A stretch of DNA of 64,000 nucleotides from Mumia sp. Pv4-285 (GTDB lineage Bacteria > Actinomycetota > Actinomycetes > Propionibacteriales > Nocardioidaceae). Positions 1 to 64,000 of this stretch are shown piece by piece. Location of the stretch: the NCBI RefSeq assembly GCF_041320275.1, contig NZ_CP162023.1, forward strand, positions 4,278,001-4,342,000. The letters run 5' to 3'. The position numbers were made by a program, and so were the translations under genes. The notes under the pieces are model-generated. The model made no database searches and was not told where the DNA came from. It saw only the letters and a list, made by a program, of their open reading frames with translations. The stretch's first letter is position 1. Each line of letters starts with the position of its first letter.

Positions 1-21
1 TGTGACGAACGTCTCACCTAG

Positions 22-47
22 GTTGAGTCGGGTCCAACAGACTCAAC
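22..47 (+). promoter_or_regulatory. Inverted repeat just upstream of the M28 peptidase
   Basis: Perfect 8-bp inverted repeat GTTGAGTC / GACTCAAC with a 10-nt spacer. It ends where the strong Shine-Dalgarno GAGGAGG (48-54) of the downstream GTG start begins. It could be an operator or an mRNA hairpin affecting ribosome access; no regulator is identified in the window. Confidence 0.4.
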
Positions 48-60
48 GAGGAGGTCCGAC

Positions 61-1632
61 GTGCGAAAAGCACTCACCGGAGCCCTGGGAGCAGTGGTCG
101 CCGCCACCATGGTGACCACCGCGACACCCGCAGCGGCAATCGACGAGGTCAACACGACCCAGCTCCGCAAGGAAGTCACGGTCAACGGGATCCTGAAGCA
201 CGCCCGCGCGCTCCAGGTCATCGCCAACCAGAACGACGGCACTCGCGCGTCCGGGCTCCCCGGCTACGAGGCGTCCGTCGACTACGTCACCAAGCAGCTG
301 CGCCGATCCGGCTACCGGGTCACGAAGCAGGCGTTCAGCTTCCCGTTCTTCCAGTCCCTCTCCGACCCGACGCTGTCGCAGGTCTCACCGACGCCGACGG
401 ACTACGAGACGGACGTCTACGACTACTCGGGTGACGGCGACGTCACCGGTGTCGTCGTCCCGGCCACCAACAACGTCATCCCGGCGACGCCAGAGCCCAG
501 CAGCACCGCAGGATGCGAGCCCGGCGACTTCGCCGCGGCCCCTGCCGAGCCGGCGATCGCGCTCGTCCAGCGCGGCGGCTGCGACTTCGCGGTCAAGGCC
601 GACAACGCCGCTGCGGCAGGCTACGACGCACTCATCATCTTCAACGAGGGCAACCCGGGCCGTACGGAGCTGTCCGTCGGCACCCTCGGCGGAGAGAAGC
701 CGATCCCCGTGGTCGGCCTTTCGTACGCCGACGCGGTCGCCATCCTCGATCAGCTCGAGGCGGGCCCGGTCACCCTCAGCGTGTCGACGGACGTCGAGAA
801 CGATCCTGACCGCACCACCTGGAACGTGATCGCGAACCTCTCAGCCAAGGACCTCAAGAAGGTGAAGAACAAGGACCAGGTCGTCGTCGTCGGGGCGCAC
901 CTCGACTCCGTCGCGGCCGGTCCTGGCATCAACGACAACGGCAGCGGCACGGCCGGGATCCTGGCGATCGCGCAGGAGATGGCCGACCTCAAGCTGACCA
1001 AGAAGCTCGCGCGTCCCGTCCGCTTCGCCTTCTGGGGCGCAGAGGAGTCGGGCCTGCTCGGCGCCGAGCACTACGTCGCCTCGCTGACCGACAACCAGCG
1101 CTCGAAGATCTACGCGAACCTCAACTTCGACATGATCGGCTCGCCGAACTACGTCAGGTTCGTCTACGACGGCGACGGCTCCGACGGCGGTCCCGTCGGC
1201 CCGCCCGGGTCCGACGTGATCGAGACGATCTTCACCGACTACTTCGAGAGCCAGGGCCTGGCCAGCGAGCCGACCGACTTCGACGGGCGGTCCGACTACG
1301 GCCCGTTCATCGAGGCGGGCATCCCCGCAGGTGGTCTCTTCTCGGGGGCTGAAGGCGTCAAGACGCCGGAGCAGGCCGCGGTGTACGGCGGCACGGCCGG
1401 TGAGTGGTACGACCCGTGCTACCACCAGGCGTGCGACGACATCACCAACCTCAGCGTCAAGTCGCTCAACGAGCTCGGCGATGCTGCCGCGCACGCGACG
1501 CTGACGTTGACGAAGTCGAAGTCCGGGCTGTACCCCGACGGCAGCCGCAAGGCGAAGGCTGCCGCCGCCGCCAAGGCCCAGGCGCTCTCGGCGCCGACGG
1601 CCGGCGCGCACGCAGGTCACGCGGCGCGCTGA
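61..1632 (+). CDS. Secreted M28 family zinc aminopeptidase with PA domain
   Basis: Predicted exported metallo-aminopeptidase releasing N-terminal amino acids from peptides outside the cell. The 523-residue product has an N-terminal signal peptide (Arg-Lys, hydrophobic stretch, cleavage after about residue 26, AAA-I). A protease-associated (PA) insert lies at about 130-245 (RGGCDFAVKADNAAAAGYDA). The M28 peptidase domain follows, with zinc/catalytic motifs GAHLDSV, NDNGSG, EESGLLGAEHY and NFDMIG and a late His in YHQACDD. The domain order matches Streptomyces-type secreted aminopeptidases. GTG start chosen because GAGGAGG lies 6 nt upstream and the signal peptide starts there. The tail after about residue 495 is Ala/Lys-rich. 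A terminator hairpin follows. Family assignment firm, substrate inferred. Confidence 0.93.
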   Translation: MRKALTGALGAVVAATMVTTATPAAAIDEVNTTQLRKEVTVNGILKHARALQVIANQNDGTRASGLPGYEASVDYVTKQLRRSGYRVTKQAFSFPFFQSLSDPTLSQVSPTPTDYETDVYDYSGDGDVTGVVVPATNNVIPATPEPSSTAGCEPGDFAAAPAEPAIALVQRGGCDFAVKADNAAAAGYDALIIFNEGNPGRTELSVGTLGGEKPIPVVGLSYADAVAILDQLEAGPVTLSVSTDVENDPDRTTWNVIANLSAKDLKKVKNKDQVVVVGAHLDSVAAGPGINDNGSGTAGILAIAQEMADLKLTKKLARPVRFAFWGAEESGLLGAEHYVASLTDNQRSKIYANLNFDMIGSPNYVRFVYDGDGSDGGPVGPPGSDVIETIFTDYFESQGLASEPTDFDGRSDYGPFIEAGIPAGGLFSGAEGVKTPEQAAVYGGTAGEWYDPCYHQACDDITNLSVKSLNELGDAAAHATLTLTKSKSGLYPDGSRKAKAAAAAKAQALSAPTAGAHAGHAAR

Positions 1633-1658
1633 TCCGACCGGAACGACGGCCGAACGCT

Positions 1659-1692
1659 CGACGCCCCTCCGCCTCCGGGCGGAGGGGCGTCG
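1659..1692. terminator. Bidirectional hairpin terminator between convergent genes
   Basis: Perfect 15-bp GC-rich stem (CGACGCCCCTCCGCC / its complement) with loop TCCG. It lies between the stop of the M28 peptidase and the stop of the convergent gene on the minus strand. No long T tract, as is common in high-GC actinobacteria. Confidence 0.8.
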
Positions 1693-1695
1693 TCG

Positions 1696-2442
1696 TCAAC
1701 GCGTCGTGGTGCGCTTGACCGCGAGCAGAGCCTCGGCGAGCACAGTCACCCCGTCGGCACCCAGGACGTCACCCAGGAGCCCGATGAACGCCCCTTCGAG
1801 TGCGTTCTCGGCGTCGCGCCAGCGACCCGCGTCGCTGGGGCGGTGGGCGTCGCGCGCCTCGGCGATCTCGTCGTCGTTCCATCCCAGCGAGCGCATGCGG
1901 TCGGGTCCGGCCTCGGAGTCGACCACCATCGCGGCGTGGACGGAGAGACCCACCAGCCCGAGCGCCGCGAAGTACAGGCCGCCCCGGAGCTCGCGCACCG
2001 TCATCGCCGCCTGCGCGAGCCGTGCGGGCACGTCATCGGGACGCTCTGCGCGCTGCCAGCCCTGCGCGAGCAGCATCGGCGCAAGCTGTGCCTCGTCGAG
2101 GACCTTCTCGAGCCGGTCCGCCGCCGAACGCGCGGCGCCGTCGTCCAGCAGGTGCTCGCGACCCCACCGGTGGCAGGTGTCGAGGTAGGCCGCAGCCGCG
2201 TCGGCTGCGGAGACGCTCGCGCTGCGCTCCCAGATCAGGTCGATGACGCGACGGGGGAAGATCCCGAGGACGTCGTACGCAGCGTCGGTGGTGACGTCAC
2301 CGAGAACGCCGACGCGACCGCGGAAGTAGAGGGCTGAGGCCGGCATGCCGATCTCCTTCGACGTCGACCGGATCAGGTCCGACGTCATGAAGATGCTGCC
2401 GAGGGCGCCGAGGGACTCGCGCCAGGGGTTCACGGGGGCCAT
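1696..2442 (-). CDS. SCO6745-like conserved actinobacterial protein
   Basis: 248-residue soluble, mostly helical protein with no signal peptide or membrane span. Resembles the SCO6745 family of actinobacteria: N-terminal 'YFRGRVGVLG' and 'AAYDVLGIFPRRVIDLIW' segments, a central Ala-rich helix pair, and a C-terminal 'GRWRDAENALEG' stretch. The biochemical role of that family is not established and I assign none. Start taken at the ATG giving MAPVNPW because TACGGT (2449-2454, minus) lies 6 nt upstream; an upstream in-frame start at 2478 would place this -10 inside the gene. Converges on the M28 peptidase. Confidence 0.6.
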   Translation of the reverse strand: MAPVNPWRESLGALGSIFMTSDLIRSTSKEIGMPASALYFRGRVGVLGDVTTDAAYDVLGIFPRRVIDLIWERSASVSAADAAAAYLDTCHRWGREHLLDDGAARSAADRLEKVLDEAQLAPMLLAQGWQRAERPDDVPARLAQAAMTVRELRGGLYFAALGLVGLSVHAAMVVDSEAGPDRMRSLGWNDDEIAEARDAHRPSDAGRWRDAENALEGAFIGLLGDVLGADGVTVLAEALLAVKRTTTR

Positions 2443-2448
2443 ACCTGC

Positions 2449-2454
2449 ACCGTA
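2449..2454 (-). promoter_or_regulatory. Leaderless -10 hexamer TACGGT
   Basis: TANNNT hexamer 6 nt before the ATG at 2442; fixes the start of the SCO6745-like gene. Confidence 0.5.
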
Positions 2455-2525
2455 GCCGCCCTGTGACCTACGCCGCACAGCCGCACCACTAGGCTAGGTC
2501 GGACTTCTTCCCCCGAGGAGTCACC

Positions 2526-2747
2526 TTGCTCGTCCTGCGCCTCATCGCCGCCAACTGCGCTCTCGTCGCGGCCTGGCTCGGCACGCTCTTCCTGCTCGGA
2601 TTCCGGGCGATCCCGATGCAGCTCGCGCTGCTCGCGCTCGGCGTCGTGACGTCGTCCATCCTCGTCTCGAAGGCGATCCTGGACCGTGAACGGCAGCGCG
2701 GACAGGCGACACCGCCGCCGGAGTCCCTGGCTGCGGCCGAGGCCTGA
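2526..2747 (+). CDS. Small two-helix membrane protein, DUF4229-like
   Basis: 73-residue integral membrane protein with two predicted transmembrane helices (about 4-24 and 27-48) joined by a very short turn, then a basic/acidic cytoplasmic tail (DRERQRGQ). Size and layout match DUF4229 proteins of actinobacteria, whose function is unknown. The TTG start is supported by GAGGAG 6 nt upstream; no ATG gives a sensible N-terminus. It sits alone, diverging from the SCO6745-like gene and converging on the Rrf2 regulator. Confidence 0.65.
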   Translation: MLVLRLIAANCALVAAWLGTLFLLGFRAIPMQLALLALGVVTSSILVSKAILDRERQRGQATPPPESLAAAEA

Positions 2748-2761
2748 CCACCCGGGCGCAT

Positions 2762-2777
2762 CCTCGGCGTGCCGAGG
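2762..2777. terminator. Short hairpin between convergent genes
   Basis: CCTCGGC-GT-GCCGAGG, 7-bp stem with a 2-nt loop, in the 31-nt space between the DUF4229-like gene and the convergent Rrf2 gene. A weak candidate for a shared terminator. Confidence 0.35.
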
Positions 2778-2778
2778 G

Positions 2779-3237
2779 TCAGTGCGGCTGCCAGGCGTCG
2801 TCGTCCTTCGTGAGGGACTCGACGCCGTCGGGGAGCCGACCGTCGGCGAGGTGCTGGATCGTCACCGACTCGAAGACCTCCCGCAGGCTGGCGCGCGCGG
2901 CGATCCACACGTACTGGAGCACCTCGGCAGAGCCGCTGTACGAGACGGCCTCCGGCCGCAGCCCGTACACGCTGACGAGCGGACCGTCGACCGCGCGGAT
3001 CACGTCGGCCACCGAGATGTCGCTCGCCTCGCGCGCAAGCCTCCAGCCGCCCGACTGCCCACGCTGGCTGACCACGATGCCCGCTCGTCGGAGGTCGGCC
3101 AGGATCGCCTGCAGGAACCCGTGCGGGATCTCCTGCTTGCGCCCGATCTCCTCCGCGGAGACAGGGGAGGAATCGTCTCGGCCGGCGATCTCGATGAGAC
3201 CGCGGAGGGCGTAGTCGGACTTCGTGGAGACCCGCAT
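2779..3237 (-). CDS. Rrf2 family transcriptional regulator lacking the iron-sulfur cysteines
   Basis: 152-residue winged-helix regulator. The N-terminus (MRVSTKSDYALRGLIEIA) and helix-turn-helix segment (VSAEEIGRKQEIPHGFLQAIL, followed by the QRGQSGGWRLAR wing) are typical of Rrf2/IscR/NsrR proteins. The protein contains no cysteine at all, so it cannot bind the Fe-S cluster used by IscR, NsrR or RsrR and must sense something else or act as an apo-regulator. It diverges from the acyl-CoA dehydrogenase gene across a 143-nt region holding two matching operator-like sequences, which it or another regulator may bind. Confidence 0.88.
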   Translation of the reverse strand: MRVSTKSDYALRGLIEIAGRDDSSPVSAEEIGRKQEIPHGFLQAILADLRRAGIVVSQRGQSGGWRLAREASDISVADVIRAVDGPLVSVYGLRPEAVSYSGSAEVLQYVWIAARASLREVFESVTIQHLADGRLPDGVESLTKDDDAWQPH

Positions 3238-3297
3238 GAGATAAGTCTCCCAGATCCGTACACGAACTCGGGTTGAGCCGCCCCGGGCTTGCGTCGG

Positions 3298-3334
3298 TTA
3301 CTTGCGAGTAGGACACTGTTATTACTCGCTAGTA
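3298..3334. promoter_or_regulatory. Two operator-like copies of TTACTYGCKAGTA
   Basis: TTACTTGCGAGTA (3298-3310) and TTACTCGCTAGTA (3322-3334) match the same 13-bp dyad consensus and start 24 bp apart. The second extends to ATTACTCGCTAGTAAT, a perfect 6-bp arm inverted repeat. They lie between the Rrf2 gene and the acyl-CoA dehydrogenase, 47-83 nt before the latter's start. Likely binding sites for a dimeric repressor (TetR or Rrf2 type) controlling the dehydrogenase. Confidence 0.6.
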
Positions 3335-3380
3335 ATCCTGCTGCACGCGAGGCAGCACGAACGAACAGGGACCTGTCGCC

Positions 3381-5252
3381 GTGAGCCACTACAAGAGCAA
3401 CCTTCGCGACATCGAGTTCAACCTCTTCGAGGTCTTCGGCCGCGACGAAGTCCTCGGGAAGGGCCTCTTCGAGGACCTCGACGTCGACACCGCCAAGAGC
3501 ATCCTGAGCGAGATCGACCGGATGGCCCGCGAGGACCTCGCAGAGTCGTTCGCTGACGCCGACCGCTTCCCGCCGGTGTACGACCCCGAGGCCTGCACCG
3601 TGACGATGCCGGAAGGCTTCGCCAAGGCGTACAAGACCTGGATGGACTCCGAGTGGTTCCGCCTGCAGCTTCCCGTCGAGCTCGGCGGCCAGCCGGCTCC
3701 GGCATCGCTGGTGTGGTCCACCGCCGAGCTCGTCCTGGGCGCCAACCCGCCGGTCTGGATGTACTCCGCCGGTCCGAACTTCGGCTACATCGTCCACCGC
3801 AACGGCACCGACCGTGACAAGCAGATCGCCAAGCACATGGTCGAGCGCCACTGGGGCGCGACCATGGTGCTGACCGAGCCCGACGCCGGGTCCGACGTCG
3901 GCGCCGGCCGCACCAAGGCGTACCTGCAGGAGGACGGCACCTGGCACATCGAGGGCGTCAAGCGCTTCATCACCTCGGCCGAGCACGACATGAGCGAGAA
4001 CATCATCCACCTGGTGCTCGCGCGCCCGGTCGGCATCGAGGGCGCCGGCGGCCCGGGCACCAAGGGCCTCTCGCTGTTCGTCGTCCCGAAGTACGGCTTC
4101 GACCTCGAGACCGGCGAGCTCGACGGCACCCGCAACGGCGCGTACGTCACGAACGTCGAGAAGAAGATGGGCATCAAGGTCTCCACGACCTGCGAGCTCA
4201 CCTTCGGAGACTCGTCGGTCGGCAACGGCCAGCCGGCCAAGGGCTGGCTGCTCGGCGAGGTCCACGACGGCATCGCGCAGATGTTCCAGGTCATCGAGAA
4301 CGCCCGCATGCTCGTCGGCACCAAGGCGATCGCGACGCTGTCGACCGGATACCTCAACGCGCTCGACTACGCCAAGGAGCGCGTCCAGGGCGCCGACATG
4401 CTGGACCCGGCCAAGGACGCCCCGCGCGTCACGATCACGCACCACCCGGACGTCCGCCGCTCGCTGATGACTCAGAAGTCGTTCGTCGAGGCGCTGCGCT
4501 CGCTCGTGATCTACACCGCCAGCTGGCAGGACCGCGTCATGCAGGCCGAGGCGGCCGGCGAGAAGGACAAGCTCGCCGAGCGCGTCAACGACCTCCTGCT
4601 CCCGATCGTCAAGGGCTACGGCTCGGAGCGTTCCTGGGTCCTGCTCGGCACCGAGTCGCTGCAGACCTTCGGCGGGTCGGGCTTCCTCCAGGACTACCCG
4701 ATCGAGCAGTACGTCCGCGACGCCAAGATCGACACCCTGTACGAGGGCACGACCGCGATCCAGGGTCAGGACCTGTTCTTCCGCAAGATCGTGAGGGACC
4801 AGGGCCAGGCCATCGCGCACGTCGCCCAGGAGATCCAGGGCTTCATCGCCTCGGAAGCCGGCAACGGTCGCCTCAAGCTCGAGCGCGAGCTGCTCGCGAA
4901 GGGCCTCGAGGACGCCCAGGGCATCCTCGGCACGGTCTTCGGCCAGATAATGTCGGCCAACCCCGCCGACGGCGGCGACCCGAAGAACGTCTACAAGGTC
5001 GGACTCAACACCAGCCGCCTGCTCATGGCGCTCGGCGACGTCGTCTGCGCGTGGCTGCTGCTGCGTGGCGCCGAGGTCGCACTCGCCGCACTCTCCGGCG
5101 ACGTCTCGGAGTCGGACAAGCGTTTCTACGAGGGCAAGGTCGCGGCCGCGCAGTTCTTCGCCCGCCAGGTGCTCCCGAAGCTCAGCGCCGAGAAGGCCAT
5201 CGCCGAGGCCACCGATCTCGACGTGATGGATCTCGACGAGGCTGCGTTCTGA
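3381..5252 (+). CDS. fadE5-like: Large acyl-CoA dehydrogenase, FadE5-like
   Basis: FAD-dependent acyl-CoA dehydrogenase performing the first oxidation step of fatty acid beta-oxidation (acyl-CoA to trans-2-enoyl-CoA). At 623 residues it is much longer than the usual 380-400-residue enzymes and matches the long class typified by mycobacterial FadE5. Visible features: AcdB-like N-terminal helices, the flavin/substrate loop [15 protein letters not shown] (about 160-175), [11 protein letters not shown], and the C-terminal [12 protein letters not shown] segment carrying the probable catalytic Glu, followed by an extra helical domain of about 140 residues. GTG start (MSHYKSNL). Preceded by the paired operator and followed by a strong terminator, so it is a single-gene transcript. 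Family certain; chain-length preference not visible. Confidence 0.93.
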
Positions 5253-5278
5253 CGCACTGACGCACGTCCCGACGGAAC

Positions 5279-5320
5279 GACCCGACGTCTCTCCCCGCAC
5301 AGGGGTGCAGACGTCGGGTC
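5279..5320 (+). terminator. Terminator after the acyl-CoA dehydrogenase
   Basis: Perfect 12-bp stem GACCCGACGTCT (5279-5290) / AGACGTCGGGTC (5309-5320). The 18-nt loop contains a second CCCC/GGGG pairing. Followed by CCTTCTGT. Confidence 0.8.
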
Positions 5321-5343
5321 CTTCTGTCGGGACCCGTGTCACC

Positions 5344-5349
5344 TAGGCT
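5344..5349 (+). promoter_or_regulatory. Leaderless -10 hexamer TAGGCT
   Basis: TAGGCT ends 6 nt before the ATG at 5356; no Shine-Dalgarno precedes that ATG. Confidence 0.5.
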
Positions 5350-5355
5350 CTGAGC

Positions 5356-5925
5356 ATGCCGTCGCGAGCGTGGTACGCAGTCGGGCTCGCGCTCGCGGTG
5401 ATCGGGATCGTCGGCGCGGTGCTGCTCGGGCTCGCCGCTGCAGCCCTCGCCCGAGACGCAGAGGTCCATGCCCTCCCCGACGACGGCACCGTGACGATCG
5501 ATGCGCACCGGCTCGCCGTCTGGGTGCACGCCGACGTCCCTGCGGGCACCACCGGCGACGACCTGGGTGTCATGTGCGACGTCGTGCCCCAGGGCGGTCC
5601 GCTCATCGAGGTGCCCGCGCTCGTCAACCAGTCGGCCGAGATCAACGGGTGGCACCTCGTCGCGCTGTCGGCCCGCGACTCCACCTCCGAATGGTCCGGC
5701 ATCCCGGCGACCCTGTCCTGCGAGTCCACCGACGGTCGCCTCGCCGACGCGACCTGGGGCACGGGACGGCAGCCGCAGGTCATCGGAGTGCTCGCCCTCT
5801 CGCTCGGTGCGATGGCGTTCGGCGTGGGCGGCGTCCTCGTGGGTGCGCTCGCCGTCCTCGTGGTCTGGCTCCTGCGACGTCGACGGATGCGCAGCACGCC
5901 CGAGAGCGGTCCGACGGCCGCGTGA
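5356..5925 (+). CDS. Membrane protein with external domain between two helices (unknown function)
   Basis: 189 residues. A transmembrane helix at about 7-32 is followed by about 105 residues predicted outside the cell (two Cys, 'MCDVV' and 'LSCES', could form a disulfide), a second long hydrophobic stretch at about 140-172, and a basic cytoplasmic tail (RRRRMR). No enzyme motif seen and I do not recognise the family. Start supported by TAGGCT 6 nt upstream. Isolated between the dehydrogenase terminator and the SDR gene. Confidence 0.65.
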   Translation: MPSRAWYAVGLALAVIGIVGAVLLGLAAAALARDAEVHALPDDGTVTIDAHRLAVWVHADVPAGTTGDDLGVMCDVVPQGGPLIEVPALVNQSAEINGWHLVALSARDSTSEWSGIPATLSCESTDGRLADATWGTGRQPQVIGVLALSLGAMAFGVGGVLVGALAVLVVWLLRRRRMRSTPESGPTAA

Positions 5926-6041
5926 GCCCCGGCTGCGGTGTCCGTTTCCCGCCAGTGCGTACGTCCCCCTGGTGCTGAGATGAAGGCATGCCGCGGCTGA
6001 CAAGGGCCGCGGCACCCGCTTCTCAGACAAGGACGTCAACC

Positions 6042-6776
6042 GTGAAGATCGCGCTCATCACCGGTGCCAACCGGGGGATCGGACTCGCCACCGCACGCCG
6101 CCTCGCGAAGGACGACCACCACGTGATCGTGGGCTCGCGCGATGCCGTGGCCGGCCATGAGGCAGCGCAGCGCCTGGTGGGGGAAGGACACTCCGCAAGC
6201 AGCCTCGCCCTGGACGTCACCGATCCAGCTCGGATCCGCTCGGCAGCAGCTCAGGTCCAGGAGGAGTTCGGGCGCCTCGACGTGCTGGTGAACAACGCGG
6301 GCATCCTCCCCGAGGCCACCGAGACGGAACCGGGGAGCGTCGTGGACGTCGCCATGTACGAGAAGACGTTCGCCACGAACGTGTTCGGTCCCGTCGCCGT
6401 CACCTCCGCGTTCCTGCCGCTGCTGCGCGAGAGCGCGGCCGGCCGGATCGTGAACGTCTCCTCGACGATGGGATCGCTGACCGACCAGACCGACCCGGAG
6501 TCGCCGTACTACCCGACGCTCGTGCCGGCGTACCAGGCGTCGAAGGCTGCCCTGAACAACGTCACGATCTCGTTGGCCAAGGCACTGACCCAGACTCAGA
6601 TCAAGGTCACGTCCGTGTGCCCCGGCTGGGTCGCGACCGATCTCGCGCCCGGCAACCGGGACGCGGCTCCGACGACCCCCGAGGCTGCGGCCGAGGTGAT
6701 CGCCGCGGCCGCCACGCTCCCCGACGATGCGGAGTCGGGAAGGTTCGTCGACGCCGGCGGGACCGTGCCGTGGTGA
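6042..6776 (+). CDS. Short-chain dehydrogenase/reductase, carbonyl-reductase-like
   Basis: NAD(P)-dependent oxidoreductase of the classical SDR family, 244 residues. Rossmann motif TGANRGIG at about 7-14, NNAG at about 85, active-site Ser in VNVSSTMGSL, and YxxxK in YQASKAALN. The insertion with a YYPT segment before the catalytic Tyr and the C-terminal WVATDLA motif resemble plant/animal carbonyl reductase relatives. The GTG at 6042 (MKIALITG) is preferred over an upstream ATG at 5988 because the Rossmann strand starts there and AAGGA lies about 9 nt before it. Substrate unknown; the gene stands alone and converges on the thioredoxin/NHL gene. Confidence 0.87.
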   Translation: MKIALITGANRGIGLATARRLAKDDHHVIVGSRDAVAGHEAAQRLVGEGHSASSLALDVTDPARIRSAAAQVQEEFGRLDVLVNNAGILPEATETEPGSVVDVAMYEKTFATNVFGPVAVTSAFLPLLRESAAGRIVNVSSTMGSLTDQTDPESPYYPTLVPAYQASKAALNNVTISLAKALTQTQIKVTSVCPGWVATDLAPGNRDAAPTTPEAAAEVIAAAATLPDDAESGRFVDAGGTVPW

Positions 6777-6788
6777 CGGTCGGGACGG

Positions 6789-8567
6789 CTACGCGGTGCC
6801 GCCGAGCGGAAGATCGATCCGGGCTGCCCCGTCGGAGGTGATCCGTACGGGAACGCCCCAGTCCTGCTGATGGACGTGGCAGGCAGCCCCCACGTCGCCG
6901 CCGTCGTCGCACGAAGCGGCCATGGCGGCGACGTGGAGCACCCCGTCACCCACCGCAGGGTCGAGGACCAGACGGCGTACGAGGCCGGCTGCGCGGCCCT
7001 CACCCTCGCGCAGGAGAGCCGGGGGTGTGGACGTGACGACAAGCCTGGTCGCCGGACCGTACCTCTCGTCGAGGTGCTGGCCCGGCGGCGGCGTGAACGC
7101 GACCGCGAGCTCGATCTCGCCGGCGCGCACCTCGGTGGTGGGGCGCCCCGTCGTGTGGCTCGCCCCGCTCGCCACCGCCGTCGCGCCGAGCGGCACACGG
7201 GTGAGGCGGTGCGCCGACGACTCGATGACCAGGACGTCGGAGGTGCCGTCACACAGGAGGCCGGACGGTTCGGACAGGCCGGCGACGAGCGTGCTCACGG
7301 CGTCGCTCGCCGGGTCGTAGCGTCGGACGGCACCGTTGTAGGTGTCGGCGATCGCCACCGACCCGTCGGGCAGCACCGCAAGCCCGAGCGGGTGCTGGAG
7401 CAGCGCATCGGCAGCCGGGCCGTCGACGAAGCCGAAGTCGAACAGTCCCTTGCCGACGACCGTCTCCACCACGAGGTCGCCGTCGCGCTCGACCACCCGC
7501 CGCAGCGCGCTCGCCTCCGGGTCCGCCAGCCAGAGCGTGTCCCCGTCGGGAGCCAGACGGGACGGCTGGGAGAACCACGCATCGGCGAGCGGGCCGTCGA
7601 TCAGCCCCTCGTTCGTCGTGCCGGCGACAACCTCGACGTCGCCGGTCGCCGGGTCGTACGTCCACAGCTGATGGATGCCGGCCATCGCGATCCAGACCCG
7701 GTCGCGCCACCAGTCGACGTCCCACGGCGACGACAGCGATGCCGTCCCGTCGCCCTGCATCCACTGACGCCCGTCCCCGGCAAGGACCTGCCGAGCACCG
7801 TCGGCGAGCCGTACCCCGATCAGCTGGTGCGCGAGCGTGTCGGCGACGACCACGTCGTACGAGACCGCCGCACGCACGTGCTCCGGCAGCAGGACCAGCC
7901 CGTTCGGCTCGCGGAACCCTTCGTACCTGCGGACGACGGTCTCGGTCCCCGATGCGAGCGACAGCTCGACCAGACTCCCGCTCCCCGCGTCCGCGACCAG
8001 CAACGACCCCGACGGCAGCCGGATCGCGGTCGCCGGGAAGCGCAGGTCCCCAGGCTCGGGCTCCGGCGCCACGTACGGCGAGCGTCCGCGCGTGAGGGTG
8101 CCGCGAGCCTCGTACTCCCCCACCAGCTCGTCGAGGATCGCGTCGATCGCGTGCACGTGTCCTTCGCCGGCGTACTGCGCGAGCACGTAGCCCTCGGGGT
8201 CGATCAGGACCAGCGTCGGCCACGCACGGGCGGTGTACGCCTGCCAGGTCGTCAGCTCCGGATCGTCCAGGACCGGGTGCGAGATGCCGTTGCGCGCGAC
8301 CGCGGCCGCGAGGGCGTCGGCGTCGGTCTCGTGCGTGAACTTGGGCGAGTGCACGCTCACCACGACGAGCGCGTCGGCGTACTTCTCCTCCAGCGGCCGC
8401 ATCTCGTCCAGCACGTGAAGACAGTTGACGCACCCCGACGTCCAGAAGTCGAGGACGACGAACCTGCCGCGGAGGAGTCCGAGGTCGAGGTCGGCCCCGC
8501 CCGTGTTCAGCCAGCCTCGACCCACCAGCTCCGGCGCCCTAACGCGGACGCGACGCTTCTCGCTCAC
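6789..8567 (-). CDS. Thioredoxin-like protein fused to NHL-repeat beta-propeller
   Basis: 592-residue cytoplasmic protein with two parts. Residues about 25-150 form a TlpA-like thioredoxin fold with redox motif C46-V-N-C49 (SGCVNCLH). Residues about 165-480 contain repeated NHL-type blades (ANGLVLLPEH, SPWDVDWW, HPLGLAVLPDGSVAIADTYNGAVRRYDP). A C-terminal beta-rich domain of about 100 residues follows. The layout matches bacterial homologues of human NHLRC2. Probably a thiol-disulfide exchange protein using the propeller as scaffold; partner unknown. GTG start, with TAGGCT 6 nt upstream on the minus strand. Confidence 0.9.
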   Translation of the reverse strand: MSEKRRVRVRAPELVGRGWLNTGGADLDLGLLRGRFVVLDFWTSGCVNCLHVLDEMRPLEEKYADALVVVSVHSPKFTHETDADALAAAVARNGISHPVLDDPELTTWQAYTARAWPTLVLIDPEGYVLAQYAGEGHVHAIDAILDELVGEYEARGTLTRGRSPYVAPEPEPGDLRFPATAIRLPSGSLLVADAGSGSLVELSLASGTETVVRRYEGFREPNGLVLLPEHVRAAVSYDVVVADTLAHQLIGVRLADGARQVLAGDGRQWMQGDGTASLSSPWDVDWWRDRVWIAMAGIHQLWTYDPATGDVEVVAGTTNEGLIDGPLADAWFSQPSRLAPDGDTLWLADPEASALRRVVERDGDLVVETVVGKGLFDFGFVDGPAADALLQHPLGLAVLPDGSVAIADTYNGAVRRYDPASDAVSTLVAGLSEPSGLLCDGTSDVLVIESSAHRLTRVPLGATAVASGASHTTGRPTTEVRAGEIELAVAFTPPPGQHLDERYGPATRLVVTSTPPALLREGEGRAAGLVRRLVLDPAVGDGVLHVAAMAASCDDGGDVGAACHVHQQDWGVPVRITSDGAARIDLPLGGTA

Positions 8568-8573
8568 GCTCAG

Positions 8574-8579
8574 AGCCTA
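8574..8579 (-). promoter_or_regulatory. Leaderless -10 hexamer TAGGCT
   Basis: TAGGCT on the minus strand ends 6 nt before the GTG at 8567. Confidence 0.5.
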
Positions 8580-8632
8580 GGCAGACCGGCGCACCCGCTC
8601 GAGGTCGACCACCACGAACGGCCCTCCTGGAC

Positions 8633-8638
8633 TACGGT
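8633..8638 (+). promoter_or_regulatory. Leaderless -10 hexamer TACGGT
   Basis: TACGGT ends 6 nt before the GTG at 8645. It forms a compact divergent promoter with the hexamer at 8574-8579. Confidence 0.5.
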
Positions 8639-8644
8639 CTGGAC

Positions 8645-9049
8645 GTGGAGAAGCTCATCCTCGTCGCTGGGGTCGCGCTGGCGCTCTGGGCGCTCAGCTG
8701 CCTTCTCATGGTGCTGTTCGCGTCCCGGCTCCCCGACGGGCTCCTGCGGCAGATCGCCGAGTTCCTGCCGTCGTGCGTCACCGCGGCACGGACGTTGCGC
8801 CGGCATCCCGACGTCCCGCGCCGCGCGAAGGTCGCCCTGCTCGTCGCGGTGCTGTGGGTGGTCTCGCCGATCGACCTGCTGCCCGAGTTCCTCCCGGTGA
8901 TCGGCCCGCTCGACGACGTGGTCGCCGTGGTCCTGCTGATGCGCTACGCCGCTCGAAGCATCCCGCGGGCGACGCTGCTCGCGGCGTGGCCCAGCGACCC
9001 CCGCCTGCTCGAACGCCTCATCGGACGGGCGCCCGCCGCGAGCGAGTGA
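8645..9049 (+). CDS. YkvA/DUF1232 family membrane protein
   Basis: 134-residue protein with an N-terminal transmembrane helix (about 4-26) and the DUF1232 core LWVVSPIDLLPEFLPVIGPLDD at about 72-95, a hydrophobic hairpin with the conserved SPIDLLPE signature. The function of the family is unknown. GTG start supported by TACGGT 6 nt upstream. Converges on the membrane protein gene ending at 9054, leaving only 4 nt. Confidence 0.85.
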   Translation: MEKLILVAGVALALWALSCLLMVLFASRLPDGLLRQIAEFLPSCVTAARTLRRHPDVPRRAKVALLVAVLWVVSPIDLLPEFLPVIGPLDDVVAVVLLMRYAARSIPRATLLAAWPSDPRLLERLIGRAPAASE

Positions 9050-9053
9050 TCTG

Positions 9054-9924
9054 TCAGCACGAGCCGCGTGCTGCCGTCGACCCGTCGGGACGGACGTCCA
9101 GGCGTACGGCGTCCGTGCGCGGCACCAAGAAGGCGCTGCCCGAGTCGCGGGTCCAGGTCACGGGAAGGAAGACGTACTGGTCTCCTGCCTCGAGCAGGAG
9201 GAAGAGCCCGTCGTAGCGGTACCGGTAAGCGCTGTCGGTGGCCGTGCACGTGGTGACGGGGACGGACTCCGGCGGGATGCCGAGGCTCTGCGCGCTGAAC
9301 AGCACGGCGGACGGCGAGGTGCCCAGGCCGTCGACGATCTGGCGGGCGCGTTCTCTGCCGACGGCGGCGGAGTAGTCGGCCGTCGCCCAGAACAGGCCGA
9401 GCGCGACGACGACGAACACGGCGACCAGCTCGACGGCACGGGCACGGCGCTGCGCCCGGGTACGACGGGGTGCGCGGCCGCGGACCACGAACACGAGCAC
9501 GAGCACCCCGCCGATCAGGCACAGCGGCGCTACGGCGACGCCGTCGAGCGCCGGGCTCCCGAACAGGCCGAGCAGCCCGTTGGTCAGGAGCAGAACTCCG
9601 GTCACGATCGCAGCCGTCGGCAACCACCGTCGGGTGAGCAGCCAGCGGAACGGCCCTGGTACGACGAGCGCGCACCAGCTGCCGACCAGCGCGACGAGGG
9701 CGACGAAGGCGACCGGGACGAACAGCCCGTCCTGCGCGCCCAGGAGGTAGTCGGTCGTGCTGAGGCCCAGCACTGTCGGGTTGAGGCCGAAGTAGCCGAA
9801 CATCGCGGTCGCGCGCGACCAACCGAAGAAGAACAACAGCCCGGTCAGCACGGTCACCGGCGCGACGACCTGGGCCAGGATGCGCGTCAGCCGCGAGACG
9901 TCGAGCGTCTCGGGCTGCTCGTCC

Positions 9925-9950
<26 letters not shown>
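9054..9950 (-). CDS. Polytopic membrane protein with C-terminal external domain (unknown)
   Basis: About 298 residues. Four to five hydrophobic helices (near residues 30-50, 75-95, 110-130, 135-160 and 180-200), a basic cytoplasmic loop (RGRAPRRTRAQRRAR), and a C-terminal globular part of about 110 residues with two Cys. No recognised family. An open frame continues upstream to 10028 but there it reads through the repetitive tail of the preceding lipoprotein gene (Ala-Thr repeats), so one of two GTG codons at 9950/9944 is the likelier start. This gives a short overlap with the lipoprotein gene (stop at 9925), suggesting translational coupling. Confidence 0.6.
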
Positions 9951-10413
<463 letters not shown>

Positions 10414-10549
10414 GTCGCCCGCCTCCTCAAGGACCAGCGGGGGGATGCTGCGAACCTAGCAACCCCTCCGGGCCAGCACCGTGCCGATTGCGTCGACCGA
10501 TGAGAGGAGCATCGGCAGAGGGGAGGAGCGCGCGAACCGCGCCGTCCCC

Positions 10550-10555
10550 TAGGCT
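10550..10555 (+). promoter_or_regulatory. Leaderless -10 hexamer TAGGCT
   Basis: TAGGCT ends 7 nt before the ATG at 10563 and supports that start over longer in-frame alternatives. Confidence 0.5.
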
Positions 10556-10562
10556 GCCGCGC

Positions 10563-11366
10563 ATGGATCTCTCGTTGTACGTCGCCGGCTGGGCGGAGTC
10601 GGCCGACCGCACCCTCGCACTCCTGGACGATCTCCCGGCCGACGCCTGGGAGGCGCCGACCGGGTGCCCGGGCTGGACCGTGCGTGATGTCGTCGCCCAC
10701 CTGGCCGCTCTCGAGGCCGAGCTCGCCGGGACCGGTCGGGGCGGACCTGGTGCGGTGCAGAGCAACGGCGGTGAGCTCTCGGCGGCCTACACCGAGGCGG
10801 GCGTCAGCCAGCGGGCGGACATGTCTCCGGTCGAGCTCGTCGAGGAGCTCCGCACGGCCGTCGCCGCCCGCCGCGCCGCCCTCGGGGCGCTTCCCGAGGA
10901 CCCGAAGGCAACCGCGGAGGCTGCACCCGGCGGCATCGGCTGGAGCAACGAGGTCCTGCTCCGCAACCGGCTCATCGACATGTTCGTCCACGAGCAGGAC
11001 ATCCGTACGGCCGTGGGGGTTCCCGGAGGCTACGACGGGCGGGCCGCGGTGATCGTCGTCAGTGGGTTCCTGCTCGCACTCCCCTACGTGCTCGCCAAGA
11101 AGCTCAAGGCCGAGGCGGGCACCGAGCTCGTCCTCGAGCTGACAGGCCCGATCAACCGTACGGTCACGGTCGAGGTCGGCGACGACGGCCGCGGGCGCCT
11201 GCACGACGGGGCGACCGACGATCCGACCGCACGTCTGAGCATGGCGACGGAGACCTTCGTCGACCTCGTCGCCGGGCGTGAGGTGATCCAGCCGGTGTCG
11301 ATCAGCTGGACCGGCGACTCCTCGCTGATCGGCGACGTCCTCGCCGAGATCGCGATCACTCCGTGA
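10563..11366 (+). CDS. Maleylpyruvate isomerase family (MDMPI) mycothiol-dependent enzyme
   Basis: 267-residue protein of the DinB/MDMPI superfamily, metal enzymes that use mycothiol, the actinobacterial low-molecular-weight thiol. The N-terminal four-helix bundle shows the metal-binding pattern: a His in RDVVAHLAALEAE and the later pair in DMFVHEQDIR. The C-terminal part is an SCP2-like/MDMPI-C region (GATDDPTARLSMATETFVDLVAGR). Real substrates of most family members are unknown and the name only reflects the first characterised member. ATG start fixed by TAGGCT 7 nt upstream. Its TGA overlaps the GTG of the next SDR gene, so the two form an operon. Confidence 0.85.
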   Translation: MDLSLYVAGWAESADRTLALLDDLPADAWEAPTGCPGWTVRDVVAHLAALEAELAGTGRGGPGAVQSNGGELSAAYTEAGVSQRADMSPVELVEELRTAVAARRAALGALPEDPKATAEAAPGGIGWSNEVLLRNRLIDMFVHEQDIRTAVGVPGGYDGRAAVIVVSGFLLALPYVLAKKLKAEAGTELVLELTGPINRTVTVEVGDDGRGRLHDGATDDPTARLSMATETFVDLVAGREVIQPVSISWTGDSSLIGDVLAEIAITP

Positions 11367-12319
11367 CCGATCCGGATCGCGCCGGCCGCTGGAGCACCGA
11401 GGACATCGGCGACCTCCACGGCCGGACGTTCCTCGTCACGGGGGTCACGGGCGGTCTGGGCGCCGAGGTCGCCTACCAGCTCGCCCACCACGGAGCCCGT
11501 GTGGTGGCGACGGGACGCGACCCGGTGCGCCTCGAGGAGGCGCTGACCGCGCTGCGGCATGGGGTCCACGACGCGCAGGCCTTCGGCGTGCGCCTCGACC
11601 TCGCCGACCTCGATTCCGTCTCGGCGGCAGCGACCGAGATCGCCGAGCGGTTCGGTCGCCTCGACGTCATGGTCAACAACGCGGGGATCATGGCGGCCCC
11701 GTTCCGGACGTCCGCCCAGGGCTACGAGCTCCAGATGGCCACGAACCATCTCGGCCACTTCGCGCTCGCTGCGCACCTGTGGCCCTTGCTGGTGGCGAGC
11801 AGCGGCCGCGTCGTGTCGGTCTCGTCGCTGATGCACACGTTCGCGCGCGGCATCGATCTCCGCTCGCTCGAGCCCGGCGCGCCGCTGCCGAAGTACGACC
11901 GCTGGACGGCGTACGCCCAGTCCAAGCTCGCCAACCTTCTCTTCATGCGCGAGCTGGCACGGCGCACCAGCGCGGCTGGACTCGACGTCACCAGCGTCGC
12001 CGCGCACCCGGGATATGCGCTGACCAACCTCTCTCAGTCGGGTCTCCAGCTCGGGGGTCGCAGCTTCCAGGGTGCGGTGGTCCACCAGTTCAGCCGAGCC
12101 GTCGGACAGTCGGCAGCCGCAGGCGCGTGGCCCCTCGAGCGCGCCGCGACGGACCCGGGTCTGACCAGCGGCACCTACGTCGGCCCCGCGAACCTCCGTC
12201 AGCTGCGCGGACACCCGAAGCCCGTCGGGATGACGTCGACGGCCCGCGACCTCGATCTCGCAGCGCGTCTGTGGGCGGCGTCGGAGCAGGCGGCCGGCCT
12301 CACCTTCGCGGCGACCTGA
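11363..12319 (+). CDS. SDR family oxidoreductase, retinol-dehydrogenase-like
   Basis: 318-residue NAD(P)-dependent oxidoreductase. Rossmann motif TGVTGGLG near residue 22-29, NNAGIMA near 100, Ser in VVSVSSLMHTF, and the YxxxK pair in YAQSKLANLLFMREL. The sequence after YxxxK and the long C-terminus are typical of the retinol dehydrogenase/WW-domain oxidoreductase-like SDRs common in actinobacteria. GTG start overlaps the upstream TGA by one base (GTGA), so translation is coupled to the MDMPI enzyme, hinting at linked metabolism. Substrate unknown. Confidence 0.87.
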   Translation: MTDPDRAGRWSTEDIGDLHGRTFLVTGVTGGLGAEVAYQLAHHGARVVATGRDPVRLEEALTALRHGVHDAQAFGVRLDLADLDSVSAAATEIAERFGRLDVMVNNAGIMAAPFRTSAQGYELQMATNHLGHFALAAHLWPLLVASSGRVVSVSSLMHTFARGIDLRSLEPGAPLPKYDRWTAYAQSKLANLLFMRELARRTSAAGLDVTSVAAHPGYALTNLSQSGLQLGGRSFQGAVVHQFSRAVGQSAAAGAWPLERAATDPGLTSGTYVGPANLRQLRGHPKPVGMTSTARDLDLAARLWAASEQAAGLTFAAT

Positions 12320-12364
12320 GGCCGCCGCCGCCCGCATTCTCTCCCGTGGGCCCCCCACAGCGGT

Positions 12365-12370
12365 TAGGCT
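12365..12370 (+). promoter_or_regulatory. Leaderless -10 hexamer TAGGCT
   Basis: TAGGCT ends 6 nt before the ATG at 12377. Confidence 0.5.
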
Positions 12371-12376
12371 CCGCCC

Positions 12377-12856
12377 ATGCTCGTACGCCGCATCGCCGCT
12401 GCTGACCTCGACGACGTCCTCGCGCTCAACCAGGGCGCGCCAGAAGGCGTGGGGTCCCTGACCGTGCCGCGACTCGAGGAGATCCTCGCGTACGCGGAGC
12501 AGGCCGTCGTCGCCGAGGACGCCGAGGGCGCGATCACCGGGTTCGCGCTGATGCTGCCGCCCGGCACGGCGTACGACAGCGTGAACTACCGCTGGTACGG
12601 CGAGCAGCTCGCCGACTTCGCGTACCTCGACCGCGTGGTCGTCGCGCCCGGATTCCGGCGCCGGGGTGTCGCGACGATGCTCTACAACGTGCTCGAGGAG
12701 CGCGCGCGGGTCCACGAGGTGATGGCGCTCGAGGTCTACGTCGAGCCGCGCAACGACGCGTCGCTGGCCTTCCACGGGTCGCGAGGGTATGCCGAGATCG
12801 GGCGCCTCGACCAGCCCGACGGCAAGAAGGTCGCGCTGATGACCAAGCAGTTCTGA
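12377..12856 (+). CDS. GNAT family N-acetyltransferase
   Basis: 159-residue single-domain GNAT enzyme expected to transfer an acetyl group from acetyl-CoA to an amine. Motif A is clear: LDRVVVAPGFRRRGVATMLYNVLEERAR, with the acetyl-CoA pyrophosphate-binding RRRGVA loop near residue 96. The N-terminal beta strands and the terminal HGSRGYAEIG strand-turn are also typical. Substrate cannot be told from sequence. Own promoter (TAGGCT 6 nt upstream); converges on the MFS gene. Confidence 0.87.
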   Translation: MLVRRIAAADLDDVLALNQGAPEGVGSLTVPRLEEILAYAEQAVVAEDAEGAITGFALMLPPGTAYDSVNYRWYGEQLADFAYLDRVVVAPGFRRRGVATMLYNVLEERARVHEVMALEVYVEPRNDASLAFHGSRGYAEIGRLDQPDGKKVALMTKQF

Positions 12857-12883
12857 GGGCGTACGACCGGCTGACGCCGAGGG

Positions 12884-14206
12884 TCAGACGCTCACGGCCT
12901 CCCCGCGGCGGATCGCCTCCAGGCGCTCAGGGGCGGTCACTGCAAGCTTCCGGCGGATCGCGCGCCGGTGCCGCAGGATCATGACGGATCCGACCAGCCA
13001 CGGGACGACCTGGACCCCCATCGCCCAACGGAACGCGCTCGACGAGTACGAGTCGGCGCCGGCCGGGGTGAGGACGTCGAGCACGATGCCGATCGCGAGC
13101 ATCGTGAGCAGCGAGGCGATGAACCCGCCCGTGTTGACCAGGGAGGTCGCGAGCCCTGCCCGTTCGGCGCTGCCGAGGGTCCGGACGAAGTCGAACCCGA
13201 CGATCGAGGCCGGGCCGCCGACCGCCGTCACGACGACGAGGAGGACCAGGAGCCAGGCGGGAGCATCGCCGGGCCACACCAGCACCACTCCCCAGGTCGC
13301 AGCGATGGCGGCGATGATCGTCAGCGTCGTCGAGGACCGGTGGTAGGGACGGTGCGCGGTGACCCACCCGAGCAGCGGCCCGACGGCCATGGTCGCGAGC
13401 GTCAGCACCGTCAGCAGCGTCGCCGCGAACGCCGGGCTCGTGTGCTCGCCGCGGACGAAGAACGGGTAGCCCCACAGCAGCGCCAGGACGGTCCCGCTGA
13501 ACTGGGTCGAGAAGTGCGTCCAGAAGCCCAGGCGCGTGCCGTCGTCGCTCCATGCCTCACGGATCCGGCCACCGAGGCCGCGCAGCTCCAGCGGCGGGCC
13601 GAGGCTTCGGCGCGACCCCGGGACGTCGTGGACGACGACGAGCAGCACGGCCGCAAGGACGATGCCCACCACGGCGGTGAGGAGGTAGGCCCGCGTCCAC
13701 CCGAGCTGGTGCAGGGCCCACGTCATCGGGACTGCTGCGACGATCGTGCCCAGCTGGCCGGTGATGCCGGTCAGCTGCGTCATCATCGGGACCTTGCGCG
13801 GCGCGAACCAGTTGGAGACCAGGCGCAGGACGCATACGAACACCATCGCGTCGCCGGCACCGACAGCGATTCGTGCGAGGAGCGCGACCGGGTACGACTC
13901 GGCGAACGCGAAGACCACCTGGGCGGCGCTCAGGGTGACCACACCGGTGAGGATCACGGCACGCGGCCCGAACCGGTCGAGCGCGAGACCGACGGGCACC
14001 TGCATCCCGGCGTAGACGACGAGCTGGAGGACCGCGAACGTCGAGAGCTGGGCGGCACCGATCCCGAAACGGTCGGTCGCGTCGAGCCCGGCCACCGCCA
14101 GCGACGAGCGGTGGAACACAGCGAGCCCGTAGACGGCCAGCGCGACCAGCCACACGACGTACGGCCCGCGCCGCAGGCCCAGGCGACGCGAGACGCGGGC
14201 GATCAC
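12884..14206 (-). CDS. MFS family transporter
   Basis: 440-residue major facilitator protein with about 12 transmembrane helices split by a central cytoplasmic loop (VHDVPGSRRSLGPPLELRGLGGRIREAW). The loop 2-3 signature is recognisable (GLALDRFGPRAVILTG). Relatives include anion:cation symporters and exporters, so direction and substrate stay open. The ATG overlaps the stop of the upstream GntR regulator (ATGA), which implies co-transcription and that the regulator controls this transporter, perhaps in response to its substrate. Confidence 0.87.
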   Translation of the reverse strand: MIARVSRRLGLRRGPYVVWLVALAVYGLAVFHRSSLAVAGLDATDRFGIGAAQLSTFAVLQLVVYAGMQVPVGLALDRFGPRAVILTGVVTLSAAQVVFAFAESYPVALLARIAVGAGDAMVFVCVLRLVSNWFAPRKVPMMTQLTGITGQLGTIVAAVPMTWALHQLGWTRAYLLTAVVGIVLAAVLLVVVHDVPGSRRSLGPPLELRGLGGRIREAWSDDGTRLGFWTHFSTQFSGTVLALLWGYPFFVRGEHTSPAFAATLLTVLTLATMAVGPLLGWVTAHRPYHRSSTTLTIIAAIAATWGVVLVWPGDAPAWLLVLLVVVTAVGGPASIVGFDFVRTLGSAERAGLATSLVNTGGFIASLLTMLAIGIVLDVLTPAGADSYSSSAFRWAMGVQVVPWLVGSVMILRHRRAIRRKLAVTAPERLEAIRRGEAVSV

Positions 14207-14886
14207 GCCGCTCCCCCGAACAGGACGGCGTGCCGACTGGTGGCGAGGTGTTCGTCGACGGCCGCGACGAAGGCGTCGAGGTCGTCGCCGGCGATCAGGC
14301 GTGCCAGCTCGCGGTGGTCGCGGACCGCGCTCTCCATCCGCTCGGGCGAGATGCCCATCGCCGCTGCGTTGACCATCATCTGGCGCTCACGGAGGCTCGC
14401 GTAGAAGCGGGAGACGTGCGCGTTGCCGGCGGAGTCGACCACGACCTCGTGGAACGCCCGGTCGGCGGCGGTGAAGGCCGCGAGGTCGCCGTCGGTCCGG
14501 TGCTGCTCCGCCGCGTCGACGAGTGCGTCGAGGTCAGGCCGGATCCGGGCGCCGGCAGGGAACGCTCGCGGCGCCGCCCACTGCTCCACGAGTGCGCGAG
14601 CCTCCCACACCGACTCCGCCTCGGCGCTGGTCACCGGGAGGACGATCGCGCCCTTCTTCGGGTAGATGCGGACGAGCCCTTCGGTCTGCAGCCGCAGCAG
14701 CGCCTCGCGGACCGGCGTACGCGAGCAACCGAACCGCTCGGCGAGCGCGACCTCACCGAGCTCCTCGCCGCCGGGGAGGTCGCCCACCAGGATGGCGCGC
14801 TTGAGCGCCGCGTAGGTGCGCTCGGTGGCGGACGTACGGGGGGCGGTGGCCGGGGGCGCAGTATCGCGCAGAGGTGATGCACACAT
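14203..14886 (-). CDS. GntR family regulator, FCD (FadR/VanR-like) subclass
   Basis: 227-residue regulator. Winged-helix DNA-binding domain at about 20-85 (TYAALKRAILVGDLPGGEEL, FGCSRTPVREALLRLQTEGLV) and an all-helical FCD ligand domain at about 95-215. The FCD domain keeps metal-site-like Asp/His residues (ADRAFHEVVV, DHRELARLI, AVDEHLATSRH), typical of regulators binding carboxylate metabolites. The start codon lies inside an inverted repeat (14877-14893), suggesting autorepression. Overlaps the downstream MFS transporter gene and so probably controls it. Confidence 0.9.
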   Translation of the reverse strand: MCASPLRDTAPPATAPRTSATERTYAALKRAILVGDLPGGEELGEVALAERFGCSRTPVREALLRLQTEGLVRIYPKKGAIVLPVTSAEAESVWEARALVEQWAAPRAFPAGARIRPDLDALVDAAEQHRTDGDLAAFTAADRAFHEVVVDSAGNAHVSRFYASLRERQMMVNAAAMGISPERMESAVRDHRELARLIAGDDLDAFVAAVDEHLATSRHAVLFGGAA

Positions 14887-14903
14887 GTTGCATACATGAT
14901 GCC
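14877..14903. promoter_or_regulatory. Dyad over the gntR start codon (probable autoregulatory operator)
   Basis: ATGCA-N7-TGCAT (14877-14893) is an inverted repeat overlapping the gntR initiation codon. The next bases (GCATACATGATGCC) add a further TGCAT/ATGC half-site. Position and AT-rich dyad fit a GntR/FCD operator; inferred only. Confidence 0.45.
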
Positions 14904-14952
14904 ATGCCGCGTCGAGCCCGACGTCCCACGGGGTACGACCGACCGGGGAGCG

Positions 14953-16470
14953 TCAGACGACGCGCACGTCGTCCACACGACCGCCCTGAGCCAGCCACCA
15001 GCGCGCACCCGCCCGCATCCCCGGGGTCCGACTCCGGTCCTTCGCGAGCTGCGCGAGGACCGGGTCCTGCTGCATGCCGGCGGCGAACAGAGCCGCCGAC
15101 GCGACGCCCAGGTCGGCATGGTCGACGAGCTCGGCCACGCCCGGAGCGGGACCGCCCGGCACGTGCGCCAGGGCGATCAACGTCTGCCGGAGGTCGACGC
15201 CCGCCAGTCCGAGGCGGGTGATCAGGCAGTCGCGCTCGGCCTTGCTCACGAGGTACGGGAGGACACCGGGCGCCCCGTCGAAGCACCGGTTGGGCTGGGT
15301 CTGCTCGATGAGCACCTCGCCGAGCGCGGCGGCGTACGGGCTGCGCGCGAGGACGAGTGCCGACTGGTGGCGGACGTCGTGGCTGGTCGCGTTGTACGCG
15401 TCCTCGATGATGGCGCGGCCGACGGGATCGACCTCGCGGCCGGTGAACCCCTCGATGCGAGCGGTCGCCCCGCGGACGGCGGTCGCGAGCAGCGTCGCCC
15501 GGTTGGTGGCCGAGCCGGCCACGCCGCGGGGACGCGAGGGGAACAGCTGGGGCCGCAGACCTCGGAGCCGGTCGGCCGTCGGCTGCGGAAGGACCTCGAG
15601 CAGCGGGCTGATCCGCAGGAGCGCGCCCTCGTTGCTGCCGTCGAAGATGATCTGGGCGAGCTGCGCCTCGAGCGCCGCCATCGACGCGGGCGTGACCTCG
15701 TGGCGGCTGAGCTTGCGGTACAAACCCCACGTCGCCCCGAGCTGGAGCTGGGCCGACGGCTGGGTGAGCAGCGAGATGAGCGTGTTGACCGCTTTCTCCG
15801 CACGCACGTCGGCGATCAGCACCACCGGCACGAGCGTGGCCTGGGCGTTCGGGTCGATCACCTGCGCGCCGACGGCACGCATGGTGCGCGCCTGGAACCG
15901 CGGGACCTCGATCAGGCGCCGCAGCGCCTCGAACCGCGTGACGAGCGCGAGCCCGTTGGCACGGGACGCCTCGCTGACGAGCCGTGCGACGAGCGGGTCG
16001 AGAGCATCGAGGTGCTCGTCGGAGACGTGGCCGGCGGAGGCCAGGCAACCGGCCCACTCGAACCAGTCCACCCCCTCGACGACGTCGCCTCGGACCGCGC
16101 TGAAGCTCGCGGCCAGCATCTCGTCGGTGACGGCGACGCTGCGCGCCGGTGGCCGGGCACCCCATGATCGGGCGATGCCCTCACACAGTGCAGTCAGGCC
16201 GGCACGCGGCAGGCCGAGGATCTGCTCGTACGACGTGAGGACGGACTCGGGCACCCGCAGTCGGCCCGACTCCCAGCGACTGACGCGCGACGCGTCTGCC
16301 CTGTGGCCGTGCTGCGCGAGAACCTCCGCGAACGGCTGAAGCTTGCGCAGATCAGCATCGGCAGACATCAACCGCCACTGGCGCAACAACCACCCGACGC
16401 GTTCGTACGCGCTGACCTCTCTGGATTCGGCAACCACCGGATCACCCCTTCGCCCCCCGGCACCGGTCAT
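14953..16470 (-). CDS. HTH protein with long helical-repeat C-terminus (unknown function)
   Basis: 505 residues. Residues about 30-95 look like an XRE-type helix-turn-helix (LRKLQPFAEVLAQHGHRADASRVSRWESGRLRVPESVL; the SRWESG turn is diagnostic). The remaining about 400 residues are almost entirely helical with Leu/Ala periodicity (ALVTRFEALRRLIEVPRFQ; AVNTLISLLTQPSAQLQLGATWGLYRKL) resembling HEAT/ARM-type solenoids, which usually bind protein or peptide. No catalytic motif. Similar XRE-plus-solenoid proteins are scattered in actinobacteria without known role. TACGTT lies 7 nt before the ATG. Isolated between divergent and co-oriented neighbours. Confidence 0.7.
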   Translation of the reverse strand: MTGAGGRRGDPVVAESREVSAYERVGWLLRQWRLMSADADLRKLQPFAEVLAQHGHRADASRVSRWESGRLRVPESVLTSYEQILGLPRAGLTALCEGIARSWGARPPARSVAVTDEMLAASFSAVRGDVVEGVDWFEWAGCLASAGHVSDEHLDALDPLVARLVSEASRANGLALVTRFEALRRLIEVPRFQARTMRAVGAQVIDPNAQATLVPVVLIADVRAEKAVNTLISLLTQPSAQLQLGATWGLYRKLSRHEVTPASMAALEAQLAQIIFDGSNEGALLRISPLLEVLPQPTADRLRGLRPQLFPSRPRGVAGSATNRATLLATAVRGATARIEGFTGREVDPVGRAIIEDAYNATSHDVRHQSALVLARSPYAAALGEVLIEQTQPNRCFDGAPGVLPYLVSKAERDCLITRLGLAGVDLRQTLIALAHVPGGPAPGVAELVDHADLGVASAALFAAGMQQDPVLAQLAKDRSRTPGMRAGARWWLAQGGRVDDVRVV

Positions 16471-16477
16471 CAGGCGA

Positions 16478-16483
16478 AACGTA
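16478..16483 (-). promoter_or_regulatory. Leaderless -10 hexamer TACGTT
   Basis: TACGTT on the minus strand ends 7 nt before the ATG at 16470. Confidence 0.45.
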
Positions 16484-16587
16484 ACGACTCCGCATCGACC
16501 GCGGCAGGAAAACCCAGGAAATGGCGTAATCCCGCCATCGCTCGCGCTCTGCCTACCTGCGTCGATGTGCCACCCCGGGGGACGCCA

Positions 16588-18027
16588 TCAGAGGGTCAGC
16601 GCGCTCGCAGGATCCTCCAGGAGCCGACCGACGTCGGCCAGGAAACGAGACCCCTGCTCTCCGTCCACCACCCGGTGGTCGAAGGACACGGCGAGCGTGG
16701 CGACCCAGCGGGGCACGATCTCCTCGTCCACAACCCACGGCCGCCGGTTGATCGCGCCGACGGCCAGGATGCCCGTCTGCCCGGGCACCAGGATCGGCGT
16801 CCCCGCATCGACGCCGAAGACACCGACGTTGGTGATGCTGAAGGTGCCTCCCGCGAGCTCGGCCGGCTGCGTCTTGCCGGCGCGCGCCGTCGCGACCACG
16901 TCACCGACCGTCTCCGCGAGGTCACGCATCGACAGGCGGTCGGCGTCTCGCACCACCGGCACGAGAAGCCCGCGCGGCGTGGCGGCAGCGATCCCGATGT
17001 GCATGTCGTGCTTGAGGACGACCTCCTGCCGCTCGTCGTCGAACGACGCGTTCATCTCCGGGGTGCGACGCAAGGCCAGGCAGACGGCGCGGACGACCAG
17101 CAGGAGCGGCGACAGCTTCACGTCGGCCAGCCTCCGCTCCGCACGCATCCGGTCCAGCAGCTCCATCGACGCGGAAACGTCGACGGTCAGCCACTCGGTC
17201 ACGTGCGGTGCTGTGAACGCGGACGCGACCATCGCCTCCGCGGTCGCCTTGCGGACGCCCTTGATCGGGATGCGGGTCTCGCGGTCACCGGACTGTGCCG
17301 GAGGGGTCTCGATCGACTCCGTCGCCTCGACCAGCGGGGGTGGGGACGTCGCCTCGACCAGCGGGGGTGGGGACGTCCCGATCTGCTTCGCGTACGCCTC
17401 CACGTCCGGGCGGCGCACGACGCCACCGTCGCCGGGCGGCACCTCTCGGAGATCGATGCCGAGGTCCTTGGCGAGCTTGCGTACGGGCGGCTTGGCGAGC
17501 GTGCGGACCGAGGGGTCTCGATCGACTCCGTCGCCTCGACCAGCGGGCTGGGGGGTCGAATCCGCCACGGGCTGGGGGGTCGGCTCGGCGGCGGGCTGGG
17601 CGGTCGACTCCACCACGGGCTGCGGAGTCGGCTCGGCCACAGGCTGGGGGGTCGGCTCGGCAGCGGGGGTACGCCGGCGTCGGCGTACGGACTGGCGCTC
17701 GCGGGGGCCGTACCCGACGAGCGTGGCGACCGGCGGGGCCTCCGTCGACTCCGTGGGCTCGACCGGCGAAGTGGCCTCCTGCGGGACGCCGTCGGACACG
17801 GCGATGATCGGGGTGCCGACCGCCACGGTCTCGCCCTCCGCCACGAGGAGCGCCGTGACGGTTCCGGCGTACGGCGTCGGGAGCTCGACGATCGACTTCG
17901 CGGTCTCCACCTCGCACACGATGTCGTTCACCGCGATCGTGTCACCCACCGCGACGTGCCAGGAGACGATCTCCGCCTCGGTCAGGCCCTCGCCGGGATC
18001 GGGCAGCCTGTACTCGTTCGTCGCCAT
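16588..18027 (-). CDS. bkdC: Branched-chain 2-oxoacid dehydrogenase E2 (dihydrolipoyl acyltransferase)
   Basis: 479-residue E2 core of a 2-oxoacid dehydrogenase complex, passing acyl groups from lipoyl to CoA. Lipoyl domain at 1-80 with target Lys44 in ETAKS. A long Pro/Thr/Glu-rich linker (about 85-225) contains repeats (EPTPQPVA; VEATSPPPL). A peripheral-subunit-binding domain (VRKLAKDLGIDLREV) sits inside the linker. The catalytic domain ends with the active-site DHRVVDG. Third gene of the operon after E1alpha and E1beta, 5 nt after the E1beta stop. The ATG of MATNEYRLPDPGEG is chosen because the lipoyl fold starts there. Oddity: the linker holds two copies of a 38-bp DNA repeat in different frames. 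Confidence 0.93.
   Translation of the reverse strand: MATNEYRLPDPGEGLTEAEIVSWHVAVGDTIAVNDIVCEVETAKSIVELPTPYAGTVTALLVAEGETVAVGTPIIAVSDGVPQEATSPVEPTESTEAPPVATLVGYGPRERQSVRRRRRTPAAEPTPQPVAEPTPQPVVESTAQPAAEPTPQPVADSTPQPAGRGDGVDRDPSVRTLAKPPVRKLAKDLGIDLREVPPGDGGVVRRPDVEAYAKQIGTSPPPLVEATSPPPLVEATESIETPPAQSGDRETRIPIKGVRKATAEAMVASAFTAPHVTEWLTVDVSASMELLDRMRAERRLADVKLSPLLLVVRAVCLALRRTPEMNASFDDERQEVVLKHDMHIGIAAATPRGLLVPVVRDADRLSMRDLAETVGDVVATARAGKTQPAELAGGTFSITNVGVFGVDAGTPILVPGQTGILAVGAINRRPWVVDEEIVPRWVATLAVSFDHRVVDGEQGSRFLADVGRLLEDPASALTL
17301..17338. repeat. 38-bp repeat, copy 1, in E2 linker
   Basis: Identical over 38 bp to 17510-17547. Read in the E2 frame it encodes LVEATESIETP. The right part (GTCGCCTCGACCAGCGGGGG...) is also tandemly duplicated as a 27-bp unit at 17321-17347 and 17348-17374. 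Confidence 0.85.
17510..17547. repeat. 38-bp repeat, copy 2, in E2 linker
   Basis: Same 38 bp as 17301-17338 but offset by 209 bp, so the E2 reading frame differs and it encodes AGRGDGVDRDPS. Identical DNA with different protein points to insertion of a mobile or dispersed sequence rather than selection on the peptide. Confidence 0.85.
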
Positions 18028-18032
18028 CCGCC

Positions 18033-19016
18033 TCACCACGCCAGGCTTCGGTCGACCGCGTCGAGGACCCGGTCGAGGTCGGGCAGCCAGGTCTCCTCGA
18101 CCCGGCTCGGCGGGTAGGGAGTGTCGTACCCGCCGACGCGCAGCACGGGAGCCTCGAGCGAGTAGAAGCACTCCTCGGTGATCCGGGCGGCGATCTCGGC
18201 GCCCATGCCGAGGTTTCGGTGGGCCTCGTGGACGACCACGGCGCGACCGGTCTTGCGGACGGACTCGTGCACGGGACCGAGGTCCAGCGGCGAGAGGGTA
18301 CGCAGATCGATCACCTCGAGGTCGAGCCCGTCCGCGACGCCGGCGTCCGCCGCTCCCATCGCGACCGAGACGGACGGCCCGTACGCGAGCACGGTCGCGC
18401 TCGTACCGGGGCGGACGACCTGGCTCGAGAACAGCGGGGCGGGGGTCGCCTCGACGTCGATCTCGGCCTTCGTGGAGTGGTAGAGACGCTTGGGCTCGAG
18501 GAACACGACCGGATCAGGAGAGGCGACGGCCTGCTGGATCATCCAGTAGGCGTCGCGGGGGTTCGAGCACGCGACGACCTTCAGACCCGGCGTGTGCGCG
18601 AACTGCGCCTCTGGACTCTCGGAATGGTGCTCGACGGCCCCGATCCCGCCGCCGAAGGGGATCCGGATCACGATCGGCATCGTCACCCGGCCGCCTGACC
18701 GGTAGCGGAACTTCGCGACCTGGCTGACGATCTGGTCGTAGGCGGGATAGACGAACCCGTCGAACTGGATCTCGACGACCGGCCGGTAGCCGCGCAGGGC
18801 GAGGCCCACCGCCGTACCGAGGATGCCCGACTCGGCGAGAGGCGTGTCGATCACACGCTCGTCGCCGAAGTCCTTCTGGAGGCCGTCGGTGATCCGGAAG
18901 ACACCGCCGAGCCGGCCGATGTCCTCGCCCATCAGCACGACCTTGGCGTCGTCGTCCATCGCGCGGCGCAGGCCCGCGTTGAGCGCCTTGGCCATCGTCA
19001 TCGTCGTCGCGCTCAT
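18033..19016 (-). CDS. bkdB: Branched-chain 2-oxoacid dehydrogenase E1 beta subunit
   Basis: 327-residue transketolase-type E1beta subunit that pairs with the alpha subunit to decarboxylate 2-oxoacids with thiamine diphosphate. Typical segments: MGEDIGRLGGVFRITDGL at about 30-47, RVIDTPLAESGILGTAVGLALRG, PFGGGIGAVEHHSES, and VIDLRTLSPLD in the C-terminal domain. Its ATG overlaps the E1alpha stop (ATGA), and the E2 gene begins 5 nt after its own stop. The sequence is closer to branched-chain than to pyruvate dehydrogenase E1beta by overall look, but substrate use needs assay. Confidence 0.93.
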   Translation of the reverse strand: MSATTMTMAKALNAGLRRAMDDDAKVVLMGEDIGRLGGVFRITDGLQKDFGDERVIDTPLAESGILGTAVGLALRGYRPVVEIQFDGFVYPAYDQIVSQVAKFRYRSGGRVTMPIVIRIPFGGGIGAVEHHSESPEAQFAHTPGLKVVACSNPRDAYWMIQQAVASPDPVVFLEPKRLYHSTKAEIDVEATPAPLFSSQVVRPGTSATVLAYGPSVSVAMGAADAGVADGLDLEVIDLRTLSPLDLGPVHESVRKTGRAVVVHEAHRNLGMGAEIAARITEECFYSLEAPVLRVGGYDTPYPPSRVEETWLPDLDRVLDAVDRSLAW

Positions 19017-20122
19017 CGGACCACCTCCGACTCGAGGCTCGCCGACCAGGCTGCGTACTCCGCCTGCTCGGCGGCGAGCTCCGACGTCTGCTCGGTGAAG
19101 ACGTTGCCGAACAGCATGGTCGGATCGGGGTCTGGGAGCGCGCGGACGTCGGCGCGCAGCCTCTCACCGATCGCCTCGGCCTCGGTCTCGATGTCGGTGA
19201 AGAACGCCTCGTCGACGGCGTGGACGCGGCGGAGGTAGGCACGCACCCGCTCGAGCGGGTCACGCAGCTTCCAGCGTTCGACCTCGTCGGAGACGCGGTA
19301 GCGGGTGGGGTCGTCGGTCGTCGTGTGTGCGCCCATCCGGTAGGTGAACGCCTCGATCAGGCTCGGACCGCTGCCCTCGCGCGCCCGCTGGAGCGCCTCG
19401 GTCGTCACGGCGTGGACGGCCAGCACGTCGTTGCCGTCGACGCGCACGCCGGGGAAGCCGAAGCCTGCGGCCCGCTGGTAGAGCGGCACGCGGGTCTGTC
19501 GCGTGGTCGGCTCCGAGATGGCCCACTGGTTGTTCTGGCAGAAGAAGACGACGGGTGCGTTCATCACCGCCGCGTACACGAACGCCTCGTTGACGTCGCC
19601 CTGGCTCGTGGCGCCGTCGCCGAAGTACGCGACGACGGCCGCGTCACGGCCTGCCTCGCCGGTGCCGACCGCGCCGTCGCGCTGGATGCCCATCGCGTAG
19701 CCGGTGGCGTGCAGCGTCTGCGCGCCGATCACGATCGTGTAGAGACCGAAGTTGTGCTCGTCGGGGTCCCACGTCCCCTGGTCCGTCCCCCGGAAGAGCC
19801 GCAGCAACGCCATCGGGTCCACGTCGCGGCACCAGGCGACGCCGTGCTCGCGGTACGTCGGGAAGGCGAAGTCCTGCGGGGCGAGCGCGCGGCCGGAGCC
19901 GATCTGCGCGGCTTCCTGTCCGAGGAGGGAGGCCCAGATGCCGAGCTCGCCGTGGCGCTGGAGCGCGGTGGCCTCGGTGTCGATCCGGCGGGTGAGGACG
20001 AGGTCGCGGTAGAGACCGGCGATCATCTCGTCGTCACCGTCGAAGCGGTAGTCGGGGTGCTCGACCCGCTCGCCCTCGGGGGTGAGCAGCTGTACGAGCG
20101 GGGGGTCGACAAGGTCGGCCAT
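19013..20122 (-). CDS. bkdA: Branched-chain 2-oxoacid dehydrogenase E1 alpha subunit
   Basis: 369-residue E1alpha subunit; binds thiamine diphosphate through the motif starting GDGATSQGDVNEAF and ending FFCQNNQWAIS near residues 170-202. Phosphorylation-loop-like region YRMGAHTTTDDPTRYR; the N-terminal segment LTRRIDTEATALQRHGELG is typical of the family. First gene of bkdABC. ATG at 20122 is chosen because GAGGAG lies 7 nt upstream; an open frame continues to 20257 but contains the intergenic palindrome. The trio feeds Val/Leu/Ile breakdown and branched-chain fatty acid primers. No E3 gene in the window. Confidence 0.93.
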   Translation of the reverse strand: MADLVDPPLVQLLTPEGERVEHPDYRFDGDDEMIAGLYRDLVLTRRIDTEATALQRHGELGIWASLLGQEAAQIGSGRALAPQDFAFPTYREHGVAWCRDVDPMALLRLFRGTDQGTWDPDEHNFGLYTIVIGAQTLHATGYAMGIQRDGAVGTGEAGRDAAVVAYFGDGATSQGDVNEAFVYAAVMNAPVVFFCQNNQWAISEPTTRQTRVPLYQRAAGFGFPGVRVDGNDVLAVHAVTTEALQRAREGSGPSLIEAFTYRMGAHTTTDDPTRYRVSDEVERWKLRDPLERVRAYLRRVHAVDEAFFTDIETEAEAIGERLRADVRALPDPDPTMLFGNVFTEQTSELAAEQAEYAAWSASLESEVVR

Positions 20123-20221
20123 GGAGCGCTCCTCGCGTTCGGCGGCCCGGGGTCTCCGCGGCCGGCGGATGTGAGACGTGGCGCGCCGTCCGGACTGTGT
20201 TTGGACGTACGCACCACGAGA

Positions 20222-20237
20222 TGTGAGCGGGCTCACA
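20222..20237. promoter_or_regulatory. CRP/GlxR-like site upstream of bkdABC
   Basis: TGTGAGCGGGCTCACA fits the TGTGA-N6-TCACA pattern of CRP-family regulators. The dyad extends to a 20-bp palindrome (20220-20239). It lies 100 nt before bkdA. A second half-site ATGTGAGAC is at 20169-20177. Confidence 0.6.
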
Positions 20238-20310
20238 TCGTGCAGCCAGGTTAGCACCGCTGTCCCAGGGTCCCCGACGGCAGGCCGCGCCGCCCGGGAC
20301 CCCGTACGCC

Positions 20311-21243
20311 TCAGGAGATCGAGGTGCTCACCGTGACGCCGGCATCGGCCGCGTCACCGCTCGAGTAGACGTAGTCGGCAGCCGCGGCGTCGCCGAGCTG
20401 GGCCTTGAGGAACTGCGCCGCCCAACGGGCCGTCGTGGCGATGCTGGCGGCCTGCGAGACAGCCTGCCCGCTGGTCTCCGCCTCGGCACCGGACGGGCTC
20501 TGGACGTTCGTGATGCCGTAGTGGTTGACGCCGGCCACACGGACGATCTGCTTGGGCCCGTTCTCGAGCGCCCCGTACGACGCCTCGGCGTCGGCCGGCA
20601 GCGCCATGCCGTCGGTCGCGCCCTGGACGAGCTGGACCGGGATCTGGTTGTCCATGCTCGCCGTGTTGCCGAAGAGCGGGGACTTGTTGTTGGTCCCGAA
20701 GAGCGAGGCCGCCTTCACCTCGCCGGGGAGGGAGTAGCCGAGCGTCGTGCAGAACGGGATCCCGCACGACTCCTCGGCGACACCGAGCGCTGCGGCGCCC
20801 CCGAAGGAGTGACCGAGCAGGACGAGCGTGTCGGTGTCGATCTTCCCGGCGAGCGGCGAGGAGGCCTTGGCGTTCTCGTCGTCCATCCAGTCGATCGCCT
20901 CGGCCGGCATCTTCTGCGACGGGTAGTAGTTCTGGTCGAAGAAGACCAGGCGCTTGTGGTTGGGCACCACGACGACGAAGCCGTACGCAGCGACGGCCTT
21001 GGCGTACTCGGCGTAGTGCATCCGGTGGACCTTGGCGCCCTGCATGAGGAGCGCGACCGGCAGCTCGCCGGTGGCTCCTGCGGGGTAGTAGACGTCGGCG
21101 CCGTCGTTCTCCACCTGGGTGGAGTAGTGGGCGACACCGGTCGCCGCGTTGGCGGTGGCGTGGGAGCCGGCGAGGACGGCGCCGCTGGCAGCGACGCTCA
21201 GGGCGGCGGTGAGGGCGAGGTGGGCAGTACGTCTCAGACGCAT
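20311..21243 (-). CDS. Secreted alpha/beta hydrolase (lipase/chlorophyllase-like)
   Basis: 310-residue exported serine hydrolase. Signal peptide at 1-34 (MRLRRTAHLALTAALSVAAS, cleavage after ANA-A), then an alpha/beta-hydrolase fold. Nucleophile elbow GHSFGG with Ser146; candidate acid Asp in QGATDGMALP; candidate His in VAGVNHYGITN. Two Cys (SCGIPFCTT) probably form a disulfide. Relatives include PET-hydrolase-like lipases and chlorophyllase-type esterases, but the substrate cannot be told. ATG at 21243 fits AGAGGA a few nt upstream; MTKAEDP at 21264 is an alternative. Divergent from the ligase gene. Confidence 0.85.
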   Translation of the reverse strand: MRLRRTAHLALTAALSVAASGAVLAGSHATANAATGVAHYSTQVENDGADVYYPAGATGELPVALLMQGAKVHRMHYAEYAKAVAAYGFVVVVPNHKRLVFFDQNYYPSQKMPAEAIDWMDDENAKASSPLAGKIDTDTLVLLGHSFGGAAALGVAEESCGIPFCTTLGYSLPGEVKAASLFGTNNKSPLFGNTASMDNQIPVQLVQGATDGMALPADAEASYGALENGPKQIVRVAGVNHYGITNVQSPSGAEAETSGQAVSQAASIATTARWAAQFLKAQLGDAAAADYVYSSGDAADAGVTVSTSIS

Positions 21244-21348
21244 GGGATCCTCTGCTTTTGTCATTTCGGAACGGCGTTCCAAGTTATGTGCTAGAGGTTG
21301 TCGCCTCCGAGAGCCCGCGGTCAAGAGCGCGGGGCAGGTTTCTCGTCG

Positions 21349-21354
21349 TACGGT
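21349..21354 (+). promoter_or_regulatory. Leaderless -10 hexamer TACGGT
   Basis: TACGGT ends 6 nt before the ATG at 21361 and decides the start of the ligase gene. Confidence 0.5.
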
Positions 21355-21360
21355 CGTTTC

Positions 21361-22347
21361 ATGCCTGCGCTGTGGATCCCGCCGATGCTTGCGACGTTGT
21401 CGGACCGTCGGTTCGACGATCCTGCGTGGGTCTTCGAGCGCAAGCTCGACGGCGTACGGCTGATGGCGATCCGCGAGGACGGCGCCGTACGGCTCTGGTC
21501 CCGCAACCGCCTCGACGTGAGCGCGAGCTATCCGGAGATCGTCGCCGCGCTCACGCCGTACGACTCGGCGAAGGACTTCGTGATCGACGGTGAGCTCTGC
21601 GCGATGCGCGGCGACCGGACGAGCTTCGAGGACCTGCAGAAGCGCATCCACGTGACGGACCAGCGCACGATCTCCGGCGTCGGGGTGACGCTGGCGTTCA
21701 TCGCGTTCGACCTCCCGCGCTACGACGGCCACGACCTGCAGAAGCTGCCCTTGACCGTGCGCAAGGAGGCGTTGCAGTCGGCCTTCACCTTCACCTCGAC
21801 CGTGCGCTACAGCGAGCACCAGGTGGGATCGGGCACCGCGATGTACGCCCAGGGCGAGGCCGAGGGCTGGGAGGGCGTGATGGCCAAGCGCGCCTCGTCG
21901 ACGTACCAGGCCGGGCGACGGTCCGCCGACTGGCTGAAGCTCAAGGTCGTCCGCGCGCAGGAGCTCGTCGTCGGAGGCTGGACGGACCCGCAAGGGGCGC
22001 GCTCCGGGCTCGGGGCGCTGCTGCTCGGCTACTACGACGGCGACGCGCTGCGCTACGCGGGCAAGGTCGGCACCGGCTTCGACGAACGCACCCTCGCGCA
22101 GCTCGGCGGACTGCTGGCGCCGCTGGGGCACCAGGGCAACCCGTTCGCCGAGGACGCGGCCGAGATCCGGCGCTCGAGCCGGACCAGCGCCGCGCAGACG
22201 CACTGGGTCGAGCCGCGGCTCGTGGTGCAGATCGGGTTCAGCGAGTGGACGTCGGCGGGGCGCCTGCGTCACCCGCGCTACCAGGGCCTCCGCGAGGACA
22301 AGGACGCCCGCGAGGTCGTACGCGAGCAGGCGGGCCCCACGATTTGA
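21361..22347 (+). CDS. ATP-dependent DNA ligase (LigD ligase-domain type)
   Basis: 328-residue stand-alone ATP-dependent ligase. The adenylation motif is ERKLDGVR with nucleophile Lys28. Further nucleotidyltransferase motifs: DGELCA, FIAFDLPRYDG, EGVMAKRASSTYQAGRRSADWLKLKV. An OB-fold follows (GGWTDPQGARSGLGALLLGYYDG, HPRYQGLREDKDAREVVRE). This is the architecture of the ligase module of LigD used in bacterial non-homologous end joining, here without polymerase or nuclease domains and with no ku gene in the window. Start decided by TACGGT at 21349. The last codons and stop lie inside an inverted repeat. Confidence 0.9.
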   Translation: MPALWIPPMLATLSDRRFDDPAWVFERKLDGVRLMAIREDGAVRLWSRNRLDVSASYPEIVAALTPYDSAKDFVIDGELCAMRGDRTSFEDLQKRIHVTDQRTISGVGVTLAFIAFDLPRYDGHDLQKLPLTVRKEALQSAFTFTSTVRYSEHQVGSGTAMYAQGEAEGWEGVMAKRASSTYQAGRRSADWLKLKVVRAQELVVGGWTDPQGARSGLGALLLGYYDGDALRYAGKVGTGFDERTLAQLGGLLAPLGHQGNPFAEDAAEIRRSSRTSAAQTHWVEPRLVVQIGFSEWTSAGRLRHPRYQGLREDKDAREVVREQAGPTI

Positions 22348-22404
22348 CGCGTTGCCCACCCAACTGGGGCGCAATCAGGTGGAGAAGGCGTCAAATCGTG
22401 GGGC
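22334..22404. repeat. 17-bp inverted repeat spanning convergent gene ends
   Basis: GCCCCACGATTTGACGC (22334-22350) and its exact complement (22388-22404) flank a 37-nt centre. The left arm contains the last codons and TGA stop of the ligase gene; the right arm is 18 nt beyond the stop of the convergent lysE gene. May act as a bidirectional terminator or be a palindromic dispersed element. Confidence 0.85.
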
Positions 22405-22422
22405 GACGCGTGCCCGTTCGGC

Positions 22423-23043
22423 TCAGCGGGCGGCGGAGACCAGTGTCGAGACGCCGAGCGTGGCGATGATGCCGGCGCTTCCACGGTCGATCGTCTTCTC
22501 CACGCGCGGCCGGCGCAACCACCCCATCGCCTTCCCGGCAGCGACGGCGATGAGCGCGAAGTAGACGAAGCCGATCGCCGCGAAGATCGCCCCGAGGAGG
22601 AGCGTCGCGCCGAGCGTCACGTCGTGACCGGGAAGGAACTGCGGCACGATCGCGACGAAGAAGAGGCCGACCTTCGGGTTGAGCACGTTGGAGAACAGCC
22701 CGGCACGCATCGCCGCGGCCGGACGGACGCCGTACGCTCCGTCGACGTCACCGACGCCCCGGCCACGTCGGATCAGGGCGCGGACGCCGAGCCACAGCAG
22801 GTAGAGGCCGCCGGCGATCTTCACGACCCGGTACGCCTCGGCGGACTGCTCGAGCAGCGTCGCGAGACCCGCGGCGACCGCGAGCGCCCACAGCAGCGAC
22901 CCGGTCGCCGAGCCGACGGCCGCAGCGAGCCCGGCGCGCGTGCCGCCGAGGCTGAACCGCAGCACGAGGAACGTGTCGGGTCCGGGGGTCAGCGCGAGGA
23001 GGACGCAGAGGCCGGCGAAGCCGAGGAGGAGCGAGAGATCCAT
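22423..23043 (-). CDS. LysE/RhtB family amino-acid exporter
   Basis: 206-residue membrane protein with six predicted helices. N-terminal MDLSLLLGFAGLCVLLALTPGPDTFLVL contains the family signature LTPGPD near residues 18-23; the internal segment LFSNVLNPKVGLFFVAIVPQF is also diagnostic. LysE/RhtB proteins export amino acids such as lysine, homoserine or threonine. AGGAAAAA lies directly before the ATG and an AT-rich TAATTATG further upstream could be its -10. Substrate unknown. Divergent from pfkA. Confidence 0.9.
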   Translation of the reverse strand: MDLSLLLGFAGLCVLLALTPGPDTFLVLRFSLGGTRAGLAAAVGSATGSLLWALAVAAGLATLLEQSAEAYRVVKIAGGLYLLWLGVRALIRRGRGVGDVDGAYGVRPAAAMRAGLFSNVLNPKVGLFFVAIVPQFLPGHDVTLGATLLLGAIFAAIGFVYFALIAVAAGKAMGWLRRPRVEKTIDRGSAGIIATLGVSTLVSAAR

Positions 23044-23099
23044 TTTTTCCTGAGAAACAACATAATTAGCAGAGTGGAAAGTCGTACGGGGATAAGGCT

Positions 23100-23142
23100 A
23101 GCACTCTGCACAATGCAGCGACTCAGCAGGTGTCAGAGTGCT
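23100..23142. other. Inverted repeat in the lysE-pfk divergent region
   Basis: AGCACTCTG (23100-23108) and CAGAGTGCT (23134-23142) are perfect 9-bp arms separated by 25 nt. Located between the divergent lysE and phosphofructokinase genes; may be a hairpin or two operator half-sites. Confidence 0.5.
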
Positions 23143-23220
23143 GCCCGGCGGCGCGCTATCCCCACAGACTGACCAGACCAGGACGCCGACAGGGAGGAGC
23201 GCAGACGGCACTCGTTTGCC

Positions 23221-23226
23221 TACGCT
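23221..23226 (+). promoter_or_regulatory. Leaderless -10 hexamer TACGCT
   Basis: TACGCT ends 6 nt before the GTG at 23233. Confidence 0.5.
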
Positions 23227-23232
23227 CGTCCG

Positions 23233-24552
23233 GTGACCACCCTCGCCGACCTCCAGGTCGCCACGCTCGGCCCCTGCCAGTACGACTCCCCGCTGAGCTC
23301 GTACGTCGCCGGGCGGCAGACCAACGAGTACTACGTGTCGGAGACCGACCGCGTGCTCTACGACGACACCGTCGACCTCCTCTCGGGCCGTACGGACCCC
23401 ATTGACCAGTGGCCGTCCTTCGAGACCGGCGGGCCGCGCGCCCGGATCTTCCACGACCCGGCCACGATGCACGTGGGCGTCGTGACCTGCGGCGGCCTGT
23501 GCCCCGGCCTCAACGACGTCATCCGCGCCGTGACGCTCGAGCTCTACACGCACTACGGAGTCACCCAGGTGACCGGGTTCCGCAACGGCTACGCCGGCCT
23601 GGTCCCCGACCTCGGGTTCGAGCCCGTGACGCTCACCCCGCAGCTGGTCGGCGCGATCAACGAGCGCGGCGGCACGATCCTCGGATCGTCGCGCGGTGCT
23701 CAGGACCCTGTGGTGATCGTCGACCGGCTGGTCGAGCTCGAGATCGACGCGCTCATCGTGATCGGCGGAGACGGCTCGATGCACGGCGCGCACAAGATCG
23801 TGCAGGAGATCAGCCGCCGCGGACTCCCGATCGGCGTCGTGGGCATCCCCAAGACCATCGACAACGACATCCCCCACATCGGGCAGAGCTTCGGCTTCGC
23901 GACCGCGTTCGGGGAGGCGGCCAAGGCCATCGCCGCCGCACACATCGAGGCCGAGTCCGCGGAGAACGGAGTCGGGCTCGTCAAGCTGATGGGCCGCCAC
24001 GCGGGCTTCATCGCCTGCTACGCCGCGCTCGCGAACCACGACGCCGACTTCGTCCTCATCCCCGAGGTCCCCTTCGCCCTCGACGGCGAGAACGGCCTCC
24101 TCCGTTCTCTCGCCCGCCGCGTCACCAACCACGGCAGCGCCGTCATCGTGCTGGCAGAGGGTGCTGGCCAGGAGCACACCGTCGAGACCGGCAAGTCGGA
24201 CGCCTCCGGCAACAGCCGGCTCGGTGACATCGCGACGATCCTGCGCGACGCCATCGAGAAGGACTTCCGGGACCGTGGCGTCCCGCTCACGCTGAAGTTC
24301 CTCGACCCCGGGTACGGCATCCGCGCCGTCGCAGCGGACGCGTCCGACTCGGTCTACTGCGCACGCCTGGCACAAATCGCCGTGCACGCCGCGATGTCCG
24401 GCCGCACCGACATGGTCGTGGGACGTCGCCGCCACCGGTTCGTCCACGTCCCGATCCCGCTGGTGATCTCCCGCCGCCACTCCGTCGCCCCGGACGGCGA
24501 CCTCTGGCTGTCGGTCCTGGAGTCCACGGCTCAACCGCTCGACATGAGCTGA
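23233..24552 (+). CDS. pfkA: 6-phosphofructokinase, long clade (ATP-type signature)
   Basis: 439-residue phosphofructokinase, phosphorylating fructose 6-phosphate in glycolysis. An N-terminal extension of about 80 residues precedes the Rossmann-like start VGVVTCGGLCPGLNDVIR. IGGDGS (near residue 178) has Gly where PPi-dependent enzymes carry Asp, which predicts ATP use. PKTIDND has Lys in the position otherwise Gly in short bacterial ATP enzymes, a mix seen in trypanosomal and plant ATP-dependent enzymes. GRHAGF and the C-terminal FLDPGYGIRA are as expected for this clade. Single gene with its own promoter. Confidence 0.9.
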   Translation: MTTLADLQVATLGPCQYDSPLSSYVAGRQTNEYYVSETDRVLYDDTVDLLSGRTDPIDQWPSFETGGPRARIFHDPATMHVGVVTCGGLCPGLNDVIRAVTLELYTHYGVTQVTGFRNGYAGLVPDLGFEPVTLTPQLVGAINERGGTILGSSRGAQDPVVIVDRLVELEIDALIVIGGDGSMHGAHKIVQEISRRGLPIGVVGIPKTIDNDIPHIGQSFGFATAFGEAAKAIAAAHIEAESAENGVGLVKLMGRHAGFIACYAALANHDADFVLIPEVPFALDGENGLLRSLARRVTNHGSAVIVLAEGAGQEHTVETGKSDASGNSRLGDIATILRDAIEKDFRDRGVPLTLKFLDPGYGIRAVAADASDSVYCARLAQIAVHAAMSGRTDMVVGRRRHRFVHVPIPLVISRRHSVAPDGDLWLSVLESTAQPLDMS

Positions 24553-24606
24553 CACAGCCGCTGTAGCATCGCTGCCTGTCGGCAACCCCCTGCCCAAGGA
24601 GTCTGC

Positions 24607-25122
24607 ATGCCCGCCTCGACCCTCGTCGTCGGAGTCCTCGTCCTCGTCGTGATCGTGGGGCTCGGCTGGTTCCGGGTCGCGATGAAGCGCAAGGTGGCTG
24701 ACCGCAACGACCGGCTGAGCGCCGAGCGCGGTGCGGGACGTGCGCTCGACTGGCTCGGCACCGGACTCGTCCTCGAGACCGATCCCCAGACCGCGACGGC
24801 GTTGGTGAACACGATCGCCACCAAGACGATGAGCAAGCAGGTCGGCCCGACCCGGTGGGCCCTGATGACGGGCTTCGAGGAGCACAACGCCTCTGCAGCC
24901 TTCGTCCGTACGCCGAACGGCGAGGTGGCGCTGGCCGCCGTGACGGCACCCGACCAGCGCGGCGGCCCCGACGGTGCCGCGTGGCTCGACTTCCGCGACC
25001 GGGTCGCGAAGGCGGCCCGCAAGGCCGAGATCACCGCACGTCAGGTCGACACGGGCACGTTCACGCAGTCGGTGGGGCCCGACGGTCGGCCGATCTGGAC
25101 GTCGCCCGCGCAACCCGCCTGA
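24607..25122 (+). CDS. Single-span membrane protein (unknown)
   Basis: 171 residues: one transmembrane helix at about 5-24, a short basic stretch (KRKVADRNDR), then about 135 cytoplasmic residues. No family recognised; there are no Cys and no enzyme motif. ATG preceded by AAGGAG 6 nt upstream. TAGCAT at 24563-24568 could be the -10. Co-oriented with pfkA and the EamA transporter with gaps of 54 and 42 nt, so co-transcription is possible. Confidence 0.6.
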   Translation: MPASTLVVGVLVLVVIVGLGWFRVAMKRKVADRNDRLSAERGAGRALDWLGTGLVLETDPQTATALVNTIATKTMSKQVGPTRWALMTGFEEHNASAAFVRTPNGEVALAAVTAPDQRGGPDGAAWLDFRDRVAKAARKAEITARQVDTGTFTQSVGPDGRPIWTSPAQPA

Positions 25123-25164
25123 CCGGGAGCCGCGACGGCGCGGCCCTCGTGAGAGCATCCCGGG

Positions 25165-26118
25165 GTGGCGCGTGCACAGTCGAAGGTGGGTCTCGGGTAC
25201 GCCCTCGTCGTCGGCGGCGCGTGCTTCTTCATCGTCAATGCGGGAGTCTCCCGCGTCGTGATGCGTGCGGGGATCGACCCTGCGCTCCTGACCACCCTCC
25301 GTACGACCGGCGCTGCTGTGCTGTTCGTGGCGTTCGCGCTCGTCGCCGACCGCAGCGCCTTGCGGGTCCCCCGCGGTCGTGAGCTCGCGATGCTCCTGCT
25401 GCTCGGCATCGTCGGAGTCGCGGGCGTGCAGTGGACCTACAACATCGCGATCGACCGGATCCCGGTCGGCATGGCGCTCCTCCTCGAGTACCTCGCTCCC
25501 GTGCTCGTCGTCCTCTGGGCGCGCTTCGTCCAGAAGCAGGACGTGCGCCGCACGATGTGGCTCGCGATCGCTCTGACGCTGGTCGGTCTCGCCCTCGTCG
25601 CCCAGATCGCCCAGGGACTCGCGTTCGACGGGGTCGGCATGCTGGCCGGTCTCGGCGCCGCCGTGTGCTTCGCGGTCTACTTCCTGGTCGGCGAGCAGGG
25701 CGTGCGCGAGGCAGACCCGGTGCGGGTGATGGTGTGGGCGTTCACGTTCGCCGCGCTCGCGATGAACGTGGTGGCACCCGTGTGGACGACCCCCGACCTC
25801 AGTGCGCCGGCCAACCTGCTCGGCGCGCTCGGCGCGTACGAGGTGCCGCTGTGGCTCGCGCTCGCCTGGGTCGTCGTGCTGGGCACGCTCACCCCGTTCT
25901 TCATGGAGCTCAGCGCACTGCAGCACCTGCCCGCCACCGTCGTCACGATGGTCGCGACGCTCGAGCCGGTCGGAGCCGCGGCGCTCGGGTGGGCGTGGTT
26001 CGGCGAGTCGCTCGACGCCGTGCAGATGCTCGGCGGTCTGCTGGTGGTCAGCGGCATCGCGCTCGCCCAGCTCTCACGCAGCGCGTCACCGAGCGTCGTG
26101 CCCGAGGTGGCAGGCTGA
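25165..26118 (+). CDS. EamA/RhaT family (DMT superfamily) transporter
   Basis: 317-residue membrane protein with ten predicted helices arranged as two EamA repeats (about 10-140 and 155-300). Typical segments: IDRIPVGMALLLEYLAPVLV ends repeat 1, and LPATVVTMVATLEPVGAAALGWAWFGE ends repeat 2. DMT-family members export amino acids or other small metabolites; substrate and direction not visible. GTG start. Followed after 31 nt by the holin-like membrane gene. Confidence 0.88.
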   Translation: MARAQSKVGLGYALVVGGACFFIVNAGVSRVVMRAGIDPALLTTLRTTGAAVLFVAFALVADRSALRVPRGRELAMLLLLGIVGVAGVQWTYNIAIDRIPVGMALLLEYLAPVLVVLWARFVQKQDVRRTMWLAIALTLVGLALVAQIAQGLAFDGVGMLAGLGAAVCFAVYFLVGEQGVREADPVRVMVWAFTFAALAMNVVAPVWTTPDLSAPANLLGALGAYEVPLWLALAWVVVLGTLTPFFMELSALQHLPATVVTMVATLEPVGAAALGWAWFGESLDAVQMLGGLLVVSGIALAQLSRSASPSVVPEVAG

Positions 26119-26149
26119 GCGCAGCCGCGGGTCTGCTTGGATGGTCCGC

Positions 26150-26527
26150 ATGAAGATCGTGCTGACCTGGTTGTGCAATGCGGCTGCCATCGCCGTCGCC
26201 GCGTGGATCTTCGCCGGCATCAGCGTCGGCGAGGCGAGTCAGGACGGCTGGGAGAAGGCCGGGACGCTGCTGGTGATCGCCGCCGTCTTCACGGCGATCA
26301 ACCTGACCGTCGGGCGCGTGCTCAAGCTCATCTCCATCCCGTTCATCGTGCTCACGCTCGGCATCCTGCTGATCGTCCTCAACGCGCTGCTCCTGCGCCT
26401 GACGGCCTGGGTGACCGGCGCGCTGCCGATCGAGTTCCACGTCGACGGGTTCTGGGTCGCCGTCTGGGGATCGATCGTCATCTCGCTCGTCAACATGGCG
26501 CTGCGTCTCTTCGTTGATGCGGACTAG
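26150..26527 (+). CDS. Phage holin family 4 superfamily-like membrane protein
   Basis: 125 residues with four hydrophobic helices (about 2-22, 38-58, 62-82, 100-120). The pattern of NAAAIAVAAWIFAGI and AAVFTAINLTVGRVLKLISIPFIVLTLGILLIVLNALLL matches the phage_holin_4_2 family, chromosomally encoded membrane proteins without proven lysis function in most bacteria. No phage genes surround it. ATG at 26150 chosen; an in-frame ATG at 26141 would add three residues. Its last four codons and stop form the first unit of a 16-bp triplicated repeat. Confidence 0.8.
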   Translation: MKIVLTWLCNAAAIAVAAWIFAGISVGEASQDGWEKAGTLLVIAAVFTAINLTVGRVLKLISIPFIVLTLGILLIVLNALLLRLTAWVTGALPIEFHVDGFWVAVWGSIVISLVNMALRLFVDAD

Positions 26528-26560
26528 CGTTGATACGGACTAGCGTCGACACGGACTAGC
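26513..26560. repeat. Three tandem 16-bp repeats at the holin-like gene end
   Basis: Units GTTGATGCGGACTAGC, GTTGATACGGACTAGC and GTCGACACGGACTAGC. The first contains the gene's final codons and TAG stop; the others lie in the 35-nt gap before the end of the convergent giant gene. Confidence 0.9.
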
Positions 26561-26562
26561 CG

Positions 26563-29500
26563 TCACGCCTCCCGACGGCGTCGTCCTCGCACGATCGTCA
26601 GACCGGCGGCGAGGAGGCTCATCGCCAGGAGGACCAGGAGCGGCGGGATCACCGAGCCAGCCCCCGGCAGGTCGGACTCGCCCTCGCCGGACGCAGGCGC
26701 CGCGTCGAAGCGGTTCGTCACCACGATCTTCACGTCCTCGCCGCCGCCCTCGACGGTGACCGTGCCGGGTTCGACGGTCGCCTTCTCCGCACCGCCGTCC
26801 TCGGTCTCGGTCATCGTGCACTCGGCACCCACCGGGAGTCCCTCGTACGACGCCATGAGGTCGCTCGGACGCTGGAGCGTACGCTCCGCTCCGCCGGGGA
26901 TCTCGATGTCTTCGGCCTCTCCGTCGACGTCACGCGTACAGGTGAGCTCGACGGTGAACCGCTCTCCACCACGGTCGTCCGCGCCCGGTCCGGAGATCAC
27001 CTTCTCGACGTCGATCGCACCGACGTCGAACGTGTTCGTCACCGTGACTTCGGCCGGGCTCTCCGGATCGTCGCCCACGACCACACCGTCAGCGGGGGCG
27101 ACCGTCGACGTGGTCGCTCCGCCGGTCGCCGTCTCCGTGACGTCGCAGTCGGCTCCGACGGGCAGCGTGTCCACCGTCCAGCTCGGGTCTGCGGCGCTGA
27201 GCGTGTGCGTCGCGTCGTACACGGTGGTCGGGTCGGCCCCCTCGTAGGTGCAGAGCAGCCGGACCTCGAACTCGCCGTCCCCCCACGCTGCGGCGCCGTC
27301 ACCGTCGACGACCTTCGTCACCGCGACCGACCCGAGCGGGAGCGTGTTGGTGATGCCGACGAGCGTCGCCTCCGTGCCGCCCTCGACGAGGGTGAACGTT
27401 CCGCTGGAGGTGTCGGTCTGGTCGTCGGGGACGACCGGCTCACCGTCCTGGAGCACGTCGACCGTGGTGGACGTCGCGCCCGCGGCGTCGGTCTCCTCGA
27501 CCACGCAGGTGGCCCCGACGGGCAGGCCCGCGAACTCCTTCGTCGCGTCCTGGGTGAGCGTGAAGGTCCGGTCCCCCTCGGGCACGACCTCCTCGTCGAG
27601 GAAGGTGCAGGATGCCGTCATCGGGAACTCGGCGGTGTACGTGATCGGGTTCCCGTCGGCGTCCGTCGCACCCTCGACCGACTTCTCGACGCTGAAGCCG
27701 GTGGCGTCGTACGTGTTGGTGACCGTGATCTCGGCGCGCGGCGGCTCCGGGTCCTGGGGGTCGAAGATCGGGATCGTCACGGTCTCGCCGAGGTCGACGT
27801 CCGTCGCACCGGCGTCCGTCTCGCTGTCGACGTGGCACTCCGACCCCTCAGGCACGGGCGCGAGGAAAACGGGAGTGCCGTCGCCCGGCAGGGTGACGAC
27901 GCCGCCGTTCGGCAGCGTCTCTGGCGCGCCGTTGCGCTCGCACTGCACAAGGATCTCGAAGTCGTCCGGCGCGAACTGCGCAGCGTCACCGGTGACGACC
28001 TTGTCGAGCACGAGCCAGCCTGGGGTGTAGATGTTGATCGCCTCGACGGTGATCGGGTCCTCCCCGTCCTCCCCGATGGTGAAGCTGGCGTTCGGGATGT
28101 AGTCGAGCTCAGGTTCCGGCACCGCGACGGTCTCCTCGACCACGCAGTCCGACCCGACGGGGATGCCGCCCCAGCTGACCGTGTCGGGGTCACCGGACGG
28201 GTAGTCGATCACCCGCACGGCTCCGTCCGGGATCACCACCGGCTCCCCCTCGTACGTGCAGGTCAGCTCGAACTCGAGGTGTCCGGTGTCCCGCACGTTC
28301 GCGACGTCGTTCGCGGTGCCGAGCAGCTCCTTCGTGAGCTCGACGCCTCCGACCGTGAAGGTGTTGGTCACGGTGACCAGCGACGGGTCGGCGGCGTCGT
28401 CGCCGACGGTGAACTCACCGCCCTCGATCTCGACCCCGGTCGCACCGCCGTCGTCGGTCTCGGTGACCACGCAGTCCGATCCGGTCGGCAGGTTGTCCAC
28501 GGTCCAGGTGAGATCGTCGGGCGGTGTGAGGGTGTGCGTGTCGTCGTACACCGTGGCCGGATCGGCCCCGTCGTACGTGCAGACCAGCCGCACCTCGAAC
28601 GGGCCGTCTCCCCACGCCTCGGCGCCGTTGCCCTCGACAGCCTTCGTGATCTCGGCCGAGCCGACCGTGTACGTGTTGGTCACGTCCACCGCATTCGCGC
28701 TGACGTCCTCCTCGGCGTCCGGGTCGAGAGTGAACGTCACACTCGTCCCGTCGACCGGTTCACCCTCCTCGCCGGTCTGCGTGACGACGATGCTCGTCGA
28801 CGCCGATCCTCCGGCGTCTGTCTCCTCGACCGTGCACTCGGCTCCCGCGGGCAGCGGTCTGAACTCCTCCGGTTCGTCGCCGTCTTCGAGGGTGAAGTCC
28901 TCGTCGAGGACCGTCTGGCCCTGGAACGTGCAGGTGGCGTTGAAGTCGTACGTCTCGTCGTAGACGATCGGGTTGCCGTCCTCGTCGACGGCGCCACCGT
29001 TGTCGACGGTCTTCTCGACGAGGAACCCCGCGAGGGCGTACGTGTTGGTCACCGTGATCTGCTCGAGCTCGATCGGGTCGGGGAAGGCCGGCTCGGCGAT
29101 GTCGGTCCGGTCGGACTGGTCGTCGTAAGCCACGACGTCGCCCGAGGTCCCGGGATCGTCGCCGGCCGGGTCGTACGTGACCTCCGCGCCCTGGGCCGGC
29201 GGCTCCTCGGCGATCGAGCAGTCGGCGTACAACGGCACGTTGTAGGTGTCACTCGCGTTGAACGTGATCACTGTCCCGTCCGCTGGGAGCTGGACCAGGC
29301 TGGCGTCCGAGCCCTGGGGCTCAGAGGTCGCCAGGAAGACCGGCTCCGGGCCGGACGTGCACGTCACCCGCACCGTGTACTGGGTGGGGAAGACGACGCC
29401 CGGGATCTCGGGCGCGTCGACCACCTTCTGCAGCTCCAGCTTGCCCGTCGCCGTCGAGACTCCGACACGCGTCGGCTCGATCACCTGGCTCACGAAGGAC

Positions 29501-32500
29501 TCTCCGTCGAACTCACCGCGCGACCCCGCCGCGATCGAGTTCCACGAGATCGGGTACTCGCTCGTCACGCCGTTGGGCACCGCCCACGCCGTACGGGTGT
29601 CCGCGGTCAGGAAGACCGAGTCTCCCGGCTGGAGGCCCTCGCCCGCGCCGTCCCAGGTGATGACGAACTTGAGCGCTTGGGCGTCGAGGAGGTCCGACGT
29701 CGGGGTCGACGCGTCGAACGGCACCCAGTCGCGCGACGTCACCTCGTCGTAGCACTCGTCGGCCGGGTCCAGCCCGTCCGGCTCGGTCTCGTTGAGGATG
29801 TCCTGCCGGTTGCAGTCCGATCCCGGGGTGGAGTCGATGTAGTACCACTGGATCTCACCGTCTCCGGGGAGGTCGTCGAGGTTGTTGGTGACGTTGCCGA
29901 TGAACTCCACCGCCCACTCCGACCCGCGCGGCGTCCCGGTGATCACGCCGACGTCGCCGAACTGGGGCTTCGTGTCGATGCCCGCGAGGACGGGCGCGGG
30001 GATGTTGCCGTTGTTGGTGATCTGCAGCTGCCAGGTCTCGATGCCGCCCGGCCGGGTGATCGGCACGCACGGGGTCCGGTAGAAGCCGTTCGGTGCGTTC
30101 GGCTCGTCGCAGGCGGACACCGGTTCGCCCGCGTCGGTCACCAGGCGTCCGAGGTCGTCGTAGTTCTGGTCGCCTGGCGAGGCCCCTTCGACTCCGGCAG
30201 CGTTGCCCTTCACCGACTTCTGCACCGCCACCGGGGCCGCCGCACGCGGAGTGACGTGCGTGGTCGCCGAGCAGTCGTCGACGATCTGCGAGGTGTCGGT
30301 CACGGTCGCGTCGGTGGTGTACTCACAGGTGTCGAACGGCCGGTCGCTGCTCGCACTGACCGTGTTCTCGACCACGGTGCCGGGTGAGACTCCCGCCCGG
30401 AACTCCAGCGGCGCGCTGAGCGTCAGCGTCCATCCGGGCTCGAGCACGAAGCCGTCGGGCACCGTGATCGTCATCAGCCCGGTGGTCTCGTCGAGACTGG
30501 CCGAGAAGCCGTCGGTCGGTTGAGGGTTCCCCTCCGCGTCGGTGAGCGTGAAGACGTACTCAGGGGCCGGGCTCCCGTCGCTGTCACGCGGCTCGACGAG
30601 CAACGAGCCGTCCGCGTCGGTCTGGATCTGGTCAGTCAGCTCGAGCCCCGTGATCGGCCACTGCCCCGTGTTGGTGAACGACACCTGGTACGGGATCGGC
30701 TGGCCGGGCGAGAACTCCGGCGGCGCGTCGGGGTTGCCGGGGGTCTTCGTCACACTGATGCCGTTGGAGAGGTGGCGCAGCAGCGTGGTGTCGGTCGCGG
30801 ACGCGTCGGCCTCCCACGGCGTGCCGGAGCCGGGGACGCCCCACAGGCCCTCAGCGTTCACGTCGACGGTGTCGGTGGTCTGGCCCTGCACCGTCTCGCC
30901 GGGTGCCGCCTCGAGCCCGGGCAGCGTCGACGGCACCGGTGTATCCGTCGCCCCGTCGATGCCGTAGCGGAGGGTGTCACGCTGGACGGCCGAGAACGGG
31001 ATGTCGAACGACGGGTTGCTCGGGCGCTCCCACTGTGTCCCGTCCTCGTTCTGTGCCGAGATCCTGAGGCCCTCGACGTCGCCGGCCGCCACGCCCGCCG
31101 GCAGCACCGGCGTGATCGCGCCGCTCGCGTCGGATGCCACATAGTCGCCCTCGACCCAGCAGTCGTCGAGCGTCTCGCTCCCGTTGCAGAGCACGAGCAG
31201 CTCGCCACCCTGGAGGTCGTACGTGACCCCGACGAGCGCGTCGACCTTGACCTGGCGGATCGGTGCGGAGAGCGTCACCGGGTCGAACTCCACGAAGTCG
31301 AACGCGTTCCAGAACGTCGCGGTCGTGTCCGTCATCGTGAGCGTCGTCGTACGCACGGTGCCGGTCGGCTGGCCGTGGAGCACCACGGTGTAGTCGTTCG
31401 TCTCGTTCTCGTACCGCTCGGCGGGGGTGATCTCCTTGCCCGCCTCGACGCCGTACGTCGGCTCGGTGAGGCCGAACGAGTCGGACGCGGTCGTGTCGAC
31501 CGTGTCCTCAGGGTTGCTCGCCGTCGCGCGAGCCTCGTTGTCGACCGTGTACGGCGCGGCGACCGGATCGCCGGTCGCCCGGTCGGTCTGCCGGAGCTGG
31601 AAGACGAGCTCGATCTCGGTCGACGCCTGGGACTCGATGAATCCGGTGTGCACGACCTCGATGGACGTCACGTCGGCGAGGTCGCCTGGCGTGAGCGCGA
31701 GCGCCTCCTCGAGCGTGTACGGCGTGGGGACGGGGCCCCAGTCGCGGTTGAGGTTGACGACGGTCCCGGTGGCTCCGGCGGGCACCGAGATCCCCGCGAT
31801 CTCGTACAGGTTCGTCGTCCGGAACGGCTCCGGCCGGAGCGCGGGACTCACATCGGGGTCGAGCACGGTGAGCATGCGGAGCTTGGACGGACTCTCGTTC
31901 GTCGCGACCAGCGTCCCTGTGATCAACGGGTAGAGCTCCTGGGGTGTGCCCTCAGGCGGCACCCCGAGCACGTCCTGGTCGAAGGCTTTCGTCAGAGAGA
32001 CGTTCACGGGCCGGTCGAGGATGGTGATCTGCGCGTCATCGGTGGCCGTGCTGGGCACGCCGTCGAGAATGCCGACACCCTGGACGGTGTTGTCGACGAC
32101 GCCGGCGTCGCCGGTGTTGTAGGTGTAGTCGTGCTCGGTGCCGAGCACCGCCTGCGTGGGGTCGGACCTCAGCTGCTGCCGCAGCTGGAAGACGAGGTCG
32201 ATGGGCCGGTCGTTGCCCTCCGACACCGCGACGCCGGTCCCCACCTGCGGGTCGGTCGGTGCCGTGATCCGGTCGGCGCGCGTGGGGCTCTCCACGAACT
32301 CCATCCGCACGCCCAGCGTGGAGGCCTGCTGTTCGGCGGTCAGCGTGTACCCGCCGAACTGGCCGTCGCAGCCGTTGGCGCAGGCCTGCGCGGTGATGTC
32401 GACCCAGCCGGTGCCGTCCTGGTAGAGCTCGACGGAGTCGACGGCGTCGAAGGTGATGTGGGGGTCGGTGGCCGGGGTGATCGGCTGGATGCTGACGAGG

Positions 32501-34959
32501 TCGAACGCGTCGAAGACCGACGTGACCACGTCCTGGGGGTCGGTCGCGGGGTCGGTCACCTCGTACGAGTCGGCCGGGAACCCCTGGGTGCTCCACGAGA
32601 TCCGCGCGGTCCGCTGGTCGTCGGTGAGCGCCGTGACCGTGGCATTGTCCGTCGGTGCTCCGTCCATCAGCCAGGTCTTGTCGATGGAGTCGATGTCGCC
32701 GGCGTCGACGGGGGTGATGATGATGCTGTCGCTGTCGTCGTCGACGACGACGGGGTTGACCGCGTCGTCGTTGCCGGCCTCACTGCCCGCGTCGTTGGTC
32801 AGGGTCAGCGGGTCGCCTTCCCACGGCGTCACGTCCGTGCCGTCGATGCACTCGTCACGCAGCTCGACGTTGTAGTAGGCGAGCACGTTGAACCCGGGCG
32901 GAAGCAGCGCGCCGTCCTTGGGGGTGAACGTGAACCGGACGCCCTGGGCCGCGGCACTCTCCGCTGCGGTCGGCGAGTAGGTGAACGTGCCCGGTCCCTC
33001 GATCGTCCCGCCGGGCACCGGCTCCCACGAGTCACCGTCCCAGTACTCGACCTCCAGGTCGGCGTTCGCGGGAACGTCGACGGGTCCGACCGACGTCAGC
33101 TGGAAGCAGTTCCAGAAGTCGTTCGACGGAGAGCCGGTCGGGTTGGCGGGGTCGCTCACGACGAGGTAGTCGACTCCGATCGTCGCGCCGGTGAGCCGGT
33201 CGTTCGGGATGCTCCCGTCGAGGCTGATCGTCGTGCCCGACCCTGTCGCCCCGGGGATCTGCCCGCGGACGATCTCCTTGTCGACGTCGGTGGCGATCCG
33301 GATCGGCTGCCGTGTCAGGTCGGCGCTGTCCTGTGCGACGTCGCTCTCGCCGGTCTCACCGCTGACCTGGGCGTCGACGGTGTTGGTGCTGTCGACGTTG
33401 AGGATCCCCTCGACCGGGTCCGCCGTGACGTCGAACGGCAGCGTCGCGTAGGACTCGGCCGCGATGGGACCGGTGAAGGTGATCGTGAACCCGCTGACGC
33501 GGTGGCCCGCGGTCGGAGCCGGGATCGTGTCGACCGTCGTCGACGTCTTCGGGTCCTCGACGAAGCCGTCGTCGTAGGTGTACTGGATCGACACGCCGGT
33601 GGCGGCGACGGGCCACTCGATCGCGTCGTCGTCGAAGCCGTCGAACGTCAGGCCTTGATCGACGAGGTCGGGCGTGCCCGGCGAAGGCTCGGTGATCACC
33701 ATGGTGTCGACCGGGGTGGTCCCGTTCGTGGCGACGATCGACGCGGTGGTCGAGTCGCCGGCAGGAAGCGTGTCGAGCGCATAGCTCTTGTCGACGTCGA
33801 CGGTCGGGGGGTTCCGGACGATCGGCACGGTGTCGTCGTCGGTCACCGGGTCCGATGAGGCGTCGTCCAGGTTGACCAGCGACGACGCCGTGTTGTCGAC
33901 GGTCACCGTCTCACCCGGCTCGATGTCCTCGACGTTGTCGCGGGTCTCGGTCTCGAGCTCGATCACGGCCTGGCCGTCCTCGGGCGTGATCGGTACGCCG
34001 TCGGGGCCGGTGAACGTGAAGCGCAGCCCGTGGACGTCCGCGAGGTCGACCCCGGCGAGCAGCTCGTTCGGGTCGTCCGGGATCGGCGAGACCGGCGTCC
34101 CCTCGGTCCAGGTCCCGTCCTCGCTCTGCCAGTCCACCTGGACGGTGTCGGCGCCATCGGGCGGGGTGATGCTCGCGATGCCGGTGAGCTCCAGGTACTC
34201 GAAAGGATCGTCCGCGCCGTCGGCCGGGTCCTGGATCACCAGCGAGTCCACGGTCGCGTTGGACGCGTTGCCGCCGGTGATCGAGAAGTCGACCTCCTCG
34301 CCCGGGACACCGACGACCGGCTCTCCGCCTGGAGCGGTGATCTCCTTGGTGACCGTCGAGTCGAGGATCGTGTCGACCTCGAGGATCACGTCGGCGGTCG
34401 CGTTGGCGGTCGCCGCGTTGTCGGCGGTCGCGGTCGCGGTGTTGGTGAGCGTCCCGGCATCGTCAGCCGACGCGTCCTCGGGCACCAGCACGTCGACGGT
34501 GATCGTCATCTGGGAGTTGGCCTCGAGACCGATCAGGTCGCGCTCGAGGTCGTCGGTGAAGGTGATCGCGAAGCTGTCCTCGGTCGTCTCGACGGTCGAC
34601 GTGGACGATCCGATGACGGTGACCGGCTGCGCGCTGGCCGGGTCGAGGACGAGCGGTGGGGGCAGCTCGTCGGTGAGGACCGCCCCGTCACACCCCTCGC
34701 CTGTGGTGTTCGAGCACGAGATGTCGATCGTGTAGGAGAACGTGTCACCCGGCGCGTACGGGCCTGGATCGCTGGCGGTCTTCTCGAGGGTGAAGACGCC
34801 GACACCGTCGGCGACCGCCGGGCCCGGCGAGAGGAGGCCACCGAGCAGCAGGGCCGCCATCATGGCGATCAGCGCCGCGGGCCAGCGGAACCGGCGCCGC
34901 GGCGGTCGCGCGGCGCTCCTGTGGCGCGCAGGGGTACTCGGTCCGGGGAGGATACCCAT
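26563..34959 (-). CDS. Giant surface-anchored multidomain protein (DUF11/DUF5979-like repeats)
   Basis: 2798 residues. N-terminal basic region and signal peptide (WPAALIAMMAALLLGG, cleavage after AVADG at about 50). About 1800 residues of beta-sandwich modules of the DUF11/isopeptide type follow, with recurrent TITVDVLVPEDAS, VDNTASS, VDKSYALD and ATNGTTPVDTMVIT-like segments. Eight DUF5979/SpaA-like units of about 80-120 residues start at residue about 1836 (pattern xxVxKxVxG...CTxxG...LPxGxxCxVxETdxGGA...VTNTY). The C-terminus is LPGAG, a hydrophobic helix and RGRRRR: a sortase-type signal but with Ala in place of Thr. Probably a long adhesin or cell-wall fibre. ATG at 34959 (a TTG at 34968 is also possible). 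No sortase gene is nearby. Confidence 0.9.
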   Translation of the reverse strand: MGILPGPSTPARHRSAARPPRRRFRWPAALIAMMAALLLGGLLSPGPAVADGVGVFTLEKTASDPGPYAPGDTFSYTIDISCSNTTGEGCDGAVLTDELPPPLVLDPASAQPVTVIGSSTSTVETTEDSFAITFTDDLERDLIGLEANSQMTITVDVLVPEDASADDAGTLTNTATATADNAATANATADVILEVDTILDSTVTKEITAPGGEPVVGVPGEEVDFSITGGNASNATVDSLVIQDPADGADDPFEYLELTGIASITPPDGADTVQVDWQSEDGTWTEGTPVSPIPDDPNELLAGVDLADVHGLRFTFTGPDGVPITPEDGQAVIELETETRDNVEDIEPGETVTVDNTASSLVNLDDASSDPVTDDDTVPIVRNPPTVDVDKSYALDTLPAGDSTTASIVATNGTTPVDTMVITEPSPGTPDLVDQGLTFDGFDDDAIEWPVAATGVSIQYTYDDGFVEDPKTSTTVDTIPAPTAGHRVSGFTITFTGPIAAESYATLPFDVTADPVEGILNVDSTNTVDAQVSGETGESDVAQDSADLTRQPIRIATDVDKEIVRGQIPGATGSGTTISLDGSIPNDRLTGATIGVDYLVVSDPANPTGSPSNDFWNCFQLTSVGPVDVPANADLEVEYWDGDSWEPVPGGTIEGPGTFTYSPTAAESAAAQGVRFTFTPKDGALLPPGFNVLAYYNVELRDECIDGTDVTPWEGDPLTLTNDAGSEAGNDDAVNPVVVDDDSDSIIITPVDAGDIDSIDKTWLMDGAPTDNATVTALTDDQRTARISWSTQGFPADSYEVTDPATDPQDVVTSVFDAFDLVSIQPITPATDPHITFDAVDSVELYQDGTGWVDITAQACANGCDGQFGGYTLTAEQQASTLGVRMEFVESPTRADRITAPTDPQVGTGVAVSEGNDRPIDLVFQLRQQLRSDPTQAVLGTEHDYTYNTGDAGVVDNTVQGVGILDGVPSTATDDAQITILDRPVNVSLTKAFDQDVLGVPPEGTPQELYPLITGTLVATNESPSKLRMLTVLDPDVSPALRPEPFRTTNLYEIAGISVPAGATGTVVNLNRDWGPVPTPYTLEEALALTPGDLADVTSIEVVHTGFIESQASTEIELVFQLRQTDRATGDPVAAPYTVDNEARATASNPEDTVDTTASDSFGLTEPTYGVEAGKEITPAERYENETNDYTVVLHGQPTGTVRTTTLTMTDTTATFWNAFDFVEFDPVTLSAPIRQVKVDALVGVTYDLQGGELLVLCNGSETLDDCWVEGDYVASDASGAITPVLPAGVAAGDVEGLRISAQNEDGTQWERPSNPSFDIPFSAVQRDTLRYGIDGATDTPVPSTLPGLEAAPGETVQGQTTDTVDVNAEGLWGVPGSGTPWEADASATDTTLLRHLSNGISVTKTPGNPDAPPEFSPGQPIPYQVSFTNTGQWPITGLELTDQIQTDADGSLLVEPRDSDGSPAPEYVFTLTDAEGNPQPTDGFSASLDETTGLMTITVPDGFVLEPGWTLTLSAPLEFRAGVSPGTVVENTVSASSDRPFDTCEYTTDATVTDTSQIVDDCSATTHVTPRAAAPVAVQKSVKGNAAGVEGASPGDQNYDDLGRLVTDAGEPVSACDEPNAPNGFYRTPCVPITRPGGIETWQLQITNNGNIPAPVLAGIDTKPQFGDVGVITGTPRGSEWAVEFIGNVTNNLDDLPGDGEIQWYYIDSTPGSDCNRQDILNETEPDGLDPADECYDEVTSRDWVPFDASTPTSDLLDAQALKFVITWDGAGEGLQPGDSVFLTADTRTAWAVPNGVTSEYPISWNSIAAGSRGEFDGESFVSQVIEPTRVGVSTATGKLELQKVVDAPEIPGVVFPTQYTVRVTCTSGPEPVFLATSEPQGSDASLVQLPADGTVITFNASDTYNVPLYADCSIAEEPPAQGAEVTYDPAGDDPGTSGDVVAYDDQSDRTDIAEPAFPDPIELEQITVTNTYALAGFLVEKTVDNGGAVDEDGNPIVYDETYDFNATCTFQGQTVLDEDFTLEDGDEPEEFRPLPAGAECTVEETDAGGSASTSIVVTQTGEEGEPVDGTSVTFTLDPDAEEDVSANAVDVTNTYTVGSAEITKAVEGNGAEAWGDGPFEVRLVCTYDGADPATVYDDTHTLTPPDDLTWTVDNLPTGSDCVVTETDDGGATGVEIEGGEFTVGDDAADPSLVTVTNTFTVGGVELTKELLGTANDVANVRDTGHLEFELTCTYEGEPVVIPDGAVRVIDYPSGDPDTVSWGGIPVGSDCVVEETVAVPEPELDYIPNASFTIGEDGEDPITVEAINIYTPGWLVLDKVVTGDAAQFAPDDFEILVQCERNGAPETLPNGGVVTLPGDGTPVFLAPVPEGSECHVDSETDAGATDVDLGETVTIPIFDPQDPEPPRAEITVTNTYDATGFSVEKSVEGATDADGNPITYTAEFPMTASCTFLDEEVVPEGDRTFTLTQDATKEFAGLPVGATCVVEETDAAGATSTTVDVLQDGEPVVPDDQTDTSSGTFTLVEGGTEATLVGITNTLPLGSVAVTKVVDGDGAAAWGDGEFEVRLLCTYEGADPTTVYDATHTLSAADPSWTVDTLPVGADCDVTETATGGATTSTVAPADGVVVGDDPESPAEVTVTNTFDVGAIDVEKVISGPGADDRGGERFTVELTCTRDVDGEAEDIEIPGGAERTLQRPSDLMASYEGLPVGAECTMTETEDGGAEKATVEPGTVTVEGGGEDVKIVVTNRFDAAPASGEGESDLPGAGSVIPPLLVLLAMSLLAAGLTIVRGRRRREA
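26690..29455 (-). repeat. Eight-unit DUF5979-like repeat ladder with block duplication
   Basis: Repeat starts near 29455, 29035, 28664, 28355, 28010, 27700, 27340 and 27025. Units 2 and 6 resemble each other more than their neighbours, and so do 3 and 7 (AEAWGDGPFEVRLVCTYDGA versus AAAWGDGEFEVRLLCTYEGA). The copies are about 1.32-1.34 kb apart, which suggests duplication of a multi-unit block. Confidence 0.75.
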
Positions 34960-35026
34960 GCACCGCAAACTAGTGCGAACCGGACGAATCCGCGACCGCG
35001 AGCGGCGTGGGGCAGGGTCAAGGTCC

Positions 35027-35032
35027 TACCGT
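35027..35032 (+). promoter_or_regulatory. Leaderless -10 hexamer TACCGT
   Basis: TACCGT ends 6 nt before the ATG at 35039. Confidence 0.5.
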
Positions 35033-35038
35033 GACGCC

Positions 35039-35557
35039 ATGACCTCCACCTGTGGCGGGCCCCAGCTCCGCGTCGCGGTCGTCTGCCTCGGCAACATCTG
35101 CCGGTCCCCCATGGCCGACGTCGTGCTGGAGCACAAGCTGGACGAGGCCGGGCTCGCGGACACCGTCCACGTCGACTCCGCAGGGACCGGTGACTGGCAC
35201 CGCGGGGAGCCGATGGATCCCCGCGCGGCTGCCGTCCTCACCGAGCACGGGTACGACCCGTCGCGCCATCGCGCGCGGCAGGTCACGGCCGACTGGTTCG
35301 ACGACCACGACCTGATCCTCACGATGGACGACGCCAACTTCGACGACGTGGCCGCTCTCGCCCGTACGCCGCAAGAGCGGGAGAAGGTCCGGAAGTTCCG
35401 CTCGTACGACCCTGCCGCGTCGCTGGGCGACGACGAGGTCCCCGACCCCTGGTACGGCGGGCCCGACGGCTTCGTCACCGTGCTCCGGATGGTCGAGCGC
35501 ACGGCGGACGCCATCGTGGCAGCAGCGCCGGGCCTGACCGAGGAGGTCTCTCGCTAG
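35039..35557 (+). CDS. Low-molecular-weight protein tyrosine phosphatase
   Basis: 172-residue cytoplasmic (or secreted without a signal, as in mycobacterial PtpA) phosphatase. The P-loop VCLGNICRSPM holds nucleophile Cys16 and Arg22 of the CX5R motif. The general acid Asp is in the VPDPWYGG loop near residue 140. It removes phosphate from protein tyrosines. ATG decided by TACCGT 6 nt upstream. Divergent from the giant surface protein and followed 58 nt later by a kinase-like gene. Family assignment certain; targets unknown. Confidence 0.93.
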   Translation: MTSTCGGPQLRVAVVCLGNICRSPMADVVLEHKLDEAGLADTVHVDSAGTGDWHRGEPMDPRAAAVLTEHGYDPSRHRARQVTADWFDDHDLILTMDDANFDDVAALARTPQEREKVRKFRSYDPAASLGDDEVPDPWYGGPDGFVTVLRMVERTADAIVAAAPGLTEEVSR

Positions 35558-35615
35558 GCCGAGCGTCGTTGCACGACGAGGGGCAGTGCGGCCCGCTCCT
35601 GTGTACCGTCTGCTC

Positions 35616-36509
35616 ATGGCGCGCATGGGGGGCATCGCAGCGAAGGCGGAGGCACTGCTGGGGGTCACGGTCGTCGCGACGACCTCGGTGGCCGGCGGCG
35701 ACACCAACACCGCCACCCGGCTGCGTCTGACCGACGGTCGCAGCGCCGTGATGAAGACGCGACCCCAGGCTCCGCACGACTTCTACACGTCCGAGGCCGA
35801 GGGGCTGCAGTGGCTCGGCGAGGCCGGCGGTGCGCTCGTCCCCGACGTGCTCGGTGTCGCCGAGGACTGCCTGGTCATCTCCTGGATAGAGCCGGGCAAG
35901 GCGACGACCGACGCGGCCGAGTCGTTCGGCCGCGGACTCGCGACCACCCACGCGGCCGGTGCGGACGAGTTCGGCTATGCCCGCGACGGCTACATCGGCC
36001 TCGCCCCGCTACCGAACAAGCCCGCCACCACGTGGACCGAGTTCTACGCGACGCGCCGCGTCCTCCCCTACCTCAAGGTCGCCGTCGACCGCGGCGCGAT
36101 GACCACCGAGGAGGCGGCCCCCGTGGAGGAGGTGGTCCGACGACTCGACGAGCTCGCCGGACCCTCCGAGCCCCCGGCGCGCATCCACGGCGACCTCTGG
36201 TCCGGCAACGTCGTCTGGTCGACCGAGGACCGTGCCTACCTCATCGATCCGGCGGCGCACGGCGGCCACCGCGAGACCGACCTCGCCATGCTCGCGCTGT
36301 TCGGCATCCAGCACCTCCAGCGCATCATCGACGCGTACGACGAGGTGTCGCCGCTCGCCGAGGGCTGGCAGTCTCGCGTGCCGCTGCACCAGCTCCACCC
36401 GCTGCTCGTGCACGCCGCGCTGTTCGGCGGCGGCTACGGAGAGCGCGCCGTGGCTGCTGCCTCGTACGTGCTCGCCGGCGAGCTGCCACGACCCGACCCG
36501 GCGGGCTAG
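35616..36509 (+). CDS. Fructosamine kinase family protein
   Basis: 297-residue kinase-like protein related to fructosamine-3-kinases, which phosphorylate sugars attached to protein amines and so start deglycation. The catalytic loop IHGDLWSGNVVW (near residue 200) and the metal-binding Asp in YLIDPAAHGGHRETDLAML match the family; the N-lobe Lys is probably in SAVMKTRP. ATG at 35616 (MARMGG) chosen to match usual N-terminal length; a GTG at 35586 would add ten residues. Following a tyrosine phosphatase is a common actinobacterial arrangement, but the two need not share a pathway. Confidence 0.87.
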   Translation: MARMGGIAAKAEALLGVTVVATTSVAGGDTNTATRLRLTDGRSAVMKTRPQAPHDFYTSEAEGLQWLGEAGGALVPDVLGVAEDCLVISWIEPGKATTDAAESFGRGLATTHAAGADEFGYARDGYIGLAPLPNKPATTWTEFYATRRVLPYLKVAVDRGAMTTEEAAPVEEVVRRLDELAGPSEPPARIHGDLWSGNVVWSTEDRAYLIDPAAHGGHRETDLAMLALFGIQHLQRIIDAYDEVSPLAEGWQSRVPLHQLHPLLVHAALFGGGYGERAVAAASYVLAGELPRPDPAG

Positions 36510-36530
36510 CAGCGCGACCGGACGGCGCCG

Positions 36531-36968
36531 TCAGGCGACGAAGATGCAGAACGGATGGCCCGACGGGTCCGCGAGGACGAAGAGAGGTTCTTCGGCGTCG
36601 TCGCTGCGGTCGAGGAGCAGCTCGGCACCGAGGGCCTCCGCGCGCTCGCGATGGCGGCAGAGCTCGGCGAGGTCCGTCACGGTGAAGTCGATGTGCAGCT
36701 GCATCGGGACGTCCGGGCTCGGCCAGGTCGTCCGCTCGAGCCGCTCCACCTTCTGGAACGCCAGCATGCGCTTGTCGTCCCCGTCCACCAGCGCCAGCCA
36801 GCCCGGGGGGTCGTCGGTCGCCGATGAGCCGGGCTCGTCGCCCGGCCGGTAGCGAAGACCGAGGAGCTCACGGTAGAACTCGGACACGTACGACGCAGAA
36901 GGCGAGCCGTCCGCTTCTTCGGCGCCGTTCAGGTCTCCCTCAGCCGAACCTGGCACCCTGGCATGCAT
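36531..36968 (-). CDS. VOC (glyoxalase-like) family protein, short N-terminus
   Basis: About 145 residues. A VOC half is clear: [20 protein letters not shown], a central strand [11 protein letters not shown] with a metal-position His, and the C-terminal [14 protein letters not shown]. The N-terminal strand that normally precedes the FYRELLG helix is replaced by a hydrophilic stretch ([16 protein letters not shown]), so either the first strand is degenerate or the real start is further in, for example a GTG at 36887. The ATG used here overlaps the divergent mprA ATG by two bases, leaving no separate promoter space. Function unknown. Confidence 0.65.
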
Positions 36969-37659
36969 GCGCATCCTCGTGGTCGACGACGACAGGGCGG
37001 TCCGTGACTCCCTGCGCCGCTCCTTGGAGTTCAACGGGTACGCCGTCGACGTCGCGTCGGACGGCGCCGAGGCGCTCGCACGCGTCCCGATGATCAATCC
37101 CGACGCGATCGTGATGGACGTGATGATGCCGCGGCTCGACGGCCTCGACGCGACACGCGCCCTGCGAGCGGCCGGCAACGACGTCCCGATCCTCGTGCTC
37201 ACGGCGAAGGACGCGGTCGACGAACGCGTCGACGGTCTCGATGCCGGGGCGGACGACTACCTCACGAAGCCGTTCGCGCTCGCCGAGCTCCTCGCCCGAC
37301 TCCGCGCATTGCTGCGCCGAGCGACCCGCCCGCCCGAGGGCGACGACGAGGAGGTCGTCCTCGAGTTCGCCGACCTGACGATGAACACCGCCACGCGTGA
37401 GGTCCAGCGCGGAGACCGATCGATCTCGCTCACACGCACGGAGTTCGCGCTGCTCGAGCTGTTCATGGAGCGCCCGAAGCGTGTCCTCGAGCGCTCGTTC
37501 ATCCTCGAGGAGGTCTGGGGTTTCGACTTCCCGACGACCGCCAACTCCCTGGAGGTCTACGTCGGCTACGTCCGGCGCAAGCTGGAGGCCGACGGCGAGC
37601 CGCGTCTGCTCCACACCATGCGTGGGGTGGGTTACGTCCTGCGGGAGACCGCACCGTGA
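36967..37659 (+). CDS. mprA: Response regulator MprA (OmpR/PhoB family)
   Basis: 230-residue response regulator. Receiver domain at 1-115 with phospho-acceptor Asp51 ([13 protein letters not shown]), acidic pair DD at 7-9, Thr79 and Lys101. The OmpR-type winged helix at about 130-228 carries [32 protein letters not shown] and [12 protein letters not shown]. Sequence and gene order (kinase, then HtrA-like protease) match mycobacterial MprA, which controls envelope-stress genes including sigE and pepD. No Shine-Dalgarno before the ATG, so the transcript may be leaderless. The kinase gene follows after 13 nt. Confidence 0.93.
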
Positions 37660-37672
37660 CGGGTCGCCCGAC

Positions 37673-39088
37673 GTGACCGATCCCGCTCGCACCCGCTCGT
37701 GGCGTCGCTGGCTGCACGACCACACCCAGCACGTCTCGCTGGCCGCCCGCATCTCGATCCTGACGACAGCCGCCGTCGGGATCACCCTCGCCTGTCTCAG
37801 CGCGATCATCTACGTGAGCGTCAAGTCGGAGTTCACCTCGTCGGTCGACGAGAACCTCGTCTCGCGTGCGACGGCCGCCGTGCGCGCGGGAGTCGTCACC
37901 GAGGCCGACATCCAAGGCCTGCCCGAGGCTGCGCTCCTCGCCGCAGACGTCCACATGGCCGTCATCGAGGCCGACAAGGACTACACCGGGCTCGAGAGCT
38001 TCGTCGGACGAGACGAGCTCGCCGTGGCGGCGGGTCGACAGTCGACCTCGCTGCGGACCTCCAAGATCGGCGGCACCAGCTATCGCATCGTCGCCGTCAA
38101 CGCCGGACCGGGCCGCGCGCTCGTCCTCGGCCAGTCCCTCGCGAACATGGATGCCGCGCTCGAACGCCTGCGCGTCGTGCTGTGGACCGTCGGCGCCTTC
38201 GGCGTGCTCGTCGCCGGACTGCTCGGGTCGGTCGTCGCGACCAGCGGACTGCGCCCGGTCCGCCGGCTCACGACCGCCGTCGAGAAGGTCGCGCGGACCG
38301 AGGAGCTGCAGCCGATCGCGGTCCACGGGCGCGACGACCTCGCCCGCCTCACCGTCGCGTACAACCAGATGATGGTGGCGCTCGACGCGTCGCAGCAGCG
38401 CCAGCGGCAGCTGGTCGCTGACGCCGGTCACGAGCTCCGTACGCCGCTCACCTCGATGAAGACCAACATCGAGCTTCTAGGCCAGGCCGAGGCGCGCGGC
38501 GGGATGTCCGCGGCCGCCCGGCGCGAGCTCATCGGGGACGTCCATGCCCAGCTCGACGAGCTGGCGACGCTGGTCGGCGACCTCGTCGAGCTCGCGCGGG
38601 ATGCGGGCGCCCCCGACCCCGAGCCGATCGACCTCGTCGACGTCGTCGAGACCGCGGTCGAGCGGGTCCAGCGGCGAGCTCCTGGCATCTCGATGAACGT
38701 GCAGCTCGAGCCGTGGATCGTCGTCGGCGAGTCCCGTGCGCTCGAGCGTGCGGTCACGAACCTGCTCGACAACGCCGCCAAGTGGAGCCCGCCGCTGGGC
38801 GAGATCGAGGTACGCCTGCGCGACGGCGTGCTCACGGTCGCCGACGCCGGACCCGGGATCAACGACGAGGACCTCCCGCACGTCTTCGACCGCTTCTACC
38901 GCTCGCGCGACGCGCGCCGCCTGCCCGGTTCCGGGCTCGGTCTCGCCATCGTCGCGCAGGCGGCGCAGCGCCACGGCGGCACGGTCACGGCCTCCCGGGG
39001 CCCGAACGGCGGCGCGCTGATGACGTTGCGGATCCCGGGACAGGGAGCGGTCGGAGACGACCCGCCGCGTCCCGCACCAGCCCCCTGA
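37673..39088 (+). CDS. mprB: Sensor histidine kinase MprB
   Basis: 471-residue membrane kinase partnering MprA. Transmembrane helices at about 27-50 and 168-190 flank an external sensor domain of about 115 residues. HAMP linker 190-240 (SGLRPVRRLTTAVEKVA); dimerisation box with phospho-acceptor His253 (ADAGHELRTPLTSMKTNIELL); N box NLLDNAAKWSP; G boxes DAGPGI and GSGLGLAIV. GTG start (MTDPARTR) 13 nt after mprA. In mycobacteria this kinase senses envelope damage and is restrained by DnaK; whether that holds here is unknown. Confidence 0.93.
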   Translation: MTDPARTRSWRRWLHDHTQHVSLAARISILTTAAVGITLACLSAIIYVSVKSEFTSSVDENLVSRATAAVRAGVVTEADIQGLPEAALLAADVHMAVIEADKDYTGLESFVGRDELAVAAGRQSTSLRTSKIGGTSYRIVAVNAGPGRALVLGQSLANMDAALERLRVVLWTVGAFGVLVAGLLGSVVATSGLRPVRRLTTAVEKVARTEELQPIAVHGRDDLARLTVAYNQMMVALDASQQRQRQLVADAGHELRTPLTSMKTNIELLGQAEARGGMSAAARRELIGDVHAQLDELATLVGDLVELARDAGAPDPEPIDLVDVVETAVERVQRRAPGISMNVQLEPWIVVGESRALERAVTNLLDNAAKWSPPLGEIEVRLRDGVLTVADAGPGINDEDLPHVFDRFYRSRDARRLPGSGLGLAIVAQAAQRHGGTVTASRGPNGGALMTLRIPGQGAVGDDPPRPAPAP

Positions 39089-39151
39089 GGTCTTCTCGTG
39101 CTCCTAGGGACGTCTCAGGTACCTCTAAGAAGCGCGCGCCATGCTGAAGCC

Positions 39152-40513
39152 ATGAACGAAGAATCCCGCCCGTCAGACCCCACGGGTCCGGCACCGCAGC
39201 CGGCGCCGCAGCCCACTCCCTCCTACGCGGCTCCGAGCAGCACGGGATACCCGAGCAGCACGGGGTACCCGAGCACCTCGGGCGCCCCGGCCGGCGCGGA
39301 GTACACCCACCGCTACGGCGCCACCGGCACACAGGAGCGTGCGGCCGAGCACACCCAGCCGTACCCGTTCGGGTTCACCCCCAACACGCCGACGCCGCCG
39401 CCGTCGAAGCCGAAGACCCGCAGCGGTGGCCTCGCCGCCGCCGTGGTCGCGGGTGCCCTCGTCGCCGGCCTCGTGGGTGGACTCGGTGGAGCCGCCGGCT
39501 ACAACGCGCTCAACGACGACGCGAGCACCGGCACGCAGACCTCCTCGCTCGATGCGTCCAACGTGTCGAACAGCGCCATCCCCGAGACGCAGATCGAGAA
39601 GGTCGCGCAGTCCGTGCTTCCGTCGACCGTGCAGCTCAACGTGCGCGGCAGCCAGGAGAGCGGCAGCGGCACCGGCATCGTCATCAGCAGCGACGGCGAG
39701 ATCCTCACGAACAACCACGTGGTCGAGGCGGCTGCGGACGGTGGTGAGATCACGGTGTCGTTCAACGACGGCTCGATCGCTCGCGCCGAGATCGTCGGAC
39801 GCGACCCGGTGACCGACCTCGCGGTCGTCAAGGCCGCCGACAAGACCGGCCTCACGCCGGCGAAGCTCGGCAGCTCCGCCGACCTCCGCGTCGGCCAGCA
39901 GGTCGTCGCGATCGGCTCGCCGTTCGGTCTCGAGAGCACCGTGACGACCGGCATCGTGTCGGCCCTCAACCGCCCGGTCCAGGCCGGCGAGTCGGCCGAG
40001 ACCAGCAACGTCTTCCCGGCGATCCAGACCGACGCCGCGATCAACCCGGGCAACTCGGGCGGGCCGCTGGTCGACGCCGACGGTGCCGTCATCGGCATCA
40101 ACAGCGCCATCCGCACCAGCGGTGGCAGCGACTCGGGCTCGATCGGCCTCGGCTTCGCGATCCCGATCGACCTCGCCAAGAACGTCGCGGCACAGCTCGT
40201 CGACGGCAAGACCGTCGAGCACGCCCGGATCGGCGTCACCGTCTCGGACGCCGTCGAGTCGGACGGCATGACGACGATCGGCGCCGAGGTCAAGTCGGTC
40301 AGCGACGACAGCGCTGCCGCGAAGGCCGGGATGGAGACCGGCGACGTGATCGTCCGGATCGACGACCAGGCGATCGCCTCCTCCGACGCTCTCGTCGCCA
40401 CCGTCCGCGGCTACCAGCCCGGCGACAAGGTCAAGGTGACCTACATGCGCGGCGGCGAGCAGAAGACGGCCGACGTCACGCTGGACTCCGACGGTGGTTC
40501 CCTGGGTTCCTGA
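39152..40513 (+). CDS. pepD: Membrane-anchored HtrA-like serine protease with PDZ domain
   Basis: 453-residue DegP/HtrA-type protease. A Pro/Ser/Thr/Tyr-rich cytoplasmic N-terminus (about 1-90, with short STGYP repeats) is followed by one transmembrane helix (about 92-117). The trypsin-like domain has the triad His189 (LTNNHVV), Asp222 (TDLAVV) and Ser302 (GNSGGPL). A C-terminal PDZ domain lies at about 350-445 (AAKAGMETGDVIVRIDDQAI). Degrades or refolds damaged envelope proteins. Third gene of the mprAB-pepD cluster; a 63-nt gap with CATGCT 6 nt before the ATG allows its own promoter. A strong terminator closes the unit. Confidence 0.93.
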   Translation: MNEESRPSDPTGPAPQPAPQPTPSYAAPSSTGYPSSTGYPSTSGAPAGAEYTHRYGATGTQERAAEHTQPYPFGFTPNTPTPPPSKPKTRSGGLAAAVVAGALVAGLVGGLGGAAGYNALNDDASTGTQTSSLDASNVSNSAIPETQIEKVAQSVLPSTVQLNVRGSQESGSGTGIVISSDGEILTNNHVVEAAADGGEITVSFNDGSIARAEIVGRDPVTDLAVVKAADKTGLTPAKLGSSADLRVGQQVVAIGSPFGLESTVTTGIVSALNRPVQAGESAETSNVFPAIQTDAAINPGNSGGPLVDADGAVIGINSAIRTSGGSDSGSIGLGFAIPIDLAKNVAAQLVDGKTVEHARIGVTVSDAVESDGMTTIGAEVKSVSDDSAAAKAGMETGDVIVRIDDQAIASSDALVATVRGYQPGDKVKVTYMRGGEQKTADVTLDSDGGSLGS

Positions 40514-40527
40514 CCCAGTCCCCTCCG

Positions 40528-40571
40528 GAGAGGGCCGTACGCACAACGACGTGCGTACGGCCCTCTCTTTT
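40528..40571 (+). terminator. Strong intrinsic terminator of the mpr-pepD unit
   Basis: Perfect 17-bp stem (GAGAGGGCCGTACGCAC and complement 40551-40567), loop AACGAC, followed by TTTT: a Rho-independent terminator. Confidence 0.93.
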
Positions 40572-40631
40572 GTGCCCGCCCGCCCGCCGTTTCCGTGTCC
40601 AGCACGGCGCGCCGCACGGCAGACTGGCCCC

Positions 40632-41594
40632 GTGCACTCCCTCCTGCGGGTCCTCGGCCGCCTGGTGCCGGTGGGGCTCGCCGTCGCGCTGGCGTCCCGC
40701 TGGCTCGACGTGACGGCGCGCGGCACCGTCCCCGCGGTCCAGGCGCTCGCACCGCTGTGGGTCGTGCTCACGGCGCTCACCGTTCTCGGGGTGCTGGTGC
40801 TGCGCAGGTGGCGGCTGCTGGCCTGGTACGCACCCGCGCTCGTCCTTGCGGCGTACGTCGCCGCGACGGCGTTGACGCACGACGGTGGCGCGGTCGACGC
40901 ACGCACGCCGGGTCGCGACTTCGTGCTGGCGTCGCTGAACGCGGACTACGGCGAGGCGAACCCGACCGAGGTGGTCGCGCTCGTCAGCGAGCGGCACGTC
41001 GACGTCCTCGTCCTGCTCGAGGCCGACGCCGCGTACCTCGGCGCGCTCGACGCCGCCGGGATGGGCGATCTCATGCCGTTCCGGATGCACGCGGCCAGGG
41101 ACAATCCCGTGGCCGGCTCGATGATCCTGGCCAGCCATCCTCTCTCCCCGGTCATCCAACCCGCCGAGCCGGGGGCGTACGAGTTCGAGCAGCCTGCGGC
41201 AGACCTCGTCGTGAGCAGCAGGATCGTCCGCATCCGGGCCGTCCACCCGTGGCCGCCGATCGGTGGCGGCGCGAGCGCGTGGCGGCGGCAGCTCGACAAC
41301 CTGCGGATCTGGGCGGGGGCGCAGCCCGACGGGATCCCCGTCGTCCTCGCCGGCGACTTCAACGCGTCGTCGGACCACCCGGTGTTCCGGAGGCTCGCGG
41401 ACGGCTTCGTCGACGCCGTGGACGCGGCCGGGCCGCGGCTGGCGCCGACCTGGCCCCGCGGGACGACGTGGGTGCCCCCGTTCGTCGCTCTCGACCACGT
41501 CCTCAGCCGCGGGGCGCTTCCGTACACCGCCGACACCTTCACGATCGACGGCACCGACCACGCCGGCGTGATCGCCCGGCTGCGCGTGCCCTGA
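40632..41594 (+). CDS. Membrane-bound endonuclease/exonuclease/phosphatase (EEP) family protein
   Basis: 320 residues. Three predicted helices in the first 85 residues, then an EEP fold: LASLNADYGEANPTEVVALV with the metal-site Asn, LEADAAY, VHPWPP with His, LAGDFNASSDHPVF, and the final DHAGVIARL His. EEP domains hydrolyse phosphodiesters or phosphomonoesters (nucleases, sphingomyelinases, inositol phosphatases). With N-terminal membrane helices this family usually places the catalytic part outside the cell. GTG start (MHSLLRVL); CAGACT lies 6 nt before it. Its TGA is the first triplet of a dispersed 35-bp repeat. Confidence 0.85.
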   Translation: MHSLLRVLGRLVPVGLAVALASRWLDVTARGTVPAVQALAPLWVVLTALTVLGVLVLRRWRLLAWYAPALVLAAYVAATALTHDGGAVDARTPGRDFVLASLNADYGEANPTEVVALVSERHVDVLVLLEADAAYLGALDAAGMGDLMPFRMHAARDNPVAGSMILASHPLSPVIQPAEPGAYEFEQPAADLVVSSRIVRIRAVHPWPPIGGGASAWRRQLDNLRIWAGAQPDGIPVVLAGDFNASSDHPVFRRLADGFVDAVDAAGPRLAPTWPRGTTWVPPFVALDHVLSRGALPYTADTFTIDGTDHAGVIARLRVP

Positions 41595-41626
41595 CCGCGA
41601 GTCGCCCCGGCCCGACCGCGAGTCAC
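41592..41626. repeat. 35-bp dispersed repeat, copy 1 (overlaps two stop codons)
   Basis: Contains two TGACCGCGAGTC-like units separated by GCCCCGGCC. The first three bases are the stop of the EEP gene, and TCA at 41623-41625 is the stop of the convergent anthranilate synthase. 32 of 35 positions match the reverse complement of 49385-49419. Confidence 0.9.
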
Positions 41627-43515
41627 GCCAGGAGCTCGGCCACCATCTCGCCGATCAGGCGGTCGCCGTGCTGGGTCAGGATCGACTCGGCGTGGAACTG
41701 GATCCCGCGGTAGCCCGGCCCGGCCACCGTGTGCACGTCTCCCGACGCGGCGTCGGTCTCGATGCTCACGCCCTCGGGAAGCCCCGCCGACGGCTCGCGC
41801 GCCACGAAGGTGTTGTAGAAGCCGACCGTCTCCGTCCGCCCGCGCAGCGGGAGCACCGACTGCGTCCCCTGGAACACGATGTCCTTGTAGACGAGGTCGA
41901 GCCCGAGCGCACCGCACAGGACCTGGTGACCGAGACAGACGGCGAGGAACGGCGTACGCGAGCCGCGGAGGTCGTCGACGGCACGGCGTACGGCAGCGAT
42001 CTTCGGGTCGTCGAGCTCGCGCGGGTCTCCCGGACCGGGTCCGACCACGACCAGGTCGTATCCGGCGTACGTCTCGGGGCCGGCGTAGGCCTCGTGGCGT
42101 ACGACGTCGGCACTGATCCCGAGCACTCCGAGCACGTGCGACAGCATGTTGACGAAGTCGTCCTCGTTGTCGAGGATCAGCGCGCGCTTGCCCGCGAGCG
42201 AGGCCGCCGGCGCCGTACCCGCCTGGTCCGACAGCCAGAACTGGCTCAGACGCTGGTTGCGCGACCCGAGTGCGATGAGCACCTCGTCGTCGTGCGCGAA
42301 CGCGTCGAACCCTGCGGTCGGTGCCGGTGCGGCGGGGACCAGTCCGAACGCGCTCAGCACCCCCGCCGCCTTCGCGTGCGTCTCCGCCGTCTCGTGGTGC
42401 GGGTCGGAGTCGCGCACCAGGGTCGCCCCCGCCGTCACCTTCAGGTTGCCGTCGAGGTCGACGTCGGCGGTCCGGATCAGGATCGGCGAGTCGGCCGTCG
42501 GCTCGCCGTCGGCGTCCCGGCCGATGAGTGCCGCCGCCGCCGAGTAGTAGCCGCGCCCCTCGGCCTCGTACTTCTTGATCAGCCGGCAGGCGTTCTCCAC
42601 CGGGCTTCCCGTGACGGTGGCCGCGAACATCGAGTCGCGCAGCACCTCGCGCACGTCACGGTGCGTCCGGCCGGCGAGGAGGTACTCGGTGTGGACGAGG
42701 TGCGTCATCGGCTTGAGGTACGGCCCGAGAACCATGCCGCCCTCGCTGCAGATGTCGCACATCATCTTGAGCTCCTCGTCGACGACCATGAAGAGCTCGT
42801 AGATCTCCTTCTCGTCGTCGAGGAAGCGCAGCAGCTCGCGCTTGCGGTCGGCCTGGGTCTCGAGCCCGCGGAGCCGGAAGGTGCCGGAGATCGGGTTCAT
42901 CCGGACCTGGCCCGCGTCGACGCTCACGTGCCGCTCGGGGCTCGCACCGATCAGGTAGCGCTCGCCGGTGAAGATCAGGAACGTCCAGTGCGCACCGCGC
43001 TCGCGCTCGAGCAGCCGGCGCAGCACCGTCAGGGCTCCGGTCGGCCCCCAGTCCGCCAGCCGCGCCCGGTAGTGACGGCCGATCACGAGGTTCGCACCCT
43101 CGCCCTGGCCGATCTCGGAGTCGATCACGGTGCGGACCATCGCCGCGTACGTCTCGTCGTCGGTCTCGAACCCGCCACGGTCGTCGAGCGCGACCTCTCC
43201 GTCGGGCAGCGCGGCGAGCAGCTCGTCCAGCCCGACCTCGACCGACGTCTCCGCAGCGATCACCGACAGCGGCGTGCCGTCGTCGTGGGCGTCGAAGCCG
43301 CGCTCGCGCACCTGGCGGTACGGGACGAGGACGAGGTTGTCGTACGAAGGGGAGGCCTTCGCTCCCGCCGGCGGAGCCACGGCTGGGGCGAGAGGCACGT
43401 CGAGCAGCGAGTCCACGTCGGTGCGGGTGCCGCCGAGGAGAAGCACACGGTCGGAGTCGCGCACGCGGATGATCGCGTACGCGGGAAGGGTGAGCAGATG
43501 CTCGAGAGCGTTCAT
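41623..43515 (-). CDS. trpEG: Fused anthranilate (or ADIC) synthase, chorismate-binding plus glutamine amidotransferase
   Basis: 630-residue fusion converting chorismate with glutamine-derived ammonia. The N-terminal chorismate-binding domain (about 1-430) contains SPERHVSVDAGQVRMNPISGTFRLRG, DEELKMMCDICSEGG, YLKPMTHLVHTEYLLAGRT and ATVTGSPVENACRLI. The C-terminal class-I amidotransferase (about 440-630) has VVVGPGPGDPREL, catalytic Cys in AVCLGHQVLCGALG and the terminal IQFHAES with His and Glu. Overall sequence looks like PhzE (phenazine ADIC synthase) and like fused TrpEG of actinobacteria. The upstream Trp-codon leader peptide favours tryptophan synthesis; no phz genes are nearby. GAGGAC supports ATG at 43515. 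Confidence 0.88.
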   Translation of the reverse strand: MNALEHLLTLPAYAIIRVRDSDRVLLLGGTRTDVDSLLDVPLAPAVAPPAGAKASPSYDNLVLVPYRQVRERGFDAHDDGTPLSVIAAETSVEVGLDELLAALPDGEVALDDRGGFETDDETYAAMVRTVIDSEIGQGEGANLVIGRHYRARLADWGPTGALTVLRRLLERERGAHWTFLIFTGERYLIGASPERHVSVDAGQVRMNPISGTFRLRGLETQADRKRELLRFLDDEKEIYELFMVVDEELKMMCDICSEGGMVLGPYLKPMTHLVHTEYLLAGRTHRDVREVLRDSMFAATVTGSPVENACRLIKKYEAEGRGYYSAAAALIGRDADGEPTADSPILIRTADVDLDGNLKVTAGATLVRDSDPHHETAETHAKAAGVLSAFGLVPAAPAPTAGFDAFAHDDEVLIALGSRNQRLSQFWLSDQAGTAPAASLAGKRALILDNEDDFVNMLSHVLGVLGISADVVRHEAYAGPETYAGYDLVVVGPGPGDPRELDDPKIAAVRRAVDDLRGSRTPFLAVCLGHQVLCGALGLDLVYKDIVFQGTQSVLPLRGRTETVGFYNTFVAREPSAGLPEGVSIETDAASGDVHTVAGPGYRGIQFHAESILTQHGDRLIGEMVAELLA

Positions 43516-43601
43516 CGTCGGTCCTCGTACGGGTTCGTCGGCCGACGCGATCTCCAGACGCGGCCGAGGAGGCGGGGTCTGGGAAACAGCACGAGACGCC
43601 A
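43516..43601 (-). promoter_or_regulatory. Leader region with alternative hairpins (trp attenuator candidate)
   Basis: Transcript region between leader peptide and structural gene. A hairpin CGCCACCT-CT-AGGTGGCG (43597-43614) overlaps the last leader codons and competes with the self-pairing GGTGGCGCCACC formed over the Trp codons. Further down, CCAGAC pairs with GTCTGG, and CGTCGGCCGACG lies close to the Shine-Dalgarno. Ribosome stalling at the Trp codons could choose between these folds. I cannot tell transcription from translation attenuation. Confidence 0.6.
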
Positions 43602-43602
43602 C

Positions 43603-43644
43603 CTAGAGGTGGCGCCACCAACCAAGCGTGGTCCGTGCGGTCAT
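43603..43644 (-). CDS. trpL: trp leader peptide MTARTTLGWWRHL
   Basis: 14-codon reading frame whose product has two adjacent Trp residues (codons 9 and 10, at 43615-43620) followed by Arg-His-Leu and a TAG stop, 87 nt before the trpEG-like start. The start is an ATG with TACAGT 7 nt upstream, so the transcript would begin at the leader ATG. Short peptides with tandem codons for the end product are the hallmark of ribosome-mediated attenuation, known for trp genes of Corynebacterium and Streptomyces. Trp is rare, so WW in a 13-residue frame at this place is unlikely by chance. Confidence 0.82.
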   Translation of the reverse strand: MTARTTLGWWRHL

Positions 43645-43651
43645 GGGCGCG

Positions 43652-43657
43652 ACTGTA
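43652..43657 (-). promoter_or_regulatory. -10 hexamer TACAGT of the trp leader
   Basis: TACAGT on the minus strand ends 7 nt before the leader-peptide ATG at 43644. Confidence 0.5.
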
Positions 43658-43669
43658 GCGCACGCGCGC

Positions 43670-44800
43670 TCACAGCGACGCGGCACCGTTCACCGGGGTG
43701 ACGGGCGCCGCGAAGCGCCAATGCGCGGCGAGCAGCGCGTCGATCGCCGCGAGCCCGTCCGCGACGCGCTGCTCGAGCGACCCCTTGAGCACGACCGTCG
43801 GTCGTCCGCTGGCTTCCAGGGCCTCGACGAACCGGCCTGTCATCCAGTCACGGATCCCTTCGCCGTCGCGCAGGCCGTCCTGCACGAAAGGGACGCCCTC
43901 GGGGTCGGTGAGGAGGTAGAGCGGGTGGTGGCGGGCAAGATCCTCCACCGCCGCCGACCGGGTCCCCTCGTACCGCTCGTGCCAGATGCCGGTCGCGAAG
44001 GCGTCGGTGTCGCAGACCAGGACCGGGCCACCGAGCCGCGCGGCAGCGTCCTCGAGCGCGTTCTGCGTGCGGGCGATCGTGACGAACTCGTCGCTGCGCC
44101 ACACCAGCTCGTCCATCGTGGGCGGGGCCGCGATGCCGTCGACCCCCGCCTGCGCACGCGCGGTCGCGAGCTTCTCGACGGTGGCGTCGCGACCGTGCTC
44201 GGGCACCCATCGCGTCAGGCCGTGGCTCCCACCGCGGGCGCGGAGGGCGTCGCGCAGCGCGAGGGCGACCGTGGTCGTGCCCGTCGACTCCGCACCGACG
44301 ACCACGACACGGCAGGCCAATGCGCCGCGGACCGGCTCCGCCAGCGACTCCCAGTGTGTGACCGGGTCCTGACGGACCGCGGTCGCACTGATGGGAGCCA
44401 GCACGCGGTCGGGGTCGACCGCGACCGGGCGGGCGCCGAGTCGACGTGCGAGCTCCTCTCCGTACGGCTCCGAGCTGAAGACCGCGGTGACCGGCTCGGG
44501 GGTCACCGTCGCCGCTAGGTCGCGGAACAGGCCGACGTGCAGGTCCCAGACGTCCGGGTCCTCGTAGTCGACGGGGTGCGGATCGGTCGCACCGACGATC
44601 GCGACGCCCTCGTCGTCACGGTGCACCTCGCGCAACCAAGCCACGCGGTCGGCGACCGGGATCGACTCGGCAGGATGGTCGAGCACCAGCACCGTCACCC
44701 GGTGCGAGACGGCGGCGGCGGTGCGGATCAGCAGGTGGTGGCCCGCGTGCGGCGGGTAGAACTTGCCGATGATGAGGCCGTGCGGCGTGCGCACGTTCAT
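43670..44800 (-). CDS. nadR: NadR-like NMN adenylyltransferase / ribosylnicotinamide kinase
   Basis: 376-residue bifunctional NAD-salvage enzyme. The N-terminal nucleotidyltransferase (about 1-165) has GKFYPPHAGHH with the HxGH motif His18-His21 and the distal ISATAVR motif. The C-terminal P-loop kinase domain (about 170-360) resembles ribosylnicotinamide kinase. Its Walker A reads GAESTGTTT, where Lys of the canonical GKS/T is replaced by Thr; this may be a family feature or mean altered kinase activity. The ATG overlaps the pnuC stop, so imported nicotinamide riboside is phosphorylated and adenylated by the next gene product. No N-terminal HTH, unlike enterobacterial NadR. Confidence 0.88.
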   Translation of the reverse strand: MNVRTPHGLIIGKFYPPHAGHHLLIRTAAAVSHRVTVLVLDHPAESIPVADRVAWLREVHRDDEGVAIVGATDPHPVDYEDPDVWDLHVGLFRDLAATVTPEPVTAVFSSEPYGEELARRLGARPVAVDPDRVLAPISATAVRQDPVTHWESLAEPVRGALACRVVVVGAESTGTTTVALALRDALRARGGSHGLTRWVPEHGRDATVEKLATARAQAGVDGIAAPPTMDELVWRSDEFVTIARTQNALEDAAARLGGPVLVCDTDAFATGIWHERYEGTRSAAVEDLARHHPLYLLTDPEGVPFVQDGLRDGEGIRDWMTGRFVEALEASGRPTVVLKGSLEQRVADGLAAIDALLAAHWRFAAPVTPVNGAASL

Positions 44801-45450
44801 GCGGCCACCACCTCGGCCACCGGAGCCTCCTGCCGCACGAGCGCGCGACGCCAGGCGATCAGGCCGCGGATGCAGATGATCCCGTACACGAGGTACAGCA
44901 GCGCGATCAGCGGGAGGCCGCGGCTGAGGAACAGCGGCACCGAGACGACGTCGACCGCGATCCACACCCACCACGACTCGACAAGCTTCCTGGCCTGCCC
45001 GTACGTCGCGACGAGGCTGAGGGCCAGCGCCAGGCTGTCCCAGAACGGCACCGGCGAGTCGGTGAAGTGCCGGAGCCAGGCGAAGCTCGCGCCCAGGAGG
45101 AGGACGCCCGCGACGGCGAGCCCGACCCACTCGCGCCGGGTCGTCCGGCGGACGGGCTCCTGGTCCCCGTCGCGCCCTCCGCCGGTGCCGCGGGCCCAGA
45201 CCGTCCAGCCGTAGACCCCGAGAGCGAAGAAGACGATCTGCAGCACACCGTCGGCGTACAGCTTGGCGTCCATGAACACCACGAGCAGGAAGACGTTGTT
45301 GGCGAGGCCGACCGGGAAGTTCCAGATGACCTCGCGCGAGACCCACCACACGCAGAGGACACCGGTGACCGCGCCGATCACCTCGGCCCACGAGAACGGC
45401 TCGCCCCACGCCGTGAAGGCCGGTTCGAAGAAGAGCTCCATCGTCTCCAT
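44797..45450 (-). CDS. pnuC: Nicotinamide riboside transporter PnuC
   Basis: 217-residue membrane protein with about seven helices. The signature SREVIWNFPVGLANNVFLLVVF (near residues 38-60), GVYGWTVW and the late ESWWVWIAVDVVSVPLFL are characteristic of PnuC, which moves nicotinamide riboside across the membrane by facilitated diffusion driven by downstream phosphorylation. First gene of pnuC-nadR. Start METMELFF (45450) chosen; MELFF at 45441 is also possible. Preceded by a long dyad that probably binds an NAD-related repressor. Confidence 0.93.
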   Translation of the reverse strand: METMELFFEPAFTAWGEPFSWAEVIGAVTGVLCVWWVSREVIWNFPVGLANNVFLLVVFMDAKLYADGVLQIVFFALGVYGWTVWARGTGGGRDGDQEPVRRTTRREWVGLAVAGVLLLGASFAWLRHFTDSPVPFWDSLALALSLVATYGQARKLVESWWVWIAVDVVSVPLFLSRGLPLIALLYLVYGIICIRGLIAWRRALVRQEAPVAEVVAA

Positions 45451-45456
45451 CCTTTC

Positions 45457-45497
45457 TTGTCAGAACGACCATATCGCGATATTGGTCAGTTCGACAA
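45457..45497. promoter_or_regulatory. Long interrupted palindrome upstream of pnuC-nadR
   Basis: Core ATATCGCGATAT (45471-45482) is a perfect 12-bp palindrome. It is flanked by GACC/TGGTC and outer TTGTCAGAAC / GTTCGACAA arms, forming a nearly perfect 41-bp dyad with single-base offsets. It ends 6 nt before the pnuC start. A strong candidate operator for the NAD-salvage operon; it does not look like the NrtR site consensus I know. Confidence 0.65.
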
Positions 45498-45508
45498 TAA
45501 AAGGGTGG

Positions 45509-47146
45509 TCAGTCGGTCGCCGTCGTCGTCTCCTCCGACAGCACCGGAAGCGTGTCGAACGCCGCGTACTCCTCGACGCCGATCGAGCCGTCGGGGTTGA
45601 AGTTGACCGGCTGGATGCCGACCGGGGAACCGTCGGCGTAGGTGATGAGGGTCGCCTGCGCCTGGCGACGGAGCTTGCTGCCCAGCGCGAACGCGAACGC
45701 CGCGCCACCGGTGCTGGCGTTCGTGAACGTGACGGTGCGTCGTCCGTCCTCCGAGATCAGCGCCGTCGGCCCACGCTGGACGTGCAGGTGACCGGAGACG
45801 ACGAGGTCGACGCAGCCGGAGTCGGCGACCTCCTCCCCCGTCGTCGGGCTGTGCACCACGACCGTGCTGACACCGCCGTCCTCGCACGACGTCTCCGCCA
45901 GCTCCTCACCTTGCTGCTTGATGGAGGTGTCGCCCTGGCTCCAGCCCGCCGTCAGTCCCGAGCTCCGCGGATCGCTGAAGCCGATGAAGCGGATGCCCTC
46001 GACCTCGACGGGCTCGCCGTCCAGCACCGTGAAACCCGCCTTCTCCATCTGCTCGGTGACGTACGGACCCTCGTCGTGGTTGCCGGCGACCGCCACCACC
46101 GGCATGTCGCGGAACTGCTCGGCCAGCGAGCGGATGCTGAAGCCCTCCCACGAGCCACCGGTCGACGTGTCGTCGCCGGCATCGATGAGCAGCGACGCGC
46201 CGACCTCGTCCGAGACCGCCTTGACGACCTTGTCCATGCCGACGTTGTCGTGCCGGTCCGAGACGAGCACCGCGACGGTCTCGCCGTCCTCCGGCTGACG
46301 CAGCTGGTCGGCGACCTCGGGCACGCGCTCGGCGAGAGCGCCGTAGAACTTCACCGACGTGTCGTACGTCTTGATCGCGGACTCCACGATCGAACGGCTC
46401 GCGTCGGTGGCGCTCCCGGACGAGACCTGGACGCCGGTCAGGTCCCCCTCGTCGACCTCGGCGGCGATCTCCGGATAGACCTCCGCGATCGGCCGCCACC
46501 GCACGTCCGCGACCGTCTCCTCGGCGGGCTCCGGCCAGGTCAGCAGCACACCGGCGAGTACGAGCGCCAGCGCGAGCGCGACCAGCGCCCGCAACGGGGT
46601 GTGCTGGAGGTGCCGCTGTCGGACGGCGTCACGCAGGCGTCCGCCGATCTCTCGCCGTCGCCGTCGTCCGACGAGCATCCACACCGCGACCATCAGGATC
46701 GCCACTGCGAGCCCGGCACCGAGCCCACGCAACGCCGAGGCGATGGCGATGTCGCGCACCACGGCACCGATCTGCGCGATCTCGGCCTCCGGCTGAGAGG
46801 CGATGACGGCGTCGCGGGCGACGAGCTCGTTGAGGCTGTCGGCCTCGGTCTCACCGAGATCGATCGAGACGCCGAGGTCGAACGGCTGGTCGACGGCCAT
46901 GCGGATGCGCGGCAGCACCGAGCCGAAGTCGAGCGTCGCATGACCGTCGAACGTCGGCGTGACCGTCCCGCTGTGCGCGCCGACCAGCACGGTGCGGTGG
47001 GCGTGCGTGAAGGTGGTCAGGCCGACGACGAACGCGACGACCAGTCCCACGGCCACCACGGCGACGGCGAGCACCCAGCGGTGCCGGCGCGGGCGTACGG
47101 AGGCGGGCGCGGGATCGGATGCGAGTGACTCGTTCGGCGAAGGCAT
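45509..47146 (-). CDS. Membrane-anchored metallophosphoesterase
   Basis: 545 residues. Two hydrophobic regions in the first part (about 24-46 and 150-180, then 210-235) put an N-terminal beta-rich loop outside. The calcineurin-like phosphoesterase domain follows (about 320-520) with metal motifs SDRHDN (Asp/His), DAGDD, GNHDEG, VVHSPTTG and SGHLHVQRG. Such enzymes use two metals to cleave phosphoesters; the substrate may be cell-surface or lipid-linked. ATG at 47146 (MPSPNES) is chosen because the helix starts shortly after. Gene stands alone, ending 12 nt before the pnuC operator. Confidence 0.87.
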   Translation of the reverse strand: MPSPNESLASDPAPASVRPRRHRWVLAVAVVAVGLVVAFVVGLTTFTHAHRTVLVGAHSGTVTPTFDGHATLDFGSVLPRIRMAVDQPFDLGVSIDLGETEADSLNELVARDAVIASQPEAEIAQIGAVVRDIAIASALRGLGAGLAVAILMVAVWMLVGRRRRREIGGRLRDAVRQRHLQHTPLRALVALALALVLAGVLLTWPEPAEETVADVRWRPIAEVYPEIAAEVDEGDLTGVQVSSGSATDASRSIVESAIKTYDTSVKFYGALAERVPEVADQLRQPEDGETVAVLVSDRHDNVGMDKVVKAVSDEVGASLLIDAGDDTSTGGSWEGFSIRSLAEQFRDMPVVAVAGNHDEGPYVTEQMEKAGFTVLDGEPVEVEGIRFIGFSDPRSSGLTAGWSQGDTSIKQQGEELAETSCEDGGVSTVVVHSPTTGEEVADSGCVDLVVSGHLHVQRGPTALISEDGRRTVTFTNASTGGAAFAFALGSKLRRQAQATLITYADGSPVGIQPVNFNPDGSIGVEEYAAFDTLPVLSEETTTATD

Positions 47147-47276
47147 CGCACCTAGTGTGGCGCACGCCCGAAACACGCGAGCTCGGCGTGCACGTCCTCC
47201 ACTTGGACTGGCGCCCAAGATGTGACGCATCTAACATTCGGGGCACCCAGATGCACTTCCGAGCGGAGGACGGGCC

Positions 47277-49358
47277 ATGCGGAGCAGCGGAGATCGACGC
47301 AGGCGTGGCAGGCGGACGACGGCGACGGGCGCCGCCCTGGCGGTGGTCGTCGGCATCCTCGCCGCGACGTCCTCGGCACAGGCGCAGAGCGAGTGGTGGG
47401 AGCCGACGAACCCGCCGGCGGTCGAGTCCGAGGTCAACGTGACCGGCGCTCCGTTCACGGGCACCGCACCGGACGGCGACGTCCGCGGCTACGTCGACGC
47501 CCACACGCACATGTTCTCCGACGAAGGCTTCGGCGGGCACGCGGTCTGCGGCGCGACCTTCAGCCCGGGCGGCATCGCCGACGCCCTGAAGGACTGCGAC
47601 GGCCACCGGGTCTCGCTGCTCGAGAACCTCACGAACTCCGCGAAGGGCGCCGGTCCCCTCGACGCGCACGACACGACCGGCTGGCCGACGTTCCCGGAGT
47701 GGCCGACGTACTCGTCGTTCACGCACCAGCAGATGTACTACAAGTGGGTCGAGCGGGCGTGGCGCGGCGGCCAGCGGATCATGGTCAACGACCTCGTCTC
47801 CAACACCGGCCTCTGCACGATCCTCGGAGTCGTCGCCGGCCCGAACGAGGCCCCGTGCAACGACATGGACGCCGTCCGCCGCGAGGCCCGCAAGACGTAC
47901 GAGCTGCAGGCGTACGTCGATGCGCAGTACGGCGGCGCGGGCCAGGGCTGGTTCCGTGTGGTCACCACGCCGCAGCAGGCGCGCAGCGTCGTGGAGCAGG
48001 GCAAGCTGGCCGTCGTCCTCGGCGTCGAGGTGTCGGAGCCGTTCGGCTGCAAGCAGGTTCTCGGCGTCGCCCAGTGCAGCAAGGGCGACATCGACCGGGG
48101 GCTCGACGAGCTCAAGGGTCTCGGCGTCAGCAGCATGTTCCTCTGCCACAAGTTCGACAACGCGCTCTGCGGCGTCCGCTACGACGAGGGGACGACCGGC
48201 CTCATCGTCAACGTCGGGCAGTTCCTGACCACCGGCACCTGGTGGAACCCGCAGCCGTGCAAGCCCGGCCAGACCCCCGACAACACCGTGATCGGCGGCG
48301 TGATCCCCAAGGAGCTGGCGATCATCCCGGGTCTCCCTGCCGTCCTGCCGCTCTATCCCACCGGGCCGCACTGCAATCCGAGGGGCCTGTCCGACCTCGG
48401 CGAGTACGCGCTCAAGGGCATGATGCAGCGCAACATGATGGTCGAGCTCGACCACATGAGCGCGAAGGCGGCCGACCGCGCGTTCGACCTGATGGAGGCT
48501 GCCGGCTATCCCGGCGCGCTGTCGAGCCACAGCTGGCTCGCGGGCACGTCGACGGAGCGGCTCTACCAGCTGGGCGGGTTCGCGACGCAGTACGGCCACT
48601 CGGTCGGCGAGTACGTCGCCGACTGGCAGGCCACTCGCGCACTGCGGGAGAAGTACGGCGTGGGCTACGGCTACGGGACGGACATGAACGGCTTCGGCGG
48701 GACGCCCGCTCCTCCGGCGGACGACGCCCAGCGGATCACGTACCCGTTCACGTCCGTCGACGGCGGCGCGGTGCTCGACCGGCAGCGTACGGGCCAGCGC
48801 GTGTGGGACTACAACGTCGAGGGCGTGGCCCACTACGGGATGGTCCCGGACTGGATCGAGAGCCTCCGGCGTACGGCGGGGTCGGAGATCACCGACGACC
48901 TGATGGCCGGAGCCCAGTCGTACCTCGACACCTGGAACGCGTCGGCCGGATGGGCACCGGGAACCAACCTGGCCCGCGGGGCCGCGGCAACGGCCAGCTC
49001 GACGGAGTGGACGCTGCTCGGACGGCTCAAGCCGCCGCAGGCCGTGGACGGCTCACTGTCGACGCGCTGGGCGAGCGCCTGGGGCCGCGACAGCGAGTGG
49101 TTCCGCGTGGACCTCGCGACGCCGCGCCAGGTCTCGCGGGTGACGATCGACTGGGAGGACGCGTACGCCTCGCGCTACCGCATCGAGACGTCGCTCGACG
49201 GCTCCGCGTGGTCGACCGATGCGACGGTCACCGCGTCGAACGGCGGCACCGACGTCGTACGTGTCCCGACGACGTCGGCCCGCTACGTTCGGGTGGTGAG
49301 CGAGAAGCGCGCGACGCAGTACGGCATCTCGATCCGCGAGCTGGGCGTCTTCAGCTGA
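47277..49358 (+). CDS. Secreted amidohydrolase/dipeptidase-like metallohydrolase with discoidin domain
   Basis: 693 residues. Twin-Arg-like basic N-terminus and hydrophobic signal (about 1-36, cleavage at AQA-Q). The TIM-barrel metallohydrolase of the amidohydrolase or renal-dipeptidase class runs about 65-530: DAHTH at 74-78, VELDHMS, SSHSW and GYGTDMNG give the His/Asp metal set. A C-terminal F5/8 type C (discoidin) carbohydrate-binding domain runs about 545-693 (NLARGAAATASS, DGSLSTRWASAW, WFRVDL, SRVTIDWEDAYASRYRI, ARYVRVV). Eight or more Cys imply extracytoplasmic disulfides. GGAGGA precedes the ATG. Substrate unknown; the discoidin domain suggests attachment to a sugar surface. Confidence 0.87.
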   Translation: MRSSGDRRRRGRRTTATGAALAVVVGILAATSSAQAQSEWWEPTNPPAVESEVNVTGAPFTGTAPDGDVRGYVDAHTHMFSDEGFGGHAVCGATFSPGGIADALKDCDGHRVSLLENLTNSAKGAGPLDAHDTTGWPTFPEWPTYSSFTHQQMYYKWVERAWRGGQRIMVNDLVSNTGLCTILGVVAGPNEAPCNDMDAVRREARKTYELQAYVDAQYGGAGQGWFRVVTTPQQARSVVEQGKLAVVLGVEVSEPFGCKQVLGVAQCSKGDIDRGLDELKGLGVSSMFLCHKFDNALCGVRYDEGTTGLIVNVGQFLTTGTWWNPQPCKPGQTPDNTVIGGVIPKELAIIPGLPAVLPLYPTGPHCNPRGLSDLGEYALKGMMQRNMMVELDHMSAKAADRAFDLMEAAGYPGALSSHSWLAGTSTERLYQLGGFATQYGHSVGEYVADWQATRALREKYGVGYGYGTDMNGFGGTPAPPADDAQRITYPFTSVDGGAVLDRQRTGQRVWDYNVEGVAHYGMVPDWIESLRRTAGSEITDDLMAGAQSYLDTWNASAGWAPGTNLARGAAATASSTEWTLLGRLKPPQAVDGSLSTRWASAWGRDSEWFRVDLATPRQVSRVTIDWEDAYASRYRIETSLDGSAWSTDATVTASNGGTDVVRVPTTSARYVRVVSEKRATQYGISIRELGVFS

Positions 49359-49384
49359 CGCGTCGCTGCGGCGCCCCGGCCGAG

Positions 49385-49419
49385 GTGACTCGCGGTCAGA
49401 CCGGGGTGACTCGCGGTCA
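49385..49419. repeat. 35-bp dispersed repeat, copy 2 (overlaps a stop codon)
   Basis: Reverse complement of the 41592-41626 element with 3 differences. Its end provides the TGA stop of the minus-strand HelD-like gene (49417-49419). It lies between two convergent genes. Confidence 0.9.
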
Positions 49420-51549
49420 GCCTTCGACGCGGTCGAGCCAACGGCGGGTCGAGCCGACTGTGAGCAGGAGCTGGGTCGCGCGGGTGAGCACGACGTACAG
49501 CGTGCGCCACCCCGCCTCACCCTCGGCGACGACCTCGTCCGGCTCGACGACGAGCACCGCGTCGAACTCCAGCCCCTTCGTGTCGAGCCCGTCGAGGATC
49601 CGCAGCCGATCCAGGTCGCCGAGCTCCTCGGCGAGCTCCGCCGTCGCCTCGTCACGACGCTCGGCCGGGACGACGACGGCGATCGTGCCCTCGACCCGGG
49701 CGGCGAGGTCGCGGACACCGCTGCGCACCGCGGACCAGACGTCGCCGCGCGCGACGAGCTCGTGGCGCGGGTCCTCGCCCGTACGACGGACCGCGTCGGG
49801 GGTGTCCGCACCCGGGATCGCAACCCGGGCGACCTGTGCGGCGAGGTCGTAGATCTCCGCGGAGTTGCGGTAGTTCGTCGACAGCCGGAAGTAGTGCTCG
49901 TCCTTGCCGTCGAGCGCGGCGGCCCGTGCTGCTGCTGCCTCGTCCGGGTACGGCCACGACGACTGCGCCGGGTCACCGACGATCGTCCAGCTCGCGTACT
50001 TGCCACGGCGTCCGAGCATCCGCCACTGCATCGGCGAGAGGTCCTGCGCCTCGTCGACGAGGACGTGGGCGTACGAGTCGTCCTCGATCGACTGGGTGGC
50101 CCGCTGCTTGCGGACGGCGGACTCCTCGCGCTCGAACGACATCAGCTGCTTCACGTCGTAGGGGTCGTCGTCGGCGTCCTCCGGCGGCACCTCGCCGAGG
50201 AGGTAGCGGAGCTCGTCGATCAGGGGCACGTCCTCGATGGACGGAGTGCCGTCAGCGCTGCGCCAGGCGGAGGCGAGCAGGTCGATCTCGGTCCGCTTGA
50301 GGACGCCCTCGGCGTGGCGGCGCAGCGTGTCGGCGTCACCGAGCGACTCCCAGACGTCGACCGCGTCGAGCGGGGGCCACCAGGCCGCGGCGAAGTCGAG
50401 GAACGCGTCGTCGGAGGTGAGGACCTTGTCGAACTCGTCGCGCTCCTTCTCCAGCGCCCGCTCGCCCTCCACCTGCGACCACAGCGCGTCGAGCAGCGTC
50501 TTCTGGACCCTGCCGTACGCACGGTTGCGCTGCTGCCCGGACAGCAGCTGGAGCCGCAGCCGGTGCAGGGCAGCAGCGTCGAGCCGCAGCACGTCGTCGC
50601 GGTAGAAGTAGCGGAACGCCGTCGGCTCTCCGGGCTGTGCGGCGCGCGCGGCCCGGGTGAGGACCTGAAGCATCCGCGCCGAGCCCTTGATCGCCGCGAC
50701 CGCCGAGGCGTCGTGACGGCGACCGGAGACACCGTCGACGACCTCGCCGAGCGAGCGCAGGGTCACCGACGTCTCACCGAGGCTGGGCAGCACGCGCTCG
50801 ATGTAGTTCATGAAGACGCCCGACGGACCGACGACGAGGACGCCGCCGGACTCGAAGCGGCGTCGGTCGACGTAGAGGAGGTACGCGGCGCGGTGCAGCG
50901 CGACGACCGTCTTGCCGGTGCCCGGGCCGCCGCCGATCGTCGTGGCGCCGCGGCTGGGCGCACGGATCGCCTCGTCCTGCTCCTTCTGGATGGTCGCGAC
51001 GACGGAGTGCATCGACGCGTCGCGGGCGCGGCTCAGGCTCGCGAGCAGCGCTCCCTCGCCGACGACGACCATGTCGGCCGGGGCGTTGTCGCCGTCGAGA
51101 AGCTCGTCCTCGACGCCGACGACGCTCGCGCCGCGGCTGCGCAGGACGCGACGCCGCACGACTCCGGCGGGATCCTGCGCGGTGGCCTGGTAGAAGACCG
51201 ACGCCGCCGGCGCACGCCAGTCGATGAGCAGCACCTCGCGCTCGGCGTCGCGGACGCCGATCCGGCCGATGTAGCGCTTGTCGCCATCGACGAGGTCGAG
51301 GCGCCCGAAGACGAGCCCCTCGTGGGCGGCGTTGAGGGCGGCGATCCGCTTGGAGGCCTGGTAGACCATCGCGTCACGCTCGACGAGTCCGCCCTCGTGG
51401 CCGACGTGCCCGCGGGCGTAGCCCTCACGGGCGAGCGCCTGCGCAGCCTTCGTCGACGCCTCGAGCCGACCGTAGACGACGTCGACGTACGCCTGCTCGT
51501 CAGCGATCTCTCGCTGCTCGGCCGACGGCGGGGTAGCTGGGTCCGACAC
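49417..51549 (-). CDS. helD: HelD/HelR-like superfamily-1 ATPase acting on RNA polymerase
   Basis: 710-residue UvrD-like ATPase. An N-terminal coiled coil (about 10-75) is followed by a 1A domain with Walker A GGGPGTGKT near residue 195, a long middle insertion, VLVDEAQDLSPMQW (Walker B), WTIVGDPAQSSWPY, FRLSTNYRNSAEI, and the C-terminal GLEFDAVLVVEP and YVVLTRATQLL motifs. The arrangement fits HelD, which frees stalled or rifamycin-bound RNA polymerase in actinobacteria and Bacillus. GTG at 51549 chosen because CGAGGAGC lies 5 nt upstream; ATG at 51573 would add eight residues. No rifamycin-associated palindrome is visible upstream. Confidence 0.9.
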   Translation of the reverse strand: MSDPATPPSAEQREIADEQAYVDVVYGRLEASTKAAQALAREGYARGHVGHEGGLVERDAMVYQASKRIAALNAAHEGLVFGRLDLVDGDKRYIGRIGVRDAEREVLLIDWRAPAASVFYQATAQDPAGVVRRRVLRSRGASVVGVEDELLDGDNAPADMVVVGEGALLASLSRARDASMHSVVATIQKEQDEAIRAPSRGATTIGGGPGTGKTVVALHRAAYLLYVDRRRFESGGVLVVGPSGVFMNYIERVLPSLGETSVTLRSLGEVVDGVSGRRHDASAVAAIKGSARMLQVLTRAARAAQPGEPTAFRYFYRDDVLRLDAAALHRLRLQLLSGQQRNRAYGRVQKTLLDALWSQVEGERALEKERDEFDKVLTSDDAFLDFAAAWWPPLDAVDVWESLGDADTLRRHAEGVLKRTEIDLLASAWRSADGTPSIEDVPLIDELRYLLGEVPPEDADDDPYDVKQLMSFEREESAVRKQRATQSIEDDSYAHVLVDEAQDLSPMQWRMLGRRGKYASWTIVGDPAQSSWPYPDEAAAARAAALDGKDEHYFRLSTNYRNSAEIYDLAAQVARVAIPGADTPDAVRRTGEDPRHELVARGDVWSAVRSGVRDLAARVEGTIAVVVPAERRDEATAELAEELGDLDRLRILDGLDTKGLEFDAVLVVEPDEVVAEGEAGWRTLYVVLTRATQLLLTVGSTRRWLDRVEG

Positions 51550-51679
51550 GGAGCTCCTCGGAAACGACACCATTGACAGAACTCTCAAGTCTATCTGGGG
51601 CATCCTCATTCCCACCGCAGTACCGGCGCACCGGTAGCGCAGCCCCGTGACCTGGCCCACGCTCTGAGACATTGGGACC

Positions 51680-52591
51680 ATGGCCGAGCTGCTGACCGAC
51701 ACCGCCGTTCTCGCGACCCTGAGGGCGCCGGACGCGGTGCGCTGGATGAAGGAGGCCGCCGTCGCCGCGCACCGCGGCGACCTCCACGCGCCCGCTCGCG
51801 TCGCCGCCGACATCGGTGCGGGCGCGCTGGTCGTGACGGCCGGGCACCTCGACGGGTCCTGGTACGGCTACCGCGCGTACGACACCCTTGGGCTCGTCGC
51901 GGGCGAGCAGGTCGTCGTGGTCCACGACGCCGAGGCCGGCCGCGTCCACGCGCTCGCGATCGGGGCCGAGCTCGGCCCGCGCCGTACGGGTGCCCTCGGG
52001 GGCGCCGCCGCCGACGTTCTCGCGAACCCGGGGGCCAGCCGGCTCGCGCTGATCGGAGCAGGCACGCAGGCATGGACACAGCTCTGGGCGATCGCCGCCG
52101 TGCGCGAGCTCGCCGAGGTGCGGGTGTTCGCCCGCGACCAAGGCCACCGAGCCGGATTCGCGCGCCGGGCCGAGGAGCACTTCCGCGTCCCGTGCACCGC
52201 CGTCACGTCTGCGCGCGACGCGGTCGACGGGGCCGACATGGTGGTCTGCGCCACCCCGAGCGCGAGCCCGGTCGTGGCGCTCGACTGGCTCGCGCCCGGG
52301 GCGTACGTCGCCACCCTCGGGCCGAAGCAGAGGGACCGGCACGAGATCGGGACTGACCTCCTCGACGCCGCCGACGTGGTCGTCACCGACTCGCGCGCCC
52401 AGGCGCTCGGGTACGACCCGCCGAGCACGGTGGTCGGGACCCGCGTCGAGCACCACCTCCAGGAGCTCGGCGCCGTCCTCGACGGAGCGGCGGCCGGGAG
52501 GACGTCGCAGGACCAGCTCTGCCTCTTCTACTCGGTGGGGCTCGCAGGCACCGAGCCGTACCTGCTGGCGAAGCTCACCGGGCTGGACTGA
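51680..52591 (+). CDS. Ornithine cyclodeaminase/mu-crystallin family protein
   Basis: 303-residue NAD(P)-binding enzyme of the OCD/mu-crystallin superfamily, which includes ornithine cyclodeaminase, alanine dehydrogenase and ketimine reductases. Rossmann loop ALIGAGTQAWTQLWAI near residues 120-135 (GxGxQA). VCATPSASPVV and ATLGPKQRDRHEIG with the conserved catalytic Asp position region follow. The N-terminal RVAADIGAGALVVTAGH lacks the usual FxxKxxxxxPGN Lys pattern of true OCDs, so a different substrate is likely. GACATT lies 6 nt before the ATG. Divergent from helD. Confidence 0.85.
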   Translation: MAELLTDTAVLATLRAPDAVRWMKEAAVAAHRGDLHAPARVAADIGAGALVVTAGHLDGSWYGYRAYDTLGLVAGEQVVVVHDAEAGRVHALAIGAELGPRRTGALGGAAADVLANPGASRLALIGAGTQAWTQLWAIAAVRELAEVRVFARDQGHRAGFARRAEEHFRVPCTAVTSARDAVDGADMVVCATPSASPVVALDWLAPGAYVATLGPKQRDRHEIGTDLLDAADVVVTDSRAQALGYDPPSTVVGTRVEHHLQELGAVLDGAAAGRTSQDQLCLFYSVGLAGTEPYLLAKLTGLD

Positions 52592-52747
52592 TCGGCCGGA
52601 CTGACCGGAACCGGCCATCGGTTTAACGTTCCTGACACACCGTCGTCTCAATTCACGCATTGCGGACTTTTAGCGTTCACGCGGGGAGCCGAACCAGCGC
52701 TCCTCGCGGTCAGCGTCTGCCCTTCCAGACGCCGAACTGGAGTCACC

Positions 52748-55700
52748 TTGAGACGAAACACGATGGGCCGGAGCCTCGTGCACGGCCTGGTGGCGGCAGG
52801 ACTCGCCATGAGCGCCGTCGTCGCCGTCCCGCTGGCTGCCGCAGCCGAGGACGCACCCCTGCGCTCGGGCGACGGCTGGACCGTCACCGACCTCGGCGGG
52901 GCCTACGAGGTCACGGTCGAGCTCGACGAGCCGCTCCCGATCAGGTCGGACGCGCCCACCATCGAGGCCGACGGTCACGCCGTGGGGCTCGCGGCGGAGT
53001 CCGCCGACGGCAGCAGCCTCACGGCCATCACCTCCGACGCGTCCGTGCTGAGCGCGACGACGCTCGAACCCGGCTGGTCGAGCGTCGAGAGTGTCGACCT
53101 CGAGGACGCCGCGGCCGGCCGTCAGGCCGTCGTCGATGCGCCGGACGTCTCCGAGGCGCAGACCAAGATCACGGACGACCCGGCCGCGCTCGGCTCGTAC
53201 GCGTGGGACGAGGACATCTACGACTTCGGCGACCAGGCCCTCGACCTGGCCTCGATCGGCGGGATCCGTGGCGAGGTGCGCGGCAAGGTCTATCTCCCCC
53301 GCACCGGCGGAGCGCGCCCCGTCGTCATCTTCATGCACGGCCGCCACAGCTCCTGCTCGCAGGGCACCCCCAACCCGAACCGCTGGCCGTGCGGCCCGGA
53401 CCAGGTCCGGATCCCCAGCTACCAGGGGTACGACGGCGCCGCGCGGGCCCTCGCCAGCCACGGCTACGCGGTGGTGTCGATCTCGGCCAACGCGATCAAC
53501 GCCAACGACAACCAGCTGTCGATCGACTACGGCCAGCTGACCCGCGGCCAGCTGACGCTCGACACCCTCTCGCTGCTGAAGGACGCCGACGCGGGCAAGG
53601 CGATCTCGCTGCACGACGACGCGCTCGACCGTGACGTCACCCTCGACCAGGCGCTCGCCGACACCGACGACGAGATGCTCGACTCCGCCCACGAGGCGTC
53701 GCTGACCGCCGGTGACCTCGTCGGCCGCTTCGACTTCTCCAACATCGGCCTCATGGGTCACTCGCGCGGAGGCGAGGGCGTGGCGTCGGCTGCGGTGCTC
53801 AACGCCGCTCTCGACGAGCCGTGGGCGATCAGGTCCGTCCTGCCGCTCGCACCGGTCGACTTCAACCGGTTCACGATCCCCGACGTCACGATGATGACCC
53901 TGCTGCCGTACTGCGACGGCGACGTCTCCAACCAGCAGGGCCAGCACATGTTCGACGACTCGCGCTACGCGTTCGACGACGACGTGCTCCGCTCGGCGAT
54001 GTGGGTGATGGGCGCGAACCACAACTTCTTCAACACCGTCTGGACCCCCGGCGTCTACCCGTACTCGGTCTCGGACGACTGGAGCCGCTCCACCGACCCG
54101 GTCTGCGGCACTGCCGAGGCCGTCGCCGGTACGAGCATCCGGATGACGCCGTCCGACCAGTACGACGTCGGCACCGCGCTCGTCGCCGGCTTCTTCCGTC
54201 TGACGCTGGGCGAGGAGGAGCAGCTCCTGCCGATCTTCGACGGTACGGGTGCGGTCGCCGGCGACCTCGTCGGCAAGGACGTGCGTACGACCGCCGTCCA
54301 GGCACCGTCCGCGCGCACGGACATCGAGACGTTCACCGAGGCCGGCAACACCCTGCGCCCGTACGGCACCGGCTCGATCGCGGTCTGCGCCAGCCAGTCG
54401 GGACGCCCGGTGTCGCAGCCGCTGCCGGGCTGCGCGACCACCGCGCTCGCCAGCGCGCAGGTCCCGCACTGGGCCGCGATGCGGTGGAGCGAGGACGTCC
54501 CGGCGTCACCGATGGGCAGGTTCGCGTGGACCAGCGCCACCGGCGAGGTGCGCATCACGGTCCCGAAGGGCGCGCGTGACGCCTCGTCGTACGACCGGCT
54601 CTCGCTGAAGGTCGCCGCGGACGAGTCCGTCGCGGCTGCGACCGACCTGGCGATCACCCTGGTCGACGGTTCGGGTGCCACGGTGACCACGAAGGTGTCG
54701 GAGCTCAACCCGCTCGCGCTCCAGCGTCTGCCGATCAGCACGGGAACCGGCGCGGCCATGCTCGGCAAGATCGTGCTCCAGCAGGTGAACCTGCCGCTGG
54801 GCGGCCTCGGCATCGACGTCGCCGACCTGCGTGAGGTCCGGCTCGGCGCCGGTACGGAAGCGGCCGGTGCGGTGCTCCTGTCGGACCTCGCGCTCGAGTC
54901 GACCTCGCTCGGCAACCCCGAGTCGAGGACGCGGTCCTCGGTGAACGTCGGCGCCCAGCGCGTCGACGAAGGCCGCGGACCGGGCACGGTCGACGTCGCT
55001 GTCGCGCTCGACCGTCCGTCGGACGAGCCGGTGGTGGCCTACGCCTCGGTGCTCGGCACGGCCAGCGCCACGTCGAAGGTCGGCCGCGCGATGCAGAAGG
55101 TCGTCTTCGCTCCAGGTGAGGTGTGCAAGGTCGTCTCCGGTCCCACCTACGGCGATGCCGACCCGTCCGCAGCCGCGAACGTCGACTTCCGGGTCACGGT
55201 CACCAACACCGGTGGCGGAGTGATGGGCACCGGGGCGCTCGACTGGCTGACCGTCCGCGAGGACGACGGCCTGACCGGTACGGCGTCGCCTCTGCCGGCG
55301 GTCGGGACGCCGGGTGACGCCTGCGCCGAGCTCGCTGCCCGCGACACCGCGCACGCGCTCACCGTGAGCGATCCGACTCCCGCGGCGGAGGAGACCACGA
55401 CGGTCGCGGGGACCGGATTCCGTGCAGGCGAGTCGGTGGCGTTCACGCTCGGCGGCGCGCCGGCGGGATCGGCGACGGCCGACGCGGCGGGTGAGGTGTC
55501 GTACGACCTCGCGGTGCCGGAGGGGACGCCGACCGGACCGCTCGCGGTGACAGCCTCCGGCGCGGGTTCGCTGCGCGTGGCCGCGGCTGACCTCACGGTG
55601 CTCACCACCACGACGACCACGCTCGCGATCGACCCGGCGCTGCCGGTGATCAACGAGCCGGTCACCATGACGGCGACGGTCACCGGGGCGTCGGACGGCA

Positions 55701-56461
55701 CGGTGACGTTCACCGACGGCGCCACGACCCTCGGGACCGCCGAGGTCGTCGACGGCACCGCGACGTTCGAGGCGACCGGCCTGAAGGCCGGCACGCACAC
55801 CCTCGCGGCATCGTTCGCCGCCACGGCGAGCGCCGACGCCTCGACCTCGGACCCGATCTCGCTGACGCTCGAGAAGGGGAGGTCGACGATCGCGCTCGTC
55901 CTCTCCGGGAGCACCAGCACGTTCGGGACCGCGGTGCGCGGACAGGTCGCGGTCGCGGGCTCCCCTGACGGCACGGTGCAGATCGGGTACGGGTCCGCGA
56001 GGCGGAGCGTGCGCCTGACCGACGGCCGTGCGAGCTTCGCCCTGCCGGCGACGCTCTCCCCCGGCTCGTACGCGATCACGGCGACGTTCCTCGGCACCGA
56101 CGAGGTCGACGCCAGCTCCACGGCGAAGGCGTCGCTGCGGGTGGCGAAGAAGTCGACCACGGCGACCGTCTCCTCGAAGGCGTCGGTCAAGCGCGGCAAG
56201 AGGCTGACGGTCACCGCGAAGGTGCGTGGCGCTGTCGCCGGGGCCCAGCCGACCGGCACGGTGAAGGTGTACGTCAAGAGCGGCGGCGGAGCGTACAAGG
56301 TCGTCAAGACCGTACGCCTGACCGTCTCGAAGAAGGGCACCGTCAAGGTCGCCTACAAGGCACCGACCGCGAAGAGGCTGCGTGTGAAGGTCGTCTACAG
56401 CGGTGACACCCGGTACGGCGCGAGCACCTCCGCGGTGAAGGTGGTGACCGTCAAGCGCTGA
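52748..56461 (+). CDS. Secreted alpha/beta hydrolase with Ig-like repeat domains
   Basis: 1237 residues. Signal peptide at about 1-37 (VVAVPLAAAAEDA). Hydrolase domain about 150-520: HGRHSSC, nucleophile elbow GHSRGGEG with Ser339, and GANHNFFN carrying a likely His. A beta-rich region about 530-860 is followed by Ig-like modules (about 880-960; 955-1045 with TVTFTDGATTLGTAEVVDG; 1045-1130) and a Lys-rich C-terminal Ig-like module (SSKASVKRGKRLTVTAKVRG). Probably an exported esterase displayed on the envelope. TTG start with GGAG 5 nt upstream; an ATG five codons on is the alternative. Followed by a 17-bp-stem terminator. Confidence 0.83.
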   Translation: MRRNTMGRSLVHGLVAAGLAMSAVVAVPLAAAAEDAPLRSGDGWTVTDLGGAYEVTVELDEPLPIRSDAPTIEADGHAVGLAAESADGSSLTAITSDASVLSATTLEPGWSSVESVDLEDAAAGRQAVVDAPDVSEAQTKITDDPAALGSYAWDEDIYDFGDQALDLASIGGIRGEVRGKVYLPRTGGARPVVIFMHGRHSSCSQGTPNPNRWPCGPDQVRIPSYQGYDGAARALASHGYAVVSISANAINANDNQLSIDYGQLTRGQLTLDTLSLLKDADAGKAISLHDDALDRDVTLDQALADTDDEMLDSAHEASLTAGDLVGRFDFSNIGLMGHSRGGEGVASAAVLNAALDEPWAIRSVLPLAPVDFNRFTIPDVTMMTLLPYCDGDVSNQQGQHMFDDSRYAFDDDVLRSAMWVMGANHNFFNTVWTPGVYPYSVSDDWSRSTDPVCGTAEAVAGTSIRMTPSDQYDVGTALVAGFFRLTLGEEEQLLPIFDGTGAVAGDLVGKDVRTTAVQAPSARTDIETFTEAGNTLRPYGTGSIAVCASQSGRPVSQPLPGCATTALASAQVPHWAAMRWSEDVPASPMGRFAWTSATGEVRITVPKGARDASSYDRLSLKVAADESVAAATDLAITLVDGSGATVTTKVSELNPLALQRLPISTGTGAAMLGKIVLQQVNLPLGGLGIDVADLREVRLGAGTEAAGAVLLSDLALESTSLGNPESRTRSSVNVGAQRVDEGRGPGTVDVAVALDRPSDEPVVAYASVLGTASATSKVGRAMQKVVFAPGEVCKVVSGPTYGDADPSAAANVDFRVTVTNTGGGVMGTGALDWLTVREDDGLTGTASPLPAVGTPGDACAELAARDTAHALTVSDPTPAAEETTTVAGTGFRAGESVAFTLGGAPAGSATADAAGEVSYDLAVPEGTPTGPLAVTASGAGSLRVAAADLTVLTTTTTTLAIDPALPVINEPVTMTATVTGASDGTVTFTDGATTLGTAEVVDGTATFEATGLKAGTHTLAASFAATASADASTSDPISLTLEKGRSTIALVLSGSTSTFGTAVRGQVAVAGSPDGTVQIGYGSARRSVRLTDGRASFALPATLSPGSYAITATFLGTDEVDASSTAKASLRVAKKSTTATVSSKASVKRGKRLTVTAKVRGAVAGAQPTGTVKVYVKSGGGAYKVVKTVRLTVSKKGTVKVAYKAPTAKRLRVKVVYSGDTRYGASTSAVKVVTVKR

Positions 56462-56482
56462 CCCCTCGCCGTTCGCTCCACT

Positions 56483-56520
56483 GAGGGGCGGCGACCTGCT
56501 CGGGCAGGTCGCCGCCCCTC
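56483..56520 (+). terminator. Hairpin terminator after the hydrolase gene
   Basis: Perfect 17-bp stem GAGGGGCGGCGACCTGC with complement at 56504-56520 and tetraloop TCGG. Confidence 0.88.
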
Positions 56521-56621
56521 GTCAGGTCACGGTTCGGAGAACTCCGTTCCGGAGCGCCTTGCCTCGTCGTACGCTCGCTCCGCACGCCAACCCCGGCGAG
56601 CACGACCCTGCCGAGGTACCC

Positions 56622-57848
56622 ATGCGTCGCGCCCTTGTCCCTGCCCTCGCCGTTGCCCTGCTGCCGTTCGGGGCGGTCTCGCCCGCCGAGGCCGGCACGG
56701 CGAGCCCGAACGTCGTCAAACCCGGCGGGTCGGCGACCCTCACCTTCACGCTTCCCGACGCCATCCCCTCGGGTGTGGTCGAGGTCCGCCCGGCGGGCAG
56801 GTCCGAGGTGGTCGTGTCGCTGCCGCTGATCGACCTTCCGGCCGGTGACGTGAGCGCGGTCTGGGACGGCCGCGCCACCGGCGGCGCCCTGGTCGCCGAC
56901 GGCGCCTACACCGCCAGCATCCGCGCCGCCGTCGACGGATCGGCCCCCGTCGACTCCGCCACCGTCCGCGCCAACTTCGTCGCACCGCGTGCGGCCGCGG
57001 CGCCGAGTGCGTCCGCCGGCACGGTCTTCCCGTACGTCGACGGCTACGGCGATGCCGTCACGCTCACCGGCCCCGCCCCGACGAGCGAGGTCACGTCGAC
57101 CTCCTCGCTGCAGGTTCTCAACGGTGCCGGCGCCGTCGTGTGGTCCAGCGCCGCGCGCAGCGCGCGCTGGACCGGGCGCACCACCGCCGGAGCCATCCTG
57201 CCGAAGGGCACGTACCGCGCGCGCTCGCGCTTCGTCGACACCGACGGCCTCGTCGGCTACAGCCCGGCGCGGAACGTCGCCGTGTCCGCGAAGCGACTCG
57301 TGACGGTCACGGAGAACGTCACCGTGTCGCCGCATGCGTTCCTGTGGCGCTCGTACGTCGGCAAGTGCGGCAAGATCGTGAAGCCCGCCCGCAAGGGCAA
57401 GGCGTGGCGCCGGTCGCTCGCGGTGTCGAGCAACCACCGCTGCACGAGCAAGGGGAGGCGCTCGATCACGGAGGCCTACTTCGCCGGTCGCGGAACCGGC
57501 GTCCACGACTACCGCTCGTTCACGGTCAAGGCAGTCGGCGGCGGCCACACCAAGGCGCGCAAGAACTCCGCGCTCGGGTTCGGGGTCACCGCAGCGTGGG
57601 ACGACATCAGCAAGACGCGCCGGCTGTCGCCGAAGTTCGGCACGCGCACCGTCTTCTCGGCGTCGGGTTCCGCGTTGCGTCGCTACGTGGACCGCGAGGG
57701 ATGGATCACCTGGACCATCGGCACGGCGTACACCGGTCGCTACGACGTGAAGGCGTTCCGCATCCGCACCGCGTACCGCGTCCTCGTCGACCCGACCGCC
57801 CGCCGCGCGCGCGTCGCCCCGACCGCGGGCTTCCAGGCCCACGGCTGA
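56622..57848 (+). CDS. Secreted beta-sandwich protein (unknown)
   Basis: 408 residues. Signal peptide at about 1-24 (ALVPALAVALLPFGAVSPAEAG), then two FlgD-like Ig modules: residues about 30-125 (WDGRATGGALVADGAYTASIRA) and about 130-230 (WTGRTTAGAILPKGTYRARSRFVD). The W-x-G-R-x-(x)-G-x-x-L/P-x-G-x-Y pattern recurs in both. The remaining about 180 residues are basic, with two Cys (GKCGKIV, NHRCTSK) and no motif I know. Probably extracellular. ATG preceded by CGAGG; lies after the strong terminator of the hydrolase gene. Confidence 0.75.
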   Translation: MRRALVPALAVALLPFGAVSPAEAGTASPNVVKPGGSATLTFTLPDAIPSGVVEVRPAGRSEVVVSLPLIDLPAGDVSAVWDGRATGGALVADGAYTASIRAAVDGSAPVDSATVRANFVAPRAAAAPSASAGTVFPYVDGYGDAVTLTGPAPTSEVTSTSSLQVLNGAGAVVWSSAARSARWTGRTTAGAILPKGTYRARSRFVDTDGLVGYSPARNVAVSAKRLVTVTENVTVSPHAFLWRSYVGKCGKIVKPARKGKAWRRSLAVSSNHRCTSKGRRSITEAYFAGRGTGVHDYRSFTVKAVGGGHTKARKNSALGFGVTAAWDDISKTRRLSPKFGTRTVFSASGSALRRYVDREGWITWTIGTAYTGRYDVKAFRIRTAYRVLVDPTARRARVAPTAGFQAHG

Positions 57849-57933
57849 GCTGGCAATCTGCGGCGGCCCACCAGCCTCGCTAATGTGGCGCATCGTCCAC
57901 CGACCCCGCGGCGGACATCCCCCAGGAGGACCC

Positions 57934-58161
57934 ATGTCCACCAGAACGTCAAGGAAAGCGTCCACCCGACAGATCGTCACCGTCATCGTCGTCGTGTGGC
58001 TCGTGATCGGAGCGCTGGCGGCGGCGCAGCGCGGATACTTCCGCGGCACCGACGCCAACTGCGCGAAGGTCAGCACGATCGCCGTGACGATCATTGCCGG
58101 CCCGCTCAACTACGTGGGCGCCAACCCGAAGATCGACTGCAACATCGAGCCCAGCAAGTGA
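57934..58161 (+). CDS. Small single-span membrane or exported protein (unknown)
   Basis: 75 residues. Basic N-terminus (STRTSRKASTRQ), one hydrophobic helix (about 13-34, IVTVIVVVWLVIGALAAAQ), and about 40 external residues with two Cys (NCAKV, DCNIE). A perfect Shine-Dalgarno AGGAGGA (57924-57930) decides the ATG at 57934. A TAATGT at 57881-57886 may be the -10. Followed directly by a terminator. No family recognised. Confidence 0.75.
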   Translation: MSTRTSRKASTRQIVTVIVVVWLVIGALAAAQRGYFRGTDANCAKVSTIAVTIIAGPLNYVGANPKIDCNIEPSK

Positions 58162-58165
58162 CCGT

Positions 58166-58206
58166 ACGAAGGGCCCGGCACGTCGCGAACGTGCCGGGCC
58201 CTTCGT
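58166..58206. terminator. Bidirectional terminator between small membrane gene and metI
   Basis: Perfect 17-bp stem ACGAAGGGCCCGGCACG with complement 58190-58206, loop TCGCGAA. Sits between convergent gene ends and so serves both. Confidence 0.9.
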
Positions 58207-58227
58207 CGTACCAGGAGCAGCCGATGC

Positions 58228-58917
58228 TCAGCGGCGCAGCACGCGACGGGCGAGGAAGTTGCCGCCGAACTGCACCACCTGCACGATGAGCACGATCATG
58301 ATCACCGCGGTCCAGGTGACGACGGTGTCGAACTGCCGGTAGCCGTACTGCAGGGCGAAGTTGCCGAGCCCGCCGCCGCCGATCACGCCCGCGATCGCCG
58401 ACATGTCGACGATGGCGACGAACGCGAAGGTGTAGCCGAGGATCAGCGGGCCGAGCGCCTCGGGAACCAGCACGGTGCGGATGATCCGCAGCCGGCTCGC
58501 CCCCATCGACCGCGCCGCCTCGATGACCCCCGGGTCGACCGTGACGAGGTTCTGCTCGACGATGCGCGAGATCCCGAAGGCCGCCGCGAACGTCATGGCG
58601 AAGATGATCGCCCGGTTGCCGATCCCGATGCCGACCACCAGCCGCGCCAACGGCTGCAGGGCCGCGATGAGGATGACGAACGGGATCGGACGGAAGAAGT
58701 TGACGAACACGTTGAGGACGACGCTCACCGCTCGGTTCGGATAGAGACCCGAAGGGCGCGTGACGTACAAAGCCATGCCGAGGACCATCCCGACGATGCC
58801 ACCGAGGACGAGCGCGATGACGACGATGTAGAGCGTCTGCCAGGTCGACTCCCAGAACAGCGGCCAGAGGTCGCTCATGTTCGTGTCGACGGTGCCGACC
58901 AGTGCGTGCGCGCTCAT
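58228..58917 (-). CDS. metI: Methionine ABC transporter permease MetI
   Basis: 229-residue permease with five to six helices. The ABC-permease EAA loop is visible as EAARSMGASRLRIIRTVLVPEALGPLI near residues 132-158. The sequence FFRPIPFVILIAALQPLARLVVG and the C-terminal LGNFALQYGYRQFDT match MetI of methionine importers. Its ATG overlaps the metN stop by four bases (ATGA). Last gene of metQ-metN-metI, with a bidirectional terminator just beyond its stop. Confidence 0.93.
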   Translation of the reverse strand: MSAHALVGTVDTNMSDLWPLFWESTWQTLYIVVIALVLGGIVGMVLGMALYVTRPSGLYPNRAVSVVLNVFVNFFRPIPFVILIAALQPLARLVVGIGIGNRAIIFAMTFAAAFGISRIVEQNLVTVDPGVIEAARSMGASRLRIIRTVLVPEALGPLILGYTFAFVAIVDMSAIAGVIGGGGLGNFALQYGYRQFDTVVTWTAVIMIVLIVQVVQFGGNFLARRVLRR

Positions 58918-59942
58918 CGCAGCTCCCTCGTCTCGACGCGGGAGCCGATCGCGGCGAGCGCGGCATCGACGTCGGGGTCGGTGCCTCGCAGGGACAGCGT
59001 GAGGTTGCCGAACGTACGGCCGCCGACGTCCTCCATGCCGCCGTGGACCAGCTCGAAGGTCACGTCACGCCGGATCAGCTCGGCGAACACCTCGGCCTGC
59101 GGGACGCTCTCGTCGCGGAAGGCGATGCGGACGAACCGGCCAGGGTGACGGGCGTGCAGCGCGGCCAACGCGTCCCGGTCGGGTACGTCGTCGATGATCG
59201 TCGACACGAACCTGCGCGTCACGGGCTGCTGCGGCTCAGAGAAGACGTCGAACACGGGCCCGCGCTCGACGATGCGTCCGTCCTCCATCACGGCCACCTT
59301 GTGGGCGATCGACTTCACGACCTCCATCTCGTGGGTGATGACCATGATCGTGATGCCCAGCTCTGCGTTGACGCGGCGCAGCAGCCCGAGCACCTCCTGC
59401 GTGGTCTCGGGGTCGAGCGCGCTGGTGGACTCGTCCGCGAGCAGCAGCTTCGGTGAGATCGCCAGCGCCCGGGCGATGCCGACGCGCTGCTTCTGGCCAC
59501 CCGAGAGCTGGTCGGTGTACGTGTGCGCCTTCTCCGCGAGACCGACGAACTGGAGCAGCTCGGCGACGCGCTCGTGCGCCTCGGCCTTGCCGACTCCGGC
59601 GACCTGGAGCGGGTAGGCGACGTTGCCGTAGACCGTGCGCGACCGGAGAAGGTTGAACTGCTGGAAGATCATCCCGATCCCCAGCCGGACCCTCTGAAGC
59701 TGCCGTTCGCGCAGGCCGGTGATCTCCGTGCCGTCCACCCGGATCGACCCGGACGTCGCGCTCTCCAGCGCGTTGACCAGGCGGATCAGGGTGGACTTGC
59801 CGGCGCCGGAGTAGCCGACTATCCCGTAGATGTCCCCGGCCTCGACGTCGAGGTCGACGTCATCGATCGCGCGTACGGCGGTGCCGTTGCGCGACGCTGC
59901 CGGGAACACCTTCGAGACGCCACGCATCTCGACGAGAGCCAT
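58914..59942 (-). CDS. metN: Methionine ABC transporter ATPase MetN
   Basis: 342-residue ATPase. Walker [10 protein letters not shown] at about 43-51, Q-loop [10 protein letters not shown], signature [15 protein letters not shown], Walker [12 protein letters not shown], switch His in MVITHEME. The C-terminal NIL domain (about 265-340, [30 protein letters not shown]...) binds methionine and inhibits transport when the cell is replete. The presence of that domain makes methionine the most likely substrate. The gene starts 3 nt after the metQ stop. Confidence 0.95.
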
Positions 59943-59945
59943 CGA

Positions 59946-60869
59946 CTACTGCGCCTCGATCTGCGACTGGACGTCCTGCAGGGTGCCCTCGAGCTCCGTG
60001 CCGGGGATCTTCACGATCTCCGCCGTGTTGCCCGAGACCTCCTGGACGCCGTCGATGACCGGCTGGCTGTTCTGGTAGATCTCGACCAGCTTGCGGTAGG
60101 TCGCGTTGTCCTTGTCCTCGGCGCGCACGGCGAAGATGTTCACGTACGGCTGGGCGCTCGGGTCGCTCGCGTCGTCGGTGACGATGGCGTCGGAGAACTT
60201 CAGGCCGGCCTTCTCGACGAAGTCGTTGTTGATGACCGCGGCCGCGACGTCCGGCAGCGAGGTCGGAGTGAGGTCGGCCTTGATCGCCTGGACCTTCACG
60301 CGCGAGGAGTCCTCGACGTCGTTGAGCGTCGAGAACGGGCTGCCGCCGTCCTTCAACGTGATGAGGCCGGCCGACTGGAGCAGCAGCAGCGCCCGTGCCT
60401 GGTTCGTGTCGTCGTCCGGCACGACGACGGTGTCGCCGTCCTCGATCTGGTCCGGCGAGTCGACCTTCTCCGAGTAGAGGCCGAGCGGGTAGATCGCCGT
60501 CGACCCGATCGGGTAGAGGTCGTCGTCGTTCTTCACGTTGTAGTCGGCGAGATAGATGATGTGCTGGAACTGGTTGATGTCGATCTCGCCCTCGCTGACC
60601 GACGGGTTCGGCTGTGCGTAGTCGGCGAAGTCGACGACCTCGAGGTCGATGTCCTCCTTGGCGGCCTCGTCCTCGAACGTCTTCCAGTACGGGTCGCTCG
60701 CGCCGACGACACCGAGCTTGACCTTCGTGGTGCCGGCGGCAGCGTCGTCGCCTCCACCGCGGACGGCGAAGAAGACGCCGACGACGACCGCGAGCGCGAC
60801 GACCGCAGCGACGATCCACACCCCCTTGCGTGACTTCGGCGGTGCGATCTGCGGGGTCTGGTCGGACAT
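59946..60869 (-). CDS. metQ: MetQ/NlpA-type methionine-binding protein with membrane anchor
   Basis: 307-residue substrate-binding protein of the NlpA/MetQ family (VKLGVVGASDPYWKTFEDEAAKEDIDLEVVDFADYAQPN; INQFQHIIYL; STAIYPLGLYS; NNDFVEKAGL). Unusually, it has a Lys/Arg-flanked transmembrane helix at about 17-38 (GVWIVAAVVALAVVVGVFFAV) and no lipobox; in fact no Cys at all, so it cannot be lipidated like most Gram-positive MetQ. It is probably tethered by an uncleaved helix. First gene of metQNI. GAGGAG precedes the ATG, and the leader folds into strong hairpins. Confidence 0.9.
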   Translation of the reverse strand: MSDQTPQIAPPKSRKGVWIVAAVVALAVVVGVFFAVRGGGDDAAAGTTKVKLGVVGASDPYWKTFEDEAAKEDIDLEVVDFADYAQPNPSVSEGEIDINQFQHIIYLADYNVKNDDDLYPIGSTAIYPLGLYSEKVDSPDQIEDGDTVVVPDDDTNQARALLLLQSAGLITLKDGGSPFSTLNDVEDSSRVKVQAIKADLTPTSLPDVAAAVINNDFVEKAGLKFSDAIVTDDASDPSAQPYVNIFAVRAEDKDNATYRKLVEIYQNSQPVIDGVQEVSGNTAEIVKIPGTELEGTLQDVQSQIEAQ

Positions 60870-60890
60870 CGTGTGCTCCTCGATGCGGTG

Positions 60891-60936
60891 GTCTCGGTAA
60901 CGGGTACGGGGATGTTTGCCCCGTACCCTTCGAGAC
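60891..60936 (-). promoter_or_regulatory. metQ leader hairpin near the start codon
   Basis: GTCTCG / CGAGAC outer arms and a perfect 10-bp inner stem GGGTACGGGG / CCCCGTACCC with loop ATGTTTG. Lies 22 nt before the metQ start. Possible attenuator, terminator-like element or riboswitch expression platform. Confidence 0.6.
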
Positions 60937-60956
60937 TGCGTCGCGGTTCCGCATCC

Positions 60957-60990
60957 TGGCCAGGGATCTCACCATGCGAGATTCTGGCCA
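60957..60990. promoter_or_regulatory. Second dyad in the metQ upstream region
   Basis: TGGCCAG / CTGGCCA arms flank ATCTC / GAGAT around ACCATGC. Could be a repressor operator or the upper hairpin of a structured leader. Confidence 0.5.
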
Positions 60991-61053
60991 TCCACGAAAT
61001 GCCCTGGAAACACAGGGATCGTCGCGGGAGCGCGTGACAGACGCCACGCTGTT

Positions 61054-61797
61054 TCACCCGCCGAGAGGAGAACCCGTCCTCAGTCGGCGCACGTTCTCGC
61101 CCTCCTCGATCCCGCGCACCACCCACATCCGGGGACCGAGCGTCGTGCCGGCAGCCGTGGCGTACGCGTCGACCGCGAGCACCAGAGCGCGGCGCCCGTC
61201 CTGCAGCACGGACGCGCGGGCGTACGACCCGTCGGCGAACGTGATCCCGATCGGGTCGAGGTCGGTCGTCTCGACGGCCGGCCCGACGTCGACCACGACC
61301 ACCGCACCCCTGAAGAGGTGGCTGTGGTCGACCCGGGCCGTGAACCCACCGAGGCTGTACCCGACCTGCACCGGGTGCGGAGGCCACTCGCTCGCCGTGC
61401 GTCGCCCGTCGAGCACCCAGCCGAGGCGCTCGTAGAAGCGGCGCGCACGCGCGTTCTCCTCGATCACCCACAGTCGGATCGGGCGATCCCCGTGCCGCCG
61501 CAGCGCCTCGTCGTGAAGACCGACCGCGAGGCCGCTCCCCCAGGCACCGGGGACGATCCCGAGGTGTCGCAGCACCTGAGCGTCGTACGCCGCGAACCCG
61601 AGGACACCACCACCGTCCGCGTCGGCGACGAGCGTCGTGACACCGGGCTCGTCGAGCTCGTCGACCCATCGGCGCCGGATCGCGGCCTCCGGCCACGTCA
61701 GGTCGCCGAAGACGTGCGCCAACCCCGTGACGTACGCCGCCTCCTCGCACGCGGTCAGCGCGTCGGCGTCATCGGGCCCGGCCTCACGGAGCTGCAT
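61054..61797 (-). CDS. GNAT acetyltransferase with an extra C-terminal domain
   Basis: 247 residues. The N-terminal GNAT domain (about 1-150) has ADADGGGVLGFAAYD, LRHLGIVPGAWGSGLAVGLHDEALRR (acetyl-CoA loop) and LWVIEENARARRFYERLGWVLDG. About 90 further residues form a beta-rich domain (SHLFRGAVVVVDVGPAVETTDLD... RMWVVRGIEEGENVRRLR) that I do not recognise and that ordinary GNATs lack. ATG at 61797 is chosen since CAGACT lies 6 nt upstream and the GNAT fold begins there. Substrate unknown. Confidence 0.8.
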   Translation of the reverse strand: MQLREAGPDDADALTACEEAAYVTGLAHVFGDLTWPEAAIRRRWVDELDEPGVTTLVADADGGGVLGFAAYDAQVLRHLGIVPGAWGSGLAVGLHDEALRRHGDRPIRLWVIEENARARRFYERLGWVLDGRRTASEWPPHPVQVGYSLGGFTARVDHSHLFRGAVVVVDVGPAVETTDLDPIGITFADGSYARASVLQDGRRALVLAVDAYATAAGTTLGPRMWVVRGIEEGENVRRLRTGSPLGG

Positions 61798-61819
61798 GCG
61801 TCCAGTCTGGCGCGCCCGC

Positions 61820-63607
61820 TCATCCCCGCCCCGGCTCGAGCGCCACAGCCAGGCGCGCGATCCCCTCGTCACCGTGCCCGTCCGCGACGACCTTGGCGGC
61901 GAGCGTGGCAGCAGCCTCGATCACCGACCCGTCGATGCGGTGCTCGCGCGACACCTCGACCACGTGCGCCATCGTCGCGGCGGCCGACGCGACCGACGCC
62001 TCGTCGCCGGGGTACGACCCAGCCTCGAGCTCGGCCGCCATCTCGGGAACGACGGCGTCCATGATGGCCACGATCCCCGAGGCGTACGGCGCGAGGTCCG
62101 ACGGGGCGACCCCTTCGGCGCGCGCCAGCGCGAGCGCGTGGGCGTACCCGCTGACGGTCGTCCAGAACAGGTCGAGCAGCGCGAGGTCGTAGGCGGACGC
62201 GCGACCGGGGTCCTCGCCCAGCCAGGTCACCGTGCCGGCGAGCGCGGCGAGCACGTCGGCGACGCGCGCGTACACGTCGCGCGGTCCGCTCACGAGGACG
62301 AGCGCCGCAGGTCTGCCGATCGTCGTGGTCGGTGTCATCACCGCGCCGTCGAGGTACGCCACCTCGCTCTCGGACACCCAGTCCGCCATCGCCCGGGCCC
62401 GGTGAGGTGTGTCGGCCGTGAGGTTGACGACCGTCGCCGCCGCCAGCGCGGACCCGGCCGCCTCGAGGATCTCTCGCGCGGCGGCGTCGTCGATCACCGA
62501 GACGATCGTCAGGTCGCTGGCGGTCACCGCCTCCGCGACCGAGATCGCCTCGCGCGCACCGTCGCGGACGAGCTCCTCGGCGCGACCCGGCGTCCGGTTC
62601 CACACGGTGACCTCGTGACCGGCGGCAAGGAGCGCACCGGCGAGCGCCCGGCCCATGGGCCCCATCCCGAGCACCGACACCGAAGTCGCCGGCCGACTCG
62701 TGGCACCCGCCGTACGACCGAGGGGGTGGAGCAGCTCGACGACACCGGCCATGTCCTCGGAGCCGTGCCCGTCGTCGACGCGACGCTGCATCAGGTCGTG
62801 CAGGGGTGCGTACAGCTCCGCGCTCACTCCCTGGGCGATGCTCGCCTCGCCGATCGAGTCGTTCGCGACCTGCATCGCCAGCGGGGAGCCCGTCTGGGAG
62901 TAGTCGCCGCGGTCGATGCTCCGCGCGGAGCCGGGGAGCGTCCCCAGCATCGCGGAGAGCCAGGGCACGAGCAGGTCCTCGGTGAAGGACTCGACCCCGT
63001 GCCCTGCCGAGCGGACCAGCGCGGCGGCGTGGAAGAACCCGCCGAGCATGCCATACATGCCCGCGAGCAGGGAGAGGTCGTACAACGCCGCGGCTCCGTC
63101 GTCCTCGCTCACGTGGACGGGCCGGCCGAGCACGGCGAGGACGTCGCGCGTGGACTCGTACGCCTCCCGCGACCCGCTGTAGAGCACCGAGGCCTGCGGC
63201 CCGCCGATCAGCTCGGGCACCGCCATGATGCCGCCGTTCAGGGTCGTGTGACCTCGGTCCCGAGCCGCGGCGGCGAAGGATGCCGCCTCCTGCGGCGTCC
63301 CGTTCGTGAGGTTCGCGACGATGCGGCCGTCCGACGCCGGCGCCGCGTCCAGGACCGCACGGGCAGCGTCCTGGTTCACCACGCAGACCACGACGAGATC
63401 GCTCGCCGCGAAGGCCGCTGTGAGGTCGTCGGCTGCTCGCGCGCCACGGACGACGAGCGCGTCAGCCCTTCCCGCGGTGCGGTTCCACACCGTGGTGACG
63501 AACCCCGCGTCGACGAACGCCGCAGCGAGCGCGGAGCCCATCGCGCCGAGGCCGATCACGGACACGGTCGGCGGGGTGGTGGAGCGGGTGGTCAGGTCGT
63601 CGGTCAT
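61820..63607 (-). CDS. Tandem fusion of two imine-reductase/6PGDH-like NAD(P)-dependent domains
   Basis: 595 residues made of two full-length homologous enzymes. Copy 1 (about 14-297) has GLGAMG, VWNRTAGRADAL, VVCVVNQD, and the helical segment ALYDLSLLAGMYGMLGGFFHAAAL. Copy 2 (about 312-590) has GMGPMG, VWNRTPGRAEEL, IVSVIDD, and SAYDLALLDLFWTTVSGYAHALAL. GxGxxG, the NR-T NADP-type loop and the YDxxLL...HAxAL pattern are typical of imine reductases and related beta-hydroxyacid dehydrogenases, normally single-domain dimers of about 290 residues. A natural fusion may make an intramolecular dimer. ATG at 63607 with AGAGG upstream; divergent from an HxlR regulator. Confidence 0.87.
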   Translation of the reverse strand: MTDDLTTRSTTPPTVSVIGLGAMGSALAAAFVDAGFVTTVWNRTAGRADALVVRGARAADDLTAAFAASDLVVVCVVNQDAARAVLDAAPASDGRIVANLTNGTPQEAASFAAAARDRGHTTLNGGIMAVPELIGGPQASVLYSGSREAYESTRDVLAVLGRPVHVSEDDGAAALYDLSLLAGMYGMLGGFFHAAALVRSAGHGVESFTEDLLVPWLSAMLGTLPGSARSIDRGDYSQTGSPLAMQVANDSIGEASIAQGVSAELYAPLHDLMQRRVDDGHGSEDMAGVVELLHPLGRTAGATSRPATSVSVLGMGPMGRALAGALLAAGHEVTVWNRTPGRAEELVRDGAREAISVAEAVTASDLTIVSVIDDAAAREILEAAGSALAAATVVNLTADTPHRARAMADWVSESEVAYLDGAVMTPTTTIGRPAALVLVSGPRDVYARVADVLAALAGTVTWLGEDPGRASAYDLALLDLFWTTVSGYAHALALARAEGVAPSDLAPYASGIVAIMDAVVPEMAAELEAGSYPGDEASVASAAATMAHVVEVSREHRIDGSVIEAAATLAAKVVADGHGDEGIARLAVALEPGRG

Positions 63608-63686
63608 GTCGCCTCTGCTCACTGTCGGGAGACCCTGGTGATCTCGCTCGCCGTGACCAGCGTCGGACCCGCGCAGTACGATCGAC

Positions 63687-63712
63687 AAGTACCTACTTAT
63701 TTGTTTGGTACT
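63687..63712. promoter_or_regulatory. HxlR-type operator in the divergent promoter
   Basis: AAGTA-CC-TACTT (63687-63698) nested in AGTACC-N13-GGTACT (63688-63712). Lies 16 nt upstream of the HxlR ATG and 79 nt upstream of the tandem dehydrogenase start. TACTT/AAGTA dyads are usual for HxlR-family regulators. Confidence 0.6.
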
Positions 63713-63728
63713 CACCCGGAGGTAAGAA

Positions 63729-64000
63729 ATGAGCGATGACGGCGGCTTCGGCCCGTACACCTGCGCTCTCGACGCCGGCATGACGGTCGTCGGAGGCAAG
63801 TGGAAGGCCCTCATCCTCTGGGCGCTCCGTGACCGACCGCTGCGGTTCGGCGCTCTGAGGCGAGAGGTCGGGGCGATCAGCGAGAAGATGCTGATCCAAC
63901 AGCTCAAGGAGCTCCAGGCGTACGGCGTGGTGCACCGCGAGTCCTACCACGAGGTCCCGCCCCGCGTGGAGTACTCGATGACGCCGTCAGGCAAGGCACT
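63729..64000 (+). CDS. HxlR family transcriptional regulator (partial, runs off window)
   Basis: First 90 codons of a winged-helix regulator: MSDDGGFGPYTCALDAGMTV, then VGGKWKALILWALRDRPLRFGALRR, ISEKMLIQQLKELQAYGVVHRE and PPRVEYSMTPSGKA, all typical of HxlR (the Cys near residue 12 is where redox-sensing members keep their thiol). GGAGGTAAG precedes the ATG. Divergent from the tandem imine-reductase gene with a shared operator, so probably controls that gene and itself, in response to an electrophile or aldehyde. Confidence 0.92.
   Translation, partial: MSDDGGFGPYTCALDAGMTVVGGKWKALILWALRDRPLRFGALRREVGAISEKMLIQQLKELQAYGVVHRESYHEVPPRVEYSMTPSGKA

Follow-up and report, generated by a model that had tools for sequence, protein, structure and literature searches.

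A short reading frame with two adjacent Trp codons, encoded on the minus strand of Mumia sp. Pv4-285 upstream of a fused TrpE-TrpG-like gene, is best explained as the leader of a tryptophan-responsive, ribosome-mediated attenuator, the leader itself being predicted to be leaderless (probability approximately 0.9). This reading draws on the retention of both the tandem Trp codons (WW) and the spacing of their −10 box in related genomes, on covariation of the hairpins that follow, on the likely identity of the downstream gene as an anthranilate synthase, and on a published counterpart in Streptomyces lividans; together these support the attenuation that a sequence-only reading of the window (the whole stretch of 64,000 nucleotides analyzed here) had proposed.

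Leader peptide and promoter

The leader, its promoter and the gene that follows are positioned in the window thus:

43603..43644, minus strand: leader ORF MTARTTLGWWRHL plus stop codon, predicted to be leaderless with the 5′ end at or near 43644
43652..43657, minus strand: −10 box TACAGT of the leader promoter, with a 7-nt spacer to the leader ATG
43615..43620, minus strand: tandem Trp codons UGGUGG, the putative sensor (codons 9 and 10, with the stop three codons on)
41623..43515, minus strand: fused TrpE-TrpG-like putative anthranilate synthase of 630 aa (Chorismate_bind and GATase, from domain matches)

The frame comprises 14 codons including the stop (ATG at 43644; TAG at 43605-43603 in minus-strand reading), and ends 87 nt before the ATG of the structural gene (43515), which is preceded by a GAGGA box (43526-43522); this arrangement of a Trp-Trp frame ahead of a fused chorismate-binding/amidotransferase gene, as originally described, can be read directly from the minus strand. 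The claim that the leader has its own TACAGT −10 box needs some qualification: the box is present and its spacing is conserved, but a search for a sigma-70-type promoter found no recognizable −35 element at the leader promoter, and the promoter call therefore rests on the −10 box and its conservation. The 7-nt spacer agrees with the placement expected of leaders of the S. lividans trpL1 kind, approximately 6-8 nt before the leader start, and a leaderless start is predicted from this spacing: the mRNA would start at, or immediately beside, the leader ATG, and loading of ribosomes would need no Shine-Dalgarno site. Immediately upstream on the same strand are nadR-like and pnuC-like genes (window positions 43670-45450), the stop codon of the nadR-like gene being 12 nt before the leader −10 box.

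Identity of the structural gene

The structural protein combines a chorismate-binding domain with a class-I amidotransferase domain, and its best PDB match by sequence is 3r74, which we take to be a phenazine enzyme and which is the likely basis of the label “PhzE-like” given in the sequence-only reading. That label is borne out as a description of sequence, but as a statement of function it is probably misleading. Three chorismate-binding enzymes are encoded in the 4.65-Mb chromosome. The second, of 432 aa, exceeds the curated cut-off of TIGR00543 (isochorismate synthase); the third (L002:1021-3684) is a single 887-aa frame with chorismate-binding, class-IV aminotransferase and amidotransferase domains, for which the best NCBIfam match is aminodeoxychorismate synthase at just under the cut-off (364 vs. 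383 bits), and which is likely a PabB-PabC-PabA fusion. Because the other two appear to be an isochorismate synthase and a PabB-PabC-PabA fusion, and because trpB is present in the genome (above its cut-off), the window gene is probably the likeliest anthranilate synthase of the three. Counting against this assignment, the PabB-PabC-PabA-like fusion outscores the window protein with several anthranilate synthase models (PRK13566: 276.5 vs. 163 bits), and among the matches listed the window protein reaches no NCBIfam cut-off. A role in phenazine synthesis was considered and set aside, given trpB and the lack of a likelier anthranilate synthase in the genome. Overall, the analysis argues for naming the gene an anthranilate synthase, in which case the tandem codons of the leader specify the amino acid that the downstream gene would serve to make. 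Among named relatives, the closest found is Mumia quercus, with a structural protein that is 87% identical.

Conservation in Mumia and Aeromicrobium

Homologs of the structural gene were identified in 335 of 341 genomes of the family, and 170 upstream regions were examined, comprising homolog loci, the window and 36 further fetched stretches; left out among the 335 genomes were Aeromicrobium G084, genera g2, g3 and g25, and many g7 genomes. TGGTGG in frame with a start codon and with TANNNT 5-9 nt upstream of it was found in 61 of the 170 regions, or 59 without two copies of the window (the 170 hold the window three times, as itself, L003 and L004, and other genomes twice; L003 and L004 were dropped from the 59). 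Both the 59 regions with a leader and the 108 classed as without one still contain duplicate genomes, and the unique leader segments number 48. By genome, the leader is present in all six Mumia (that of the window included), in 42 of the 47 Aeromicrobium examined (genus g20, a name drawn from named loci), and in the single genome of a third genus (G010).

The box lies at a spacer of 6 nt in 44 of the 59 leader regions and 7 nt in the other 15, a position within 5-9 nt having been a search criterion. Start codons are ATG (51) or GTG (8), and the distance from WW to the stop is three codons in 54 of the 59; apart from WW the peptide varies, and the −10 spacing is retained as well. The Aeromicrobium regions without the leader include L120, L125, L127 and L155, in which it is absent, and L158, where the frame MTVARTQLWRHQ has a single Trp codon and similar hairpin sequences are kept, perhaps as a decaying attenuator. 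When the covariance model R1 was applied to the six Mumia genomes, each gave one strong match, at this site, all other matches being weak (E approximately 0.05 or more). The sequence-only reading had suggested a search for conserved Trp codons among homologs as a check; in Mumia and in most of the Aeromicrobium examined WW is kept, and the hairpins covary.

These data bear on two explanations that involve no sensing of tryptophan. That the leader is a chance reading frame without function has its short length to recommend it and nothing else, and we regard it as practically negligible: when the upstream regions of the 59 leaders were dinucleotide-shuffled, a frame with every feature of the pattern (a start codon with TANNNT 5-9 nt upstream, TGGTGG in frame, then a stop) turned up in 3 of 2360 shuffles, and the conservation of WW and hairpins across genera, together with the covariation described below, makes such a coincidence very unlikely. 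Alternatively, the leader might only feed ribosomes to the structural gene by reinitiation, as has been proposed for actinobacterial leader genes in the available text of PMC4833913. That proposal needs a gap of approximately 12 nt, however, whereas 87 nt separate leader and gene in the window and the 59 regions have 81-136 nt up to the extrapolated start, and reinitiation leaves unexplained the invariant WW, its near-fixed distance to the stop and the covarying hairpins; we therefore consider it very improbable.

Helices of the leader transcript

The RNA downstream of the Trp codons can form a chain of helices from the following elements:

43608..43613, minus strand: arm 1, GCCACC (from the alignment), predicted to be masked by a ribosome that stalls on UGGUGG
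43594..43603, minus strand: arm 2, GGTGGCGTCT, overlapping the stop codon, partner of arm 1 or arm 3
43571..43580, minus strand: arm 3, AGACCCCGCC, putative antiterminator partner of arm 2, weak against shuffles
43577..43582, minus strand: 5′ strand of helix 3:4, CCAGAC (from alignment and covariation)
43554..43559, minus strand: 3′ strand of helix 3:4 (arm 4), GTCTGG, without a T-rich tail in Mumia

The 48 unique leader segments were aligned from WW to approximately 8 nt past helix 3:4. Helix 1:2 joins the bases after WW, conserved as CGCCACC in the alignment, to the stop-codon region and the bases beyond it. Covariation is strong in both 1:2 and 3:4: across their 13 pairs, 93.6% of alignment cells are paired (83.2% in shuffles), 51 cells have changed on both sides (16.2 in shuffles), and sliding one strand against the other reduces pairing to 32-43%. 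The middle pair of helix 1:2 illustrates this, being A-U in 22 of the 48 segments, U-A in 17, G-U in seven, G-C in one and unpaired in one.

The antiterminator 2:3 is the weaker link, less well supported than 1:2 and 3:4. Over the whole set, arm 2 fits the arm 3 of its own sequence better than permuted ones (fit 207 vs. 198.3, sd 1.8, reached in 0 of 5000 permutations, in a test that ignores relatedness), and in a GGAGG group of sequences the middle pair of 2:3 is often A-C. Mutually exclusive helices are thus placed where a stalling or stopping ribosome could choose between them, 1:2 and 3:4 being supported by covariation and 2:3, less firmly, by permutation and the truncated folding below. 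The sequence-only reading had described one pair of mutually exclusive hairpins with the Trp codons inside one arm. The exclusion holds, but for three helices (1:2, 2:3 and 3:4), each of which excludes its neighbors; and UGGUGG lies at, and just 5′ of, arm 1: when the window sequence is folded, the last two bases of the second UGG take part in the foot of hairpin 1:2, while the first UGG pairs with earlier leader bases.

Proposed switch and folding tests

We propose that, when Trp-tRNA is sufficient, the ribosome would reach the stop codon, which touches arm 2, and would cover this arm, allowing helix 3:4 to form and turning the gene off. When Trp-tRNA is short, the ribosome would instead stall at UGG UGG and cover arm 1; arm 2 could then pair with arm 3 before arm 4 has been made, so that 3:4 would be prevented or delayed and the gene would be on.

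With transcripts cut before arm 4, P(2:3) exceeded 0.5 in 47 of the 48 leaders when the stalled ribosome was modeled over arm 1, as a mask of 13 nt from the first UGG, and in nine of 48 without it; with the ribosome at the stop, P(2:3) is necessarily 0, arm 2 being masked in that state. Under equilibrium folding, with masked ribosomes, of leaders to approximately 8 nt past 3:4, stalling displaced 3:4 in 0 of 48, and when folding was extended into the structural gene it lowered P(3:4) by more than 0.2 in three of 48 (L008, L039 and L116, the window not included). Because stalling seldom displaces 3:4 at equilibrium, the model relies on co-transcriptional kinetics. Moreover, folding energy is no evidence for 2:3, since shuffled versions of the arm-3 region pair nearly as stably (38% of shuffles on average, with two of 48 sequences below 5%). 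The case for an attenuator rests on conservation of the leader and covariation of 1:2 and 3:4, and 2:3 must act during transcription.

Output stage in Mumia

The “off” state in Mumia could correspond to release of RNA polymerase, to action of Rho, or to blocked translation via a hairpin beside the start codon. Three further elements are relevant to the last of these:

43561..43567, minus strand: TCGGCCG inside helix 3:4, possible alternative partner of segment 5, without covariation
43538..43547, minus strand: segment 5, CGTCGGCCGA, possible partner of TCGGCCG (helix 4:5) or of the flank of the start codon (hairpin 5:6)
43516..43524, minus strand: segment 6, GGACCGACG, of hairpin 5:6, overlapping the Shine-Dalgarno box and abutting the ATG

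We lean slightly toward a transcriptional output in Mumia, as presumably in Aeromicrobium, in which helix 3:4 would stop transcription without a U-tract or with the help of Rho. Helix 3:4 is common to both genera, and is followed in Aeromicrobium by T-rich tails (3-8 T in 12 nt, mean 5.0, in 41 sequences, L013 excluded); published actinobacterial trp attenuators are likewise terminators with poly-U tracts, as described in excerpts of PMC1262725. Against this, T-rich tails are missing after 3:4 in all six Mumia (1-3 T in 12 nt, mean 1.7; two in the window), and the window has neither the U-tract that classically defines such a terminator nor any site found to resemble one.

The missing tail, together with the hairpin beside the start codon, indicates that the Mumia output may instead be translational: stalling would favor 2:3 and 4:5 and so free the start site, and without stalling 3:4 and 5:6 would form. 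We hold this only tentatively, as a possible but rather doubtful reading that is based on six related sequences. Hairpin 5:6 is formed by CGTCGG, which can pair with CCGACG directly before the structural-gene ATG, and compared with shuffles it is stable in Mumia (mean z −2.25, n = 6) and not in Aeromicrobium (0.21, n = 40; L013 and L116 were excluded from this test and from the accessibility, duplex and truncated-relay tests below). Taken individually, however, it is insignificant in the window, where 15 of 100 shuffles reach the same stability, and in L005 (32 of 100), and the fold of L009 is a different one. Since CGGCCG occurs twice, segment 5 can also be paired by the 3:4 region, but both copies are unchanged in the six Mumia, so that 4:5 is without covariation. 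Pairing between the half of helix 3:4 and the downstream region gave a mean z of −1.12 over 46 sequences, with 17 below −1.5; this duplex test was discarded as proof of 4:5, the window itself having a z of 0.14.

The truncated-relay test also speaks for a translational output: in transcripts ending before the start codon, stalling lowers P(3:4) in all six Mumia, to 0.00-0.04 at some length. Averaged over lengths, P(3:4) under stalling is 0.10-0.71, vs. 0.73-0.95 with shuffled downstream sequence, and 63 of 900 length-matched shuffles are as low. The effect depends on transcript length, however, being confined in L005 to one of seven lengths and gone at longer ones, and values as low are reached by shuffles for the window (10 of 150 by average, 35 of 150 by minimum), L005 (35 of 150 by average) or L008 (27 of 150 by minimum). 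At full length 3:4 is again better by 2-10 kcal/mol, and the start site is not clearly freed: with 2:3 (on) or 3:4 (off) forced, no consistent difference in its accessibility was found in the six Mumia (0.34-0.48 on vs. 0.28-0.54 off), and the 40 Aeromicrobium average 0.56 on and 0.60 off, with four higher and 11 lower by over 0.1. A translational relay in Mumia is thus possible from the modeling, but would have to be kinetic.

A fuller version of this reading, which we think unlikely, is that a terminator-type attenuator was rebuilt as a translational one in the Mumia lineage, with the chain 1:2, 2:3, 3:4, 4:5 and 5:6 relaying the stall signal to a start codon 129 nt from the leader start, while the rest of the family has no attenuator and a structural gene that looks leaderless. 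Were it true, one gene would exist in three regulatory states among related species. A translational output in Mumia, if real, would allow transcriptional and translational read-outs of one ribosome-stall sensor to be compared naturally between related genera.

Distribution outside the family and absence within it

R1 matches 65 of 245 genomes in the order at E up to 0.1, and strong matches (E < 1e-8) occur only in g1 and g20. R1 was also run on 394 genomes of the class, and the weak matches from order and class were judged by eye, without L217, L218 and L224. A convincing leader was seen in L209, L216, L219 and L223, and none in L208, L210-L215 and L220-L222. The leader of L209, MRRSNTQWWRRP, precedes a TrpE with its own N-terminal domain, and that of L223, a weak match in the class, precedes a TrpE-like gene; since these TrpE-type genes, which have a similar attenuator layout before them, look like another branch than the window gene, the switch seems not to be tied to one gene lineage. 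Separately, two genomes of one outside-family genus (L216 and L219) have Trp leaders (MTRLQQQWWRRL and MTRTQQQWWCRL, respectively), a −10 box and a similar hairpin layout before a predicted methyltransferase and no tryptophan gene (Pfam having been applied to the L216 protein only).

Of the 296 class genomes sampled, 109 encode a homolog of the window protein; 84 of these 109 lie outside the family, and 60 places were fetched from 59 of the 84. At 47 of the 60 there is a leader with WW or WWW whose −10 box lies 6-8 nt before the start, the box being part of the criterion. WWW leaders occur at 18 places, three of which read MFAHSTQNWWWTAHPAAH, and some outside-family leaders are, as judged from their sequences, near-copies of the published leaderless S. 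lividans trpL1.

Within the family, by contrast, a leader with WW and −10 box is present in three of the 23 genera examined and missing in 20. The sequence-only reading had held that homologs keeping the structural gene but not a Trp-rich frame would count against attenuation, and such homologs are therefore widespread; we nevertheless read their absence of a leader as probable lineage loss, because 47 of 60 outside-family regions carry such a leader and because a −10 box mostly takes its place. Specifically, in 86 of the 108 regions without a leader the structural gene has an in-frame start, near the expected position, with TANNNT 5-9 nt upstream (4.3 expected from mononucleotide shuffles; L103 was excluded because its upstream sequence is too short), whereas no −10 box directly before the structural gene was found near the expected position in any of the 59 regions with a leader. 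Where the attenuator is absent, the structural gene itself thus tends to look leaderless, and the homologs outside the family suggest that the leader is older than its absence.

Comparison with known systems

The E. coli trp leader follows the same 1:2, 2:3 and 3:4 logic, with tandem Trp codons and a terminating ribosome that covers arm 2 from the stop codon, and it has a Shine-Dalgarno site. The window leader resembles it (RF00513) in helix logic, tandem Trp codons and placement of the stop codon, but differs in being predicted to be leaderless, without such a site. Neither RF00513 nor any other Rfam family matched in the window at gathering score, and no trp family matched the leader region at a relaxed threshold.

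The closest counterpart is S. lividans trpL1, MFAHSTRNWWWTAHPAAH, encoded on a leaderless transcript before trpE (PMC8079986): in both cases a leaderless Trp leader, as predicted for the window, precedes a gene for a (here probable) anthranilate synthase, with competing hairpins. The window leader differs in having WW rather than WWW, a shorter peptide and other arm sequences, and Mumia lacks the T-rich tail. The trpE attenuator of S. venezuelae is an experimental case, as cited in PMC1262725 and PMC4833913. Tandem Trp codons also precede trpE in Corynebacterium glutamicum, where attenuation has been proposed (PMC4046766, PMC3890552); that leader is upstream of trpE in the tryptophan operon, whereas the window leader is before a fused trpE-G-like gene. 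With regard to the complementary triple gGCC-rGCy-GGCC that Seliverstov et al. (2005) describe in the hairpins of actinobacterial trp attenuators, no GGCC is seen by eye in arm 2 of the window (GGTGGCGTCT), while many Aeromicrobium arms read GGTGGCC.

Other leader RNAs are more distant. The mycobacterial Cys-rich upstream ORFs, proposed as attenuators (PMC4633059), are likewise small and rich in the relevant amino acid, but this is Cys rather than Trp, and conserved terminator hairpins were not seen for them in the excerpted account of PMC1262725. The actinobacterial LEU element and ileS T-boxes have been proposed to act at the Shine-Dalgarno box (PMC1262725). The LEU element is a proposed pseudoknot with Leu codons, and has only the idea of a sequestering helix in common with Mumia. 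T-boxes, for their part, read tRNA directly.

Leaderless Trp-codon attenuators in Actinobacteria are therefore of a kind already known. The literature matches listed included no paper naming Mumia, and for Trp leader peptides of Aeromicrobium yielded only a survey of soil actinobacteria, seen as title and abstract. As far as searched, three points appear new: the leader is documented in Mumia and Aeromicrobium, its absence is linked to a leaderless-looking structural gene, and the output may have changed in Mumia. The present work documents with covariation a compact Trp attenuator, predicted to be leaderless, that in its window version is unmatched by Rfam, together with the state that mostly replaces it, a −10 box directly before the structural gene.
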